NCBI GenBank assembly: GCA_030428885.1
Contig: JAUIEJ010000002.1
Coordinates: 250,501 to 314,500 of the forward strand
Reading direction: 5' to 3'
Length of the DNA: 64,000 nt
From: Gemmatimonadota bacterium
Lineage (GTDB): Bacteria; Gemmatimonadota; Gemmatimonadetes; Longimicrobiales; Gaopeijiaceae
Shown: one piece after another, positions 1-64,000 of the stretch
Layout: each line of letters opens with the position of its first letter
Position numbering within the stretch: the stretch's first letter is position 1
Program-made: the position numbers and the translations under genes
Notes under the pieces: model-generated
Databases searched by the model: none
Told to the model about the DNA's origin: nothing
What the model saw: the letters and a program-made list of their open reading frames with translations, nothing else

Positions 1-498
1 GTACTCCACCTCCACCGGCTCGTCGGGCTCCAGCCCACCCACCATGCGGACGAACCGCTGCACCGGCACGGACTGGGACTCGGAGAGGGCGCGCTCGGCT
101 CTCCCCTCCAGGGGATCGAAGACGCTTCGGCCGTCGACCCGCACCACGATGTCGCCCGCCCGCAGTCCCGCCCGGGCCGCCGGCCCGTCGTCCTGCACGT
201 CCTGGAGTTCGGCCCCCCGGGCGTCGACTTCGGCGCCCTGGGTGTAGTCGATGGTCACCCCCACGATGGAGCGCCGGACGAAGGGCGCCATGACGGTGAA
301 GGTGTTGGCCGAGGGCGTGTTGAGGCACACGCACTCTTCGATGCGGTTTCCGTCCCGGTCCACGCAGTGGCAATCGGCCTCGCGGTCCTGGGCGATGGCC
401 GGGGCCGCTCCCACGGCGAGGGCCGCGATCAGGGCCGCGGCGAAGGTCGTCGGGTGGATCCGAGGGCGTCGACGCCCGGATTCGTTCATGGTTCGCAT
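1..498 (-). CDS. PDZ-domain exported protein (C-terminus cut by window edge)
   Basis: Reading the minus strand from 498 gives an open frame that runs off the window. It opens with a basic n-region and a hydrophobic stretch ending near APAIAQD, which looks like a Sec signal peptide. A short cysteine-rich patch (CHCVD, ECVCLN) follows. A PDZ-like segment is then visible, with GPAARAGLRAGDIVVRVDGR around residues 95-115. PDZ domains bind C-terminal peptides and are common in HtrA and processing proteases, but no protease domain lies inside the window. An alternative ATG is at 489. An AGGA sequence lies about 4 bases before the 498 ATG. Function beyond periplasmic peptide binding cannot be stated. 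Confidence 0.75.
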   Translation of the reverse strand, partial: MRTMNESGRRRPRIHPTTFAAALIAALAVGAAPAIAQDREADCHCVDRDGNRIEECVCLNTPSANTFTVMAPFVRRSIVGVTIDYTQGAEVDARGAELQDVQDDGPAARAGLRAGDIVVRVDGRSVFDPLEGRAERALSESQSVPVQRFVRMVGGLEPDEPVEVEY

Positions 499-574
499 GG
501 GGTCCTACCTGTCGGGTCTTCGATTCCCGTCGACCGACCGCCGATCGTGGGAAGTTCGCCCCATGGGATGCGAC

Positions 575-608
575 GAAGGCCGCCGGGGGTTGCCCCTCGG
601 CGGCCTTC
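575..608 (-). terminator. GC-rich hairpin terminator downstream of carboxyltransferase gene
   Basis: A perfect 11-bp inverted repeat (GAAGGCCGCCG and its complement) encloses a loop that can itself pair GGGG with CCCC. It lies 22 bases after the stop codon at 631 on the minus strand. No T-run follows, so termination efficiency is uncertain. Confidence 0.6.
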
Positions 609-630
609 GCCTCCCGTCGCCCCTCCGACG

Positions 631-2181
631 CTACAGCGGGATGTTGCCGTGTTTCTTCACGGGGTTGGCATCGCGCTTGTTGCGGAGCATGTCCAGCGCC
701 GACACGAGGCGGGGACGGGTGTCCCGGGGATCGATGACGTCGTCCACGAACCCCCGGGCCGCGGCCACGTACGGATGGGCCAGGGTCTCCCGGTACTCCT
801 GGATGCGGGCCTCGGTTGCAGCCTCGGGATCGTCGGCCTCGGCGATCTCCTTCCGGAAGAGGATCTCCACCGCTCCCTTGGGCCCCATGACGGCGATCTC
901 GGCCGAGGGCCACGCGAAGTTGAGGTCGCCCCGGATGTGCTTCGAGTTCATGACGTCGTAGGCCCCTCCGTACGCTTTCCGCGTTATGACCGTGATCTTG
1001 GGCACCGTGGCCTCGGAGAAGGCGTAGAGCAGCTTGGCCCCGTGGCGAATGATGCCCCCGTGCTCCTGGTGGACCCCGGGAAGGAACCCCGGCACGTCTT
1101 CCAGCACCACCAGCGGGATGTTGAAGCTGTCGCAGAACCGCACGAAGCGCGCGCCCTTGTCGGACGAATCGATGTCCAGCACGCCGGCCAGCACCGCGGG
1201 CTGATTGGCCACGATCCCCACGGCGTGGCCCCCGAGATGGGCGAAGCCCACCAGGATGTTGCCGGCGAAATCGGCGTGGACCTCGTAGAACACCCCGTCG
1301 TCCACCACGGCGCGGATCACGTCGCGCATGTCGTAGGGCTTGTTGGGATTGTCCGGCACGATCGCCAGGAGCGCCTCGTCCCGGCGGTCGTGGGGGTCGT
1401 CGGAGGTTCCGGGGGGCGCGGTCTCGGTGTTGTTCTGGGGGACGTACCGCAGCACCTCCCGCACGGCCTGGAGGGACTCGGCCTCGGAATCGTGGGCGAA
1501 GTGGGCCACGCCGCTCTTGGAGGCGTGGACGTCGGCGCCCCCCAGCCCCTCCATGTCGATGTCCTCGTGGGTGACCGTCTTCACCACGTTGGGGCCCGTG
1601 ACGAACATGTAGCTCGTGCCCCGCACCATGTAGACGAAGTCGGTGATGGCCGGGGAGTAGACGGCGCCCCCGGCGCAGGGCCCCAGGATCACCGAGATCT
1701 GGGGGACGACGCCGCTGGCCAGGGTGTTGCGCAGGAAGATGTCGGCGTAGCCGCCCAGCGACACCACGCCCTCCTGGATCCGGGCGCCTCCCGAATCGTT
1801 GAGCCCCACGATGGGGGCACCGTTCTTCAGGGAGAGTTCCTGGAGTTTCACGATCTTCTCGGCGTGGGTCTCGGAGAGGGACCCCCCCAGCACCGTGAAG
1901 TCCTGACTGAACACGTAGACCAACCGGCCGTGGACCGTGCCGTAGCCCGTGACGACGCCGTCGCCCAGGAACTCCTTGCGGTCGAGGCCGAAGTCCCGGG
2001 AGCGATGGGTGACGAAGCGGTCGAGTTCGACGAACGACCCGTCGTCCAGGAGCAGATCGATGCGCTCCCGAGCCGTGAGCTTGCCCCGTTCCCGCTGGGC
2101 GGCCATGCGCGCTTCGCCGCCTCCGAGTTCGGATTGACGCCGCAACTGCTCGAGGTGGGCCAGCTTGTCCTTCATCGACAT
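631..2181 (-). CDS. pccB: Acyl-CoA carboxylase, carboxyltransferase (beta) subunit
   Basis: The protein is 516 aa, the usual length of biotin-dependent propionyl/acetyl-CoA carboxylase beta chains. These move CO2 from carboxybiotin to an acyl-CoA, giving methylmalonyl-CoA or malonyl-CoA in the cytosol. It has the two crotonase-like halves: [12 protein letters not shown] and [12 protein letters not shown] in the first (acyl-CoA site), and a second with [17 protein letters not shown] and [11 protein letters not shown] (biotin site). An in-frame GTG/ATG extension reaches 2247, but the ATG at 2181 has GGAG eight bases upstream and avoids overlapping the preceding gene, so 2181 is chosen. No biotin carboxylase subunit is nearby. 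Substrate preference (propionyl versus acetyl) cannot be read from sequence alone. Confidence 0.93.
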
Positions 2182-2215
2182 GCGGGGGTCTCCGAGTGGT
2201 CGGTCGGGGGTCCGA

Positions 2216-4129
2216 TCAGCGAATCGGGCCGTCGCCCTGGGGGACACAGGTGAATCCGGCCGGACGACCGGGGCCTTCGGGCACGATGCCGGTCTCCTCG
2301 TTGGGAGGATAGGGCCGGAAGACCGGCCAGGGGCGCGCGCCCGGGGGCAGTTCCACGAGGCCGGCGTTCTGCACGCACAGCACGTCGTGGCGCCGGACGA
2401 TGCGACCGCCGTCCACCGAGAGGGTGCCCGTGGCCCCGGCGAAGTCGTCCACTTCCTCCAGGGCGGCGGCCACGGCCTGGGGGGAGCGGGCGCCGCTCTC
2501 CAGCACCCGGAGCAGGAGCGAGGCGGCGTCCCACCCGGCGGCCGCGGCGGCGGGGTCGGTGAGGGTGCGCTGGAAGCGCTCTTCGTAGGCGGCCACGAAC
2601 CGGTCGTAGCCCGGACCTCCCCCGGCGGACCGCGGCGTGGCCGTCACCACCCCGTCGGTGTAGCGGGTGCTCACCGCCGAACGCACGCCGGGATCGCCCC
2701 ACGCCGCCGTGCCCATGAGCTGCACACCCAGGGTGTCCAGGGCGTAGAAGGCGGCCTGGGAGGCGATGGCCTGCACGTCCTCGGGGGGAATGGGGAGGAC
2801 CAGGGCGTCGGGCCGGAGGCCCTGGACCGCCTGCATCTGTTCCCGGAAGAAGGTGGCGCCCGGCGCGTAGGTCAGGATCCGGAGCACCGAGCCGCCCAGC
2901 TCCTGGAGCCGGTCGATGAAGATGCGGGCCTCCTCGGCCGAGGGACCGCTGGAGGGGTGGAGCACCACGACCTGATCGAGCCCCACCTCCGAAGCCCAGT
3001 CGGCCAGGGCAAGGGGGGCTCCGGGGTCCACGGAGGCGAGGGAATACACGCCGGTGCCGTCGGGGGGCAACTCGTAGGCCGTGGGCGACACGATGGGCGC
3101 CACCCCGGTCCGGGCCTCGGCGGCGACCCGGACGCCTTCGTCCTGGAGGGGTCCCAGGAATCCCACGGTCCCCCGCCCCACCGCCCCGGCCACCAGGCCG
3201 GCCACGGCCGCGGGATTCCCCTGGTCGTCCAGGAAGTCCACGGTGACGCTCTCGCCCAGGGGCGACTCGGCCACGGCCGCCTCGATGCCCTCCCGTACGC
3301 CCTGGGCGAAGGCCCGGAAGGCGGGCGATCCGCCCAGGGGCAGAATCGCGGCGATCCGTCCCGGCGCCTCGCCGGGAAGCGCCCGGTTCTCCAGGATGGC
3401 CCGGGCCACGGCTTCGTCGTCGCCTCGGGCCCCGGCGTCCACCGCCGCCTGGGCCAGGCGACGGGCACTCTCCACGTCGCCCGCCAGGCGGACCCGCCCG
3501 GCGTAGGCCAGCATGACCGGCACGGCCAGGGGATTGCCCAGGGGAGCCTCCTGGAGAATGGTCCCCAGGCTTTCCCGGTCCAGCTCTTCGGCCACCGATC
3601 GCACCAGGTCGTCGGCCACGCCGCCCTGGGGCACCAGCGCCGGCGGCAGGGCCAGGAGCACCCGCACGGCCTCCGCCGGCCGCCCCGCCTCCGACAACGC
3701 CCGGGCCCGCACCGTGGCCGCGGCGGTCTGGCGATCGTCGTCGGGGGGCAGCACCCGGGCCAGGCGTTCGGCGTGGGTCGTGGCGGCATCCACCTCGCCG
3801 GCGGCGGCCTCGGCCCGGGCCAGGAGCAGCAGGGCATCCACCGACACTCGGGACGCCGGCAGTTCCTCCACCACCGTGGCCGCGGCGGTGCGGGCGTCGT
3901 CGAAGCGCCCGGCGTCGAACGCGCTCCGGGCGCCGGCGAGCAGGCCTGCCGCCCGGGCCTCGGCATCGGCCGAGAGCCGGCCCGGGGCCAGGGTCACCAC
4001 CGGGGGGCCCATGGCGGGTTCGGGCGCGCTTCCCGTGCCCGATGCGCACGCTCCGGCGCCCACGGCCAGGACCGTGACCATCGCGCCGAGGGCGCGGCGG
4101 AATCGGGAGAGGATTGCAGGCTTCACCAT
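2216..4129 (-). CDS. LpoA-like lipoprotein: TPR region plus periplasmic-binding fold
   Basis: The 637-aa product starts with a basic/hydrophobic leader ending in AGAC at about residue 28, a plausible lipoprotein processing site. Residues about 45-260 are Ala/Arg-rich helical repeats that look like TPRs. Residues about 270-610 resemble a type-1 periplasmic-binding (leucine-binding) domain, with [42 protein letters not shown] and [18 protein letters not shown]. This arrangement matches penicillin-binding-protein activator LpoA in Proteobacteria, but an amino-acid ABC substrate-binding role is also possible since no ABC genes adjoin. AGGAG lies 6 bases before the ATG at 4129. The frame extends upstream through the rpsA tail region, but that part is a shadow of S1's acidic codons. 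Confidence 0.75.
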
Positions 4130-4168
4130 GGACGGCTCCTGGATCGGGGGGTCACCCTCACGGAGACA

Positions 4169-4203
4169 CAACGCCCGGACACGACGTGCGTGCCCGGGCG
4201 TTG
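4169..4203 (-). terminator. Hairpin terminator downstream of rpsA
   Basis: A perfect 10-bp stem (CAACGCCCGG with CCGGGCGTTG) closes a 15-base loop, about 48 bases after the rpsA stop and before the lipoprotein start at 4129. No U-tract follows it. Confidence 0.6.
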
Positions 4204-4250
4204 CGACGGCTCTCCGCGAGGCGGGAGGGAACGGGTCCGAGGCCGGGGCC

Positions 4251-6428
4251 TCAGTCCTCGTCCTCCTCTTCTTCGTCCTCCTCCTCGTCGTCGTCCTCGT
4301 CGGCGGCGTCGTCGTCCGAATCGTCCGAATCGTCGCCGTCCTCGGACTCGTCGTCGTCGGACTCGTCGTCGTCGTCGGAGTCGTCGTCGGAGGCATCCTC
4401 GCTCTCGGCGACCTCGGCGGTGGGCTCGTCGGCGGCCTCCACCTCTCCGGCCTCCTCACCCTCGTCGGCCGTCTCCTCGGGCTCCTCCGGCACCGGCTGG
4501 TGCTCCGGCACTTCCAGGACCTCGAGCACGATGCGGCGATTCACGGCGTCGGACTCCATGACCCGGAGGCTCACCGGATCACCGGACCGGTAGTACTCGG
4601 GCAGGCGGTCGGCGTCGTTGATCCCGGCGTGGGATCCGGGCACGAAGCCCTCGACGTCGTCGCCCAGGTCCACCACCACGCCCTTGTCCTGGACCCGGAC
4701 CACCGTGCCCTCCTGCTCCACCCCGGGGGCGAAGCGCTCGGACAACTGGGGCCACGGATCGTCCTGGAGCTGCTTGAGGCCCAGGCTGATGCGCTTGTTC
4801 TCGGCGTCCACGTCCAGGACCATCACCTCGATCTCGTCGCTCTTCTGGACGATCTCGGAGGGGTGCTCTACCCGCTTGGTCCACGACATGTCGGACACGT
4901 GCACCAGGCCGTCGATGCCCGGCTCGATCTCCACGAAGGCGCCGAACGAGGTGAGGTTGCGAACCACACCCTGGAGCGTGGTGCCCGTGGGGTACTTGAG
5001 GGGCAGCGCCAGCCACGGATCCTCCTCGATCTGCTTCATGCCGAGGGAGATCTTCTCGTCGTCCGGATCCACCTTGAGGACCACGGCTTCGATCTCGTCG
5101 CCGATGGAGACGAGCTTCGAGGGATGACGGACGTTGCGGGTCCAGGACATCTCGGAGATGTGGACCAGCCCCTCCACGCCCTTCTCCAGCTCCACGAAGG
5201 CGCCGTAGTTCGTGATGGACACGACCTTGCCGCGCACTCGCGAACCCACCGGGTACTTCTTGTCGATGTCCGTCCAGGGGTACGGCAGAAGCTGCTTGAG
5301 GCCGAGGCTGATGCGCTCCCGATCCCAATCGATGTCCAGCACCTTGATGTCGAGTTCGGAGCCGATCTCCACCACTTCGGACGGATGGCCCACCCGGCCC
5401 CACGACATGTCGGTGATGTGGAGCAGGCCGTCGAGGCCGCCCAGGTCGATGAAGGCGCCGAAGTCGGTGATGTTCTTCACCGTGCCTTCGCGCACCTGAC
5501 CCACCAGAAGCTCCTTCACAAGCGTGCCGCGCTTCTTCTCGCGCTCGGCCTCCAGGATCACCCGGCGCGAGACCACGATGTTCCGGCGCCGCTTGTTGAG
5601 CTTGATGATCTTGAAGTTGTACGTCTCGCCGATGAGGTCCTCGATGTTCGGGACCCGGCGCAGCGCGATCTGGGATCCGGGGAGGAAGGCGTCGACGCCC
5701 ATGATGTCGACGGTCACGCCGCCCTTGATCTTGCGCACGAGGGTACCCTTGACCGGGCGATCGGCCTCGTGGGCTTCCTTGATCTTCTCCCACACCCGCA
5801 GGAAGTCGGCCTTCTTCTTGGAGAGGACGACGATGCCGTCGTCGTCTTCCAGGTGCTCGAGAAGGACCTCGACCTCTTCACCCTCGACCGGCGGCTCCTT
5901 GAACTCGTCCAGGGCCACCGAGCCCTCGGACTTGAAGCCGAACTCGAGGATCACCGAGGTGTCGGTGACGCTCAGGACCCGGGCGTTGACGATCTCGCCC
6001 TCCCGGATGTCCTGGAGGTCCTCGCCGAACTCGCCGAGGAGCTGCTCGAACTCCGAGCGGGAGACGTCGAGGGGCTCCTCGCCGTAGGGGTCCATGACGA
6101 GCTCCACCGAGATGCCGAGTCGAGCGGCCTTCTCCTGGGGAGTCTCGTGGGACACCTCTCCGGTGGCCGCGTCGACCATGACGGCGGCCTCTTCGGCCAG
6201 CTCCTCGGGAGTGAACTCCTCCTCCACGGGAACGGGTTCGTCTTCCTCGGCCTCGTCGGCGGCGTCCTCGGCCTCGGGGGCCTCGGAGGCGGCGTCGTCG
6301 GCCTCGGCGTCGGGGGCGTCGACCTCGGCGGTCTCGGCCTCGTCGGCAGGGGCCACAGCCTCGGTGTCGGGGGTGTCGACGTCGGACTCGACGTCGGGGG
6401 AGGTGTCGTCGCGGGTGGAATCGGTCAT
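4251..6428 (-). CDS. rpsA: 30S ribosomal protein S1 with long acidic extensions
   Basis: S1 binds mRNA and helps recruit structured or SD-poor messages to the 30S subunit. The 725-aa protein has six S1 (OB-fold) repeats at roughly residues 144-205, 226-290, 310-380, 395-465, 480-550 and 565-640. Repeats 3-5 carry the conserved FGAF and GLxHxSDMSW-type cores. It is longer than the E. coli protein (557 aa) because of a roughly 120-residue Asp/Glu/Ala-rich N-terminal extension and a Glu/Asp/Ser tail of about 65 residues ending in repeated E and D. The ATG at 6428 has no clear SD, as is known for E. coli rpsA. It has its own promoter behind cmk. The cmk-rpsA order is conserved in many bacteria. 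Confidence 0.96.
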   Translation of the reverse strand: MTDSTRDDTSPDVESDVDTPDTEAVAPADEAETAEVDAPDAEADDAASEAPEAEDAADEAEEDEPVPVEEEFTPEELAEEAAVMVDAATGEVSHETPQEKAARLGISVELVMDPYGEEPLDVSRSEFEQLLGEFGEDLQDIREGEIVNARVLSVTDTSVILEFGFKSEGSVALDEFKEPPVEGEEVEVLLEHLEDDDGIVVLSKKKADFLRVWEKIKEAHEADRPVKGTLVRKIKGGVTVDIMGVDAFLPGSQIALRRVPNIEDLIGETYNFKIIKLNKRRRNIVVSRRVILEAEREKKRGTLVKELLVGQVREGTVKNITDFGAFIDLGGLDGLLHITDMSWGRVGHPSEVVEIGSELDIKVLDIDWDRERISLGLKQLLPYPWTDIDKKYPVGSRVRGKVVSITNYGAFVELEKGVEGLVHISEMSWTRNVRHPSKLVSIGDEIEAVVLKVDPDDEKISLGMKQIEEDPWLALPLKYPTGTTLQGVVRNLTSFGAFVEIEPGIDGLVHVSDMSWTKRVEHPSEIVQKSDEIEVMVLDVDAENKRISLGLKQLQDDPWPQLSERFAPGVEQEGTVVRVQDKGVVVDLGDDVEGFVPGSHAGINDADRLPEYYRSGDPVSLRVMESDAVNRRIVLEVLEVPEHQPVPEEPEETADEGEEAGEVEAADEPTAEVAESEDASDDDSDDDDESDDDESEDGDDSDDSDDDAADEDDDEEEDEEEEDED

Positions 6429-6537
6429 GAAGCGTTTTCTCGACTTCCCGCACGGCAGAAGCCGCGGAGCGGGAGTGTGCCGGCACCGACGCACCGAAGG
6501 CGGTACGCGAGGAGGGCCGGGTTGCAGGGACGATGAA

Positions 6538-6561
6538 GCCCCCGGAGGACACCCCGGGGGC
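6538..6561 (-). promoter_or_regulatory. GC-rich hairpin at the 5' end of the rpsA leader
   Basis: A perfect 8-bp stem (GCCCCCGG with CCGGGGGC) and 8-base loop start about 5 bases after the predicted transcription start of the rpsA promoter. This leaves a leader of about 110 bases before the ATG at 6428. It could be a cmk terminator, an mRNA-stabilising 5' hairpin or part of S1 autoregulation. Confidence 0.5.
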
Positions 6562-6572
6562 ACAGCAGAGGT

Positions 6573-6601
6573 AAGGTATCGGCGGCCCCCTGGACCGTCA
6601 A
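6573..6601 (-). promoter_or_regulatory. rpsA promoter
   Basis: On the minus strand, TTGACG (6601-6596) and TACCTT (6578-6573) are separated by 17 bases. The -35 overlaps the cmk stop codon. Predicted start is near 6566. Confidence 0.65.
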
Positions 6602-7308
6602 CGCCGTCCCGCCTCCGGATCGACCTTCCGCGCCAGCGCCACCACGGCCTCGACCTGTTCGTCGAAATCGAGCTCGGTGGTGTCCAGGAGCACCGCGTCG
6701 TGGGCGGGCTTGAGGGGCGCCGTTTCGCGCGTCATGTCGGTGCGGTCCCGAGCCGCGAGACGCTCCGCCTCCCGGGCCGTCTCCTCCCGCCGGGGCGACT
6801 CCACCCCCTGCTCCCGGAGTCGGCGCCGCGCTCGCTCCGCGAGGTCGGCCTGGAGAAAGACCTTGGTCCCGGCGTCGGGAAAGACCACCGTGCCCATGTC
6901 CCGTCCGTCGGCCACCAGACGCCCGTGGCGCCCCAGGGCCCGCTGGTGACGGAGCAGCCAACGCCGAACCGCCGGAAGCCGGGCCACCGACGACACCCGG
7001 GCCGTGACCTCGGGCGTACGCAGTTCCGAATCCAGGGTCCGCCCCCGGTGGTCCAACTCCAGCGTTTCGGCGCCGGGTGACACGCTCACGCCCAGGGCGT
7101 CCAGGGCCTCGCCGTCGAGTTCGGGCCAGGTTTCCTCGGGGACTCCTTCTTCGGCCAGGGCCCACGTCAGCGCCCGGTACAGGGCCCCCGAGTCCAGGTA
7201 CCGGTACCCGAGCCGGCGGGCCACTTCCCGGGCGGTGGACGACTTCCCGGCCCCGGCGGGGCCGTCGAGGGTGACCACGGTCCGTTCCGCCGTGGGCGAT
7301 TCATCCAT
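6598..7308 (-). CDS. cmk: Cytidylate kinase
   Basis: Phosphorylates CMP and dCMP to the diphosphates using ATP in the cytosol. The 236-aa protein has the P-loop GPAGAGKSST at residues 16-25, the substrate-binding YLDSGALYRA, VVADGRDMGTVVFPDA (the DGRDxGT signature of the family) and the basic lid region around residues 160-185. Its start overlaps the end of aroA by 8 bases, so the two are likely co-translated. The aroA-cmk-rpsA order is common in bacteria. Confidence 0.95.
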   Translation of the reverse strand: MDESPTAERTVVTLDGPAGAGKSSTAREVARRLGYRYLDSGALYRALTWALAEEGVPEETWPELDGEALDALGVSVSPGAETLELDHRGRTLDSELRTPEVTARVSSVARLPAVRRWLLRHQRALGRHGRLVADGRDMGTVVFPDAGTKVFLQADLAERARRRLREQGVESPRREETAREAERLAARDRTDMTRETAPLKPAHDAVLLDTTELDFDEQVEAVVALARKVDPEAGRR

Positions 7309-8590
7309 GGCGCAGGCGCTCCAGGAGGGACCAGAACCCGGGGAAGCTCACCTCCACCGACTCCCGGCCCTCCACCTCGATCCGGTTGCCCGGCGCAGCG
7401 CCCAGGACCCCGAAGACCATGGCGATGCGATGATCGTCGAAGGCGTCGACCCGCCCCTGGAGGGGCGCGTCGGTGCCGGTGACGTCCAGACCGTCGTCGG
7501 TTTCCACCACGTCCACCCCCAGGGCCTTCAGATTCACGGCCACGGCCCGGATGCGGTCGGTCTCCTTCACCCGCAATTCCCCGGCGCCCCGGATCCGGGT
7601 CACCCCCGGCGCCCGCACCGCCGCCACGGCCACAGCCGGGATCTCGTCCACGGCGGCGGTGACGTCGGCCTCGTCCACCTCGATGGGCCGGAGCGTACCG
7701 CCCTCGATGGTGATGCGGCCCACCGGCTCGCCTCCGGCGTCTCCCGTGGCCTCCACGGTCAGGCGTCCCCCCATGCGCCGGAAGAGGTCGAGCATGCCGT
7801 CCCGGGTGGGGTTGAGCCCCACCCCCTCCACGGTGACCGGCCCCGGGGTGACCCCCAGGAGTCCCGCCAGCACCACGAAGGCCGCCGACGACAGGTCGCC
7901 GGGAACATCGAGATCCAGAGGGCGGAGCCGGGCCGGCGGATCCCGGAGTTCGACCCGTCGCCCCGGTCCCCGGACGTGAGTGAGCACCGAGACGCCGCAG
8001 CCCCGGAGCATGCGTTCGGTGTGGTCCCGGGAGGCGCCGGGTTCGGTGAGACCCACGGGCACGCCGCCCACCACGCCGGCCAGGAGGAGGGCGCTCTTCA
8101 CCTGGGCGCTGGCCACCGGCAGGTCGTACTCCAGACCCTTCAACGCCCCACCCCGGACCCGCACCGGGAGGCGTCCGACCTCGCCGAGCCACTCGAAGCG
8201 GGCGCCCATGGCCCCCAGCGGATCGGTCACCCGGGCCATGGGGCGGGAGCGGAGGGAGGCGTCGCCGTCCACCACCGACTCGAAGGGCTGCCCCGCCAAC
8301 ACGCCCAGGAGAAGGCGCGTACCGGTCCCGCTGTTGCCCAGGTCCAGGGGACTCCGGGGCGCTTCGAGTCCCCGCAGTCCCCGGCCCACCACCCGGATCT
8401 CGCTCCCGTCGTCGGGAAGGGGCGGGATGACGGCCCCCATGGCCCGGAGGGCACCGGCCGTGGAGCGCGGGTCGGCCGACGGCAGCACCCCCCGCAGCCG
8501 GCTCTCCCCCTCGGCCAGGGCCGCCAGGAGCAGCGCCCGCTGGGACACCGACTTGTCTCCCGGTACACGCACGATCACGACGTCCTCCAC
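7301..8590 (-). CDS. aroA: 3-phosphoshikimate 1-carboxyvinyltransferase (EPSP synthase)
   Basis: Joins phosphoenolpyruvate to shikimate-3-phosphate in the shikimate pathway to aromatic amino acids. The 429-aa protein has the N-terminal PGDKSVSQRAL motif (substrate-binding Lys-Ser), DLGNSGTGTRLLLG, and the late RVKETDRI motif, all diagnostic of the family. The chosen start is a GTG at 8590 that overlaps the end of tyrA by 16 bases. It sits in an rnz-unknown-tyrA-aroA-cmk run, so it is co-expressed with the tyrosine branch enzyme. Confidence 0.96.
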   Translation of the reverse strand: MEDVVIVRVPGDKSVSQRALLLAALAEGESRLRGVLPSADPRSTAGALRAMGAVIPPLPDDGSEIRVVGRGLRGLEAPRSPLDLGNSGTGTRLLLGVLAGQPFESVVDGDASLRSRPMARVTDPLGAMGARFEWLGEVGRLPVRVRGGALKGLEYDLPVASAQVKSALLLAGVVGGVPVGLTEPGASRDHTERMLRGCGVSVLTHVRGPGRRVELRDPPARLRPLDLDVPGDLSSAAFVVLAGLLGVTPGPVTVEGVGLNPTRDGMLDLFRRMGGRLTVEATGDAGGEPVGRITIEGGTLRPIEVDEADVTAAVDEIPAVAVAAVRAPGVTRIRGAGELRVKETDRIRAVAVNLKALGVDVVETDDGLDVTGTDAPLQGRVDAFDDHRIAMVFGVLGAAPGNRIEVEGRESVEVSFPGFWSLLERLRHG

Positions 8591-9402
8591 CGTCGGGTGT
8601 GATCCAGCATCGCCTTCACGTCGTCCAGCTCACCGGCGTCCAGGCGGCCGGCCAGGGCCTCGGCCTCGGCGGCCAGTCGCCGCAGAAGCGGAGCCACTTC
8701 GGCCCCGGAGTGGACGAGCAGGTCGCCCCACAACTCCGGCGAGCTCGCCGCCAGACGGGTGGCGTCCCGCCCCCCGGGGCCCAGATCGCCCGGAGCGAAC
8801 CCTTCGGCCTCCAGCACCCGGGCCAGGACGTTGGAGGCCAACTGGGGCAGATGGCTCACCCCCGCCATGCGCCGATCGTGCTCGACGGCGTCGATCCTCA
8901 GGGGCCGGGCCTCCAGCGCCGTCCAGAACGCCTCGGCTCGGGCCAGGGGCTCCTCGCTCCCCTGGGACCCGGTGGAGAGCCATACCGGCACCCCCCGGTA
9001 GAGATCCGATCGGGAGGCTCCGAATCCGGACCGTTCGCTGCCGGCCATGGGGTGGGCGCTCACGTGGACTCGCCCCATCCCGGCCTCCCGGGCGGCGGCC
9101 AGGGCCGGCCCCTGGAGGGAGGCCACGTCCATGACCCGGGGCGGTTCGGACGCCGCCCCCCGACGGAACACTTCGGGCAGGGCCGACAGGGGCGTGGCCA
9201 CGATCCACCAGTCCACGTCCCGGGCCGAGTCCTCCACCGACTCGGCCGCCGAGGCCAGGGCCCCCTGCTCCACGGCGGCCCGCACTTCGGCGGGATCGGG
9301 CGACCAGCCCCGCACCGACACGCCCCGTTCCGAGAGGGCCCGGGCCAGCGCCCCCCCCATGACGCCCAGCCCCACCACCCCCACGGCGTCGGGGAGCCTC
9401 AC
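8575..9402 (-). CDS. tyrA: Prephenate dehydrogenase
   Basis: Oxidatively decarboxylates prephenate to 4-hydroxyphenylpyruvate, the tyrosine precursor. The 275-aa protein has an N-terminal Rossmann motif VGVVGLGVMGGALARAL, the central HPMAGSERSGFGASRSDLY segment typical of TyrA, and a helical dimerisation domain with HDRRMAGVSHLPQL. The frame is open up to 9660, but a GTG at 9402 is preceded by GGAGG four bases away and forms a GTGA overlap with the upstream gene. That start places the Rossmann motif at the N-terminus as expected. No ACT or chorismate mutase domain is present. Confidence 0.93.
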   Translation of the reverse strand: MRLPDAVGVVGLGVMGGALARALSERGVSVRGWSPDPAEVRAAVEQGALASAAESVEDSARDVDWWIVATPLSALPEVFRRGAASEPPRVMDVASLQGPALAAAREAGMGRVHVSAHPMAGSERSGFGASRSDLYRGVPVWLSTGSQGSEEPLARAEAFWTALEARPLRIDAVEHDRRMAGVSHLPQLASNVLARVLEAEGFAPGDLGPGGRDATRLAASSPELWGDLLVHSGAEVAPLLRRLAAEAEALAGRLDAGELDDVKAMLDHTRRWRTS

Positions 9403-9761
9403 GGAGCCTCCACCCGGGGGCGGGGCGCGAAGAGCACCACCAGGGGCATGCGGGCCAGGAGCTCGTCCCGCCGGGCCGCCGCCAGGAACCGGGCCTCGCC
9501 CTCCCGGTGGGCCTCCAGGTCGTCGAAGGGCACCTCGAGTTCGAGGAGGGCGCGGAAGCCTCCCCCGCCCGGTCCGGCGGCGAGGCGCGGCACCACCCGG
9601 CCGTCGAAGGCCCACTCGGCCAGCGCCGTGGCCCGCCACTGGGCGGCCCGCACCGCCCACCGCCGCTCCATCTCCTGCAGGAGCGTGGGGTCCACGTGTT
9701 CGGTGGCGTCGGGTCCGGCCCGGTCCGGAGGCGGTGGCGCCGGGAACAGCCCTCCGCTCAC
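9399..9761 (-). CDS. Conserved-context protein of unknown function (120 aa)
   Basis: I do not recognise this 120-aa protein. It is soluble, Arg/Ala-rich and probably mixed helix and strand, with no signal peptide, membrane segment or metal motif. It begins at a GTG that overlaps the rnz stop by 4 bases and ends in a GTGA overlap with tyrA, so it is very likely translated as part of the rnz-tyrA-aroA-cmk operon. A proline-rich N-terminus (residues 1-20) precedes a helical [20 protein letters not shown] segment. The tight coupling on both sides argues that it is a real gene. Confidence 0.7.
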
Positions 9762-10690
9762 GACTCCTCCTCGCCGCCTTCGGCGTAGGGCACCTCCACC
9801 GTGAGGCCGTCGTAGGCCACCACGGTCTCGGCGAAGACGGCCCGGGCCTCGCCCTCCAGCAGGTGGGGCACCTCGGCGTAGCGGGCCGACACGTGGGTGA
9901 GGGCCAGGCGCCGCACCCCCGCCTCCCGGGCCACCTCGGCGGCCTCCACCGTGGTGGAGTGTCCCGTCTCCCGGGCCCGTTCGGCGTCCTCGGCCAGGAA
10001 GGTGGCGTCGTGGATCAGCAGGTCGGCCCCCCGGGCCGCGTCCACCACCGACGCCGTGGGCCGGGTGTCGCCGGTGTAGACCACCCGGCGCCCCGGTCGG
10101 GCGGGCCCCACGACCTGGTCGGGGCCCACGAGGCGACCGTCGGCGGCCTCCACCGTCTCACCCCGGTGCAGGCGACCGAAGGCCGGTCCCTCGGGCACTC
10201 CCAGGGCCCGGGCCCGCTCCACGTCGAAACGGCCCAGACGATCGGCCTCCTGGAGGGCGTAGCCCACGGCCCGAATGCCGTGCTGCACCGGGAAGACGTC
10301 GATGAACCAGTCCCCCTTCCCCACCCGGGTCCCCGCCTCCACCTCCCGGATGTCCACGGGAAAAGGCACCCGCTCCACCCCCAGATGGACCGCCTGCCCC
10401 AGGGCGCGGGCCGACCCCGGGGGGCCGTACACGACCATGGGCTCGGTGCGACCCTGGAGTCCCATGGTGCGAAGCAGCCCCGTGAGCCCCAGGAAGTGAT
10501 CGGCGTGGATGTGGGTGATGAAGATGGCCCCCACCGCGAACCCCGTGCCGTAGCGCATCATCTGCCGCTGGGTGCCCTCGCCGCAGTCGAAGAGCACGAT
10601 CTCGCCCTCCCGCTGGACCGAGAGACCGCTGACGTTGCGGCCCACGGTGGGCCGGGCGGCGGCGGTGCCCAGGAAGGTGACTCGGATCAT
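9758..10690 (-). CDS. rnz: Ribonuclease Z (tRNA 3'-processing endonuclease)
   Basis: A metallo-beta-lactamase-fold zinc endonuclease that trims tRNA 3' trailers. The 310-aa protein has the Zn-binding [11 protein letters not shown] motif near residue 64, a second set at YTGDTRP and IHDATFL, and the late LTHVSARY histidine. The ATG at 10690 gives the family's usual length and an N-terminus ([15 protein letters not shown]) typical of RNase Z; the frame extends farther upstream without support. It overlaps the next gene by GTGA. A TACCTT -10-like box lies about 38 bases upstream. Confidence 0.95.
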
Positions 10691-10727
10691 GACGGCGGGG
10701 TGACGGTGCGGGGGGAAGGTCCCGATG

Positions 10728-10733
10728 AAGGTA
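10728..10733 (-). promoter_or_regulatory. Possible -10 box for the rnz operon
   Basis: TACCTT on the minus strand, identical to the rpsA -10, lies 38 bases before the rnz ATG. No convincing -35 is seen, so this is tentative. Confidence 0.3.
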
Positions 10734-10842
10734 CGAAACCCCGGGCCGGGAGCCAGGGGAGGCCCGGGGGCGCCTCGGTGGCCTCCGGCGGCGTCCCGCC
10801 CCATGTTGGCCTCGAATCACAACCTCGTCAGGAAGGGTTTCC

Positions 10843-12153
10843 ATGACCGATCGCCGCCGCTTCCTCTCGGCCCTGGGCCTCCCGGCTCTGGCCGCCGCCT
10901 CCGGGATCCCGTTTCGCCCCTCGCTGCTCTCGGCCCGGGCACTGGACCTGGTTCCCACGCTCCGGTCCCACACCGGCTCACCCCGGGAGGTGGCCATGGA
11001 CGAGGACTTCTGGGGCGAGGTGGCCCAGGCGTTCACCGTGGACCGCACCCTGGTCAACCTGAACAACGGCGGCGTGAGCCCCGCCCCGTCGTTCGTCCAG
11101 GAGGCCATGAAGCGCCACCTCGATTTCTCCAACGAGCTGCCGGCCTACACCATGTGGCAGATCCAGGAGCCTCGTCGCGAGGGCGTGCGGCGGCGCATGG
11201 CCCGTGAGTGGGGCGTCGACCCCGAGGAGGTCGCCTTCACCCGCAACGCCTCGGAGTCGCTCCAGACGTGCCAGTTCGGCATGGACCTGGAGCCTGGAGA
11301 CGAAGTCCTGACCACGACGCAGGACTACCCCCGCATGATCAACACCTTCAAGCAGCGGGAGCGGCGGGAGGGGATCGTCCTGCGCCAGATCCGGATCCCC
11401 ACGCCGGCCGAAGACGCGGCCGAGGTGGTGCGGCTCTTCGAAGAGGCCATCACCCCCCGCACCCGGGTGATCCTGGCCTGCCACATGATCAATCTCACGG
11501 GCCAGATCCTCCCGATCCGGGAGCTCGTCACCATGGCCCGGCGCCGCGACATCCCGGTCATCGTCGACGGGGCCCACGCCCTGGCCCACTTCGACTTCAC
11601 CCTGGCCGAACTCGACTGCGACTACTACAGCACGTCGCTCCACAAATGGCTCTTCGCGCCCATCGGTACGGGACTCCTGTACGTGCGCCGGGACAAGATC
11701 GCCGATCTCTGGCCCCTGATGGCGGCGGCCGAGACCCAGGACGCCGACATCCGGAAGTTCGAGGAAGTGGGCACCCACCCGGCGGCCAACACCCTGGCCG
11801 TGGGCGAGGCCCTGACCTTCCATCAGGCCCTCCAGGCGGCCCGGAAGGAGGCGCGCCTGGTCTACCTGCGGAACTACTGGGCGGAGCGGCTGTTGGAACA
11901 CGATCGGGTGTCGCTCAACACCTCGCTGAAGCCCGGGATGGCCTGCGGGATCGCCAACGTCCACGTGGACGGGATCGCCACCAACGAGCTCCAGGGCCAC
12001 CTGTGGCGGACCCACAAGATCTACACGACCCCCATCAACCACGACGAGTTCAACGGACTCCGCATCTCTCCGTCGGTCTACACGACGCTGGAGGAGCTGG
12101 ATCGGTTCGTGGAGGCCGTGGAAGACGTGCTCCGCAACGGGGTTCCGGCGTGA
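10843..12153 (+). CDS. Tat-exported class V PLP aminotransferase (isopenicillin-N-epimerase-like)
   Basis: The 436-aa protein opens with a twin-arginine-type leader (TDRRRFLSALGLPALAAASG), so it is probably folded with PLP and exported. The body is a class V aminotransferase fold: LVNLNNGGVSP at the start of the catalytic domain, FTRNASESLQTCQFG, VDGAHALAHFDF (the Asp that contacts the pyridine N) and STSLHKWLFAPIGTG with the Schiff-base lysine. Close relatives are annotated as isopenicillin-N epimerase or cysteine desulfurase-like. The actual substrate is unknown. AGGAAGG lies 6 bases before the ATG. It ends in a GTGA overlap with the S9 peptidase gene, implying translational coupling. Confidence 0.88.
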   Translation: MTDRRRFLSALGLPALAAASGIPFRPSLLSARALDLVPTLRSHTGSPREVAMDEDFWGEVAQAFTVDRTLVNLNNGGVSPAPSFVQEAMKRHLDFSNELPAYTMWQIQEPRREGVRRRMAREWGVDPEEVAFTRNASESLQTCQFGMDLEPGDEVLTTTQDYPRMINTFKQRERREGIVLRQIRIPTPAEDAAEVVRLFEEAITPRTRVILACHMINLTGQILPIRELVTMARRRDIPVIVDGAHALAHFDFTLAELDCDYYSTSLHKWLFAPIGTGLLYVRRDKIADLWPLMAAAETQDADIRKFEEVGTHPAANTLAVGEALTFHQALQAARKEARLVYLRNYWAERLLEHDRVSLNTSLKPGMACGIANVHVDGIATNELQGHLWRTHKIYTTPINHDEFNGLRISPSVYTTLEELDRFVEAVEDVLRNGVPA

Positions 12154-14276
12154 CCACCCCTCGCTTCACCCTCGCCCTCGGCATCGCTTGCTGCCTGCTC
12201 CCCCTCCCGGCTGCCGCCCAGTCCTTCACCCTCGACGACGTCATGTCGGCGCCGTTTCCCGATCAACTGGTGGCGGCTCGGGACGCCGACGTCATCGCCT
12301 GGATCTCCAATGATCGGGGCGCCCGCAACGTGTGGATGGCCGGTCCTCCGGACTGGCGTGCCCGGCAGGTCACCGACTGGAGCGGCGACGACGGGCAGGA
12401 ATTGTCGGGGCTGGAACTGGCGCCCGACGGGTCGTACCTCATCGTGCGACGGGGCGGGGCGTCGAATCGGGAGGGGTGGACGCCCACGCCGGCGCAGGAC
12501 GTGGACGGGGCGGAGCGGGTGACGCTGCGCGTCGAGCTCCCGTCCGGCGGCGCGGCCGAGCCGGTGGAGGTGGAGTGGGGCACGCTGTCGCCCGACGGCT
12601 CCCACCTCGCCCGCTCACGCGCCGGACGAATCGTGGTGGGGCCCGTGCCCACCGGTGATGAGGGTGACGACGAGCCCGACGCCTTCGAGCCCATCGCCCG
12701 CCCCCGGAGCGGCGCGGGCCAGCTCACCTGGTCGCCCGACGGAGCCCACATCGCCTTCGTGACGTCCCGGGGCGACCACGCGTACGTGGGGGTCGCCGCC
12801 GTGGACGGGAGCGGGTTCCGCTACCTCGATGCCGGCGTCACGCGCGACGGAAGCCCCGTGTGGAGTCCCGACGGCGATCGCATCGCCTTTCTGCGCCAGT
12901 GGGCCGACACCGGGCCGGGGCTGCCCTTCTTCGCCCGGCCGGACGCCGAGATCCCGTGGGAGATCGTGGTGGCCGACGTGGCGTCGGGGGACGCCGAGAC
13001 CGTCTTCCGGGCCGACCCCGGCGCCGGCAGCCGTTTCTCGGGATGGACCGGGCCGAACCTCACGTGGACCACCGACGGCCACCTGGTCTTCCCGTGGGAG
13101 AAGGACGGGTGGCGCCGGGCCTGGACCGTGCCCGCCGACGGGGGCGAGGCGCGCCTCCTGACCCCCGGCGAGCAGATCATCCAGTACTTCTCCGTGGCCC
13201 CCGATGGACGCACGCTGGTCTTCGACTCCAACCGGGACGACATCGACCGCAAACACGTCTGGACCACCACCGCCTCGGCCGACGCCCCCACCCTCCTCAC
13301 CCCCGGCGACGGCGTGGAGTGGGCGCCCGTGGCCACGGCCTCGGGGCGGGTGGCGTTTCTGGGGTCCGGAGCCCGCATGGCGGCCCGGCCCTGGGTGCTC
13401 GCCGACGACGGCGGAAGGGTGGCCCCCCAGGGCGACCTTCCGGCCTCGTTTCCCGGCGACGCGTTGGTGGTGCCCGAGGCCGTGGTATTCCCCGCCACCG
13501 ACGGCCTGGCCATCCACGGGCAGCTCTTCCTTCCCCCCGACCTCCGGGCCGGAGAGCGGCGGCCGGCTCTGCTCTTCTTCCACGGCGGCAGCCGGCGCCA
13601 GATGCTCCTGGGCTTCCACAACCGGGGCTACTACCACAACGCCTACGCCTTCAACCAGTACATGGCGTCGAAGGGGTACGTGGTTCTGGCGGTGAACTAC
13701 CGGAGCGGCGTCGGCTACGGGCTCGACTTCCGGGAGGCGGAGGACTACGGAGCCGACGGGGCCAGCGAGGTACGGGACGTCATCGGCGCCGCCCTCTACC
13801 TCCGCTCCCGGGACGACGTGGATCCCGAGCGCATCGGGTCGTGGGGCGGATCGTACGGCGGCTACCTCACGGCCCAGGCCCTGGTCCACGCTCCCGAGTT
13901 GTTCGCCGCCGGGGTCGACCTCCACGGCGTCCACGACTGGAACGTGGGCATCGGCAACTTCCGGCCCGACTACGAGCCCGAGAACATGCCCGAGTTGGCC
14001 CAGCGGGCGTTCGAGTCGTCGCCCATGGCCCTCGTCGAGCGATGGGAGGATCCCGTCCTGCTGATCCACGGCGACGACGACCGCAACGTGCGCTTCAGCG
14101 AAACCGTCGACCTGGCCCGGGAACTCACCCTGCGCGGCGTGCCCCACGACGTCCTCGTCTTTCCCGACGAGGTCCACGGCTTCCTGCTCCACCGGAACTG
14201 GCTCGCCGCCTACCGATCCGCCGCCGAGTGGTTCGACCGCTACCTGATGAACACCCGCCCGGTCATGGACGGATGA
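12150..14276 (+). CDS. Secreted S9 family (prolyl oligopeptidase/acylaminoacyl) peptidase
   Basis: The 708-aa protein starts at a GTG that overlaps the aminotransferase stop, giving a signal peptide that ends near LPAAAQS. Residues about 40-430 look like PD40/WD40-type beta-propeller blades (repeated xWSPDGxxIAF pieces). The C-terminal alpha/beta-hydrolase domain has the nucleophile motif GSWGGSYGGYL, the acid in LLIHGDDDRNV and the histidine in FPDEVHGFLLH, a complete Ser-Asp-His triad. S9 enzymes cleave short peptides, often after proline or acylated residues. Location is probably periplasmic. Substrate specificity is not readable. Confidence 0.93.
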   Translation: MTTPRFTLALGIACCLLPLPAAAQSFTLDDVMSAPFPDQLVAARDADVIAWISNDRGARNVWMAGPPDWRARQVTDWSGDDGQELSGLELAPDGSYLIVRRGGASNREGWTPTPAQDVDGAERVTLRVELPSGGAAEPVEVEWGTLSPDGSHLARSRAGRIVVGPVPTGDEGDDEPDAFEPIARPRSGAGQLTWSPDGAHIAFVTSRGDHAYVGVAAVDGSGFRYLDAGVTRDGSPVWSPDGDRIAFLRQWADTGPGLPFFARPDAEIPWEIVVADVASGDAETVFRADPGAGSRFSGWTGPNLTWTTDGHLVFPWEKDGWRRAWTVPADGGEARLLTPGEQIIQYFSVAPDGRTLVFDSNRDDIDRKHVWTTTASADAPTLLTPGDGVEWAPVATASGRVAFLGSGARMAARPWVLADDGGRVAPQGDLPASFPGDALVVPEAVVFPATDGLAIHGQLFLPPDLRAGERRPALLFFHGGSRRQMLLGFHNRGYYHNAYAFNQYMASKGYVVLAVNYRSGVGYGLDFREAEDYGADGASEVRDVIGAALYLRSRDDVDPERIGSWGGSYGGYLTAQALVHAPELFAAGVDLHGVHDWNVGIGNFRPDYEPENMPELAQRAFESSPMALVERWEDPVLLIHGDDDRNVRFSETVDLARELTLRGVPHDVLVFPDEVHGFLLHRNWLAAYRSAAEWFDRYLMNTRPVMDG

Positions 14277-14292
14277 CCCCCCAGCGGGTCGC

Positions 14293-15261
14293 CTACGCCC
14301 CCACGCAACTCGCCGATGTGATCGTGTAGCTCACGCCCGCGACGGCGGCGTCACCCACGGTCACCGATCCCGGGGCCACCGTGGCCTCGAAGACCAGATC
14401 TCCCCCCTCGAGCTCCAGGGTCCCCAGGTAGTCGAGGGTCCAGACGTCGGGCACCAGCGGACCCAGGAGGAACGCTCCGTCCAGGCCCGTGGTCCCGGTC
14501 TGTACGAGGAGGGCCGCGTCGTCGCCCACCACCGTCGTGGCCGTGGCCACGGGCACGAAGTCCTCCAGGCTCCGGGCGGTCCCCGCGGGGCAGGTGGGAA
14601 TCGTCACGCCCTCGGCCAGAGCGACGGTGCCGGTGATGGCCGGGCCCAGAACGGGGTCCCCCTCGATCCACGACCCGTGCATGGTCGGGTGCATGACCCA
14701 CTTGCCCGAATTGCCCGCCTTGTGTCCGAACGATTGCGACACGTCGAAGTCCAGGACGAGGGTGGTCTCGCCGGCCTCCAGATCCATCTCGTCGCCGGGC
14801 AGGATCACCTTGAGCCCGCTCTGGGCACAACTCGGGCACTGGAGGTCGCCCGTGGCCGGCAGACCGTCGGGATGCTCGGCGTCGCCGAGCACGTACACGT
14901 TGCCGTCGTCGGACTCCAGGACCCCACCGCCCACCACGAACCGCAACTGACCGTAGGCGCCCGGCGCCACCTCCACCTCTTCGGCCAGAAGCAGCGCCGT
15001 GCCCACCAGTTCGGTGATCTCGATGAGTTCGGTGGGCTCGCCCAGGAGGTCCACCGGGCCGTCGCCGCCCTGGAGATATACCCGATCGATCTGGAGCCAG
15101 GCCGCCGCCACGTCGCCCGGGGCATCGGTGATCATCACGTTGAGCCGCGCCGGGCCGTCGACGCCGGGGTCGGTGGGGTCGTCGCCGTCGGAGCAGCCTG
15201 CCGGGGCCAGTGCCAGAGCGAGCAGGACCGGGAGCGCGGGACGGCGGACGAGAACGGACAC
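14293..15261 (-). CDS. DUF4382 lipoprotein
   Basis: The 322-aa product has a short basic N-terminus and a hydrophobic stretch ending in the lipobox-like APAGC, followed by an acidic linker (SDGDDPTDPG). The body from ARLNVMITDAPGDVAAAWLQIDRVYL through GAYGQLRFVV is the DUF4382 signature, a beta-rich domain of unknown role in Bacteroidetes, Gemmatimonadota and related groups. A CPSC pair lies near residue 142. The C-terminal 100 residues look like a carboxypeptidase-regulatory-like beta-sandwich. GGAGG lies 4 bases before the GTG start. It converges on the S9 peptidase gene with only 16 bases between stop codons. Confidence 0.82.
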   Translation of the reverse strand: MSVLVRRPALPVLLALALAPAGCSDGDDPTDPGVDGPARLNVMITDAPGDVAAAWLQIDRVYLQGGDGPVDLLGEPTELIEITELVGTALLLAEEVEVAPGAYGQLRFVVGGGVLESDDGNVYVLGDAEHPDGLPATGDLQCPSCAQSGLKVILPGDEMDLEAGETTLVLDFDVSQSFGHKAGNSGKWVMHPTMHGSWIEGDPVLGPAITGTVALAEGVTIPTCPAGTARSLEDFVPVATATTVVGDDAALLVQTGTTGLDGAFLLGPLVPDVWTLDYLGTLELEGGDLVFEATVAPGSVTVGDAAVAGVSYTITSASCVGA

Positions 15262-15383
15262 GAAACCTCCGTGAGATCGGGCGGGCGCGATGGTGAGGCG
15301 ACACCCGGACCTCCAGGAAGAACCGTGCCATGGCCCCGGTGTGGGCGTCGCGACCCCACCCCCCTCCGAGCGGATCGCCGCGG

Positions 15384-15402
15384 CCCGCCGCGCCGCGGCG
15401 GG
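15384..15402 (-). terminator. Hairpin just after the trpG/pabA stop
   Basis: An 8-bp stem CCCGCCGC with GCGGCGGG around a 3-base loop begins 3 bases after the stop codon at 15406. No U-tract is present. Confidence 0.5.
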
Positions 15403-15405
15403 ACT

Positions 15406-15987
15406 CTAGGGCGCCGGCACCGCCAGGAAGTTGTCCAGCAACTGCTTCCCGGCCTGGGAAAAGAGTGACTCGGGGTGGAACTGCACCCCCCACACCGGGA
15501 AGCGCCGGTGCCGCATGGCCTGGATCTCGGTGACGTCGCCCTCCCGGGACCACGCCACCGCCTCCAGCTCGTCGGGGAGCGCCTCGGGGTCGGTCACCAG
15601 GGAGTGGTACCGGGTGACCGTCAGGGGGCTGGGCAACCCCCGGAAGATCCCGGAGCCGTCGTGCTCGATGGGATCGGTCTTGCCGTGCATGATGCGCCCG
15701 GCCCGGATCGTCCGCCCCCCGTACGCCTCGCCGATGGCCTGGTGGCCGAGGCAGACCCCTAGAATGGGGGTGGTGGGGCCCAGGGCTCGGACCAGTTCGA
15801 CACTGATGCCCGCCTCCCGGGGCGTACACGGCCCCGGCGAAACCACGATGCGCTCCGGGCGCCGGTTCCGGATCTCGTCCACGGTGCACTCGTCGTTGCG
15901 CACCACCACCGGATCCGCGCCCAGTTCCCCCAGGAACTGCACGAGGTTGAAGGTGAACGAGTCGTAGTTGTCGAGAACGAGAAGCAC
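15406..15987 (-). CDS. trpG: Glutamine amidotransferase subunit of anthranilate/aminodeoxychorismate synthase
   Basis: A class I glutaminase that supplies ammonia to the TrpE or PabB synthase. The 193-aa protein shows the whole family set: DNYDSFTFNLVQ at the N-terminus, SPGPCTP, the nucleophile in GVCLGHQAIGEAYGG, and the His-Glu pair in QFHPESLF. It starts at GTG 15987. It is alone here, with neither trpE, trpD nor pabB beside it, so whether it serves tryptophan, folate or both is open; dual-use TrpG/PabA proteins are known. Confidence 0.93.
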   Translation of the reverse strand: MLLVLDNYDSFTFNLVQFLGELGADPVVVRNDECTVDEIRNRRPERIVVSPGPCTPREAGISVELVRALGPTTPILGVCLGHQAIGEAYGGRTIRAGRIMHGKTDPIEHDGSGIFRGLPSPLTVTRYHSLVTDPEALPDELEAVAWSREGDVTEIQAMRHRRFPVWGVQFHPESLFSQAGKQLLDNFLAVPAP

Positions 15988-16154
15988 GGCGGCTCGGACA
16001 AGGCGCGGGGATCGACTTCCGGGGGACTCCAGAACGTGGTGCCGACCGTCGGGCCGGGGAAGCCCCCGCTCCCCGGTGAACCCCGGGCGGGTCCTTTCCG
16101 TATCAGGGGCGGAGTCCCACTCTGAGAGCCGTCCCCAAGGAGCGCCCGACCCCC

Positions 16155-17195
16155 GTGATCCGATCCTGCCTCGTCTGCAACGTGCCGTTTCAGGAGAACG
16201 AGGCCCTGGAGCATCTGCCCCGGGGCCGGCGGGTGGCGTTCGACTCCGATCGAGGGCGCCTCTGGGTGATCTGCCAGAGCTGCCGGCGCTGGTCGCTGGT
16301 GCCGCTGGAAGACCGCTGGGAAGCCATCGAGGAGTTGGAGAAGGCGGTGCGGGACCGGGGGAAGGTGCTCTCCACCACCGACACCATCGCCCTCATGCGG
16401 GTGGGCCCCCTGGAGGTGGTGCGGGTCGGAAGCGCCTCCCGTACCGAAGAGGCCTGGTGGCGGTACGGGCGGGAGCTGATCCGGCGCCGCCGCTCGTACG
16501 GCAAGCTCACGGCGGCGGCGGGGGCGGCCAGCGCGGCGGTGGTCCTGGGGGGGTGGGCCGCCGGAGGCCTGTCCATGATCGGCGGCTGGTGGCTGTGGAG
16601 CCAGGCGCCCGACGGCATCAAACGCGGGGCCCGCTGGATGCGCTTCGGGTCGGCGGCGTGGCGAGGTCGACGGAGTTGCGACCGGTGCGGCCACGAGTTC
16701 ACGGACCTGTCGTTCGGAGAACGCCAGAACCTGGTGCTCCTGCCCCGGGCCGACGCCCCCGGCGAGGTGGTCCTGGGCGCCCGGTGCCCCCGCTGCCGGG
16801 ACCTGGAAGCGGGAGGGGGACTGCGCCTGGAGAAGCGGGAGGCCGAGCGCACGATCCAGCGCGTCCTGGCCTACCACCACTTCGACGGCGCCTCGGAACA
16901 GCGGGTGCGTTCGGCGAGCCGCCTCATCGAGGAGGCCGGCTCGGCCCGGGACCTCACCCGCATCCTCCTGCGGAAGGGACGCCGGGTGGGCGACCTTCAA
17001 CGCACCGGCGCCATCGCCCTGGAGATCGCCGCCCACGAGTCCAGCGAACAGCGCTTCCTGGAGATGGAATTGGCCGAACTCGAGGCGGTATGGCGCAAGG
17101 AGGAGGAACTGGCCGCCATCATCGACGGCGAACTCACCGACGTGCCCCTCCTGGAGTCCCTGCGACGCAAGGCCGTGGGCCGGATCTCGTCCTGA
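16155..17195 (+). CDS. Unknown protein with two CxxC zinc-ribbon-like sets and a hydrophobic hairpin
   Basis: I do not recognise the family of this 346-aa protein. Residues 5-8 (CLVC) and 41-44 (CQSC) form one four-cysteine set, and CDRCGHEF with ARCPRCRDL form a second near residues 175-216. Between them a glycine/alanine-rich hydrophobic segment (about 117-145, with GGWWLW) could be one or two membrane passes. The C-terminal third is charged and helical, with LEMELAELEAVWRKEEEL as a likely coiled coil. The GTG at 16155 puts the first CxxC at the extreme N-terminus; AAGGAG is 12 bases upstream, a long spacing. It stands alone between divergent trpG and convergent nadE. Confidence 0.7.
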   Translation: MIRSCLVCNVPFQENEALEHLPRGRRVAFDSDRGRLWVICQSCRRWSLVPLEDRWEAIEELEKAVRDRGKVLSTTDTIALMRVGPLEVVRVGSASRTEEAWWRYGRELIRRRRSYGKLTAAAGAASAAVVLGGWAAGGLSMIGGWWLWSQAPDGIKRGARWMRFGSAAWRGRRSCDRCGHEFTDLSFGERQNLVLLPRADAPGEVVLGARCPRCRDLEAGGGLRLEKREAERTIQRVLAYHHFDGASEQRVRSASRLIEEAGSARDLTRILLRKGRRVGDLQRTGAIALEIAAHESSEQRFLEMELAELEAVWRKEEELAAIIDGELTDVPLLESLRRKAVGRISS

Positions 17196-17214
17196 CCCGG
17201 GGGACTCCGCCCCG

Positions 17215-19032
17215 TCAGTAGTCCACGGGCCGGAGGTAGAAGGCGCCGATGGCCGACGACGACAGCACGGCCACGGTGGGAAGCTCCCGCTTCCAATGGG
17301 TGGACGACAGCCGCCGCTGCACCACCTCCACCCGGGCCGCATCGAATCCGCTCCGCACCAGATCGTCGGGCGTGTAGCCCCGCACCAGCCAGTAGAGGAT
17401 CGGGTCGGCCTCGGGGTAGCCGATGCCCAGCTCGTGCTCGTCGTGCACGCCCTGAATCAGGTCGGCCGAAGCGGGCTTGTGGACGATGGCGTCGGGCACG
17501 CCCAGGTGCCGGGCCAGGGCCCACACCTGGGTCTTGAAGAGGTCGCCCAGGGGGTTGATGGGCGGCGAGTCGTCGGCGTGCCAGGTGTAGTACCCCAGGA
17601 GTCGTTCGCTCTTGTTGCCCGTGCCCAGGGGGAGGGCCCCGAGCTTGGCCGACTGGTCGAAGAGGATCACGGCCCGGGTCCGGGCCATGACGTTGCCCCG
17701 CCGCTGGCCTGGGGCGTCGGCCTCGAAGGCCTCCAGGTAGGCGTCCACCGGACCGGTGATCTCGATGGTGCGGGCGTGGGCGCCGGTGGCCTCCAGGGCC
17801 AGGGTGGCGTGGGCCAGACTGTCGGGGCTCGACGTGGCGTAGGGCAGCCGGAACCCGTAGACGTTCTCCGGGCCCAGGGCCCGGCAGGCCAGGTAGAGCG
17901 ACACCGCCGAGTCCACCCCGCCCGACACCCCCAGCACCACCTTGCCGAAGCCCCGCCGCTCCACCACCTCGTCCCGGATGAACCGCACCAGGGCCTGTTC
18001 CACCAGCTCCAGGTCCAGATCCAGGACCCCGGGGTCGGTGGAGACGATGGGCGCCGGCGCGTGGCCGTTGGCGGCCCCCCTCAGCCCCGGCGGATCGGCC
18101 CCGGGACCGGCGTCGGCCCGGGAAGGCGCGGCGTCCCTCCGCCCCCCCCGCCCCGCCGCCCGGCGCAGCGACCGCTGGAGGTGGGGCAACATCTGCTCCA
18201 GGTCGGCCAGGAGGGGCGCTCCCGCCCGGACCCGCTCGATGCGCACCCCGTGGAGGCGGGCCTCCACCACGGCCTCGTCCAGGAGGGGTCCCCGGGCCAG
18301 GACCTCGCCGTCGGGGCCCACCACCAGCGATCCGCCCGGGAAGAGCTTGCCGCCCTCCGACCCCACCAGTTGGGGCACCGCCACGAAGATGCCGTGCTCC
18401 TCGGCCGCCGCCGTGGCCAGGCGGGTCCAACGGGCCAGGTTGGCCGGCTCTCCCAGACCCGGATGGAAGTCCCGGGCCGGCGACGCGCTGGCCACCACCA
18501 GGAGTTCGGCCCCGGAGAGGGCCAGCACGGTGCCCGGCAGGCCGTGCCAGAAGTCCTCGCAGACCAGGAGTCCCACACGACCGAAGCGGGTGTCCACCGG
18601 CACCACCTCGCGCCCCGTCTCCACGAAGCGGTCCTCGTCGAACACGCCGTAAGTGGGGAGGAAGAGCTTGCGATGCACGTGGAGGGGGCGGTAGCCGTCG
18701 GGCCCGGCCTCGAAGTAGGCCACGGCGTTGTAGAGCCGCCGCCGCCACCGCTCGTAGAAGCCCACCACCACATCGGGGGCCCCGGGCCCTCCCGGGCCCA
18801 GCGCTGCGGCCACCGCCTCGGCACTCCGGGCCGCCTCCCCCACCCCGCCCTCCAGGAAGTAGCCCGACAGGGCGGCCTCGGGAAACGCCACCAGGTCGGC
18901 GTCCCCGTGAAGGGCCTCCACCCGTTCCCGGATCCGGGCGAGGTTGGCCTCGGGCCGGGCCTTCTCGGGACGGAACTGGACGACGGCGAGGCGGAGGGGG
19001 CCGGGAGCGGAGTCCGAGGGAGAAGTCGTCAT
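17215..19032 (-). CDS. nadE: Glutamine-dependent NAD(+) synthetase
   Basis: Amidates deamido-NAD to NAD using glutamine. The 605-aa protein has an N-terminal nitrilase-fold glutaminase with the Glu-Lys-Cys triad in FPEAALSGY, HRKLFLPTYG and LLVCEDFWHG. A low-complexity Gly/Arg/Ala linker follows at about 285-325. The C-terminal synthetase has the ATP P-loop GVSGGVDSAVSLYLA, LPLGTGNKSE, and the late KPASADL. The ATG at 19032 is chosen because it gives the standard N-terminus; a GTG/TTG frame extends to 19101. The last residues (LRPVDY) are typical. It faces the S41 protease gene across a 171-base divergent region. Confidence 0.94.
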   Translation of the reverse strand: MTTSPSDSAPGPLRLAVVQFRPEKARPEANLARIRERVEALHGDADLVAFPEAALSGYFLEGGVGEAARSAEAVAAALGPGGPGAPDVVVGFYERWRRRLYNAVAYFEAGPDGYRPLHVHRKLFLPTYGVFDEDRFVETGREVVPVDTRFGRVGLLVCEDFWHGLPGTVLALSGAELLVVASASPARDFHPGLGEPANLARWTRLATAAAEEHGIFVAVPQLVGSEGGKLFPGGSLVVGPDGEVLARGPLLDEAVVEARLHGVRIERVRAGAPLLADLEQMLPHLQRSLRRAAGRGGRRDAAPSRADAGPGADPPGLRGAANGHAPAPIVSTDPGVLDLDLELVEQALVRFIRDEVVERRGFGKVVLGVSGGVDSAVSLYLACRALGPENVYGFRLPYATSSPDSLAHATLALEATGAHARTIEITGPVDAYLEAFEADAPGQRRGNVMARTRAVILFDQSAKLGALPLGTGNKSERLLGYYTWHADDSPPINPLGDLFKTQVWALARHLGVPDAIVHKPASADLIQGVHDEHELGIGYPEADPILYWLVRGYTPDDLVRSGFDAARVEVVQRRLSSTHWKRELPTVAVLSSSAIGAFYLRPVDY

Positions 19033-19101
19033 GGCGGCGGAGTGCGGGAACGGGGGCCGGGTCGCGGCGCGTCGCGTGATCCGTGCGGATTCCGGCAGCA
19101 C

Positions 19102-19107
19102 AAGGTA
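19102..19107 (-). promoter_or_regulatory. Possible -10 box for nadE
   Basis: TACCTT on the minus strand, 70 bases before the nadE ATG, matches the -10 of rpsA. The -35 region is weak, so this is only suggestive. Confidence 0.25.
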
Positions 19108-19203
19108 CCATGGAAGAAGTGCACCCGGCAGGTTGCCGGAACGCCCTTCGGCGACGAGGGGTTACACCTTCACGTGATCCGCGACTCCCGAAGGAACCCC
19201 GGA

Positions 19204-20859
19204 ATGCCCGCCTCGACCCTCCCGGTACGCACCGTCGGCGCCCTGGCGCTGCTCCTCGCCACCGCCGCGCCGGCCGCCTCCCAGACGGCGTCCCGCCTCA
19301 CGCCCCGGGGCACCGACTCCGCCGCCGCCGCGGGGCAGGACGTCTTCATGAGCACCCTGGAGGCCATCTCCCGGCTGCACATGAGCGCGCCCAGCGACTC
19401 GTCCCTCTGGGAACGGGCCATCGACGGCCTCATCGAGGGGCTCGACGATCCCTACGCCCAGGTGTTCACCCCCGACGAGGTGGCGGACTTCGAGGAGCAG
19501 AACACGGGCAACTACGCCGGGATCGGCATCCAGATCACGGAGCTCAACGACCTGGTGACGGTGACCGCCGTCTTCAACGGCACGCCCGCCGACGACATGG
19601 GCATGCAGGAAGGCGACATCATCGTGGGGATCGACGGCGTCGACGCCCGGGACTTCACCACCGACTCGGTGTCGAAGGTGGTGCGGGGCACCCCGGGCAC
19701 CGACGTGACCGTGGTGGTGGAGCGGGAGGGCTACACCGAGCCCATTCCCTTCCACCTGACCCGGGCCGAGGTCCACGTGCCCACGGTACGGGCCGGCGGC
19801 TTCGACAACGGGCTGACCTACGTCGTCATGGACCGCTTCGCCCGGGGCGCCGTCCAGGAGGTGGACTCGGTGATCCGGGAGAACCGGGGCATGAACGGTC
19901 TCATCGTGGACCTCCGGGGCAACCCCGGCGGCTACCTGGACGAGGCCCTCATGCTGTCCGACCTCTTCCTCTCGCCGGGGCAGAAGCTGGCCAGCACCCG
20001 GTCCCGCTCCCCGGGATCCGACGGCGAGCGGGTGGAGGAGTCGTGGAACGACCAGGTGGCGCCCCGGATTCCCGACGTCCCCATGGTGGTGCTGGTGGAC
20101 GAGTTCTCGGCGTCGGCCTCGGAGATCCTTGCCGGTGCCCTCCAGGACCACGACCGGGCCCTGGTGGTGGGGCAGCGCAGCTTCGGCAAGGGCCTGGTCC
20201 AGACGGTCCTCCCCCTGCCCCACGGGCGCCAGTTGCGCCTCACCACGGGCGAGTGGCTCACGCCCCTGGGGCGGTCCCTGCACCGGGCCCGGGCCAGCGA
20301 CGGCCGGCCTCTTCCCGAAGACGTGGACACCTTCCCCCGGATCCGCTCCGAGGCGGGGCGGGAACTGGTGGCGGTGGGCGGGATCTTCCCCGACCTGGCC
20401 GTGGCCGACGACACCCTGACCCTGGCGGAGCGGGCCATGCTCGAGGCCGCCGTGGAAGCCGAGGTGCCCCTCCCCCTCCGCATCGCCGAGTTCGGCTTCG
20501 CCGAGGCCCAGGCGCTCCAGGAGGCCGACCAGGCGCCCACGCTCCGGGAGGACCGCTTCCAGGCGTTCCTCGACGGGCTGGTGTCCGACGGGCTCGACCG
20601 GAGCCTCCTGGAGGCCGAGGGCGTGGAGGACTACCTGCGCTGGCGCGCCTCCCTCAGCGTCGCCGACCGCATGGCCGACCTGGGGGCCCGGGCCCGGTTC
20701 CTCCAGGAGAGGGACCCGGTGCTTCGGGAAGCCGTGCGCCTGCTCCGGGACGCGTCGTCCCAGACGGCGCTCTACGCCGCTGCGGCCCAGGCCGCCCGGA
20801 ACGGGTCCGACGTGGGTCAGGGCGCGCCCGCCGGCGAGGGATCCGCACCCCGGCGCTGA
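19204..20859 (+). CDS. S41 family C-terminal processing peptidase with PDZ domain
   Basis: An exported Ser-Lys protease that trims or degrades periplasmic proteins. The 551-aa product has a signal peptide ending near PAASQT, a helical N-terminal part with DDPYAQVFTPDE, and a PDZ domain at about residues 95-180 (YAGIGIQI, MGMQEGDIIVGIDG). The S41 core follows, with LIVDLRGNPGGYL, the catalytic serine in DEFSASASEILAGAL and the catalytic lysine in QRSFGKGLVQT. The ATG at 19204 has AAGGA nearby; a GTG ten codons earlier is less likely. About 150 C-terminal residues beyond the protease core are helical and unassigned. Confidence 0.93.
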   Translation: MPASTLPVRTVGALALLLATAAPAASQTASRLTPRGTDSAAAAGQDVFMSTLEAISRLHMSAPSDSSLWERAIDGLIEGLDDPYAQVFTPDEVADFEEQNTGNYAGIGIQITELNDLVTVTAVFNGTPADDMGMQEGDIIVGIDGVDARDFTTDSVSKVVRGTPGTDVTVVVEREGYTEPIPFHLTRAEVHVPTVRAGGFDNGLTYVVMDRFARGAVQEVDSVIRENRGMNGLIVDLRGNPGGYLDEALMLSDLFLSPGQKLASTRSRSPGSDGERVEESWNDQVAPRIPDVPMVVLVDEFSASASEILAGALQDHDRALVVGQRSFGKGLVQTVLPLPHGRQLRLTTGEWLTPLGRSLHRARASDGRPLPEDVDTFPRIRSEAGRELVAVGGIFPDLAVADDTLTLAERAMLEAAVEAEVPLPLRIAEFGFAEAQALQEADQAPTLREDRFQAFLDGLVSDGLDRSLLEAEGVEDYLRWRASLSVADRMADLGARARFLQERDPVLREAVRLLRDASSQTALYAAAAQAARNGSDVGQGAPAGEGSAPRR

Positions 20860-20884
20860 ACCCGGGCCCCGCACCCCGAGCCCG

Positions 20885-21568
20885 GTGATCCCCCGGCTGC
20901 CCCCCACGGCCGTGGTCCTGGGGGCCACGGGGCTGGTGGGCGGGTATCTGGTGAGCGAGCTCACCACGTCGGGGGTGGCCGTGACGGTGGTCGGACGCCG
21001 GCCTCTCCCCGGTCACCATGATCCGGCGCTCTCGTTCCATCTCCTGGATTTCGAGGGACTCCGGGCCGATCCCTCCACCGGGACCGACCTCTTCGCGGGT
21101 GACCCGGCGGTGTTCGTGGCTCTGGGCACGACCCGGAAGGCCGCGGGATCGAAGGAGGCCTTCCGCCGCGTGGATCTGGAGTACGTCCGGGCCGTGGGCC
21201 AGGCCGCTCGCGCCGCCGGGGTGTCGCACCTCCTGGCCGTGAGCAGCGTGGGAGCGTCGGTCACGGCCCGGAACTTCTACCTCCAGGTGAAGGGCGAGGC
21301 CGAGGAGGCGTTGGACGCCCTGGACTTCCCGTCCCTGACCTTGGCCCGGCCGTCGCTGCTCCTGGGCCACCGGACCACGCCCCGCCCACTGGAACGGTGG
21401 TCGGGGGCCCTCATGGGGTCCCTTCGGCCCGTACTCAAGGGGCCGTTCACCCGGTATCGGCCCATCCACGCCCGCACCGTGGCCCGGGCGCTGGTCCAGG
21501 CCGCCCGGGATCCGGCCACGGGCACCGCCGTCCTGGAGTCCCATCACCTGGCTCGACTGGGAGGCTGA
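20885..21568 (+). CDS. Atypical SDR / NAD(P)-binding oxidoreductase (TIP30-like)
   Basis: The 227-aa protein has an N-terminal nucleotide-binding motif (VVLGATGLVGGYLVSEL), VFVALGTTRKAAGSKEAFRRVD, the central VSSVGAS strand and a YLQVKGEAEE sequence that provides the YxxxK pair. These features match the small atypical SDR group that includes HTATIP2/TIP30-like bacterial oxidoreductases. The substrate is unknown. It starts at GTG 20885, 25 bases after the S41 peptidase gene, so the two may share a transcript. No signal peptide is seen; it should be cytosolic. Confidence 0.85.
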   Translation: MIPRLPPTAVVLGATGLVGGYLVSELTTSGVAVTVVGRRPLPGHHDPALSFHLLDFEGLRADPSTGTDLFAGDPAVFVALGTTRKAAGSKEAFRRVDLEYVRAVGQAARAAGVSHLLAVSSVGASVTARNFYLQVKGEAEEALDALDFPSLTLARPSLLLGHRTTPRPLERWSGALMGSLRPVLKGPFTRYRPIHARTVARALVQAARDPATGTAVLESHHLARLGG

Positions 21569-21569
21569 C

Positions 21570-21592
21570 GCCGCCCGCACCGACTCGGCGGC
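21570..21592. terminator. Short hairpin between convergent genes
   Basis: GCCGCC and GGCGGC (6 bp) flank 11 bases in the 24-base gap between the SDR stop and the xerD stop. It could end transcription in both directions, but the stem is short. Confidence 0.3.
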
Positions 21593-22540
21593 TCAGGCGG
21601 AGGGGGACTCCAGACTCGACCGGGGATGGTGGGCCCGGTGGACCTCGGCGAGCCAGCGGCGATCCACGTGGGTGTAGATCTGGGTCGTGGAGATGTCGGC
21701 GTGGCCCAGAAGTTCCTGGACCGCGGCCAGGTCGGCGCCCCCCTCCAGGAGGTGGGTGGCGAACGTGTGACGCAGGGTGTGGGGCGAGACCTTCCGCTCG
21801 ATTCCCGCGGCGCGGGCCGCGGCCCGGACCAGGTTCCACACCGTCTGTCGGCTCACGGGGCGCCCCCGGGCCGTGAGGAACACCCGTCCCCTGCCCTGCC
21901 CCCGATCCAGTTCGGGGCGGAGCTCCCGCAGGTAGCGCTCCAGAGCCCGGGCCGCCGGCCCCCCCAGGGGCACCAGCCGTTCCTTGGAGCCCTTCCCATA
22001 GACCAGGAGCACCCGTTCGTCCAGGTCGACGCCGGTGAGGGGCAGGTCGGCGAGCTCCGACACCCGGAGTCCCGAGGAGTACAGCACCTCCAGGATCGCC
22101 CGATCGCGCCAGAAGACGTCGGCGTCGGGGTCGGGGGCCTCCACCAGCCGCACCACCTCGTCCCGGCTCAGGACGTCGGGCAGCCGCCGCCACGTCCGGG
22201 GCGACTCCAGGCGCTCGGTGGGGTCGTCGGCCACCCACCCCTCGGCCAGGCAGAAGGCGAAGTAGGTGCGCAGCGTCGACTGGGCCCGGCGAATGGAGGT
22301 GGGGGCCAGTCCGTCGTCCTTCAGGCGGTAGGTGTACTCCCGGAGGTGGGCCCCCTCCACCGCCTCGAGGTCGTCCACGCCCCGGTCGGCGAGGTAGGCC
22401 AGGAAGCGGAACAGGTCCCGGCCGTAGGCCTCAAGCGTGCGGGCCGACAGCCCCCGCTCGAAGGCCAGGTGGTCCAGGAACGGCTCCACGTGGAAACGGC
22501 GCCGGACGGCGTCCTGCTCCGGCGTGGCCCCCCCGCTCAC
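21593..22540 (-). CDS. xerD: Site-specific tyrosine recombinase XerD-like
   Basis: Resolves chromosome dimers at dif with a partner recombinase. The 315-aa protein has the N-terminal SAM-like core-binding domain (HLAFERGLSARTLEAYGRDL) and the catalytic set: Arg in SSGLRVSELADL, Lys in YGKGSKER, HTLRHTFATHLLEGG (HxxR), and LGHADISTTQIYTHV with the histidine and nucleophilic tyrosine. Length fits XerC/XerD; the split between C and D is not certain. The GTG at 22540 overlaps the dedA stop as GTGA, so it is co-translated as the last gene of the fatty-acid/ispF operon rather than sitting in an integron or mobile element. Confidence 0.92.
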   Translation of the reverse strand: MSGGATPEQDAVRRRFHVEPFLDHLAFERGLSARTLEAYGRDLFRFLAYLADRGVDDLEAVEGAHLREYTYRLKDDGLAPTSIRRAQSTLRTYFAFCLAEGWVADDPTERLESPRTWRRLPDVLSRDEVVRLVEAPDPDADVFWRDRAILEVLYSSGLRVSELADLPLTGVDLDERVLLVYGKGSKERLVPLGGPAARALERYLRELRPELDRGQGRGRVFLTARGRPVSRQTVWNLVRAAARAAGIERKVSPHTLRHTFATHLLEGGADLAAVQELLGHADISTTQIYTHVDRRWLAEVHRAHHPRSSLESPSA

Positions 22541-23160
22541 GACGCCTCCTCCTCGTCGTCGGGATGGCGGGTCCTCCACCACCACCAGCCGATGAGGAGG
22601 GCCAGGACCAGGGCCACCGCCAGCAGGGTCCGGTTGGCGCCCTGGAGCCAGTCCTCCACGGCGGGGAGATTGCGGCCCGCCACCGTTCCCAGCCAGAGCA
22701 GTCCCCCGTACCAGATCCCCGAGGCGACGGCCACGGGAATGGCCGTGCGCCAGAAGCCCTGATGGGAGATGCCGGCGAAGGCCGGCACCACGGCCCGGAG
22801 TCCCGGGAGGAAGCGGGCGAAGAAGACCGCCCAGGTGCCCCACCGGGCGTAGAACGCCTCGATGCGGCGCAATTGGCCGGGCCGCAGGACCCAGCGGCCG
22901 GCGCCGTTCTCGAAGAAGCCCCGGCCGTAGCGGTCGCCCATGTGGAACACCACCAGGGCCCCCGCCACGTTGGCCCCCCAGGTCAGGAGTCCGGCGGCCC
23001 AGGGATCCACCACCCCCTGGGAAGCCAGGAGCCCCGCCACCACCACGAAGGTGTCGGCGGGAATGGGGGGCAGGAGATTTTCCACCGCCGCCCCCGCCCC
23101 CAGGAGCAGGTAGACGGCCCACCCGGGGAGGGTGGCCAGGAAGGCGAGAGCCTGGGACAC
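22537..23160 (-). CDS. DedA family membrane protein
   Basis: A polytopic inner-membrane protein of the DedA/SNARE-associated family, whose members affect envelope integrity and may move undecaprenyl phosphate or phospholipids. The 207-aa sequence has the early VENLLPPIPADTFVVVAGLLA, the reentrant-loop motif FFARFLPGLRAVVPAFAG, and about five hydrophobic segments, the last (LLAVALVLALLIGWWWW) followed by a charged tail. It starts at GTG 23160, 22 bases after ispF, and overlaps xerD. Confidence 0.92.
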   Translation of the reverse strand: MSQALAFLATLPGWAVYLLLGAGAAVENLLPPIPADTFVVVAGLLASQGVVDPWAAGLLTWGANVAGALVVFHMGDRYGRGFFENGAGRWVLRPGQLRRIEAFYARWGTWAVFFARFLPGLRAVVPAFAGISHQGFWRTAIPVAVASGIWYGGLLWLGTVAGRNLPAVEDWLQGANRTLLAVALVLALLIGWWWWRTRHPDDEEEAS

Positions 23161-23182
23161 GGCGCCGGCGGCCGGGCCGCCG

Positions 23183-23683
23183 TCAGCCGTGACCCGGGTC
23201 GCCGGCCTCGGGAACCCGGTCGATGAGGGCCACGGCGTGGACGGCCAGGCCTTCCCCCGCGCCGATCCACCCCATGGTCTCGTTGGTCTTGCCCTTGATG
23301 GACACGTGGCCGGGCCCGATGCGGAGCACCTCGCCGAGACGCTCCCGCATGGCCGCCGCCACGGGGCCGATCTTCGGGGTCTCGCAGATCACCACCACGT
23401 CGACGTTCACCACCTGGTAGTTGACCCGCTCCAGGACCTCCACCGCCGTGCGGAGCAACTCCACGGAGTCGGCGTCCTTCCAGGTGTCGTCCGACGGGGG
23501 GAAATGGCTGCCGATGTCGCCCTCCCCCGCCGCCCCGAGAAGGGCGTCGGTGACGGCGTGGCAGACGGCGTCGCCGTCCGAGTGTCCGGTGAGTCCGGCG
23601 TGCCCCGGAATGGACACGCCCCCGAGGATCAGGGGGCGTGTGTCATCGAAGCGGTGGGAATCGTACCCGAGGCCGACCCGCAC
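23183..23683 (-). CDS. ispF: 2-C-methyl-D-erythritol 2,4-cyclodiphosphate synthase
   Basis: Closes the cyclodiphosphate ring in the MEP isoprenoid pathway. The 166-aa protein, normal length for a trimeric IspF, has the metal-binding GYDSHRF (Asp-His) near residue 7, TGHSDGDAVCHAVTDALLGA, DIGSHFPPSD, and the conserved KGKTNETMGWIGAGEGLAVHA region. The GTG at 23683 lies one base after the fabF stop. No ispD partner is present. Confidence 0.96.
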   Translation of the reverse strand: MRVGLGYDSHRFDDTRPLILGGVSIPGHAGLTGHSDGDAVCHAVTDALLGAAGEGDIGSHFPPSDDTWKDADSVELLRTAVEVLERVNYQVVNVDVVVICETPKIGPVAAAMRERLGEVLRIGPGHVSIKGKTNETMGWIGAGEGLAVHAVALIDRVPEAGDPGHG

Positions 23684-23684
23684 G

Positions 23685-24974
<1,290 letters not shown>

Positions 24975-24993
24975 CGGAAGGGCCGTCCCGGCG

Positions 24994-25239
24994 TCAGTTG
25001 GACTCCGCCGAGCGCTTCTTCATGTAGCTGATGGCGTCGCCGACGGTGCGCAGCGTCTCGGCGTCCTCGTCGGGAATGTCGAATCCGAACTCCTCTTCGA
25101 ACGCCATGACCAGCTCGACGGTGTCGAGGGAATCGGCGCCCAGGTCCTCCACGAACGAGGCGTCGTCGGTGACCTTCTCGGGCTCGACGCCCAGCTCGTT
25201 GATGATGATCTCACGGACCTTGGATTCGGCGTCGGACAT
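24994..25239 (-). CDS. acpP: Acyl carrier protein
   Basis: The 81-aa acidic helical protein carries acyl chains on a phosphopantetheine arm. The attachment serine is in [19 protein letters not shown], the canonical DSL motif at residues 37-39. Length and the acidic helix II match AcpP rather than a polyketide carrier. It sits between fabG and fabF. Confidence 0.97.
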
Positions 25240-25272
25240 GCCTTTCTCCTGTTGAATTGCGTTGGTCGGAAG

Positions 25273-26016
25273 TCACATGACCATCCCGCCGTCCACGGCG
25301 AGAACCTGGCCGGTAATGTAGCGTGCCCCGGGGCCGGCGAGAAAGCGCACGACCCCCGAGATGTCGTCGGGATCACCCAGGCGTCGCAGGGGGATGCTCT
25401 CCTGCAGTGCTTCGGCCTGGGCGTCTCCCAGATCCGCCGTCATATCGGTACGGATGTACCCCGGTGCGACGGCGTTGCACCGGACTCCCCGGGAGGCGAG
25501 CTCCCGGGCCACCGACTTCGTGAATCCCACGAGGCCGGCCTTGGACGCGGCGTAGTTGGCCTGCCCCGCGTTGCCCATGAGGCCCACCACCGACGCGACG
25601 TTGATGATCACGCCGTCCCGCCGCTTCATCATGCCCTTGGTCACGGCCTTCACGGTGTGGAACGCGCCCTTGAGGTTCACGTCCAGGACCGCGTCCCAAT
25701 CCTCTTCCTTCATGCGCAGGAGGAGGTTGTCCCGGGTGATCCCGGCGTTGTTCACCAGAATGCCCACCGGGCCCAGGTCGGCCTCCACGGCGCCCACGGT
25801 CTCGGCCACGGCCTCGCTGGAGGCCACGTCACAGCCGTAGCCCCGGTGTCCGTCGCCGGGGAGCTCGGCGGCGGCGGCCTCCGCTCCGGCGGCGTTGCGG
25901 GCCACCACGGCCACGTGGGCCCCGGCCTCCGCCAACGCCTCGGCGATGGCCCGGCCGATGCCCCGGGACCCTCCCGTCACCAGGGCGACCTGGCCTTCCA
26001 GTTCCCTCTGGCTCAT
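25273..26016 (-). CDS. fabG: 3-oxoacyl-ACP reductase
   Basis: NADPH-dependent reduction of 3-oxoacyl-ACP. The 247-aa classical SDR has TGGSRGIGRAIAEALA (cofactor), NNAGITRDNLLLRM, the Ser-Tyr-Lys catalytic set in NVASVVGLMGNAGQANYAASK, and CNAVAPGYIRTDMT. The ATG at 26016 overlaps the fabD stop (ATGA), which fixes the start; the frame remains open much farther upstream but only as a fabD shadow. Confidence 0.96.
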   Translation of the reverse strand: MSQRELEGQVALVTGGSRGIGRAIAEALAEAGAHVAVVARNAAGAEAAAAELPGDGHRGYGCDVASSEAVAETVGAVEADLGPVGILVNNAGITRDNLLLRMKEEDWDAVLDVNLKGAFHTVKAVTKGMMKRRDGVIINVASVVGLMGNAGQANYAASKAGLVGFTKSVARELASRGVRCNAVAPGYIRTDMTADLGDAQAEALQESIPLRRLGDPDDISGVVRFLAGPGARYITGQVLAVDGGMVM

Positions 26017-26936
26017 GCCTGGCTCTCCATGCTCCGGACCTCGTCGGCGGTGCCGACGCTGGTGGTGGTGGCGTCCCGGGCGTTGCGCCGGTTCAATCCC
26101 CGGAGCACCGATCCCGGCCCGAGCTCCAGGAACGTGTCGACCCCGGCCTCGGACATGGTGCGGATCGAGGCCGACCACCGCACCGGCGACGTGACCTGGC
26201 GGACCAGGAGCTCCCTGGCCTCGTCGGCCGAGGTCACGGCCTGGGCGGTGACGTTCGACACCACGGGCACCCGGGGATCCGAGAGTGTGAGCCCGTGGAG
26301 GAATTCGGACAACCCCTGCCGGGCCTCGTCCATGAGGGGCGAGTGGAACGCCCCCGACACCTGAAGCCGGACGACCTTCTTGGCTCCGGCCGCTCCGGCC
26401 CGCTCCATGGCCTCGTCCACCGCCCCCTCGTCGCCCGAGATCACCACCTGCCCCGGCGCGTTGAAGTTGGCCGGCACGCACACGCCCGACTCCACCTCGG
26501 CACAAACGGCCTCCACCTGGTCGTCGTCCATGCCCAGGACGGCGGCCATGGTGCCGGGTCGAGCCTCGCCCGAGGCGAACATGAGCTCCCCCCGGAGGCG
26601 CACCGCCCGCACGGCGTCGGCGAAGGTCAGGGTGCCCGCGGCCACGTGGGCGCTGAACTCGCCCAGGGAATGCCCGGCGGCGAAGGCCACCGGGCCCAGG
26701 CGGTCCTCCACCAGGCGAAGCACCGCCACCGAGTGGACCAGGAGCGCCGGTTGGGCGTTGCGGGTCGCCGTGAGTTCGTCCTCGGGCCCGTCGAACATGA
26801 CGCGGCTCAAGGCGAAGCCCAGGGCCTCGTCGGCCTCGTCGAAGAGGGCGCGGGCGGCGGGAAACGCGTCGACGAGGTCCCGGCCCATGCCTACGGCCTG
26901 GGACCCCTGTCCCGGAAACAACAGTGAGAGGGTCAT
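26013..26936 (-). CDS. fabD: Malonyl-CoA:ACP transacylase
   Basis: Moves malonyl from CoA to ACP for chain extension. The 307-aa protein has LLFPGQGSQAVGMG at the N-terminus, the nucleophile in FAAGHSLGEFSAHVAAG, NFNAPGQVVISG, and the catalytic histidine in VSGAFHSPLM. The ATG at 26936 is 5 bases after the fabH stop and gives the family length. Confidence 0.96.
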   Translation of the reverse strand: MTLSLLFPGQGSQAVGMGRDLVDAFPAARALFDEADEALGFALSRVMFDGPEDELTATRNAQPALLVHSVAVLRLVEDRLGPVAFAAGHSLGEFSAHVAAGTLTFADAVRAVRLRGELMFASGEARPGTMAAVLGMDDDQVEAVCAEVESGVCVPANFNAPGQVVISGDEGAVDEAMERAGAAGAKKVVRLQVSGAFHSPLMDEARQGLSEFLHGLTLSDPRVPVVSNVTAQAVTSADEARELLVRQVTSPVRWSASIRTMSEAGVDTFLELGPGSVLRGLNRRNARDATTTSVGTADEVRSMESQA

Positions 26937-26941
26937 GGGAT

Positions 26942-27934
26942 TCAGGTACGCCAGACCATGGCGCCCCAGGTGAGGCCCGCACCGAACGTGGCCGAGAGGA
27001 TGTTCATGCCCGGGCGCACCCGCCCCTCCTCGATGGCCTCGTCCAGGGCCACGGGGATCGACGCCGAGCTCATGTTGCCGTACCGATCCACGTTGACGTA
27101 GACCTTCTCCATGGGGATTCCGGCGTACTTCGCCGTGGCCTCGATGATGCGGATGTTGGCCTGGTGGGGAATCATGAGGTCGATGTCGTCGCCCGTGAGG
27201 CCCGCCTGCTGGAGGGCCTTGTCCGACGCCTCGGCCATGGAGCGCACCGCGTTCTTGAAGATCTCCCGGCCCGACATCTTCAGCAGATGATCGTGGGACT
27301 GCAGGGCCGTGTCGTCCAGGGGCTGGCGTACGCCTCCCGCCGGGCGGTGGAGCAATTCGGCCAGATGGCCGTCGGACCGGTGGTGCGCCGAGAGGATGCC
27401 TCGCTGGCCGTCGCTGGGACGGAGCACGGCGGCCCCCGACCCGTCCCCGAAGAGCACGCAGGTGGAGCGGTCGGTCCAGTCCAGGATGTTGCTCATCTTC
27501 TCGGTGGCCACCACCAGGGCCACTTCTCCCCGACCGGCCGCCAGGAACCCCTCGGCCATGGTGACCCCGTACAGCCATCCCGAGCAGGCCGCCTGGAGGT
27601 CGAAGGCCAGGGCGTTGTCGCAGCCCAGGAGGGCCTGGATGTCGCAGGCCGTGGAAGGGAGCCAACGGTCGGGGGTGGCCGTGGACACCACGATGATGTC
27701 CACCTCGCCGGCCTCGACGCCGGCCCGCTCCATGGCCTGGGCCGCCGCCTGGCGGCCCATCTCGGCGGCCAGGAGGTCGTCGGGCCCGATGCGCCGCTCC
27801 CGGATCCCGGTGCGCGACTGGATCCACTCGTCGGTGGTGTCCACCACCGAAGCGAGATCGTCGTTGGTCACGACGTTGGACGGGAGGTACCGCCCGGTGG
27901 CGGCGATCTCGACGATGGGCTCAGGGGTCTTCAT
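26942..27934 (-). CDS. fabH: 3-oxoacyl-ACP synthase III
   Basis: Starts fatty acid synthesis by condensing an acyl-CoA with malonyl-ACP. The 330-aa protein has the Cys-His-Asn triad in LQAACSGWLYGV, LMIPHQANIRII and DRYGNMSSASIPVAL, plus the N-terminal GRYLPSNVVTNDDL and TDEWIQSRTGIRERR. Its ATG overlaps plsX by 4 bases. Confidence 0.96.
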   Translation of the reverse strand: MKTPEPIVEIAATGRYLPSNVVTNDDLASVVDTTDEWIQSRTGIRERRIGPDDLLAAEMGRQAAAQAMERAGVEAGEVDIIVVSTATPDRWLPSTACDIQALLGCDNALAFDLQAACSGWLYGVTMAEGFLAAGRGEVALVVATEKMSNILDWTDRSTCVLFGDGSGAAVLRPSDGQRGILSAHHRSDGHLAELLHRPAGGVRQPLDDTALQSHDHLLKMSGREIFKNAVRSMAEASDKALQQAGLTGDDIDLMIPHQANIRIIEATAKYAGIPMEKVYVNVDRYGNMSSASIPVALDEAIEEGRVRPGMNILSATFGAGLTWGAMVWRT

Positions 27935-28929
27935 GCCATGCTTCCGTTGGGGGCTCCCTCACCGAACTCGGCGGCCATGTCGGCCACCATCCCGCTTCGG
28001 ACGGCCTGGGCGGCGACGCGCACCGCATTGCGGATGGCCTTGGGCGGCGAACCGCCGTGGCAGATGATGGTGACTCCGTTCACGCCGAGCAAAGGGGCGC
28101 CCCCGTATTCGGAGTAGTCCAGGAGTCGCATGACCGACTCGAGCGGGAGAACCTGGTCGGCGTCCTTCAACTCCCGGCGCACCATGCCCAGGATGAACTG
28201 GGCCACGGATTCGTAGAATTTCAGCAGGACGTTGCCCACGAATCCATCGGCCACCAGCACGTCGCACGCCCCCTTCACGACTTCCCGGCCCTCGATGTTG
28301 CCCACGAAATTCAGGGCCGGATCGGCGGCGAGGAGACGGTGCGTTTCCTGGGCCAGTTCGTCGCCCTTCTCCGGCTCCTCGCCGATGTTCAACAGCCCGA
28401 TGCGGGGCTCGTCGACGCCCAGCACGTCGGCCATGTAGACCCGGCCCAGGTGGGCGAATTGAAGAAGGTGCCGGGGCTTGCAGTCGACGTTCGTCCCGGC
28501 GTCAAGGAGGAGCGTTGGCGTCCGGGCCGTGGGGAAGAACGTGCCCACCGAGGGTCGTTCGAAGCCCGGAAGGGGGCGCAACACGAAGAGCGAGGCGGCC
28601 ATGACCGCCCCCGTGGATCCGGCGCTGATGAAGGCGTCGGCGTGGCCTTCCTTCTGCAGCCGCAGCCCCACGGCGATGGACGAGTCGGGCTTGCGACGGA
28701 GCACCGTGGCGGGGGGATCGCCCGCCAGCACCCGCTCCCGGGCGGGATGGACCGACAGACGCTCCCGGGGGACGTCGTCGTGACGGGCCAACTCGGCCTC
28801 CAGGAGGTCCGGGTCCCCCACGAGGACGATCTCGATGTCCTCGTCGAGTTCCTTCAGCGCACGGAGCGCCCCTTCGACCTCGGTGGCCGGAGCCGCGTCC
28901 GTGCCCATGGCATCGAGGGCGATGCGCAC
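27931..28929 (-). CDS. plsX: Phosphate acyltransferase PlsX
   Basis: Makes acyl-phosphate from acyl-ACP, feeding PlsY in phospholipid synthesis. The 332-aa protein has the family N-terminus (MRIALDAMGTDAAP), the SAGSTGAVMAA core, LLDAGTNVDCKP, LLNIGEEPEKG, FVGNIEGRE and VADGFVGNVLLK. It starts at GTG 28929, 13 bases after rpmF, in the rpmF-plsX-fabH order that links lipid synthesis to ribosome output in many bacteria. Confidence 0.96.
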   Translation of the reverse strand: MRIALDAMGTDAAPATEVEGALRALKELDEDIEIVLVGDPDLLEAELARHDDVPRERLSVHPARERVLAGDPPATVLRRKPDSSIAVGLRLQKEGHADAFISAGSTGAVMAASLFVLRPLPGFERPSVGTFFPTARTPTLLLDAGTNVDCKPRHLLQFAHLGRVYMADVLGVDEPRIGLLNIGEEPEKGDELAQETHRLLAADPALNFVGNIEGREVVKGACDVLVADGFVGNVLLKFYESVAQFILGMVRRELKDADQVLPLESVMRLLDYSEYGGAPLLGVNGVTIICHGGSPPKAIRNAVRVAAQAVRSGMVADMAAEFGEGAPNGSMA

Positions 28930-28942
28930 GGGTCCGGGCCCG

Positions 28943-29125
28943 TCAGATGTCGTCGACTTCGATGACGGCCTCGCCCCGATAGTAGCCGCAGCCGGGGCAC
29001 ACCCGATGGGGCTGCTTCGGGTCCCCGCAGCGGGGGCAGGTGTTCAGCGTGGGCGTTTCCGCCTTGTAGTGGGTGCGCCGCTTCCGCTTGCGCTGCTTGC
29101 TGGTCCGCTTCTTCGGGACAGCCAT
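28943..29125 (-). CDS. rpmF: 50S ribosomal protein L32
   Basis: The 60-aa basic protein begins [20 protein letters not shown] and has two CxxC pairs (CPRCG and CPGCG) expected to hold zinc, the C+ form of L32. It sits 6 bases after the DUF177 gene. Confidence 0.97.
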
Positions 29126-29131
29126 GTCGCC

Positions 29132-29644
29132 TCACTCCTTCTGGAGAGCCCGGAGCGCATCCCAGCGGGGATCCGGCTCGTCGGGACTGCAATCGCACGT
29201 CTCTTCGTTTCGATTCACGCCGCAGATGGGGCACAATCCCGCACAGTCGGCTCCGCATTCCACCCAGCGGTCCGTGGCGAGGATCAGCTCCTCCCGCAGC
29301 GCTTCGCTCAAGTCGAGGGTGAGGACATCTCCCGCCAGCGGGCGGATGTCCGACTCCTCGCCGTCCCCCACTTCGCCGGCGTCACCGTACACGACGATGA
29401 AGTCCTCGTCCAGCAGCTCGCGCACGGGCGCGAGACACCGCCGGCACTCGGCGATCCGCAGGCCCTCGACGCGCATCCGCACGACGATTTCGCCGCTTCC
29501 GGACACCGAGGCCTGGCCCCGGACGAGGACGTCGCCCTCGAACCGGAGGTCGCTTCCCTCCCAGAGGGGGTCGTCGGGAGGCACGGAGGCCTCGAACGAC
29601 AGCGACCCGTCCCGCTCGAGGCGAGGAAGGTCGAGCTTGAGCAT
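29132..29644 (-). CDS. DUF177 (YceD-like) protein
   Basis: The 170-aa product matches the YceD/DUF177 family, which in E. coli and plants is linked to 23S rRNA accumulation and almost always precedes rpmF. It shows the family's ECRRCLAPV pair in the middle and a C-terminal cysteine cluster (CGADCAGLCPICGVNRNEE) that may bind metal. The ATG at 29644 is preferred to a TTG at 29653: the TTG would lie on the -10 box of the strong promoter just upstream, which predicts a transcript starting at or just before the ATG. No SD is present, consistent with leaderless initiation. First gene of the operon that runs to xerD. Confidence 0.9.
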   Translation of the reverse strand: MLKLDLPRLERDGSLSFEASVPPDDPLWEGSDLRFEGDVLVRGQASVSGSGEIVVRMRVEGLRIAECRRCLAPVRELLDEDFIVVYGDAGEVGDGEESDIRPLAGDVLTLDLSEALREELILATDRWVECGADCAGLCPICGVNRNEETCDCSPDEPDPRWDALRALQKE

Positions 29645-29652
29645 AGCTGGCA

Positions 29653-29681
29653 AAGCTAGCCGGCCATTCCGGCATGGTCAA
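29653..29681 (-). promoter_or_regulatory. Promoter of the yceD-rpmF-plsX-fab operon
   Basis: Minus strand TTGACC (29681-29676), a 17-base spacer, then TAGCTT (29658-29653). The -10 ends 8 bases before the ATG at 29644, so the mRNA should be leaderless or nearly so. The -35 lies in the last codons of ackA. Confidence 0.65.
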
Positions 29682-30876
29682 CGCCCGCGAGGCGCTCCGC
29701 CTCCAGGGCGATGACCAGTTCCTCTCCGGTCCGGATGGCCGCGGTGGCCACCGTCCCCGAGTGGAAGAAGCCCTCCTCGCCGTCCACGAGCCGGTCGTTG
29801 GCGTCGGCGTCGATCTCCACGCCCAGGAAGCCCAGTCCCTCCAGGCAGCGGCGGCGGATGCTCGGGGCGTTCTGCCCGATCCCGCCGGTGAATCCGATGG
29901 CGTCGACCCCGCCCAGGGCCGCGGCGTAGGCGCCGATGTACTTCCGCACCCGGTACGTGTAGACGTCCAGGGCCAGCCCGGCCCGCTCCGAACCCGCTTC
30001 CTCCTCCTCCAGGAGGTCCCGCATGTCGGACGAGATCCCGCTCAGACCCTGGAGCCCCGAGTGCTTGTTCAGGAGGGCGTTGGCGTCGGCCACGCCGAGC
30101 TCTTCCCGCCCCATGACGTAGAGGATCACCGCCGGGTCGAGATCGCCGGACCGGGTGCCCATGACCAGGCCCTCCAGGGGAGTGAAGCCCATGGAGGTGT
30201 CCACGGACCGCCCGTGGGCCACGGCGCACGCCGAGGCCCCGTTGCCCAGGTGGATCGAGATCAGGCGCAATTCCTCCATCGGCCGCTCCAGGAGTTCGGC
30301 CAGGCGATGGGCCACGTGCTGGTGGCTCGTGCCGTGGAAGCCGTAGCGCCGGATCCGATGCCGTCGATACAACACGTAGGGGACTGCGTAGTGGAAGGCG
30401 TGGGGCGGCATGGCGGCGTGGAACGCCGTGTCGAACACGGCCACGTGGGGCACGTCGGCCATGCGCTCCCGGGCCGCCAGGATGCCGGCCAGGTTGTGGG
30501 GGTTGTGCAGGGGCGCCAGGGCGATGGACTCCCGGATCCGATCCACGACTTCTTCGTCGATGAACGCCGACTCGGTGAAGTCCTCACCGCCGTGGACCAC
30601 CCGGTGTCCCACGGCGCCGATCTCGTCGAGGGACGCCACGGCGCCCCGCTCGGGATCGGCCACCAGGTTCAGGATCGCCTTGATGGCGTCCCGATGATCC
30701 AGGATGGCCGCCGACGACCGGATCTTCAGCCCGTCGGCGGATCGGGTCTGGGAGAGGAGGGCGCCCCCGGCGCCGATGCGCTCCACGAGCCCCACCACCA
30801 GGGGCGCCCGGGTGTCGGTGTCCACCACCTGGTACTTCACCGACGACGATCCGGAGTTGAGGACCAGGACCTTCAC
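29656..30876 (-). CDS. ackA: Acetate kinase
   Basis: Interconverts acetate plus ATP and acetyl phosphate plus ADP. The 406-aa protein has LNSGSSSVKYQ, GHRVVHGGEDFTESAFID, DTAFHAAMPPHAFHYAVP, RRYGFHGTSHQHVA, HLGNGASACAV and FTGGIGQNAP, a full family set. The GTG at 30876 has GGAGGA close upstream and overlaps the dehydrogenase stop by GTGA. No phosphotransacetylase gene is in the window. Confidence 0.96.
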   Translation of the reverse strand: MKVLVLNSGSSSVKYQVVDTDTRAPLVVGLVERIGAGGALLSQTRSADGLKIRSSAAILDHRDAIKAILNLVADPERGAVASLDEIGAVGHRVVHGGEDFTESAFIDEEVVDRIRESIALAPLHNPHNLAGILAARERMADVPHVAVFDTAFHAAMPPHAFHYAVPYVLYRRHRIRRYGFHGTSHQHVAHRLAELLERPMEELRLISIHLGNGASACAVAHGRSVDTSMGFTPLEGLVMGTRSGDLDPAVILYVMGREELGVADANALLNKHSGLQGLSGISSDMRDLLEEEEAGSERAGLALDVYTYRVRKYIGAYAAALGGVDAIGFTGGIGQNAPSIRRRCLEGLGFLGVEIDADANDRLVDGEEGFFHSGTVATAAIRTGEELVIALEAERLAGVDHAGMAG

Positions 30877-31808
30877 TCCTCCTCCTCGTCCAGTACGGGA
30901 ATCGACGGGCGGGCCAGATCGAGTTCCTCGTCGGCCAGGCGATTGCCCGCCTCGTCGTAGCGGTAGAACCCCCGGCCGCTCTTCTCGCCGAGCCAGCCCC
31001 GGGTCACCATCTGGCGTAGCAGGGGCGCCGGCCGGAACTGGGGCAGGCCCAGTTCGCCCCACAACGACTCCATGGCCCGGACCACCGAGTCCAACCCCAT
31101 CTCGTCGGCCAGGGCCAGGGGGCCGTGGGTCCAGCCGAAGCGCAACTTCATGGCCCGGTCGATACCGTCCCGGGTGCCCACCCCCTCCATGAGGGCGTGG
31201 ACCGATTCGTTGATGAGGGCCAGGGTGAGACGGGAGGTCACGTAGCCCGGATACTCGGCCACCTCGATGAGCTCCTTCCCCAGCAGCTCCACCAGGGCCC
31301 GGGCCACGGCCAGGGCCTGTTGCCCCGTCTCCCGGCCCCGAACCAGCTCGGCCGCCGGAATCCGGGTGACCGGGTGGAGGAAATGGAGTCCCACGAGATA
31401 CGGCCGCCGGCGCCGCGAGAGCGTATCGGCCAGGGCCGAGACCGACAGGGTCGAGGTGTTGGTGATGAGCACCGCGTCGGGAAGGCAGATCCGGTCCAAC
31501 TCCCGGAGCAGGGCCTCCTTGTCCTTGCGGTCCTCGTAGATGGCCTCGATGACCACGGGCATGCCCTGCACCGTCTCCAGCGACACCCGGCCCTTCACCC
31601 GGGCCAGGACCGCGTCCCGCTCACTCTCGGTGATGGACCATCGCGCGATGTCCCGGTCCATGCCCTCCCGGAGGTTTTCCAGGGACTGCTCCAGGCGCTG
31701 ATCCGACGCCTCGACCAGGGTGACGTCGACCCCGGCCTGAGCCAGGGCCCGGGCGATCCCCCGCCCCGCGGTCCCGCCCCCGACGATGCCCACGTTCTCC
31801 AGCACCAT
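30873..31808 (-). CDS. 3-hydroxyacyl-CoA dehydrogenase
   Basis: NAD-dependent oxidation of 3-hydroxyacyl-CoA (for example 3-hydroxybutyryl-CoA). The 311-aa protein has the Rossmann start VGIVGGGTAGRGIARALAQAG, VIEAIYEDRKDKEALLREL, NTSTLSVSALA, the catalytic His-containing GLHFLHPVTRIPAAELVRG, and the C-terminal helical domain (YPGYVTSRLTLALINESVHAL, GWTHGPLALADEMGLD). It ends in a run of glutamates. It overlaps ackA by 4 bases, an unusual pairing. GGGGAG precedes the ATG. Confidence 0.93.
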   Translation of the reverse strand: MVLENVGIVGGGTAGRGIARALAQAGVDVTLVEASDQRLEQSLENLREGMDRDIARWSITESERDAVLARVKGRVSLETVQGMPVVIEAIYEDRKDKEALLRELDRICLPDAVLITNTSTLSVSALADTLSRRRRPYLVGLHFLHPVTRIPAAELVRGRETGQQALAVARALVELLGKELIEVAEYPGYVTSRLTLALINESVHALMEGVGTRDGIDRAMKLRFGWTHGPLALADEMGLDSVVRAMESLWGELGLPQFRPAPLLRQMVTRGWLGEKSGRGFYRYDEAGNRLADEELDLARPSIPVLDEEEE

Positions 31809-31834
31809 GTCGCTCCCCTCCCTCGTGAAACGGA

Positions 31835-31863
31835 GAGGGCGGGGGTCGTTCGCCCCCGCCCTC
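31835..31863 (-). terminator. Terminator downstream of ndk
   Basis: Perfect 11-bp stem GAGGGCGGGGG with its complement and a 7-base loop, 8 bases after the ndk stop. A TCCGTTTC sequence follows, the nearest thing to a U-tract among the hairpins here. Confidence 0.7.
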
Positions 31864-31871
31864 CGCCATGG

Positions 31872-32297
31872 TCACCCGTGGATCGCCAGGACGTCGGCCT
31901 CGGCGAAGAAGAACCCGGCTTCCCGCGCGGCGTTGTCGTCGGAGTCGGAGGCGTGGATCGCGTTCCGGCCCTTGGACTCGGCGTACAGCCGGCGCACCGT
32001 GCCCTCGGCGGCCTCGGCGGGGTCGGTGGCCCCGATGGTCTCCCGGAGCTTGGGCACCGCGCCCTCGGCCTCCAGGATCATGGGCATGCAGGGGCCCGAG
32101 GTCATGAACTCCACGAGTTCGCCGTAGAAGGGACGCTCCCGGTGGACGGCGTAGAACTCGCCGGCCTGGGCCGTGGTGAGGCGGGTCAGGCGCAGGGCCC
32201 GGACCGTGAAACCGGCGCCTTCCAGGTGGGCCAGGATCTTGCCGGCCTTGCCCGAGGCCACGGCGTCGGGCTTGATGATCGCGAGGGTACGGCTCAT
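31872..32297 (-). CDS. ndk: Nucleoside diphosphate kinase
   Basis: Transfers phosphate from ATP to NDPs through a phosphohistidine. The 141-aa protein has [13 protein letters not shown] at the start, [17 protein letters not shown], and the active-site histidine in [22 protein letters not shown]. Flanked by its own terminator. Confidence 0.97.
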
Positions 32298-32360
32298 GTC
32301 GTCGTCTCGTCGGTGAAGTCGTGAATGCAGTCGAGTTCGAGTGTGGGCTCAGGGGTCCGG

Positions 32361-33245
32361 CTAGGGACCATAGAGGGCGCGGAGCACCGCGCCCCGGGTG
32401 AGGAGGCCCACCAACTCCCCTTCCCGGACCACCGGGAGTTCCTCCACGTCCCGGTTGACCATCATGGCCGCCGCATCGGTGAGGGCCTGGTCTTCCGACA
32501 CGCACAAGACGCTGCGGGTCATGACGTCCCGGGCCGTCCGCCCCTCGACCTCCAGGGGGGCGTCGCCGCCGTCGGGCCCCCGGCGGTGGGGCAGCAGGTG
32601 CTGCAGGGCGTCGCCCACGGTGACCATGCCCAGCACCTCGTACTCCTCGCCCACCACGGGGACGGCGTGGAGGCCCCGCCGGACCATGAGGTCCAGGACC
32701 TCGGCGGCCGGCGTCTCGGGGTAGACCCGATAGGTCACGGGAGCCATGGCGGCGTCGACCCGCAACCGGTCGGTGACCACGATCTGCCCGAGCCCGGGGA
32801 GGGCCCGCACCGCCTCGGCCGACCGGGCCGCCACGAGCCGGGCGGCGTGGTCGCCCTCCCGTACCCAACGCCCCAGGGCCGGCACCGCCTGCCCCCGGAA
32901 CGCCGAGAGGCGCCCGGGGAGGAGGAAGAGGAACGCGGCCCGGGCGTGGTCGGGCTCGGGGCTCCCCTCCGCCGTCACCGTGAAGGGCTCGGGGGCCAGG
33001 CCCAACCCCGCCACGGGCTCGGTCACCCCTTCCTGGACGTCCAGCACCAGGACCACGTCGGTCTGGAGTCGCACCACTTCTCCCTGGCTCCCGAAGGCCA
33101 GGTCCCGGGCCCGCTTGGCCCGGAGAGCCGGATCCACCGCAGGGGCCAGCATGGCGTCCAGGAGGTCGTGGAGCACGGCCTCCAGCGACCCGGCGTCGAG
33201 GTCGACGCGGATCGACGCGGCGGTGAGGCAGTCGGCTAGAATCAT
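32361..33245 (-). CDS. Degenerate EIIA-like domain fused to a CBS pair
   Basis: The 294-aa protein has two CBS domains in its C-terminal half (about 165-225 with VTYRVYPETPAAEVLDLMVRRGLHAVPVV, and 235-292 with DVMTRSVLCVSEDQALTDAAAMMVNRDVEELPVV), a nucleotide-sensing module. The N-terminal 150 residues resemble the PTS EIIA (PtsN/fructose type) fold in outline: an opening like LTAASIRVDLDAGSLEAVLHDLLDAML, then VVLVLDVQEGV and ARAAFLFLLPG. However, the strand that normally carries the phospho-histidine (GxAIPH) reads VVRLQTDV with no histidine. It therefore looks like a sensor rather than a phosphocarrier. The EIIA assignment is inference; the CBS part is firm. Confidence 0.75.
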   Translation of the reverse strand: MILADCLTAASIRVDLDAGSLEAVLHDLLDAMLAPAVDPALRAKRARDLAFGSQGEVVRLQTDVVLVLDVQEGVTEPVAGLGLAPEPFTVTAEGSPEPDHARAAFLFLLPGRLSAFRGQAVPALGRWVREGDHAARLVAARSAEAVRALPGLGQIVVTDRLRVDAAMAPVTYRVYPETPAAEVLDLMVRRGLHAVPVVGEEYEVLGMVTVGDALQHLLPHRRGPDGGDAPLEVEGRTARDVMTRSVLCVSEDQALTDAAAMMVNRDVEELPVVREGELVGLLTRGAVLRALYGP

Positions 33246-33252
33246 GGGGTCG

Positions 33253-33283
33253 CCGGGGCCGGCGGACGCGCCGCCGACCCCGG
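33253..33283 (-). terminator. Terminator downstream of sucD
   Basis: A 13-bp stem with one G-U type mismatch and a 5-base loop, 9 bases after the sucD stop and before the CBS gene start at 33245. No U-tract. Confidence 0.6.
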
Positions 33284-33292
33284 CTCACTCGA

Positions 33293-34192
33293 TCAGGAAA
33301 CCGACGCGCCCTCGAGGGCCGCCGCCACCAGCTCGGCGATCTCGGCGGGGCGCTTCGCCACGGCGATGCCGTGGGCCTCGAAAGCCTCCATCTTCTCGGC
33401 CGCGGTTCCGGCCGACCCGCTGATGATGGCGCCCGCGTGTCCCATGCGACGCCCGGGAGGCGCCGTCTGCCCGGCGATGAAGCCCACCACGGGCACGTCG
33501 ATGTGCTCCTGAACGTAGGCTGCGGCCTCCTGCTCGTCGGTACCGCCGATCTCCCCGATCATGACGATGGCCCGGGTGTCGGGGTCGTTGCCGAACGCCT
33601 CCAGGCAATCGATGAACTTGGTGCCGATGAGGGGATCACCGCCGATGCCCACGCAGGTGGTCTGGCCCAGGCCGGCCCGGGTCAGATGGTGCACCGCCTC
33701 GTAGGTGAGGGTGCCGCTGCGGGAGACGAGGCCCACCGGCCCCGGTGTGACGATCTGGCCGGGGAGGATTCCCACCTTGGCCTTTCCGGGGGAGATGAGT
33801 CCCGGGCAGTTGGGCCCCAGGACCCGCACGCCCCGGTCCCGGGCGAAGGCGTGGGCCCGGGCCATGTCCAGCACGGGAATGCCCTCGGTGATGGCCACGA
33901 TGAAGCCCACGCCCGAGTCGGCGGCCTCCATGATGGCGCCCGCGGCGAAGGCCGGGGGCACGTAGATCACCGAGGTGTTGGCCCCGGTGGCCGCCACGGC
34001 TTCGTCCATGGCGTTGAAGATGGGCACCTGGGCGCCGTCGGGGCCCTCGAACGTCTGACCGCCCTTTCCGGGGGTGACTCCGGCCACGACCTGGGTGCCG
34101 TACTCCATCATCTGGGTGGTGTGGAAGGAGCCGTCGCGGCCCGTGATTCCCTGTACCACCAGACGGGTCGATTCGTCGATGAAGATGGACAT
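33293..34192 (-). CDS. sucD: Succinyl-CoA synthetase alpha subunit
   Basis: Holds the phospho-histidine and CoA site of the TCA-cycle succinyl-CoA synthetase. The 299-aa protein has [19 protein letters not shown] (CoA-binding Rossmann), [30 protein letters not shown] and the active-site [20 protein letters not shown]. It follows sucC by 12 bases. Confidence 0.97.
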
Positions 34193-34204
34193 CTCGGTGT
34201 CTCC

Positions 34205-35341
34205 TCAGCCCTGGGTCGCGAGTTCGACGGCCTTCTGCACCACGTCGTCCATGGACGTGTAGGCCTCGAAGCCGGCTCGTTGGAGAATCTCCAGGGCCTC
34301 CTCCTCGTTCGTTCCGGTGAGCCGGATCACGATGGGAACCTGGATGTCGATCTGCTTGGTGGCCTCGACGATGCCGTTGGCCACGTCGTCGGTGCGGGTG
34401 ATGCCCCCGAAGATGTTGAAGAGGATCACCTTCACGGCGGGATCGGAGGTGATGATGCGCAGGGCGTTGACCACCTTCTCCGGGTTCGACGATCCGCCGA
34501 TGTCCAGGAAGTTGGCCGGCTCGCCCCCGTAGTACTTCACCAGATCCATGGTGGCCATGGCCAGCCCGGCCCCGTTCACGCAGCACCCCACGTTGCCGTC
34601 GAGCTTGATGAACGTCAGGCCGGCGTCCCGGGCCTCGGTCTCGGCCACGGGCTCGGCCGACGTGTCGCGGTAGGCGGCGATGTCGGGCTTGCGGAAGAGC
34701 TCGTTGTCGTCGATGGAGACCTTGGCGTCGATGGCCTTCACCTCCCCGGCGTCGGTGACGATGAGGGGGTTGATCTCGGCCATGGACGCACCGGCGGCCA
34801 CGAACGACCGATAGAGCTGCCCCATGATCTTGGCCGCCTGCTTCACCTGCCCCGCATCGTCGTAGAGGCTGTTGGCCAGCCAGTACGCCTGATGGGGCAG
34901 CAGCCCGTAACGCGGATCCACGGCGAGCTTGCGGATGGCGTCGGGGTTGGTGTGGGCCACCTCCTCGATGTCGATGCCCCCTTCCGAGGAGACCATGAAC
35001 ATGGGGGCCTGGGACACCCGGTCGACCAGCACGCCCACGTAGGCCTCGGTGGCGATGTCCTCGGCGGGCGTCACCAGGACCTTCTCCACGGTGAAGCCGC
35101 TGATCTGCATCCCGAGAATCGCCTCGGCATGGGACCGGGCCTCGTCGGGAGTCTTCGCCAGCTTCACGCCGCCGGCCTTGCCCCGGCCGCCGGAGTGGAC
35201 CTGGGCCTTCACCACCACCATGCCCCCGAATTCGCGGGCGGCGGAGGCGGCTTCGTCGGGCGAGGTGACGACCTTGCCGGGGGGCACGGGGATGCCGTGG
35301 TCCCGGAAGATCTCCTTGGCCTGATATTCGTGGAGATTCAT
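34205..35341 (-). CDS. sucC: Succinyl-CoA synthetase beta subunit (ADP/GDP-forming)
   Basis: The ATP-grasp subunit that binds nucleotide and succinate. The 378-aa protein begins MNLHEYQAKEIFRDHGIPVP and has QVHSGGRGKAGGVKLAKTP, NPLIV near residue 200, LDGNVGCCVNGAGLAMATMD and FNIFGGITRTDDVANGI. Its own promoter lies 55 bases upstream, inside the end of the UPF0182 gene. Confidence 0.97.
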   Translation of the reverse strand: MNLHEYQAKEIFRDHGIPVPPGKVVTSPDEAASAAREFGGMVVVKAQVHSGGRGKAGGVKLAKTPDEARSHAEAILGMQISGFTVEKVLVTPAEDIATEAYVGVLVDRVSQAPMFMVSSEGGIDIEEVAHTNPDAIRKLAVDPRYGLLPHQAYWLANSLYDDAGQVKQAAKIMGQLYRSFVAAGASMAEINPLIVTDAGEVKAIDAKVSIDDNELFRKPDIAAYRDTSAEPVAETEARDAGLTFIKLDGNVGCCVNGAGLAMATMDLVKYYGGEPANFLDIGGSSNPEKVVNALRIITSDPAVKVILFNIFGGITRTDDVANGIVEATKQIDIQVPIVIRLTGTNEEEALEILQRAGFEAYTSMDDVVQKAVELATQG

Positions 35342-35395
35342 CGTGGAGTGTCGTTCCCGGTGAGGGGCGGAAGAGCCATCGAATGCCAGCCCTCC

Positions 35396-35424
35396 AAGCT
35401 ACCCCGAGCGTGGGGGGGGATCAA
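35396..35424 (-). promoter_or_regulatory. sucCD promoter
   Basis: Minus strand TTGATC (35424-35419), 17-base C-rich spacer, TAGCTT (35401-35396). Predicted start near 35388 gives a leader of about 47 bases. Confidence 0.65.
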
Positions 35425-38186
35425 CCGGATCCGGGGGCCGCTCCCTCGCCTCCACCGGCGGTCCGCAGCACCTCCCGCAGCCGCTGCAGCGCCTCGCCGA
35501 ATCCGGCCCAGTCGCCGTCCCGCAGGCGCTCCTCGGCCCGGTCCAGCAGGTCCAGGGCCTCCCGGGGCCACGGGGCGCCCGTGGGCAGGGTCGGCAGATC
35601 CACGGCGCCGCCCGGGCCCTCGCCGGGGTCGGCCGCGGGAAGGGCGCCCCCCAGGGCGGCCACGGCCCCGGACAGGGTCTCCTCCATGGTCACGCTCTGG
35701 CCGTCGGACACCACGAAGCGACGCAGCTCGGGAATGGCGTCCTCTTCGGCGGCCAGGAAGACCGGCTCCATGTAGACGAAGCGGTCGCCCACGGGCACCA
35801 CGTGGAGGTGACCGGTCCACACCCGGCTCCCCCCCGTGCGCCAGAGGGAGAACTGCTGGCTGATCTCCGGGTCCTGCTCCACCAGGGCCTCCACCTGCCG
35901 GGGACCCGCCACCTGGTTCTCCACCGGCACGTCGAAGAGCCGCAGCCGCGGCGATCCGTCGGGTCGGAGTTCTCCGGCCAGGAGTCCCGTGAGATTCTGG
36001 CGTCCAGCGGGCACGAAGGTGGTGGTGAGGCGGAACGCCGCCTCGTCGTCACCCGGCAACCGGAGGATGCCGTACTCGGGGCGGTAGGCCACGGGCGTGG
36101 CCCCCTCGGCGAGTTCCTGAGGCGTGGCCCAGACGTCCTGGCGGCCGAAGAAGGTGGCCGGCGTCTCCTGGTGATAGTCCAGCAGGACCTGGGCCTGAAG
36201 GGTCAGAAGCGCCCGGGAGTAGCGCAGGTGATCCCGGAGTCCCTCGGGCATGGCCTCCAGGGGCTGGAAGAGCCCGGGAAAGGCCGCGTCGTACGCGTCC
36301 CGGAGGGGGTCGTCCACCGGCACGGAATAGAAGTCCACCTCGCCGGTGACGGCGTCCACCGTGACCTTCACGCTGTTGCGCGCGTACGAGACGAGGGGCA
36401 TGGCGTGGGGATTCGCCAGGGGGAAGAAGCGGGTGGAGGTCATGCCCTCCAGCACCCAGATCACCCGTCCCTCGTGGACCACGGCGTAGGGCTCCTCGGG
36501 AAACCAGAGGAACGGCGCGAGGCGCGAGACCCGGTCGAACACCCCCCGCCGCAGCACGAGGCGCGATTCCGAGCCCACGCCGGCGGCGAAGAGCAGGTTC
36601 GCTTCCCGGAGGTACCACGCCAGGACGCTGCGGCGGAAGAGCCCCCCCACGGCGATCCCGTCGGGAAAGTCCCGTCCGGCCACGCCGGGCCCACCGTCGA
36701 GCCCCCGGTACGCCGAGTCGGTGGGGGTGATGAGGGCGTAGGGCTGCCCCCGGGTGCCCACGAACACCTCGTCCTGCTGGAGGGCGAGGGCCGGCGGCGC
36801 GCCGCCCAGGGTGTCGGCCGGGAGCCCCGCCAGGAAGGTCCGGGGGCGGCCCTCCAGGGTCCGATCCGTGACGTCGGCGGCCACGGCCCCGTTGCCCACC
36901 ACGTAGCGTTCCCTCAGATGGAGGTTCTGCCAGTTGGGATCTTCGATGCCCTCGGGGTCCACTTCCCGCACCGCCAACGCCACGGGGTGAACCGATCCGT
37001 CGGGGGCCGCGTAGCGATCGAAGGTGACGCCGGTGAATTCGTAGTAGCGGAAGCGGGCTTCCAGCTCCCGGAAGGCCGTGAGGAGCGCCGGTCGGCTCCA
37101 CACCGGGAGCCCGGCGAACTGGCTCGACGCCGCGGCCCAGTCCACGGGGCCGCCGGGGCGGGCCTCGAAGCGGGTCCGCTCCAGTTCGTCGAGACCGAAC
37201 CCCAGACGGGTGTAGTCCAGGTTGTGCTGGATGTAGGGGGACTCCCGGTCGAGCTCGTTGGGCACCACCTGGAAGCGCTGGACGAACGACGGATAGAGCT
37301 GGCCCACGAAGAGGGCCGACAGGATCGCCGCCCCCACCCCCGCCACCGCCGGCAGGAGCCGGTTCCGCCACGCCCCGATGCCCACACCCACGGCTCCGGC
37401 CAGGGTGAGGAGCGCCTGGATGCGGAGCGCCGGAAGTCGGGCGGCCACGTCGGTGTACCCCACGATGCCCTGGACGTCGGACGTCCCCTGGAGCAGCAGC
37501 AGGGGCCGGCCCAGGGCGAGGCGCGCCGCCAACAGCGCCATGAACACCGCCACCATGATGCCCAGGTGACGCCGGGCCCCGTCGGTCATGACGATGGCCC
37601 CGTCGCCCATGCGCAGCACCCCGGTGGTGGCGTAGCCCGCCGTGCACACGGTGAAGACCAGGAAGGCCACCACCAGGGCGAAGGTCACGGCGGCCCTGAG
37701 CACCGGGAGGGCGAAGGCGTAGAAGCCCAGATCCATCCCCAGGATGGGATCGGTGGCGGCCCACTCCGGGGCCACGCTCCAGAAGAGCGACGCCCGGGCC
37801 ACCGACTCGGTGATGGACGCCCCGAACCACAACCCCAGAAGCGCCGACAGCCCCAGGGTGGTGCCGGTGACGTAGTGGGCCGGCAAGCGCTCGGAGATCT
37901 CGAGGTTGCCGAACCGACGACGGATCTGGAGGCTGCCCAGGGTGCGCCCCACCATGCGCAGGTTGAGGTAGAGGGCCAGGGTCACCAGCGCCGCCGCGCC
38001 GCCCCGGACGCCCCACACCCACGCCCACTGCTTCCAGAAGACCCCCGAATACCCCATTTCGTCGAACCAGAGGACCTCGACGTAGAGGTTGGTCAGGGCC
38101 CGGCTGGCCACCAGGGCGATGAGAAGCAGGGCCGCCACCACGATGGCCAGGCGTCCCCCACGGATCCGGGCGAGGCGGTCGGTCAC
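35421..38186 (-). CDS. UPF0182 family large membrane protein
   Basis: The 921-aa protein has an N-terminal membrane part of roughly seven hydrophobic segments (residues 12-320) followed by a large extracytoplasmic region. Family-typical stretches include LWFDEMGYSGVFWKQW, QRFQVVPNELDRESPYIQHNLDYTR (split here as QRFQVVPNELDRE and IQHNLDYTRLGFGL), FTVEYG-like LPFLWFPEEPYAVV and HLRYSRALLTLQAQVLLDYH. The C-terminal tail is Gly/Ala/Glu-rich. UPF0182 has no established biochemical role. It starts at GTG 38186, 13 bases after the phosphohexomutase, so the two are probably one transcript. Confidence 0.92.
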   Translation of the reverse strand: MTDRLARIRGGRLAIVVAALLLIALVASRALTNLYVEVLWFDEMGYSGVFWKQWAWVWGVRGGAAALVTLALYLNLRMVGRTLGSLQIRRRFGNLEISERLPAHYVTGTTLGLSALLGLWFGASITESVARASLFWSVAPEWAATDPILGMDLGFYAFALPVLRAAVTFALVVAFLVFTVCTAGYATTGVLRMGDGAIVMTDGARRHLGIMVAVFMALLAARLALGRPLLLLQGTSDVQGIVGYTDVAARLPALRIQALLTLAGAVGVGIGAWRNRLLPAVAGVGAAILSALFVGQLYPSFVQRFQVVPNELDRESPYIQHNLDYTRLGFGLDELERTRFEARPGGPVDWAAASSQFAGLPVWSRPALLTAFRELEARFRYYEFTGVTFDRYAAPDGSVHPVALAVREVDPEGIEDPNWQNLHLRERYVVGNGAVAADVTDRTLEGRPRTFLAGLPADTLGGAPPALALQQDEVFVGTRGQPYALITPTDSAYRGLDGGPGVAGRDFPDGIAVGGLFRRSVLAWYLREANLLFAAGVGSESRLVLRRGVFDRVSRLAPFLWFPEEPYAVVHEGRVIWVLEGMTSTRFFPLANPHAMPLVSYARNSVKVTVDAVTGEVDFYSVPVDDPLRDAYDAAFPGLFQPLEAMPEGLRDHLRYSRALLTLQAQVLLDYHQETPATFFGRQDVWATPQELAEGATPVAYRPEYGILRLPGDDEAAFRLTTTFVPAGRQNLTGLLAGELRPDGSPRLRLFDVPVENQVAGPRQVEALVEQDPEISQQFSLWRTGGSRVWTGHLHVVPVGDRFVYMEPVFLAAEEDAIPELRRFVVSDGQSVTMEETLSGAVAALGGALPAADPGEGPGGAVDLPTLPTGAPWPREALDLLDRAEERLRDGDWAGFGEALQRLREVLRTAGGGEGAAPGSG

Positions 38187-38199
38187 GAGCCGGCTCCCC

Positions 38200-39576
38200 T
38201 CACGGCTCCACCCCCTGATCCCGGAGCCACCCCTCGACCTCGGCCTGGATCTCGGCCAGGCGCTCCTCGGTGCGGGCCTCGTAGCGGGCTACGAGCACCG
38301 GTTGGGTGTTGGAGGCGCGAATGAGTCCCCAACCGTCGCCGAACAGGATCCGGGCGCCATCCACGTCGATCACCTCGTGGGTGGCCGAGAAGTGGGCGAG
38401 GGCCCGGGCCACGAGATCGAATTTCGACTCCTCGGTGACCTCGATGCGGATTTCAGGCGTGGCCACGTAGCTCGGAAACGCCGCCACCCGCTGCGACAGG
38501 GGTTCGGGCGAGCGGGACACCAGGGCGATGAGGTAGAGGGCGTCGAAGAGGGCGTCGTCGAAGCCGAAGTACTCCTCCCCCCCCACGCAGATGTGGCCCG
38601 ACAATTCGCCAGCCAGGGCGGCCCCCGTCTCCTTCATCTTCTGCTTCATCAGCGAGTGGCCCGTCATCCACATGATGGGCTCACCCCCCGCCGCACCGAA
38701 CACCTCGGGCAGGGCCTGGGAGCACTTCACGTCGAAGATGAGCTTCTCGGAGCGACCCGTACGGGCCATGAGATCCAGACCGAAGAGCAACACGATGATG
38801 TCGCCCCGCACCACGTGGCCGTTCTCGTCCACGGCCCCCACCCGGTCGGCGTCGCCGTCGAAGGCCACCCCCAGGTCGGCCCCGGTCTTCCGCACCTCGG
38901 CGATGAGGTCGACGAGATTCTCGTCCACCGTGGGATCCGGGTGGTGGTTCGGAAAGGTGCCGTCGGAGGTGCAGTACAGGGGCACCACCTCCACCCCCAC
39001 CGCCGTCAGGAGGCGCTCGGCCACCAGGGCCCCCGAGCCGTTCCCGCAGTCCACCACCACCTTCATGGGCCGGGCGATCTCGAAGCGGCCCACCAGATCC
39101 TCCACGTAGGCGTCGTAGACGTCCCGCTCCTCCAGAGCCCCCTGCCCCGCGGCGAAGTCGCCGTTCTCGATCCGGGCTCGCAGGGTCTGGATGACGTCGC
39201 CGTACACCGAGCCCCCGGCCATGGTCATCTTGATCCCGTTCCACTCCGGCGGATTGTGGGACCCGGTGATCTGGATGGCGCCGTCGAGGGCGTACACCTT
39301 CTCGGCCCACCACACCATGGGCGTGGGTACGGTGCCGATGTCCAGGACGTCGACGCCGCCGCTCCGGAGTCCCTCCACCAGGGCGTCGGCCAGAGCCGGC
39401 GAGCTCGGGCGGTTGTCCCGCCCCACGACGATCCGGGGCGTGCGATCGGGCAGCGTCTCCCGGATCTGGGCGGCGTAGGCCCGGCCCACGCCCCGGGCCA
39501 CGGCGGCGTCCAGATCCTCGCCCACGATGCCGCGGACGTCGTACTGCCGGAAGATGTGGGCTGCGAGAGCCGCCAT
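38200..39576 (-). CDS. Phosphomannomutase/phosphoglucomutase
   Basis: Moves phosphate between C1 and C6 of hexoses for sugar-nucleotide supply. The 458-aa protein has the four-domain alpha-phosphohexomutase pattern: FRQYDVRGIVGEDL, VVGRDNRPSSP, the phosphoserine loop ITGSHNPPEWNGIKM, the Mg site AFDGDADRVGAVDENG, the sugar-specificity loop GELSGHICVGGEEYFGFDD and the C-terminal phosphate site IRASNTQPVLVARYEA. The loop form fits dual PMM/PGM enzymes. ManB, AlgC or CpsG-type naming is not resolvable. Confidence 0.93.
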   Translation of the reverse strand: MAALAAHIFRQYDVRGIVGEDLDAAVARGVGRAYAAQIRETLPDRTPRIVVGRDNRPSSPALADALVEGLRSGGVDVLDIGTVPTPMVWWAEKVYALDGAIQITGSHNPPEWNGIKMTMAGGSVYGDVIQTLRARIENGDFAAGQGALEERDVYDAYVEDLVGRFEIARPMKVVVDCGNGSGALVAERLLTAVGVEVVPLYCTSDGTFPNHHPDPTVDENLVDLIAEVRKTGADLGVAFDGDADRVGAVDENGHVVRGDIIVLLFGLDLMARTGRSEKLIFDVKCSQALPEVFGAAGGEPIMWMTGHSLMKQKMKETGAALAGELSGHICVGGEEYFGFDDALFDALYLIALVSRSPEPLSQRVAAFPSYVATPEIRIEVTEESKFDLVARALAHFSATHEVIDVDGARILFGDGWGLIRASNTQPVLVARYEARTEERLAEIQAEVEGWLRDQGVEP

Positions 39577-39621
39577 GCGGGGGGACTCCGTATCAGGTCG
39601 AGGGTCGATGTCGGCCGGGGG

Positions 39622-39656
39622 CGAGCCCGGGCCGGAGGAAGGGGAACCCCGGCTCG
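39622..39656 (-). terminator. Possible terminator of the nuo operon
   Basis: An imperfect inverted repeat (CGAGCC with GGCTCG, extended by GGG/CCC after a one-base bulge, inner GGGG-AA-CCCC) lies about 30 bases after the nuoN stop and before the phosphohexomutase start. Confidence 0.35.
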
Positions 39657-39684
39657 GGCCGAGGGATCCGGCGAACGGCGACGG

Positions 39685-41220
39685 TCAGGGCGCCATGCCC
39701 AGAAGCAGGGTTCCCACCCCGGCGAGCCCCTGAGCCGATTCCCGGGCCAGCGCCATGAAGCCTCCCGGAAAGATGCCCAGGAAGAGCACCACGGCCACCC
39801 CCATGGCCAGGGCCATACGCAGGGAGAGGGGCACGAACACCCCCTCGTGCTGGTCGTCGAGAATGGGGTCCCGCATCCAGGTATACCACGCCAGGCGCAG
39901 GTAGTAGTAGTACGACACCACCGTGGTGAGGACGAGGACCACGCTCAAGGTCCAGAGTCCCGACTCCGCCGCGCCCTGGAGCAGGAAGATCTTCCCCATG
40001 AAGCCCCCGGTCCCGGGGAACCCGGCCAGGGAGAGGAGGAAGACGGTGAGGAACACGCCCAGGAGCGGGTGTCGATTCCCCAGGCCGGCGTAGTCGTCGA
40101 GCTGGAGGTTGTCTTCGGCCTGGCGCCCCACGGCCAGCACCACGGCGAAGGCCCCCATGTTCATGACGGCGTACACCAGGAGGTAGAAGAGCATGCCCGC
40201 CGTGGCCTGCTCGTTGGCCGCCGTGAGGGCCACCAGGAGGTAGCCGGCGTGGGCCACGCTGGAATAGGCCAGCATGCGCTTCACGTTGGTCTGGGCCAGC
40301 GCCACCAGGTTGGCCACCACCATGGTCACGGCGGCGAGCCACCACATGAGGGGATACCACGACGCGTAGGCGCCGCCGAAGGCCACCAGGAACACCCGGA
40401 AGAAGGCCACGAATGCGGCGGCCTTCACCGCCACCGACATGAAGGCGGTGACCGGGGTCGGCGCACCTTCGTAGACGTCGGGGGTCCACATGTGGAAGGG
40501 CACGGCGCTCACCTTGAAGGCGAACCCCACGGCCAGGAGGGCCACCCCGGCCACCAGGAGTCCCGGCGTGGCGGCGCCGTTCTCCACGGCCAGGGCGATG
40601 GCGGTGACGTTGGTGCTCCCGGTGGCGCCGTAGGTCAGGGCGAGCCCGTAGAGGAAGAAGCCCGTGCTGAAGGCGCCCAGGAGGAAGTACTTGAGGCCCG
40701 CCTCCGCCGAACGCCGGTCCCGGCGGTTGAAGGCCGTGAGGGCGTAGACCGAGATGGACATGACCTCGAGCCCCAGGAAGACCACGATGAGGTCCCGGGC
40801 CCCGGCCATGAACATCATGCCCGCCGTGGCGAAGAGAATCAGGGCGTAGAACTCCCCGGCCTGGAGGCGCTGCCGCCAGACGTAGGTGAAGCTCATGACC
40901 ACGCCGAAGGCCGCCGCCAGGAGGAAGATCCAGTTGGCGAAGAGCCGGAACCCGTCCACGGCGATCATGGACGACGCTCCGATCTCGGTCACCCCGTGGA
41001 GCCACCCGTTGGCCAGGGCCGCCACGGCGATGCCCACCAGGGTGAGCCAGCCCAGGTCGTCGGACGGCAGCGCCTCCACCGCCCCTTCCCCGCCGGCCCG
41101 CCGCGGATCCCGCCGGCCCGACACCCCGGCCAGCAGCACGCCGATGCCCCAGGCGCACAGCACGATCTCCGGGAGCAGCGCCCAGACGAAGTGGACGTTG
41201 CGGCTGAAGTCGAGGCTCAT
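39685..41220 (-). CDS. nuoN: NADH-quinone oxidoreductase subunit N
   Basis: One of the three antiporter-like proton-pumping subunits of complex I. The 511-aa protein is hydrophobic through about 14 membrane segments, with GLEVMSISVYALTAFNRRDRRSAEAGLKYFLLGAFSTGFFL carrying the conserved Glu and Lys (split: LGLEVMSISVYALTA and EAGLKYFLLGAF) and the central KVSAVPFHMWTPDVYEGAPTP piece. ATG overlaps the nuoM stop. Confidence 0.96.
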   Translation of the reverse strand: MSLDFSRNVHFVWALLPEIVLCAWGIGVLLAGVSGRRDPRRAGGEGAVEALPSDDLGWLTLVGIAVAALANGWLHGVTEIGASSMIAVDGFRLFANWIFLLAAAFGVVMSFTYVWRQRLQAGEFYALILFATAGMMFMAGARDLIVVFLGLEVMSISVYALTAFNRRDRRSAEAGLKYFLLGAFSTGFFLYGLALTYGATGSTNVTAIALAVENGAATPGLLVAGVALLAVGFAFKVSAVPFHMWTPDVYEGAPTPVTAFMSVAVKAAAFVAFFRVFLVAFGGAYASWYPLMWWLAAVTMVVANLVALAQTNVKRMLAYSSVAHAGYLLVALTAANEQATAGMLFYLLVYAVMNMGAFAVVLAVGRQAEDNLQLDDYAGLGNRHPLLGVFLTVFLLSLAGFPGTGGFMGKIFLLQGAAESGLWTLSVVLVLTTVVSYYYYLRLAWYTWMRDPILDDQHEGVFVPLSLRMALAMGVAVVLFLGIFPGGFMALARESAQGLAGVGTLLLGMAP

Positions 41221-42809
41221 TGGGCGACCTCCGGGCTCTCGGGTTCGTCCGGATCGTCGATGTCGGCGCGGACACCGAGCTCCGCCAGGCCCAGATCGAC
41301 CTCCACGCCCTCGACCCGCTCGATGACCGCACGCACCGAGGGCTCCATGCGTTCCATGATGGGCGCCGGGTTCACGCCGATCCCCACCATGAGCACCACC
41401 AGGGGCGCCAGGATCGCGATCTCCCGGGGCGACAGATCGGCCACCTGCCGGTTCTCGTCCCGGTCCAGGGCGTTGAAGAACACCTTCTGGACCATGGGCA
41501 ACATGTAGTAGCCGGCGAAGATCACCCCGGTGGTGGCCAGGATGGCCAGGAGGGGCCGGGCCTCGAAGGCCCCGAGGAGGGCCAGGAACTCACCCACGAA
41601 TCCGCTGGTGCCCGGCAGTCCGATGGAGGCCAGGGCCGTGATGACGAAGGCCGTGGCCAGCATGGGCGCCACCCGGGCCAACCCGCCGAACTCGGCGATG
41701 AGGCGGGTGTGGCGCCGCTCGTAGAGCATGCCCAGCAGAAGGAAGAGCGCCCCGGTGCTGATGCCGTGACTGATCATCACCACCAGCCCCCCCTGGAGTC
41801 CGTTCACGGTCAACGCAAACACCCCGATCACCACGAAGCCCATGTGGGCCACCGACGTGTACGCCACCAGCTTCTTGGCGTCGGGCTGCACCGCCGCCAC
41901 CCACGCGGCGTAGATGATCCCCACCACCCCGAGGATCATCATGGTCGACACCACCGCGGGGTGGGCCGACGCCGCCGGGAAGAGGGGCAGCAGGAACCGG
42001 AGGAACCCGTAGGTCCCCATCTTCAGCAGCACCGCCGCCAGCACCACCGAACCCGGGGTGGGCGCTTCCACGTGGGCGTCGGGAAGCCAGGTGTGAAGCG
42101 GGAACAGGGGCACCTTGATGGAAAACGCCAGGGCGAAGGCCCCGAACAGCCAGAGCTGCTCCTGGAGGCTCAGGGGCACCCGCATGAGGTCGGCGATGAG
42201 GAAGCTGGGATCTCCGCTCAGGGCGCCGGCCCGGGCGTGGAGGTAGAGGATCGCCACCAGCATGAGGAGCGATCCGAACGCCGTGTACAGAAAGAACTTC
42301 ACCGCGGCGTACACCCGCCGCTCGCCGCCCCAGACCCCCACGATGAAGTACATGGGGACGAGGGTCAGCTCGAAGAACACGTAGAAGAGGAACAGATCGG
42401 TGGCGAGGAACACCCCCACGACCCCGGTCTCCAGAAGCAACATGAGAGCGTAGAAGCCCCGCTCCTTCTTCTGGATGTAGTTGAAGGCCCCCAGGATGGC
42501 CACGGGGGTGGTGAACGTGGTGAGGAGCACCATGAAGAGGCTGATTCCGTCCACCCCCAGGGCGTAGTGTACGCCCCACGCGCCGATCCAGGGGCGCTCG
42601 GAGGCCATCTGGAGTTCGGCCGAGCCCGGCACGAACGACCACCACAGTCCGAGGCTCAGGACGAACACCCCCGCCGACCACCAGAACGCCACCTTCTTCG
42701 CCCGGCTCTCGGGGCCCACGAGCACGGGCGCCACCCCCAGTAGCGGGAGCCACACAAGGGCATGCAGTCCCCAGGACCCGTACCCGATCGCTTCGAGGAA
42801 CGCGGTCAT
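41217..42809 (-). CDS. nuoM: NADH-quinone oxidoreductase subunit M
   Basis: A proton-pumping Mrp-antiporter-like subunit in the membrane arm. The 530-aa protein has the transmembrane glutamate in YVFFELTLVPMYFIVGVWGG, the lysine helix VKFFLYTAFGSLLMLVAI, and SIKVPLFPLHTWLPDAHVEAPT. A charged C-terminal tail (DDPDEPESPEVAQ) is cytoplasmic. It begins 1 base after nuoL. Confidence 0.96.
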   Translation of the reverse strand: MTAFLEAIGYGSWGLHALVWLPLLGVAPVLVGPESRAKKVAFWWSAGVFVLSLGLWWSFVPGSAELQMASERPWIGAWGVHYALGVDGISLFMVLLTTFTTPVAILGAFNYIQKKERGFYALMLLLETGVVGVFLATDLFLFYVFFELTLVPMYFIVGVWGGERRVYAAVKFFLYTAFGSLLMLVAILYLHARAGALSGDPSFLIADLMRVPLSLQEQLWLFGAFALAFSIKVPLFPLHTWLPDAHVEAPTPGSVVLAAVLLKMGTYGFLRFLLPLFPAASAHPAVVSTMMILGVVGIIYAAWVAAVQPDAKKLVAYTSVAHMGFVVIGVFALTVNGLQGGLVVMISHGISTGALFLLLGMLYERRHTRLIAEFGGLARVAPMLATAFVITALASIGLPGTSGFVGEFLALLGAFEARPLLAILATTGVIFAGYYMLPMVQKVFFNALDRDENRQVADLSPREIAILAPLVVLMVGIGVNPAPIMERMEPSVRAVIERVEGVEVDLGLAELGVRADIDDPDEPESPEVAQ

Positions 42810-42810
42810 C

Positions 42811-44994
<2,184 letters not shown>

Positions 44995-44998
44995 CGGC

Positions 44999-45292
44999 CT
45001 ACCACTTCAGGAGGTTGAAGGAGTCCACGTTGACCGTCTCGTAGTGGCGGAAGATGGAGATGATGATGGCCAACCCCACGGCGGCCTCGGCGGCGGCCAC
45101 GGTCATGACGAAGAAGACGAAGACCTGCCCGTCGATCCCCACGGCCCGGGAGAGGGCCACGAGGGAGAGGTTCACCGCGTTCAACTGCAGTTCGATGCAG
45201 AGGAACATGATGATGGCGTTGCGGCGCACGAGGACGCCGAACGTCCCGATGACGAAGAGGACTGCGCTCAGAACCAATGCCTGGGACAGCAT
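44999..45292 (-). CDS. nuoK: NADH-quinone oxidoreductase subunit K
   Basis: The 97-aa three-helix subunit of the membrane arm. Helix 1 has [20 protein letters not shown], helix 2 the conserved [19 protein letters not shown] with its buried glutamate, and helix 3 [20 protein letters not shown] with the second glutamate. The terminal [19 protein letters not shown] is typical. Confidence 0.96.
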
Positions 45293-45306
45293 GCGACGGG
45301 GCTCCT

Positions 45307-45828
45307 TTACGACGCGCGGCGCTTGGCCAGGACGAGGGCTCCGACGATGGCCACCAGGAGCAGGATCCCGGTGATCTCGAACGGCACGACATAGGTGGTG
45401 AACAACGGCTCGGCGATCACGCCCAGGGCGCCCTTCTCCACCAGGGCCGCGTCGATGGCGTCGGCCCCCTCGAGGAAGGGAAAGAGGGCCTCGTCGCCGC
45501 CGAAGCGCCGAGCCAGGAGCCCCGCCATGGCGCCGCTCACCACGAACGCCACCAGGGCGAAGAGCCCGCCCCGCAGATCCCGTTGGTAATCGTGCCCCAG
45601 GTTCAGGAGCATGATGACGAACATGAACAGCACCATGATGGCGCCGGCGTAGACGATGACCTGGATGGCGGCCAGGAAGTGGGCCTCCAGGAGCACGTAG
45701 ATTCCCGCGACACTGGCCAGGGTCATGACCATGAAGAGGAGGCTGGCCACGGGACTCCGGCCCATGACCACGCCCAGTGCGCTGCCCACGGCCACGGTGG
45801 CGAACACGAAGAAGAGGATCTCGGCCAC
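45307..45828 (-). CDS. nuoJ: NADH-quinone oxidoreductase subunit J
   Basis: The 173-aa five-helix subunit. Typical pieces: [40 protein letters not shown] (shown here as [20 protein letters not shown]) and the C-terminal [20 protein letters not shown]. Lies between nuoI and nuoK. Confidence 0.96.
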
Positions 45829-45835
45829 GGCGACC

Positions 45836-46336
45836 TCACTCGGACCGGGGATCGGACGGATCCCACAGCAGGGTGGTGGGATGCTCCTGCTCCATGAGCC
45901 GGTCCAGGTCGTAGACGAAGCGCTCCCGGGTGTATTCGGCGTTCTCGAAGTGGCGCCCGACGTGGATCGCCTCCACCGGGCACACCTCCTGGCACATGCC
46001 GCAGAAGATGCAGCGGAACTCGTCGATCTCGTACACGATGGGGTAGCGGTTGCCCTGATCGTCCTCGCCCCCCACCAGCCGGATGCAGTTGGCCGGGCAC
46101 ACGGTGGGGCAGAGGCCGCAGGCCACGCACTTGGGCCGCCCGTCGGCGTGGACCTCCATGCGGTGCGTGCCCCGCCAGCGGGGGTGCAGATCGGGCTGCT
46201 CCTCCGGGTACTGGAGGGTCACCTTCCGGGGGCTCACGAGGTGCTTGAAGGTCAGCGCCATGCCCTTGAGGGCCGCCCGCAGGTACGACGTGCTTCCGGG
46301 CTCGGGGCGCCGCACCACCTTCACCTGAATGGTCAT
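45836..46336 (-). CDS. nuoI: NADH-quinone oxidoreductase subunit I
   Basis: The 166-aa peripheral-arm protein carries clusters N6a and N6b on two CxxCxxCxxxCP motifs, CVACGLCPTVCPANCI and CIFCGMCQEVCPVEAI, each a [4Fe-4S] site. It passes electrons from NuoG toward NuoB. The ATG at 46336 overlaps the nuoH stop, which fixes the start. Confidence 0.97.
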   Translation of the reverse strand: MTIQVKVVRRPEPGSTSYLRAALKGMALTFKHLVSPRKVTLQYPEEQPDLHPRWRGTHRMEVHADGRPKCVACGLCPTVCPANCIRLVGGEDDQGNRYPIVYEIDEFRCIFCGMCQEVCPVEAIHVGRHFENAEYTRERFVYDLDRLMEQEHPTTLLWDPSDPRSE

Positions 46337-47592
46337 GCCGGATCCTGGATGCGGAGAGGGGCGTGGACCGACGCGCCCCGGATGATGCGGCCGCGGTCGA
46401 GGAAGAAGAGGAACGCCCCGGTGCACGCGGCGCTCACCGCCGTGAGGGCGAGGCCGAAGGTGAAGCCGTACTCCACGCCCAGGGTGTCGAGCACCAGCAC
46501 CGTGCCCGCCACCACCATGACGTAGGCCAGGGCCACCGGGAGCATGACCTTCCACCCCAGGCTCATGACCTGGTCGTAGCGGAAGCGGGGCAGCGTCCAC
46601 CGCACCCAGATGTAGAGGAAGAGGAAGAAGCCCACCTTCACGGCGAAACCGGCGAAGGTCAGGAGCGTCTTCCACCACGCGGGATCGGCCAGGATGGGCG
46701 CCCCGACGTCGTCGAAGCCCTTGATGAGCATGCCCTGCCACCAGACGGCGTCGTCCCACGTGCCCGGCAGGTCCCACCCGCCGAAGAAGAGGGTGGCCAT
46801 GAGAGCCGACGCCGTGACCATGTGGCCGTATTCGGCGATGAAGAACATGGAGAACTTCATGGCCGAGTATTCGGTGTGGTATCCCGTGACCAGTTCCGAC
46901 TCGGCCTCGGGCATGTCGAAGGGCAGCCGGTTCGTCTCGGCGAAGGCCGACACCAGGAACAGGATGAATCCCAGCGACAGGGGGAGGGCGAACCAGAGGT
47001 CCAGACTCTGCTGCTGCCACACCACCTGGGTCAGGGTCACGTTGCCCGCCAGCATGAGCACCGGCACCAGCGACAGCCCCAGGGCCACCTCGTAGCTCAC
47101 CATCTGGGCCGAAGCCCGCAGGCCGCCCAGGAAGGCGTACTTGTTGTTGCTCGACCACCCCGAGATCACCAGGCCGTACACGCCCAGGGAACTCAGGGCC
47201 AGGATGTAGAGCACGCCGATGGGGATGTCGGCCACGATCATGTCCACCACGCCCCACGGCGTGGGGAGGGGCGCGGCGAATGGAATCACGGCGAAGGTCA
47301 CCAGCGCCGGGGCGATGGCCAGCATGGGCCCCAGCACGAAGTAGAACCGGTTGGCCGTGGCCGGCAGCGTCTCTTCCTTCAGGAAGTTCTTGATGCCGTC
47401 GGCGATGGGCTGAAGCAGCCCGAAGGGGCCAACCCGGTTCGGACCCGGCCGGTCCTGGATCCAGGCCGACACCTTCCGCTCGGCCAGGGTCGTGTAGGCC
47501 ACCACCACCATCACGCCGCCGAACACCGCCAACACCTTCAGGGCGGTGGCCGCCAGGCCCCAACCTCCGCTGATGGGCTGCAGCAGGTCCAT
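46333..47592 (-). CDS. nuoH: NADH-quinone oxidoreductase subunit H
   Basis: The eight-helix membrane subunit that forms the quinone chamber with NuoB and NuoD. The 419-aa protein has the conserved AERKVSAWIQDRPGPNRVGPFGLLQPIADG (pieces ERKVSAWIQDRPGPNRVGP), NKYAFLGGLRASAQMVSYE and SAFAETNRLPFDMPEAESEL. It is about 80 residues longer than E. coli NuoH because of extra sequence between the middle helices (residues 270-320, GGWDLPGTWDDAVWW). Confidence 0.96.
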   Translation of the reverse strand: MDLLQPISGGWGLAATALKVLAVFGGVMVVVAYTTLAERKVSAWIQDRPGPNRVGPFGLLQPIADGIKNFLKEETLPATANRFYFVLGPMLAIAPALVTFAVIPFAAPLPTPWGVVDMIVADIPIGVLYILALSSLGVYGLVISGWSSNNKYAFLGGLRASAQMVSYEVALGLSLVPVLMLAGNVTLTQVVWQQQSLDLWFALPLSLGFILFLVSAFAETNRLPFDMPEAESELVTGYHTEYSAMKFSMFFIAEYGHMVTASALMATLFFGGWDLPGTWDDAVWWQGMLIKGFDDVGAPILADPAWWKTLLTFAGFAVKVGFFLFLYIWVRWTLPRFRYDQVMSLGWKVMLPVALAYVMVVAGTVLVLDTLGVEYGFTFGLALTAVSAACTGAFLFFLDRGRIIRGASVHAPLRIQDPA

Positions 47593-47595
47593 GGA

Positions 47596-49206
47596 TCAGT
47601 CTCCGGCCAGGGCTGCGGGGGCGTCGACCACGACCCCTCGGGTTCCGATGCCCGGGTAGTCCAGATCGCCGAACGGGGCGATCTCGGCGGCGGCCAGGGC
47701 GAAGGCCTCGGCGGCCGTGGTGGGCACCTCGCCTCCCGTGCGCCGGGCCAGGAGCGCCCGGAGCACCATCCAGGCGGGCCGGGCCGCCCCCGGCGCCTGC
47801 AGGGCCGGCCAGAAGCGCTGTACCCGGCCGTCCCGGTTGGTGAAGGTGCCCTCGTGCTCGGCGAAGGTCGTGGCCGGGAGCACGACGTGGGCCGCCTCGG
47901 TGGCCGCCGACCCGTGGGTGCCCACGTAGACGTAGAGATCGGCCTGGGCCCCGAAGTCGGCCGGCTGATCGGCAACCTCGTCGCCCACCACCAGCAGCAC
48001 GCCGCCGTGGTCCCCGGCCTCGTCCAAGCCCCCGCGACCGTCGTCGCCCCCGACCCGGGCGGCGCCCACGAGCTCGGCCCCCCGGTGGTTGGGGGCCAGC
48101 TCCCGCCGCCGGGCCACGAAGGGCATGCCCTCCAGGACGTCCTCGTCGGGCGCCACCCGCAGGCGGTACTCCACGACGCCGCCGCCCAGGTGGTCCACCA
48201 GGGCCCGCACCGCCGCCAGCTCCTCGTTGCACGCCCGGGGCGACACCACCGCCCGCACCGGGGCGTCACCCAACTCGTCCAGGCGGTCGGACAGGGCCTC
48301 CAACGCCTCGGCCCACCCCACGGCCGTGCCCCGGCCCCCGCTCCGCACCACCGGCGCCTCGAGGCGATCGCCCCGGTTCATCCACTCGTAGTCGTGGCGC
48401 CCGTAGTCGCACATCCAGAAGGCGTTCACCTCCAGATTGGTCCGGGGCTTCAGCCGCTGCACCAGATTGTCCCGGGTGTGGAGGGCGATGTTGCAGCCCT
48501 GGGAGCAGCCGGTGCAGATGCTGGGGGTGTGGTCCAGGTCCCACGCCCGCTGCTTGTAGAGGAAGTCCTTCGAGACCAGGGCCCCCACCGGGCAGATGTC
48601 CACGATGTTGCCCGACCACTTCGTGCCGTCGAGACCGTCGTCGAAGAAGGTGTCGATGACCGACCGGTTGCCCCGCTCCACCACGGTGAGGCGCGGGTCC
48701 TTCTCCACCTCGTTCATGAAGCGCACGCAGCGGGTGCACATGACGCAGCGGTCGCCGTAGAACAGCACGTCGCCGCCGAAATCGTCCCGGCCGAACACCC
48801 GTTTGGGTTCCCGGGAGCGTCCGTGGGCCCGCCCTTCGGCGTGGACGTAGTCCTGGAGCTTGCACTCCCCGGACTGGTCGCAGATGGGGCAGTCCAGGGG
48901 GTGGTTCACGAGATAGAACTCGAGCACCCCCTCGCGCATGGTCCGGGCCAGCCCCGAATCGGTGTGCACCACCTGGCCGTCGGCCGCCTGGGTCACGCAC
49001 GACGGCAGAGGTTTGGGCGCCCCCTCCACCTCCACGAGACAGAGCCGGCACATGGCCGGCGACGACAGGCCGTCGTGGTAGCAGTAGTGGGGAATCCGGG
49101 TGCCCAGGGACTCCGACGCCTTGAGGATCGTGGTGCCCCGGGGCACGGTGACCTCACGGCCGTCGATGGTCAGGGTGACGGTGCTGGGGCGCGTCGTGTC
49201 GGACAT
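47596..49206 (-). CDS. nuoG: NADH-quinone oxidoreductase subunit G (short form)
   Basis: Carries the N1b, N5 and N4 clusters of the peripheral arm. The 536-aa protein has the ferredoxin part (CYHDGLSSPAMCRLCLVEVE), the His/Cys N5 ligands in NHPLDCPICDQSGECKLQDY, the N4 set RCVMCTRCVRF with CPVGAL, and CTGCSQGCNIALH, the extra cluster (N7) site. The molybdopterin-like C-terminal domain is only about 300 residues, much shorter than the 900-aa E. coli form, so the distal domains are missing. ATG 49206 follows nuoF by 2 bases. Confidence 0.95.
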   Translation of the reverse strand: MSDTTRPSTVTLTIDGREVTVPRGTTILKASESLGTRIPHYCYHDGLSSPAMCRLCLVEVEGAPKPLPSCVTQAADGQVVHTDSGLARTMREGVLEFYLVNHPLDCPICDQSGECKLQDYVHAEGRAHGRSREPKRVFGRDDFGGDVLFYGDRCVMCTRCVRFMNEVEKDPRLTVVERGNRSVIDTFFDDGLDGTKWSGNIVDICPVGALVSKDFLYKQRAWDLDHTPSICTGCSQGCNIALHTRDNLVQRLKPRTNLEVNAFWMCDYGRHDYEWMNRGDRLEAPVVRSGGRGTAVGWAEALEALSDRLDELGDAPVRAVVSPRACNEELAAVRALVDHLGGGVVEYRLRVAPDEDVLEGMPFVARRRELAPNHRGAELVGAARVGGDDGRGGLDEAGDHGGVLLVVGDEVADQPADFGAQADLYVYVGTHGSAATEAAHVVLPATTFAEHEGTFTNRDGRVQRFWPALQAPGAARPAWMVLRALLARRTGGEVPTTAAEAFALAAAEIAPFGDLDYPGIGTRGVVVDAPAALAGD

Positions 49207-49208
49207 GC

Positions 49209-50501
49209 TCAGGCCACCCCCACCCGTTCGCCCCGGCGGATCAGCGCCAGGTAGTCGTCCCTGAACTTCGTGATGCTGGACTTCACCGGGGCCGCTACCG
49301 AGTCCGACAGCACGCAGATGGTGGTGCCGGTCATGCGGGTCGTGACCTCCACCAGGGTGTCCAGGTCCTCTTCGGTGCCCCGGCCGTCGACGATGCGCTT
49401 CAGGATCTTGGTGACCCAGGCCGTGCCTTCGCGGCAGGGAGTGCACTGGCCGCACGACTCGTGGGCGTAGAAGTAGGCCATGCGGTGCACCTGCTTCACG
49501 ATGTCGGTGGTCTCGTCCATGACGATCACCGAGGCGCATCCGAGCATGGAGCCCGCCGACACCACCCCCTCGTAGTCCAGGGTGCAGCTCTCGCACTCCG
49601 ACGCCGCGAGAATGGGCACCGAGCTGCCGCCGGGGATCACGGCCTTCAAGGTGTGGCCGTCACGCACGCCCCCGCACACGTCGTCGATGAGTTCCCCCAG
49701 GGGGAATCCCAGGGGCAGTTCGTAGTTGCCGGGCTTGTTCACGTGCCCGCTCACGCAGAAGAGCTTCGTGCCCGGGCTCTTCTCGGTGCCCCACTGGCGG
49801 TACCAGTCGCCCCCGTGTTCCACGATGTGGGGGACCGCCGACAGGGTCTCCACGTTGTTGATGGTGGTGGGCATGTTGAACAGCCCCACCGCCGCCGGGA
49901 AGGGCGGCTTCACCCGGGGCTGGCCGCGGCGGCCCTCCAGGGAATTCATGAGGGCCGTCTCTTCGCCGCAGATGTAGGCCCCGGCCCCCACGTGCACGGT
50001 GACGTCGATGTCCACGCCGGTGCCCTGGATGTCCGCGCCCACGTAGCCCTTCGCGTACGCCTCCTCCACGGCCCGCGCCAACACCGACGAAGCCTCGAAG
50101 AACTCGCCCCGGCAGTAGATGTAGGCGTGCTGGGCCCGGATGGCGTAGGCGGCGATGAGGCAGCCTTCGATGAGCTGATGGGGGTCCCAGCGGATCAACT
50201 CCCGGTCCTTGAAGGTGCCGGGCTCCGACTCGTCGGCGTTGCAGCACAGATAGTGGGGCTTGCCCGAGTCCTTGGGCATGAAGCTCCACTTCACCCCCGT
50301 GGGGAACCCCGCCCCGCCCCGCCCCCGGAGTCCCGAGGACTTCACCGTGTCGATGACGGCGTCGGGCCCCATCTCCACGGCCTTCCGGAACACCGAGTAG
50401 CGCCCGTTGGCCACGGCCCCCTCGAGGGTGCGGGCCTTCGGGTCGCCGAAGTGTGTGCTGAGGATTCGGACCTCGCGATCCGACACGTAGGGATAGGCCA
50501 T
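49209..50501 (-). CDS. nuoF: NADH-quinone oxidoreductase subunit F
   Basis: Binds NADH and FMN and holds cluster N3. The 430-aa protein has SGLRGRGGAGFPTGVKW (NADH), CNADESEPGTFKDRELI, GAGAYICGEETALMNSLEG (FMN), and the [4Fe-4S] ligands in HESCGQCTPCREGTAW with the fourth cysteine in TTICVLSDS. The last 20 residues are basic. Confidence 0.97.
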   Translation of the reverse strand: MAYPYVSDREVRILSTHFGDPKARTLEGAVANGRYSVFRKAVEMGPDAVIDTVKSSGLRGRGGAGFPTGVKWSFMPKDSGKPHYLCCNADESEPGTFKDRELIRWDPHQLIEGCLIAAYAIRAQHAYIYCRGEFFEASSVLARAVEEAYAKGYVGADIQGTGVDIDVTVHVGAGAYICGEETALMNSLEGRRGQPRVKPPFPAAVGLFNMPTTINNVETLSAVPHIVEHGGDWYRQWGTEKSPGTKLFCVSGHVNKPGNYELPLGFPLGELIDDVCGGVRDGHTLKAVIPGGSSVPILAASECESCTLDYEGVVSAGSMLGCASVIVMDETTDIVKQVHRMAYFYAHESCGQCTPCREGTAWVTKILKRIVDGRGTEEDLDTLVEVTTRMTGTTICVLSDSVAAPVKSSITKFRDDYLALIRRGERVGVA

Positions 50502-50522
50502 GGAGTTCTCGCGCGCCCCGGG

Positions 50523-51176
50523 CTACTCGCCCCGGGCCTTGAGGTGCTCGAGGATCCGGGGCACGTCGTCGGCGCCCACGTTCTCGTAGTAGCGGGAGTT
50601 GATCTGCACGCAGGTGGGAAAACCGCATCCGGCCAGGCATTCGGCCTCCACCACCGTGAAGTCGCCGTCGTCCGACGTCTCGCCCATCTCGGTGCCCGTC
50701 TCGTCCAGGAAGGCCTTCATCACCTCGTCGGCTCCGCACAGGTTGCACGAGATGTTGGTGCACACCTGGATCAGGAACCGGCCCACCGGGGCCTTGTTGT
50801 ACATGGTGTAGAAGGTGGCCACCCCCCGGACGTAGGCGTCGGGGAGTTCCAGCAGGGCGGCGACCTCGTTCATGGTCCCGGGCGAGACGTGTCCCCGCAC
50901 CTCCTGGGCCAGGCCCAGCACCGGGAGCAGGGCCGCCCGGGTGTCGGGGTACCGGGTCAGGATCTTCTCGTAGCGGGCCTGGTAGGGCCCGTCGAAGAGA
51001 GGGGCGTCGGGGTTCTTGTCGGCCAGCATGTACGGATAACTCGACGCGCCGGCCGGGTGTCCCCCTTCCAGCGGGCGAGCCCCCACGAAGTCCTCCCCCC
51101 GCACCTGCTCCTCGCTCAGATCGAATTCACCGGTGTTGCCGGCCCAGCCCGGGTTGCGGAAGGGCACGTCGCTCAT
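50523..51176 (-). CDS. nuoE: NADH-quinone oxidoreductase subunit E
   Basis: The 217-aa thioredoxin-like subunit with the [2Fe-2S] cluster N1a, ligated by VCTNISCNLCG and AECLAGCGFPTCVQIN. An extra N-terminal stretch (residues 1-50) is longer than in most NuoE proteins. The ATG at 51176 overlaps the nuoD stop. Confidence 0.95.
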   Translation of the reverse strand: MSDVPFRNPGWAGNTGEFDLSEEQVRGEDFVGARPLEGGHPAGASSYPYMLADKNPDAPLFDGPYQARYEKILTRYPDTRAALLPVLGLAQEVRGHVSPGTMNEVAALLELPDAYVRGVATFYTMYNKAPVGRFLIQVCTNISCNLCGADEVMKAFLDETGTEMGETSDDGDFTVVEAECLAGCGFPTCVQINSRYYENVGADDVPRILEHLKARGE

Positions 51177-52450
51177 CGGTCGATCTCCCCCAGGACGATG
51201 TCCAGGCTGGCGTTGATCATGATCAGGTCGGACATGAGGTGCCCCTCGGCCAGCTTGGGAATCACCGAGAGGTTCACGAACGAGGGCGGTCGCACGCGCC
51301 AGCGCACGGGCTTGGTGCCGCCGTCGCTCACCACGTACATGCCCAGTTCCCCCTTCGACGCCTCCACCGAGAACCACGAGTCGCCCACGGGGGCGCGGAT
51401 GCCCTCGGTGATGAGCTTGAAGTGGTGGATCATGGACTCCATGTCGTTCATGCAGTCCGTCTTCGAGGGAAGCGAGATGCGGGGATCCTGGACGTTGATG
51501 GGCCCACCCGGGAGTCGGTCCAGGGCCTGGTGCAGGATCCTCAGCGACTGGACCATCTCCTCCATACGCACCAGGTAGCGATCGTAGCAGTCGCCGATCT
51601 CCCCCACCGGGACGTCGAAATCGTACGTCTCGTAGTCGTAGTAGGGGCGATCCTTCCGCACGTCGTAGGGCACGCCCGACGCCCGGAGGTTGGGTCCGGT
51701 GAAGCCGTAGTTGATGGCGTCCTCACCCGAGATCACGCCGATGTCCTGGGTGCGGCCCAGGTGGATGCCGTTGGTGGTGAGGAGGTTGTTGATCTCGTCC
51801 AGCGTGGCGGGCAGACCGTTGGCGAAGTCCCGTACCGCCTCGGCCCAACCGTCGGGAAGGTCGGCCATCATCCCCCCCACGCGGGTGGCCGAGGTGGTGA
51901 TGCGCGCCCCCGTGAGGGCCTCGTGGAGCGTGTAGATCTTCTCCCGCTGCTGGAAGGCGTAGAGGAACGGCGTGAAGGCCCCCACGTCGATGGCGGTGGT
52001 CCCGAGCCAGAGCAGGTGCCCGAAGATGCGGTCGAGCTCCATCATGATCACCCGGACGACCTTGCAGCGCTCGGTCACCTCGATGCCCATGAGCTTCTCC
52101 ACCGACATGACGTACGCGCAGTTGTAGATCAGGGGCGCCAGGTAGTCCATGCGGTCGGTGAGGGGCACCACCTGATTCCACGAGCGGTACTCGCCGAGCT
52201 TCTCGAAGCCCGTGTGGAGGTAGCCGATGTGGGGAATCACCTTCAGCACCGTCTCGCCGTCGAGTTCGCACACGAGGCGCAACACCCCGTGGGTGGCGGG
52301 GTGCTGGGGCCCGATGTTGATGAGCATGTGCTCCGAGCCCAGATCGGGCTCGGGAAGGTCCACCGGATGCAGAGGAGCGTAGGCGATTCCTCCCTGGGAC
52401 CCCATCTCCGGCGAGCGTCCCACGGTGAATTCGACGGTCTTCGTAGCCAT
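51173..52450 (-). CDS. nuoD: NADH-quinone oxidoreductase subunit D
   Basis: The 49-kDa subunit that lines the quinone site. The 425-aa protein has NIGPQHPATHGVLRLVCELDGE (pieces NIGPQHPATHGVLR), HIGYLHTGFEKLGEYRSWNQ, GVRRTSPYDVYD-like GPNLRASGVPYDVRKDRPY, and EASKGELGMYVVSDG. NuoC and NuoD are separate genes here, one base apart. Confidence 0.97.
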   Translation of the reverse strand: MATKTVEFTVGRSPEMGSQGGIAYAPLHPVDLPEPDLGSEHMLINIGPQHPATHGVLRLVCELDGETVLKVIPHIGYLHTGFEKLGEYRSWNQVVPLTDRMDYLAPLIYNCAYVMSVEKLMGIEVTERCKVVRVIMMELDRIFGHLLWLGTTAIDVGAFTPFLYAFQQREKIYTLHEALTGARITTSATRVGGMMADLPDGWAEAVRDFANGLPATLDEINNLLTTNGIHLGRTQDIGVISGEDAINYGFTGPNLRASGVPYDVRKDRPYYDYETYDFDVPVGEIGDCYDRYLVRMEEMVQSLRILHQALDRLPGGPINVQDPRISLPSKTDCMNDMESMIHHFKLITEGIRAPVGDSWFSVEASKGELGMYVVSDGGTKPVRWRVRPPSFVNLSVIPKLAEGHLMSDLIMINASLDIVLGEIDR

Positions 52451-52451
52451 G

Positions 52452-53081
52452 TCAGTCCTCGGACGGGGCGTCGGCGGAGGCGGCTTCGGAGTCCCCGGAA
52501 GACAGGTTCACGAGCTGGGGCTCCCGGCCCAGCTCCATCTCCAGGGGGATGTAGAAGTCCTCCACGTCCTGGCGCAGGGCGCGCCGGGTCTGCTCGGCCC
52601 GGGAGAAGCGGCCCCGGAGGGGAAAATCCTTCCGCAGGGGATGGCCCTCGGCGTAGGCCTCGGGCATGAGGATCCGCCGCAGGTCGGGGTGCCCCCGGAA
52701 CTCGATGCCGAAGAGATCGTAGACCTCCCGCTCCAGCCAGTCGGCGGTCTTCCAGAGAGGCTCCACCGAGTCGATCTCCAGGGCGTCCAGGGGCAGCTCG
52801 GCCTTCACCCTGAGGCTGCGCCGGTGGGCCAGCGACCAGAGCTGGTAGACCACCTGCAGGGGGCGCCCGCCCCCGAAGTCCACGGCGGTGAGGTCGGAGA
52901 GGAACTCGTAGTGCTGGGAGGGCTCGGTCTTGAGCCACTCCAGGATCTCCCGGATCCGGGCGGCGTCGACCACCACCGACACCTGGTCGCCCGCCGTGGT
53001 CTCGTGAAACTGCACCGCCTCGCCGAATCGGCCTTCCAGAGCCGGAATCGACGGGTGATGGCTACCGGATTCGTGGGCCAT
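52452..53081 (-). CDS. nuoC: NADH-quinone oxidoreductase subunit C
   Basis: The 30-kDa peripheral subunit. The 209-aa protein has FLSDLTAVDFGG and VEPLWKTADWLEREVYDLFGIEFRGHPDLRRILMPE (pieces WLEREVYDLFGIEFRGHPDL). Its acidic C-terminal tail (SSGDSEAASADAPSED) is extra. Confidence 0.95.
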   Translation of the reverse strand: MAHESGSHHPSIPALEGRFGEAVQFHETTAGDQVSVVVDAARIREILEWLKTEPSQHYEFLSDLTAVDFGGGRPLQVVYQLWSLAHRRSLRVKAELPLDALEIDSVEPLWKTADWLEREVYDLFGIEFRGHPDLRRILMPEAYAEGHPLRKDFPLRGRFSRAEQTRRALRQDVEDFYIPLEMELGREPQLVNLSSGDSEAASADAPSED

Positions 53082-53092
53082 GGGCTCGGGGC

Positions 53093-53785
53093 TCAGGGGA
53101 GGCGATCGTCGGGGCGATCGACCCGGTCCGACTGGACCAGGCCGGCGATCCGATTCTGACGGGTGGAATTGCCGAAGGGCCCGGTGAGTCCCTTCACCTC
53201 GGCGTCACCGGCCCGGGGGCGGGCCACGGCCCGGGGATCCTCGGCCCGGTTCACCGCGTGGTCGGCCAGGGTCTCCTGGCGCACCTTCTCCTGGATCATC
53301 ATGAGGCCGTAGATGAGGGCCTCGGGCCGGGGCGGGCAGCCCGGAATGTAGACGTCCACGGGAATGATGGTGTCGATGCCCTGGACCATGGCGTAGGTGT
53401 CGAACACCCCGCCCGAGCTGGCGCAGGCGCCCATGGAGATGGCCCACTTGGGCTGGGGCATCTGGTCCCAGATGCGGCGCAGCACCGGGGCCAGCTTGTA
53501 GGGCACCCGCCCGGCGCAGATGAGCACGTCGGCCTGTCGGGGCGAGAACGACATGCGCTCCATGCCGAAGCGGGCGATGTCGAAGTTGGAGGCCGCGGCG
53601 GCCATCATCTCGATGGCGCAGCAGGCGGTTCCGAAGGGCATGGGCCAGAGGGAATTCCTCCGGGCCCAGTTCACCACGAAGTCGACCTTGGTGGTGAGGA
53701 ACGTGGGACCGCCCGCCCCGAAGAGGCCTCCCGAGCGGGCCGACCTTCCTCCGCCGGGAAGGGCCCGGTCGTCGTTCAATCCCAT
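53093..53785 (-). CDS. nuoB: NADH-quinone oxidoreductase subunit B
   Basis: Holds cluster N2, the last electron donor to quinone. The 230-aa protein has the double-cysteine [24 protein letters not shown] and [16 protein letters not shown], giving the four ligands. A basic, glutamine-rich C-terminal extension of about 50 residues follows. The start at 53785 overlaps nuoA by 10 bases. Confidence 0.97.
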
Positions 53786-54132
53786 TCCAGGCCTCCCTTC
53801 TTCCACTCGTAGACCAGCCCCAGGGTGAGGACCGCCACGAACAGGAGCATGGGCAGGAAGCCGGCCCACCCCAGGCTGCGCATTTCCACCGCCCACGGCA
53901 CCAGGAAGATCGTCTCCAGATCGAAGACGATGAAACTGATGGCCACCATGTAGAACTTCACCGAGAAGCGTTCCCGGGTGTCGCCGAGGGGGATCATGCC
54001 CGACTCGTAGGGCATGTCCTTCTGGGGGGTGGGACGACGGGGGTTGAGAACGTGGGACGCGGCGGCCATTCCAACCGCGTTGAGGACCGAGACCCCGAAC
54101 AGGATCAGGAGCGGGACGTAGGATCCCGACAT
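53776..54132 (-). CDS. nuoA: NADH-quinone oxidoreductase subunit A
   Basis: The first gene of the operon: a 118-aa three-helix subunit with [43 protein letters not shown] (pieces [17 protein letters not shown]), the conserved acidic patch on helix 2. The ATG at 54132 gives the normal length; the frame extends to 54207 only into the promoter. Confidence 0.96.
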
Positions 54133-54177
54133 GGATTCCCCGGTTTGTGAAAGCAGGTGCAAATGCCTTGCGCTCGA

Positions 54178-54207
54178 AACGTACCGGCCCCCGCGAGCGG
54201 GTGTCAA
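54178..54207 (-). promoter_or_regulatory. nuo operon promoter
   Basis: Minus strand TTGACA (54207-54202), 18-base spacer, TACGTT (54183-54178). Predicted start near 54171, leaving about 40 bases before nuoA. The perfect -35 is the strongest in the window. Confidence 0.7.
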
Positions 54208-54246
54208 GTCGGGGAAATCCTTGTTTTACGCCGCGTTTCGGGGGGT

Positions 54247-54276
54247 TTGGCGACCCCGCCCGGCGACCCCTATCTT
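54247..54276 (+). promoter_or_regulatory. dcd promoter
   Basis: TTGGCG (54247-54252), 18-base spacer, TATCTT (54271-54276). Start near 54283, leader about 54 bases. Divergent from the nuo promoter. Confidence 0.5.
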
Positions 54277-54336
54277 GGGGGGCCCGCGGAGCCCCCGGGG
54301 GCCCCGAACCGCCGCCTCGAACCCGCAGCCGACGCC

Positions 54337-54891
54337 ATGCCCATCAAGAGCGATCGCTGGATCCGCAGGATGTCCGAAGACCACGGAATGATCGAGCCGT
54401 TCGAGGCCGGCCAGGTGCGGGACGGGTGCATCAGCTACGGGCTGTCGTCGTACGGCTACGACATCCGGGTGAGCCCCGAATTCAAGGTCTTCACCAACGT
54501 CCACAACGTGGTGGTCGACCCAAAGAACTTCGACGACCGCTCCTTCGTGGACGTGAACGCCAGCGAGTGCATCATTCCCCCCAACTCCTTCGCCCTGGCC
54601 CGGACCCTGGAATACTTCCGGGTGCCCCGGGACGTCCTGGTGGTCTGTGTGGGGAAAAGCACCTACGCCCGCTGCGGCATCATCGTCAACGTGACCCCGC
54701 TGGAGCCCACCTGGGAGGGCTACCTCACCCTGGAGATCAGCAACACGACCCCCCTCCCCGCCAAGATCTACGCCGGCGAGGGCATCGCCCAGTTGCTCTT
54801 CTTCGAGGGCGACGAGCCGCCCGAGACGGCCTACGCGGATCGGAAGGGGAAGTACATGAACCAAGTGGGGGTGACGCTGCCGAAGATGTAG
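54337..54891 (+). CDS. dcd: dCTP deaminase
   Basis: Deaminates dCTP to dUTP for thymidylate supply. The 184-aa protein has the family core [19 protein letters not shown] with the catalytic Arg, [30 protein letters not shown] with the active Glu (piece [19 protein letters not shown]), and the C-terminal [12 protein letters not shown] that closes the neighbouring active site. The single-function form is more likely than the bifunctional one, but this was not tested. Confidence 0.95.
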
Positions 54892-54900
54892 GCAGGGGCG

Positions 54901-54990
54901 GGTTCACGCCGGCGTGCGCCTCCCCTCGCGCCGGCGCTTCGCTCACCTTCGGTGACCGTCGCTCCGGGGAGGCGCACGTCGACGCGAACC
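54901..54990. repeat. Long imperfect inverted repeat after dcd
   Basis: Arms of 25 bases (54901-54925 and 54966-54990) pair with three mismatches; the inner 12 bp (GTGCGCCTCCCC with GGGGAGGCGCAC) are perfect. The 40-base loop holds a smaller TCACC-TTC-GGTGA hairpin. It begins 9 bases after the dcd stop and may end dcd transcription, or be a REP-like mobile palindrome. Confidence 0.7.
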
Positions 54991-55170
54991 CTTCCGGGCC
55001 GACGATCTCGGGCGCGTTTGGAGGGGCGATCAACCCTTCCGGGCCGGCGGGGCTTTCCGAACGCCCCCAACTCTCCACAACGGCCCGATGCCGATTCGTT
55101 CGGTCCGTTTGGGGGCGCCATACCGCACGAAGTCGACCCTGCCGGCGAGCGCACCGACAAGTGTGGAGGA

Positions 55171-55194
55171 TTGGGGGCGCCCCAGCGCCCCCAA
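55171..55194. repeat. Perfect palindrome in the spacer
   Basis: TTGGGGGCGC and its complement (10 bp) around the 4-base loop CCCA. Two of the five TTGGGGGCG copies form this hairpin. Confidence 0.6.
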
Positions 55195-55283
55195 ATCGAC
55201 ATTTCGCCGGCCGCCGGGCCGGCGTGGAAACTTGGGGGCGTGCCGGGGCCGCGCTCCGCCGTTCGAAACGCCGGGCCCGCGGA

Positions 55284-57971
55284 TCAGCGCCCGCCCTCTC
55301 GCAGCGAAGTAGCCGGATCCACCGCGGCGGCTCTCCGGGCCGGGATCCAGGTGGCGATCGTGGCCACGAGGCCCAGAGCGACGGCGCCGACCGCGAATGT
55401 CGGCGGATCGAAGGGCTCGACGCCGAACAGCACCACGTCCAACACCCGCGTCAGGGCCGCCGCGCCCACCAGACCCACCGCCAGTCCCACGGCCACGAAC
55501 AGGGACGCCTGCCGAAGTACCATGCCGCGCACCTCCCGGGCTTCGGCGCCCATGGCCATCCGGACCCCGATCTCGGGAGTGCGCCGGCTCACGGTGTACG
55601 AGACGACGCCGTAGATGCCCACACACCCCAGGACCACGGCCACCAGGCCGGCACCCGACAACAGGACCATGGCGAAAGCCGTGGGCGCCCGGGCCTCGTC
55701 CATCACGTCGCCGAGGGTTCCCAGATTGGCCACGGGCACGTCGGGCGCCTGCTCCCGGACCGCCTCTCGCACGGCGGCCGCCAGGCTCGCCGGCGGAACG
55801 CCGGTGTGCACCACGAAGCCCAGGGTGTGGGGCGGAGCGCTGTAGGCATACGGCCCCAGGAAGGAGAGGTAGAGGGTTTCGGGCGGAGGATCCACCAGTT
55901 CGTGCGAACGGATGTCGCCCACCACCCCCACCACCGTGTAGGGTTCATCGTGGGGCAGATCGGGGTGGATCCGCCGACCCAGGGCACTCCGTCCGGGCCA
56001 CAGACGTTCAGCCAGGGCGTGGCTGATCACGGCGGCGTGGGGGTCCCGGAAGGGGTCGTCGAGGTCGAACGTCCGACCCTCCACCACCGGCACCCCCAGG
56101 GCCTCGAGGTACCCGGCGGTCACGCCCAGGACGTCCACCGAGGGCGGCGTCTGCCCTTCCACGACCGGCTGGTCGTCGGCGTACACGGGCGTGTCGTTGC
56201 GGCACCCGGTTAGCGGAAGGCACACGCCGGCCCCCACCGCCTCCACACCGGGAAGCCGGCCCACGGCCGCGACGATGTCCTGCTGCATGCGGAGCGCGTC
56301 GGTGGGATCGGGCACCAGCGCTCGGGGAAGACCCACCTGAAACACCAGGGCCGAGCCGGACTGGAAGCCGGCGTCCACGCTCCGCACCGCCCAGTACGTC
56401 CGGACCAGGAGCCCCGACCCCACCAGAAGCATCAAGGCCAGGGCGACCTGCACCGAGACGAGGCCGTTGCGGAGCCCCCAACGGGAGAGACCGGCGGTCG
56501 TGCCCCGCCCGGCCCGGGCAAGGGTCGGCCCGGCCGCCGCGCCACGCCGCACCAACGGGAGCAGTCCGATGCCCAGGCCGCAGACCGCGGCCAGGCCGTA
56601 CGTGAGAACGACCGTCAGGGGTTCCAGGCCGATTTCGTGGAGCCGGGGAAGCGCCTCGGGCCCGGTCCGCACGACCCACCGTACGGTGGCCCAGGCACCG
56701 ACCAGGCCCAGGGTGCCGGCCAGGAGTCCCAGAACCAGGGCCTCGGACAGATGATGACGCACGATGGCCCCGCGACCGGCCCCGAGGGCAGCCCGAATCT
56801 CGACCTCCTGACGCTGCGACTCCGCCCGCACCAAGAAGAGGTTGGCCACGTTGGCAGCGGCAATGGCAAGGACGAGAAGGACCGTGCCCAGGAGGACCCA
56901 CAGGGTCTGACGCGTCGAGCCCACCACCGTCTCCTTCAGCGGGCGCACGAGAGGGGTGAGCCCTCCGCCGGTGACCAGGAGATCGAAGGCTGCAGGGTTG
57001 AAGCGCGCCTCCAGCCCGGGCACCAGGCTCTCGAGGTCGGCCTGGGCCCGTTCGGGGCTGATCCCGTCACGGAGGCGGGCGATTCCTGCCCGACCGAAGC
57101 CTCCCAGGATCACCCGCTCGGGGTCGATCTGATGGGGAAGCCAGACCTGGGTCTCGTCGGAGGGGACGTCGAACCCGGGGGGAAGCACGCCCACGATTTC
57201 CGTGGGGCGCCCGTCGATGGAGACGGCCCGTCCGATGATACCCGGGTCCCCTCCGAATCGGCTCTGCCACAGCGCCGCGCCGATGACCGCGACGAGGGGC
57301 GCGCCGGGGCGCTGATCCGCCTCGGCGATGGTCCGGCCCAGAATCGGCGGTGCGTCGAGAAGCAGCACGAAGAACCCCGATCCCACCCGCACCCCCGGGA
57401 CCCGGAGCGGGGAGTCGACCCCCACCACCGAAACGGCCCCCTCCTGGTAGAGGGTGATGTCGTCGAGGGTCTGGTTGAGCTCCCGGTAGTGTACGTAGGT
57501 GCCCAGCGACACCCCCATGAGGGGCAGGCCCGCCCCGTCCGCGCGGTGCTGCACCGCCACCAGGCGATCCGCCTCGGGATACGGCAGCGGATTCAACACC
57601 ACTCCCTTCACCAGGGTGAACATGGCGGCGGTGCCCCCGATGCCAAGCGCGAGGGACACCAGGGCCGCCCCGGTGAAGCCCGGAGCACGCCGGAGTCTTC
57701 GGAGGCCGTGGCGCAGGTCCCGCCCCCAACCGCCCTCGCCCCCCCGACCGAGCACCGCCCGCCCTCTCTCCACGAGGCCGAGGGCCAGGTGCTGAGCTCC
57801 GGTGCGAAGCAGGAGGCGGGTCACGGCCACTGGGCCCGAGCCGCGGGCTTCCTCCAATTCCTGCCGGAAGACGTGCCGCATGCCCGTGCCGAACCGGGCC
57901 CGGAAGGCTCGGGGGTAGAGCCGGAGCAGGTGTTCGTGGAGCCGGACGAGTCCATCGCGTTCCGCGCTCAT
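55284..57971 (-). CDS. ADOP-type ABC transporter permease (MacB/FtsX-like)
   Basis: The 895-aa protein starts with a charged segment (residues 1-70) found in the ADOP group of orphan permeases of Acidobacteria and Gemmatimonadota. It then shows two FtsX permease units, each a transmembrane helix, a MacB-like periplasmic domain (FYVLLLDAPPILGRTIAEADQ-like; SALGRRIHPDLPHDEPYTVVGVVGD, pieces here) and a three-helix block: near residues 370-470 with VLAIAAANVANLFLVR, and near 775-880 with GCVGIYGVVSYTVSRRTPEIGVRMAMGA. ADOP proteins usually lack an adjacent ATPase, and none is here. Function is probably macrolide/peptide or lipoprotein-linked efflux; not known. It overlaps PadR by 4 bases. Confidence 0.88.
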   Translation of the reverse strand: MSAERDGLVRLHEHLLRLYPRAFRARFGTGMRHVFRQELEEARGSGPVAVTRLLLRTGAQHLALGLVERGRAVLGRGGEGGWGRDLRHGLRRLRRAPGFTGAALVSLALGIGGTAAMFTLVKGVVLNPLPYPEADRLVAVQHRADGAGLPLMGVSLGTYVHYRELNQTLDDITLYQEGAVSVVGVDSPLRVPGVRVGSGFFVLLLDAPPILGRTIAEADQRPGAPLVAVIGAALWQSRFGGDPGIIGRAVSIDGRPTEIVGVLPPGFDVPSDETQVWLPHQIDPERVILGGFGRAGIARLRDGISPERAQADLESLVPGLEARFNPAAFDLLVTGGGLTPLVRPLKETVVGSTRQTLWVLLGTVLLVLAIAAANVANLFLVRAESQRQEVEIRAALGAGRGAIVRHHLSEALVLGLLAGTLGLVGAWATVRWVVRTGPEALPRLHEIGLEPLTVVLTYGLAAVCGLGIGLLPLVRRGAAAGPTLARAGRGTTAGLSRWGLRNGLVSVQVALALMLLVGSGLLVRTYWAVRSVDAGFQSGSALVFQVGLPRALVPDPTDALRMQQDIVAAVGRLPGVEAVGAGVCLPLTGCRNDTPVYADDQPVVEGQTPPSVDVLGVTAGYLEALGVPVVEGRTFDLDDPFRDPHAAVISHALAERLWPGRSALGRRIHPDLPHDEPYTVVGVVGDIRSHELVDPPPETLYLSFLGPYAYSAPPHTLGFVVHTGVPPASLAAAVREAVREQAPDVPVANLGTLGDVMDEARAPTAFAMVLLSGAGLVAVVLGCVGIYGVVSYTVSRRTPEIGVRMAMGAEAREVRGMVLRQASLFVAVGLAVGLVGAAALTRVLDVVLFGVEPFDPPTFAVGAVALGLVATIATWIPARRAAAVDPATSLREGGR

Positions 57972-58330
57972 GGGGCCTCTCCCGGCGAGGTAAGCCCCAG
58001 TTCGCCGGTGGCGGCGAGGAGGGTGCGGAGGCGGGTGGCCTCGGCCGCTGCCACCGCCCGACCCCGGGCCGTGATGCGGTAGTAGGCCCCTCGGCGGGGA
58101 TCGTCTTCGGCGGGTCGATGGTCGGATTCCTCGACCCAACCGAGGTCCAGGAGCTTCCGGAGGTGGCGGTACAGGGGCCCCGTCTGGAGGCGAATCCGTT
58201 CCGCGGACCGCACGCGCACCTCCAGCACGATGCCGTAGCCGTGGCGAGGCTCCTCCAGGAGGGCGAGGAGAATGTGAAAGACCACCGCCTTCAAGGGCAG
58301 GTGGCGTTCGATGTCGTCGCGATGGCTCAC
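57968..58330 (-). CDS. PadR-family transcriptional regulator
   Basis: The 120-aa winged-helix protein has LKAVVFHILLALLEEPRHGYGIVLEV, the recognition region LQTGPLYRHLRKLLDLGWVEES and GAYYRITARGRAVAAAE, all PadR family. The GTG at 58330 has GGAGG eight bases upstream and is preferred to a TTG at 58372. It is co-translated with the ADOP permease, the usual PadR-ADOP pair, and should repress it from the tandem palindromes just upstream. Confidence 0.92.
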   Translation of the reverse strand: MSHRDDIERHLPLKAVVFHILLALLEEPRHGYGIVLEVRVRSAERIRLQTGPLYRHLRKLLDLGWVEESDHRPAEDDPRRGAYYRITARGRAVAAAEATRLRTLLAATGELGLTSPGEAP

Positions 58331-58376
58331 GAGGTCGGCCTCCGGTACGCGGCTCGGAACGACCGCGTTCAATTAG

Positions 58377-58404
58377 GTACGTTTCGTACCTGTACGATTC
58401 GTAC
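58377..58404. promoter_or_regulatory. Tandem palindromic operator of the PadR-ADOP operon
   Basis: Two 13-base palindromes, GTACGTTTCGTAC (58377-58389) and GTACGATTCGTAC (58392-58404), differ by one base and repeat every 15 bases. They sit 47-74 bases before the PadR GTG, with a possible TTGAAA -35 at 58420-58415 upstream, so a bound dimer pair would cover the core promoter. Confidence 0.65.
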
Positions 58405-58450
58405 CCTGAGCGGGTTTCAACCCGACGCTTCTCCCCGGGGGGGACACTTC

Positions 58451-58479
58451 TTGCGATTCACACCAGGTGAAGGTAAGTA
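58451..58479 (+). promoter_or_regulatory. Promoter of the tfoX-like/TetR pair
   Basis: TTGCGA (58451-58456), 17-base spacer, TAAGTA (58474-58479). It overlaps the dyad 58471-58490. Confidence 0.45.
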
Positions 58480-58490
58480 TTCGTTTACCT
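58471..58490. promoter_or_regulatory. Probable TetR operator
   Basis: AGGTAAGTATTCGTTTACCT has 6-base inverted arms (AGGTAA/TTACCT) 8 bases apart and sits on the -10 of the promoter driving 58510 and 58861. Autoregulation by the TetR protein is the simplest reading. Confidence 0.5.
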
Positions 58491-58509
58491 ACGATCTCGG
58501 AGACGCATC

Positions 58510-58851
58510 ATGGCAAAGAAGGGTGAACGACGGTCGGGCGAAGCTCAGGCAGCCGCCGACAACCTGGTCGAACGGCTCGAACCTCTGGGCGACGTGCGGG
58601 CGCGAGGCATGTTCGGGGGGTTCGGCATCTTCCACGACGGGGCCATGTTCGGGCTGGTGAACTCGCGGGGGGTCGTTCACCTGCGCGTCACCCCCGAGTC
58701 GGAGCCCGAGTTCATCGAGCGCGCAGCCCTCCGCCACGGGAAAATGCCCTACTACACCATCCCGTCGGAGGTCCTGGACGATCCCGCGACCCTGGTCGCG
58801 TGGGCGAAGACCGCGTCGGCCGGGGCCCTGGCGGCCAAGAAGGGAGGGTAG
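58510..58851 (+). CDS. TfoX N-terminal-domain protein
   Basis: The 113-aa protein matches the TfoX/Sxy N-terminal domain: LEPLGDVRARGMFGGFGIFHDGAMFGLV, then VHLRVTPESEPEF and MPYYTIPSEVLDDPATLVAWAKTA (pieces MPYYTIPSEVLDDP). A basic lysine-rich N- and C-terminus flank it. In gammaproteobacteria TfoX controls competence, but stand-alone domains like this are widespread and mostly uncharacterised. GGAG precedes the ATG by 7 bases. It lies 9 bases before the TetR gene. Confidence 0.88.
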   Translation: MAKKGERRSGEAQAAADNLVERLEPLGDVRARGMFGGFGIFHDGAMFGLVNSRGVVHLRVTPESEPEFIERAALRHGKMPYYTIPSEVLDDPATLVAWAKTASAGALAAKKGG

Positions 58852-58860
58852 CAGGAGCTC

Positions 58861-59433
58861 GTGACGCGCAAGAAGTACGACCGCGCCGACGTCGTGGCCC
58901 AGGCGATGGAGGTCTTCTGGCGCCACGGATTCCGGGGCACGTCCATCGGCATGCTGTGCGAGGCCACCGGCCTCAATCCCAAGAGCCTCTATGCCGAATT
59001 CGGCAGCAAGGAGGCCCTCTTCACCGCAGCCGTGGACCTGTACACCCAGTGGGGACTCCAGCAGTCCCGCTCGGCCCTCGACTCCGAGCCCCTGGGACTC
59101 CACAACGTCCGTGCGTACTTCTCGGCGATGCACTACGAGGAGGACTGCCGCGGATGCCTCATGACCATGACCATCAACGAGCGGGCGTTGGTGCCTCCGG
59201 CGGCGTTCGAGCGCGTCGGTGAGACCATCGACGCCATCGGCGATGCGATCCGGGCGAACCTGGAGGCCGCAGAGCTCGACGCCGACGACGTCGAGACGCT
59301 GACCGACTTCCTGCTCTTCACCCTCCAGGGCATCACGACTATGGGAAAGCTCCACGGCAGCAACGCGCGGTTGGGCCGGGTACTCCAGGAGGTCGCGCGA
59401 ACCCTGGACCGATACGACCGCGGCGGGGCGTAG
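58861..59433 (+). CDS. TetR/AcrR-family regulator
   Basis: The 190-aa protein has an N-terminal HTH (GTSIGMLCEATGLNPKSLYAEFGSKEALF) typical of the family and an all-helical ligand domain with a CRGC pair near residue 97 (EEDCRGCLMTM). It starts at GTG 58861 with AGGAG next to it. It probably represses its own operon from the dyad at 58471-58490; the ligand is unknown. The C-terminal layout (LLFTLQGITTMGKLHGS) resembles the AcrR/TetR_C_16-like group. Confidence 0.88.
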   Translation: MTRKKYDRADVVAQAMEVFWRHGFRGTSIGMLCEATGLNPKSLYAEFGSKEALFTAAVDLYTQWGLQQSRSALDSEPLGLHNVRAYFSAMHYEEDCRGCLMTMTINERALVPPAAFERVGETIDAIGDAIRANLEAAELDADDVETLTDFLLFTLQGITTMGKLHGSNARLGRVLQEVARTLDRYDRGGA

Positions 59434-59446
59434 GGCGAGCCGGCCG

Positions 59447-59896
59447 TCACGGACGATCCGGCGATCCGCCTGCGACCTCCCGTGCCAGGTCGGCGACGAA
59501 CTGATCGAAGGCGTCGTCGAAGGGCGGGATCATACGGGAGAACAGCGGAAAGAGCGGCCCCCCGATCTTCTCCGACATGGTGAAGCGGGTGCCGTCGCCG
59601 CTGGGTTCCAGGGTGAACTCCCGCCGGCCCATGGCGTCGCCCCACACCAATCGCCGGGGCGGCTGAAACTCCCGGACCTTCAGCTTGAATGCCCGGTTCG
59701 GCGCGAGGGTCGACACCAGGGTGATGCGCCCCTCGGCTCGAATCTGCCCGTCGATGGAGACGACGGTGGAGTTCCATCGGGGGAACTCGCGGGCATCGGT
59801 CAGCACCGACCAGACCCGCTCCGGGGGTGCGGCGAGGGTCGCCTCCACCCTCGTTTCGCGGCTGAAGACGCGCCGCGTGGTGGCCGCTCGGGTCAC
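59447..59896 (-). CDS. SRPBCC family protein (polyketide-cyclase/START-like)
   Basis: The 149-aa protein has the START/Bet v1-type pattern: an opening strand (VEATLAAPPERVWSVLTDAREFPRWNSTV), GRITLVSTLAPNRAFKLKV and WGDAMGRREFTLEPSGDGTRFTM, ending in a long helix (DDAFDQFVADLAREV). These bind hydrophobic ligands. It starts at GTG 59896, overlapping the preceding SRPBCC gene by GTGA. The ligand is unknown. Confidence 0.85.
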   Translation of the reverse strand: MTRAATTRRVFSRETRVEATLAAPPERVWSVLTDAREFPRWNSTVVSIDGQIRAEGRITLVSTLAPNRAFKLKVREFQPPRRLVWGDAMGRREFTLEPSGDGTRFTMSEKIGGPLFPLFSRMIPPFDDAFDQFVADLAREVAGGSPDRP

Positions 59897-60348
59897 GAGG
59901 GGACCTCCCGTTGAGTGTGATGGGCGAAGCCTCGCAGCAGGGCGGTCCACCCGTGATCGAACCGGACCTTCGCCCGATCCCACCCCTCCCGGCCGAGCTG
60001 CCCCGTGGAATGGGTGACCCGAACGAGGGTGCGCCCCTCACCGGCCGGACTGAACACGACCTCGACGGAGGTCGGCGTGTCCGACGGCCCCCCGGGCAGC
60101 CAGGTGTGGACGATCCGGTACGGGGGCTCCCAGATCTGCACCCGTCCCCACTCGAACTCCCGCCCGTCCACGGCGCGCTCGAGGATCCGGCCCCCTTCCC
60201 GGGGCTCGAAGACCATCCGGCTGGACGCCTCTCCGGCGAGCCGATGGGTGGGCGGCCACCACAGGTGGATCTGCTCGTGCCATGCGGCGAACGCCGCACC
60301 GCCCCCGAGGGCGACCTCGACGTCGCGCACCACGCGGTCGTCAGGCAT
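59893..60348 (-). CDS. SRPBCC/AHSA1-type protein
   Basis: The 151-aa protein is an AHSA1-type SRPBCC fold: an opening helix (FAAWHEQIHLWWPPTHRLAG), strand pairs (EPREGGRILERAVDGREFEWGRV, PPYRIVHTWLPGG) and the final RVTHSTGQLGREGWDRAKVRFDHGWTALLRGF helix (pieces). AHSA1-like proteins next to ArsR regulators are a recurrent pair. The ATG at 60348 overlaps the ArsR stop by 8 bases; the open frame continues to 60504 without support. Confidence 0.85.
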   Translation of the reverse strand: MPDDRVVRDVEVALGGGAAFAAWHEQIHLWWPPTHRLAGEASSRMVFEPREGGRILERAVDGREFEWGRVQIWEPPYRIVHTWLPGGPSDTPTSVEVVFSPAGEGRTLVRVTHSTGQLGREGWDRAKVRFDHGWTALLRGFAHHTQREVPS

Positions 60349-60661
60349 CGGCGTTCCCCAGCGTTTCGGCGACGATCCGAAAGCGGGCCAGGGCGTCGGA
60401 CCAGAACGAGCCGGCGTACTCGCGGATGGCCGCGAATCCGTCGCTCCGGAGCGCGTAGAGGTGCCGTCGCCCGTCCACCGTGCGGGTGACCAATCCGGCG
60501 GCATGCAGCTTCGACAGGTGTTGGGAGACCGCAGGACGACTGACCGGCAACTCGGAGGCCAGGTCGGTCACGGACCGCGGCCCGCCCCGGAGCAGTTCCA
60601 GCACCCGCCGACGGGTGGGCTCACCGACGGCGTCGAGTGCGCGGGCTGCGGCCTCTCCCAT
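60341..60661 (-). CDS. ArsR-family regulator
   Basis: The 106-aa winged-helix protein has DAVGEPTRRRVLELLRGGPRSVTDLASELPVSRPAVSQHLSKLHAAGLV (pieces SVTDLASELPVSRPAVSQHL) and VDGRRHLYALRSDG. It lacks metal-binding cysteines, so it is not a metal sensor of the ArsR/SmtB type. AGGAGG lies upstream of the ATG. First gene of a three-gene operon with the two SRPBCC genes. Confidence 0.92.
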   Translation of the reverse strand: MGEAAARALDAVGEPTRRRVLELLRGGPRSVTDLASELPVSRPAVSQHLSKLHAAGLVTRTVDGRRHLYALRSDGFAAIREYAGSFWSDALARFRIVAETLGNADA

Positions 60662-60706
60662 CTCCGATCCTCCTCGAACGGGCGTGGAATCCGTCGTCTC
60701 CGCGAA

Positions 60707-60726
60707 GCGTAAGCGAAGACTTACGC
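60707..60726. promoter_or_regulatory. Probable ArsR operator
   Basis: GCGTAAG and its complement (7 bp) with a 6-base spacer. It sits at the predicted transcription start of arsR, 46 bases before the ATG, so ArsR binding would block its own transcription. Confidence 0.6.
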
Positions 60727-60729
60727 ATC

Positions 60730-60757
60730 AAGATAGACACGTCGAAACGACGGGCAA
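60730..60757 (-). promoter_or_regulatory. arsR-SRPBCC promoter
   Basis: Minus strand TTGCCC (60757-60752), 16-base spacer, TATCTT (60735-60730). Predicted start near 60723, inside the dyad. Confidence 0.55.
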
Positions 60758-60761
60758 CCCT

Positions 60762-60790
60762 GTGACGGCCCGACCCTCGTCCTCTAGATT
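60762..60790 (+). promoter_or_regulatory. Promoter of the outer-membrane barrel gene
   Basis: GTGACG (60762-60767), 17-base spacer, TAGATT (60785-60790); start near 60798. Divergent from the arsR promoter. Confidence 0.45.
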
Positions 60791-60833
60791 GGGTGCGGTT
60801 CCCCTTCCCTCCCCTGTGCCCGACGGATCGCCC

Positions 60834-63236
60834 GTGACCCTGCGGACCCTCCTGCCGCCGACCTCGGCCCTCCTGGCGGTCCTCGTTCTGACGCCCGCGC
60901 CCGCGAGGGCCCAGGGCCCGGCCGCCGCCGGCTCCGACCCCACGCCCGCAGCCGCGCCCGCGGCGGCGCCGCGCCCCGCCACCGTCTACCATGGCCGGGC
61001 CGGCGATCTGGAGGTCACGGTGCCCCGGGCCGTCGCCGATTTCGACATCGACGGCGTGCTCGACGAAGCGGCGTGGAACGACGCCGCCCTCCTCACCGGC
61101 TTCTCCCAGTACGAACCGGTGGACGGCACGGCGGCGGTGGACTCCACCGAGGTGCGGGTGGTCTACGACGACTACGCCATCTACTTCGCGGTGCGGGCGT
61201 TCGAACCCCACGGCGGCCTGGTGGCGACCCTCGCCGACCGGGACCGCATCGACGGCAACGACCACGTCCAGATCATCCTGGACACCTTCAACGACCGCCG
61301 CCGGGCGCTGGTATTCTCGGCCAACGCCCTGGGCATCCAGAGCGACGGCACCCTGGCCGACGGCGCCCAGATCGACCTGAGCCCCGACTTCATCTACGAA
61401 TCCCGGGGACGGGTCACCGACGACGGCTACGAGATCGAGATCCGGCTGCCCTTCAAGAGCATCCGATATCAGCAGTCCCCTACGCAGATCTGGGGGATCC
61501 AGATCGTGCGAAAGGTCATGCACTCGGGACACACCCAGACCTGGACCGCGGCGGAGCGCGGCGCGCCCTCGTTCCTGGGCCAGAGCGGTACGCTGGTGGG
61601 ACTCGAGGGACTGCGGCGGGGGCTGGTGCTCGACATGAACCCGGTCATGACGGCCCGGAGCGACGGTGCACCCCGGCCCGAGCCCGGCCGCGGATGGCGC
61701 TACGACAACGACACGCCGGAATTCGGCGGCACCCTGCGCTGGGGCGTGACCCCCAACGCCTCGCTCAGCGCCACGGTGAACCCCGACTTCTCCCAGGTCG
61801 AAGCCGACGTGGGACAGGTCATCTACGATCCGCGCCAGGCCGTGTCCTTTCCCGAGAAGCGGCCGTTCTTCCTGGAGGCCAGCGAGAACTTCGAGGTCCC
61901 CAACTCCCTCATCTACACCCGCCGCATGGTCCAGCCCGATGCCGCGGCCAAGCTCAGCGGCAAGATGGGCGGATTCAATGTGGGACTCCTCTCCGCCGTG
62001 GACGGCCCTCCCGACGCAGCCCCCGGCGACGACTCCCCCGTCTTCAACCTGGTGCGGCTACGCCACGACGTGGGTCCCCAGTCGAACCTGGGGGTGGTCT
62101 ACACCGACTGGATCCGGGGCTCGGACTACAACCGGGTCATGGGGGTCGACACCCGCCTCCTCCTGGGCGAGCGGTGGGTGCTCAGCGGACAGCTCGCCTC
62201 GAGCTTCAGCCGATTCGGCGGCGAATCCACGCCCTGGCGCCCCCTCTTCGACCTGAATCTGTCCCGGACCGGCCGGGATCGCGGCTTCACCTTTCTGCTC
62301 GAGGGACGCCACCCCGAATTCGTGACCCGGAGCGGCTTCGTGGCCCGCACGGGCATCGCCCACGCCAACCTCTCGCCCCGGTGGAGCTGGTACCCGGAGA
62401 ACAGCGTGTTCGAGGCGATCTCGTTCTCGCCCCAACTCGACGGAACCTGGACCTGGGACCGCTTCCTGGACGCCACGTTCCCCGACGACATCAAGGTCAA
62501 CAGCAGCACGAACCTGCGGCTGCGGGGCGGCTGGGGCGTGACCCTGTACCACTGGAGCGAGTCGTTCCGTTACCCCGAGTACCTGTACACCGACTACTTC
62601 GTCGAACGGCGCAACGACGCGGGCGAGCCCACGGACACCGTGCCCTACGTGGGCACCGACCGCCTCACGAACCTGGGGCTCATGATGGCCGTGAACACGC
62701 CCCAGTGGAACCGCTTTTCGGGACGGGTTCAGCTCATCGGCGGCCAGGACGACAACTTCGACGAATGGTCGTCGGCGTGGATCCTCTACAGCACCGTGGA
62801 AGCCAACTGGCGGCCCACGGATCAGATCCGGGTGAACGGCCGCTTCCTGGAGCAGCGGGTCCACCGAAAGACCGACGGCTCCCTGGTGCGTCTGCGCACG
62901 ATCCCCCGCATCAAGCTCGAGTACCAGGTGTCGCGGCCCGTCTTCGTGCGCTTCGTGGGCCAGTACGACGGCCTCAAGGTCGACGACCTCCGCGACGATT
63001 CCCGCACCGGCGACCCCATCCTCATTCGCACCGCCGACGGCTTCCGCCGGGCGCTGGCCACCGAACGCGGGGGCTTCCGCATGGACTGGCTCTTCAGCTA
63101 CCAGCCCAACCCCGGAACGGTCTTCTTCGCCGGCTACGGATCGAGCCTCGACGGCGACGAACTCTGGCGCCCCAGCGAGCTCACCCGCACCTCGGACGGC
63201 TTCTTCCTGAAGGTGAGCTACCTGTTCAGGATGTAG
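60834..63236 (+). CDS. DUF5916 outer-membrane beta-barrel with CBM9-like N-terminal domain
   Basis: The 800-aa product starts with a signal peptide (TLRTLLPPTSALLAVLVL to RAQG). Residues about 55-230 form a CBM9-like beta-sandwich (DIDGVLDEAAWNDAALLTGFSQYEP, RVVYDDYAIYFAVRAFEP, EIEIRLPFKSIRY). The remainder is the DUF5916 region: NPDFSQVEADVGQV, FPEKRPFFLEASENF, then alternating strands of a large outer-membrane barrel. These proteins often occur with peptidases or TonB systems and may bind glycans or peptides; the substrate is unknown. GTG 60834 is chosen since it begins the signal peptide; GTG 60816 is six codons earlier. Its stop overlaps the convergent TetR stop by 11 bases. Confidence 0.9.
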   Translation: MTLRTLLPPTSALLAVLVLTPAPARAQGPAAAGSDPTPAAAPAAAPRPATVYHGRAGDLEVTVPRAVADFDIDGVLDEAAWNDAALLTGFSQYEPVDGTAAVDSTEVRVVYDDYAIYFAVRAFEPHGGLVATLADRDRIDGNDHVQIILDTFNDRRRALVFSANALGIQSDGTLADGAQIDLSPDFIYESRGRVTDDGYEIEIRLPFKSIRYQQSPTQIWGIQIVRKVMHSGHTQTWTAAERGAPSFLGQSGTLVGLEGLRRGLVLDMNPVMTARSDGAPRPEPGRGWRYDNDTPEFGGTLRWGVTPNASLSATVNPDFSQVEADVGQVIYDPRQAVSFPEKRPFFLEASENFEVPNSLIYTRRMVQPDAAAKLSGKMGGFNVGLLSAVDGPPDAAPGDDSPVFNLVRLRHDVGPQSNLGVVYTDWIRGSDYNRVMGVDTRLLLGERWVLSGQLASSFSRFGGESTPWRPLFDLNLSRTGRDRGFTFLLEGRHPEFVTRSGFVARTGIAHANLSPRWSWYPENSVFEAISFSPQLDGTWTWDRFLDATFPDDIKVNSSTNLRLRGGWGVTLYHWSESFRYPEYLYTDYFVERRNDAGEPTDTVPYVGTDRLTNLGLMMAVNTPQWNRFSGRVQLIGGQDDNFDEWSSAWILYSTVEANWRPTDQIRVNGRFLEQRVHRKTDGSLVRLRTIPRIKLEYQVSRPVFVRFVGQYDGLKVDDLRDDSRTGDPILIRTADGFRRALATERGGFRMDWLFSYQPNPGTVFFAGYGSSLDGDELWRPSELTRTSDGFFLKVSYLFRM

Positions 63237-63831
63237 GCGGCCCGATGCCGTGCCACAACAAATCGATCAGCCGCTCCACGTAGCGGTCGCCGTCGTCGTG
63301 CTCGCCCTGACCGCACGCGGTGGCGGTGAGGGTCCAGCCGTGTAGGGCACCCAGGATCGTGGAGGCCAGGGTGCGGGAGTCGCAGATGGCGAGGGACTCC
63401 TGCTTCTGGGCCCGATCCAGCCAGTCCACCAGCGCGGTGTAGCCCCGCTCGGCGGCGGACGGCCCCCCATCGGCTCCGGCCGTGCACCCTCCGGCCCCGT
63501 GCTTCACCCCCGCCGCCCGCAGAAGCGACAGACCCGTCTCCATCTCCTGGTAGAAGGCCGAGATCACCCGGGCGTGCTCCACCAACTGGTCGCGCACCGG
63601 ACGCCCGTCGGGACCCGCCTCCAGCGCCTCCACCCACGGCACGTCCCGGGGCGGCTCGAGGGCGGCCACCAGGAGTCCCTCCTTCGATCCGAAGCGATTG
63701 AAGAGCGTCGTGTGGCTCACGCCCAGATCGCGGGCGATCTCGGAGGCCGGCACCCCCGCCCCCTGGTCCAGGAAGCAGCGGCGTGCCGCGGTGATGATCT
63801 GTTCGTCGGTGACGGCCTTGGGGCGTCCCAT
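63226..63831 (-). CDS. TetR-family regulator, divergent to old-yellow-enzyme gene
   Basis: The 201-aa protein has MGRPKAVTDEQIITAARRCFLDQG and the HTH EIARDLGVSHTTLFNRFGSKEGLL, then a helical sensor domain with cysteines at CTAGADG, ICDSRT and TACGQG. The gene placement next to an ene-reductase matches the NemR-NemA layout, where electrophiles modify a regulator cysteine. That it is NemR-like is inference from context. Confidence 0.87.
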   Translation of the reverse strand: MGRPKAVTDEQIITAARRCFLDQGAGVPASEIARDLGVSHTTLFNRFGSKEGLLVAALEPPRDVPWVEALEAGPDGRPVRDQLVEHARVISAFYQEMETGLSLLRAAGVKHGAGGCTAGADGGPSAAERGYTALVDWLDRAQKQESLAICDSRTLASTILGALHGWTLTATACGQGEHDDGDRYVERLIDLLWHGIGPPTS

Positions 63832-63852
63832 CCGGCTCTTCTCCTCACCGTC

Positions 63853-63882
63853 TTGACGGCGTGGTCCCGTTCTGGTTTATTT
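63853..63882 (+). promoter_or_regulatory. Promoter of the ene-reductase gene
   Basis: TTGACG (63853-63858), 18-base spacer, TTATTT (63877-63882). Predicted start near 63889. Confidence 0.5.
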
Positions 63883-63897
63883 CTTTCGTGCAAGAAA
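63880..63897. promoter_or_regulatory. Probable TetR operator between the divergent pair
   Basis: TTTCTT and AAGAAA, 6 bases apart, in an AT-rich patch that is unusual for this window. It overlaps the -10 and start of the ene-reductase promoter. Confidence 0.6.
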
Positions 63898-63950
63898 ACA
63901 ATAACCCTTCGTGTCCCTTCTTCCAACGCCCCCAGGCGGGAGACCCTCCC

Positions 63951-64000
63951 ATGGCGGACCTCTTCACCCCCCTCGACGTCGGACCCTACACGCTGTCCAA
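63951..64000 (+). CDS. Old yellow enzyme / alkene reductase (N-terminus only)
   Basis: Only 16 codons are in the window. They read MADLFTPLDVGPYTLS, the typical start of OYE/NemA flavin ene-reductases (LFxPLxxGxxTLxN). The divergent TetR gene and shared operator support that reading. Confidence 0.7.
   Translation, partial: MADLFTPLDVGPYTLS

Follow-up and report, generated by a model that had tools for sequence, protein, structure and literature searches.

A dispersed 188-bp array of alternating boxes, private to one Gemmatimonadota lineage, resembles BIMEs in arrangement and habitat

The spacer studied here separates two convergent genes, dcd (54337-54891, plus strand), coding for a dCTP deaminase-like protein, and an ADOP-type permease gene (55284-58139, minus strand). 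Both lie in the window, the whole stretch of 64,000 nucleotides that was analysed (G000:C8:250501-314500). Its genome, G000, is a draft of 5.39 Mb in 23 contigs, 95% complete, and we compared it with five unevenly sampled congeners (G001 to G005). Relatives of the dcd product share 72-95% amino acid identity, the closest Dcd proteins among GTDB species genomes being those of Gemmatimonadota MAGs. On either strand the spacer folds better than shuffled versions of itself (z -4.1 and -5.0). The original prediction had described it as a single palindrome cluster combining a 90-base imperfect inverted repeat, a direct repeat with a 45-base period and five copies of TTGGGGGCG. All of these are present, but they do not form one feature: the 90-base hairpin is distinct from the TTGGGGGCG cluster.

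The arms of the inverted repeat fall within 54874-54925 and 54966-55017, and the hairpin (54899-54990, plus strand) has a long GC-rich stem and a conserved tip, GCTTCGCTCACCTTCGGTGACCGTC. This tip occurs exactly once each in G000, G001 and G004, always just after dcd. The hairpin is a feature of dcd and no part of the dispersed repeat described below; with one copy per genome it was ruled out as a second dispersed repeat. In the congeners it lies at L105:2053-2150 (G001) and L106:2053-2165. Between G000, G001 and G004 the stems are unrelated in sequence while their complementarity is kept, and the tip is near-identical; this dcd 3' structure has been preserved in the three congeners through compensatory change. 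In G003, G005 and the more distant relatives examined it was not found after dcd; for G002 only 61 bases downstream of dcd were available. Does it serve 3' end stability, or the regulation of dcd? Long hairpins whose tip, GCGCTKCGCTTC...CCGTCTCC, is related also occur next to genes other than dcd in G000 and G004 (L041:2384-2413 and 3196-3225; near concatenated positions 291936 and 293859 of the L338-L357 sample of G004) and may form a second class of 3'-end hairpins. Next to the dcd hairpin, the predicted 45-base-period repeat is also there, with AACCCTTCCGGGCCG at 54987 and 55032 (54987-55049 in all). It carries weak box-like matches at 54992 and 55037 and is possibly, though uncertainly, a decayed half-element.

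The remainder of the spacer holds the five predicted copies of TTGGGGGCG, at 55062 (minus), 55109 (plus), 55171 (plus), 55186 (minus) and 55232 (plus). The window contains six in total where 1.7 are expected, and five within 392 bases corresponds to a Poisson P of ~1e-12. Searching the genome with its own spacer, the check that had been proposed, returned many intergenic copies of the same extent: more than 30 similar places at E < 1e-5, matching query positions ~148-381 (window ~55039-55272) and not the first 147 bases. A covariance model built on 20 copies then located 42 full-length copies, spread over 25 loci of G000, and one more that a contig end cuts short. The window copy occupies 55055-55241 on the plus strand (157.7 bits). 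Seven or eight of the loci carry tandem arrays. Some arrays sit at contig ends (G000:C23:1-600 and C19:65458-65572), which makes it probable that more copies lie hidden in assembly gaps.

Each 188-bp element consists of six copies of one ~16-bp motif with consensus CCAANTCTCCMCAAC, arranged so that box A faces B1, B2 faces C1 and C2 faces D. Their orientation thus alternates + - + - + -, and across the family the box centres are 30-32 bp apart. A weight matrix trained without the window copy recovered all six boxes there, with centre spacings of 30, 31, 31, 32 and 29 bp: A (CCAACTCTCCACAACG, 55067-55082, plus, 20.7 bits), B1 (CCAAACGGACCGAACG, 55097-55112, minus, 13.0 bits), B2 (CGAAGTCGACCCTGCC, 55128-55143, plus, 9.7 bits), C1 (CCAATCCTCCACACTT, 55159-55174, minus, 16.5 bits), C2 (CCAAATCGACATTTCG, a variant with a conserved GACA, 55191-55206, plus, 12.8 bits) and D (CCAAGTTTCCACGCCG, 55220-55235, minus, 14.4 bits). 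The consensus is not palindromic, and palindromes arise only where boxes abut, namely core palindrome B (TTGGGGGCGCCATACCGCACGAA, 55109-55131) and core palindrome C (TTGGGGGCGCCCCAGCGCCCCCAA, 55171-55194), the latter better conserved than any other part of the family. The five copies of TTGGGGGCG are real but belong to a six-box lattice instead of standing in isolation: TTGGGGGCG combines a box's outer edge with the core lying between boxes that abut, and its two orientations reflect those of the boxes. Likewise the GTGGA boxes noted around 55062 (minus), 55163 and 55223 correspond to boxes A, C1 and D.

Among 26 aligned locus representatives mean identity was 57% (range 40-83%) and gaps filled 71 of 5460 cells; boxes were 63% identical and spacers 43%. 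In the array on contig C13 the lattice continues with a 124-bp, four-box period. Boxes B1 and D resemble each other within copies, which suggests that local duplication has acted as well, and some distant loci have similar spacers (83% between C23 and C11, 78% between C1 and C8), which indicates copying between loci. At L046:2509-3395 (C1:53509-54392) a short ORF with a signal-peptide-like start sits between two near-identical elements, like a duplicated cassette. Separately, CGAAACGTACC occurs at 54174-54190, near nuoA and dcd, and at 58370-58386, upstream of the PadR-type gene that adjoins the ADOP permease gene, and again in boxes B1/B2 of the C18:308386 copy; it is possibly a PadR operator, or chance. 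DnaA boxes were considered for TCATCCACA in C1, which is near TTATCCACA, and dropped as the other boxes do not fit.

The copies are placed selectively. With flanking genes called by a GC3 rule and classes in G000 resting on Pfam-supported neighbours, some loci stayed unclassified; of the 17 classifiable ones about 12 were convergent, 5 codirectional and none divergent. Against a background of 52:140:61 (convergent:codirectional:divergent), taken from one congener sample, this gives a binomial P of ~1e-5. The nearest stop codon is often 4-45 bp away and the neighbours are ordinary genes. Several orthologous sites are empty in congeners, in a search that left out the left flank of L052 and both flanks of L044. 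The pyrC-rpsT spacer is short and element-free in G001, G002, G004 and G005, the terminator beside the G000 element being common to three of these four; G001 and G002 also lack the element in the DctP-yhbY spacer, and G001 lacks it at the Aldedh site. Such sites could in principle be losses instead of gains.

The family is absent from the five congeners and from all other genomes of the order that were searched. A search of the order with the R1 model hit the genome of origin only; R1 misses the families of G001 and G004 described next, so that it bounds the sequence and not the architecture. Exact scans for the core in GTDB and IMG/VR, which may omit the genome of origin, returned none. At least two sister species nevertheless have elements of this geometry. 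G001 has a private family of its own, with 56 matches in that genome and none in G000. Its unit is also 188 bp long and has six boxes in the same alternation, with 61-62 bp per inverted pair and variable tips; 17 independent copies are 62% identical with a single gap cell in 3196. Its boxes, which read CGCTACGCNGSGTCGCAGTCG from core to tip, bear no relation to those of G000, and the G000 matrix does not detect them. Automatic classification of 13 of its loci gave 7 convergent, 6 codirectional and no divergent, and pooling both species showed enrichment of convergent spacers (P ~4e-7) and absence of divergent ones (P ~3e-4). In G001 a five-unit array of this family follows the dcd hairpin (L105:2190-3552), and the two species therefore carry different private families at the same spot. 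G004 has a third family, with three copies in a 360-kb sample, in which boxes of like orientation are 60-61 bp apart. AAGTCTCCAC is common to the boxes of this family (GACCACAAGTCTCCACGAT) and to many G000 boxes, and the G000 matrix detects some of the former. De novo family searches covered samples of G003 (800 kb) and G005 (259 kb), not G002, and no family was seen in either; de novo matches in G003 were ruled out as a repeat family, being cold-shock genes. The genomes with arrays, G000, G001 and G004, are the same three that have the dcd hairpin.

If base pairing were under selection, whether in RNA or in single-stranded DNA, facing boxes should co-vary, and in most tests they did not. Column-pair statistics put pairing of the paired columns at expectation, and the RNAalifold consensus supported the C core hairpin alone. 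Adjacent boxes were no more alike within than between copies, C2-D being marginal (P 0.045). First swap tests were not significant; repeated with 26 copies, one stem was: for B2 plus tip2 against tip3 plus D within-copy pairing beat that of swapped copies (P 0.0006-0.004), a result that would suit a folded single strand. In G001 the variable tip bases of facing boxes were complementary in 7 of 17 copies by manual count, where 9.8 are expected by chance. These tip counts fit separate protein sites better than base pairing.

Taken together, our results make it fairly probable that 55055-55241 is one copy of an intergenic element, dispersed in the genome and private to the lineage, that functions in the manner of a BIME and forms a phased array of putative protein sites. 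A sequence-specific DNA-binding protein would occupy the six boxes cooperatively along one face of the double helix: the ~31-bp pitch, approximately three helical turns, would bring the boxes onto that face, and occupancy would explain why the boxes hold their sequence and spacing although the spacers between them drift. The elements would have spread by a transposase or a copying process other than a Y1/RAYT enzyme. That sister species retain the geometry and change the boxes suggests, as far as sequence comparison goes, that the boxes co-evolve with the putative protein. For the host, the analogy with BIMEs leads us to guess at a nucleoprotein block or a supercoil buffer where transcription units converge. 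A broader proposal, to which we give slightly less than an even chance, is that these are geometry-conserved, sequence-private intergenic arrays of one genus-level Gemmatimonadota clade. Their box sequence would be replaced genome-wide, presumably in step with a putative protein that binds DNA or mobilises the arrays, evolves fast and is not related to RAYTs, while the 188-bp six-box lattice is kept at a few dozen loci per species.

Several other explanations were weighed. The elements could be orphan REP or REPIN-type repeats, single-stranded hairpins whose movement depended on a RAYT (Y1 HuH) transposase before that enzyme was lost. The spaced alternating units, the tandem clusters and the placement at 3' ends and in convergent spacers match REPs and BIMEs, the folds are stable (z -4.1 and -5.0), CGTC-type REPs are likewise without a dedicated transposase, and Y1_Tnp is found in 20 of 146 genomes of the order. 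However Y1_Tnp (PF01797) was not found in the 95% complete G000 nor in any of the five congeners by a search that does detect it in control genomes. The boxes, moreover, are non-palindromic and six to a unit, facing boxes do not vary as pairs, and the loci are just 57% identical. We consider this origin unlikely. A MITE-like origin, in which a DDE transposon or one of another type had several transposase-binding boxes at its ends and the elements were its non-autonomous derivatives, would agree with the discrete 188-bp unit, with the partial inverted ends CTTTCCGAACG...CGTTCGGAAAG of some copies and with the empty orthologous sites. Yet the immediate neighbours of copies tested with Pfam included no transposase, comparison of the flanks gave neither a constant target duplication nor a sharp end, and the 124-bp arrays extend the lattice without ends, leaving this reading quite improbable.

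A structured RNA, which the original prediction had also offered, or a terminator in 3' untranslated regions would fit the fold z-scores (-4.1 and -5.0), the location after stop codons and the weak B2-D pairing signal, the one within-copy duplex test in its favour. Against it, Rfam scans gave no match at the gathering threshold and a single sub-threshold one in the window, co-variation did not extend beyond the core hairpin and column pairing stayed at expectation. Facing boxes behaved independently, and at pyrC-rpsT a separate terminator, common to congeners, adjoins the element. We regard it as very unlikely. Integron attC sites also combine conserved boxes with variable stems, but they were dropped since the boxes generally fail the R''/R' consensus. 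The copies here also differ in being dispersed over contigs at 25 loci, beside ordinary genes.

The favoured reading, a phased array of putative protein sites, leaves the REP/BIME-like array of the original prediction mostly right: copies of the same extent in intergenic spacers, tandem arrays and gene 3' ends all bear it out, whereas membership of the REP family proper does not hold, there being no Y1/RAYT and no palindromic boxes. No description of intergenic repeats in Gemmatimonadota was found in the literature searched. In a BIME, REPs follow one another at regular intervals with their orientation alternating, and REPs are found in the spacers of convergent and codirectional genes, frequently no more than 20 bp from a stop codon (PMC2817692, PMC3733652). 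The element is similarly dispersed and extragenic, with regularly spaced alternating units, clusters and a preference for gene 3' ends and convergent spacers. It differs in that its units are non-palindromic ~16-bp boxes at a ~31-bp pitch in a fixed six-box unit, whereas a REP unit is a palindrome of 20-40 bp tagged at one end, and our alignments contain no GTAG/CGTC tag. It occupies 25 loci, not hundreds, its spacers are unconserved, and RAYT, the partner of REPs, is missing from its genome. With REPINs, the REP doublets (PMC3116915), it shares inverted pairs as a unit and near-identical tandem clusters, but it has three such pairs per unit and, again, no RAYT in the genome. CGTC REPs are also a family without a dedicated transposase; those are short single palindromes with a CGTC tag.

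The element thus works like a BIME but is not filed as one, because Y1_Tnp is lacking and the units are not tagged palindromes; by analogy it looks like a fast-evolving relative of REP/BIME repeats. The biology of REPs and BIMEs rests on palindromes and RAYT, and co-evolution of REPINs with RAYTs has been proposed (PMC3116915). Here the same habitat, 3' ends and convergent genes, is shared without RAYT, and a rigid geometry is kept while the recognition sequence changes between sister species. Two questions thereby become testable, namely what reads such lattices, and how dozens of sites switch their recognition sequence together.
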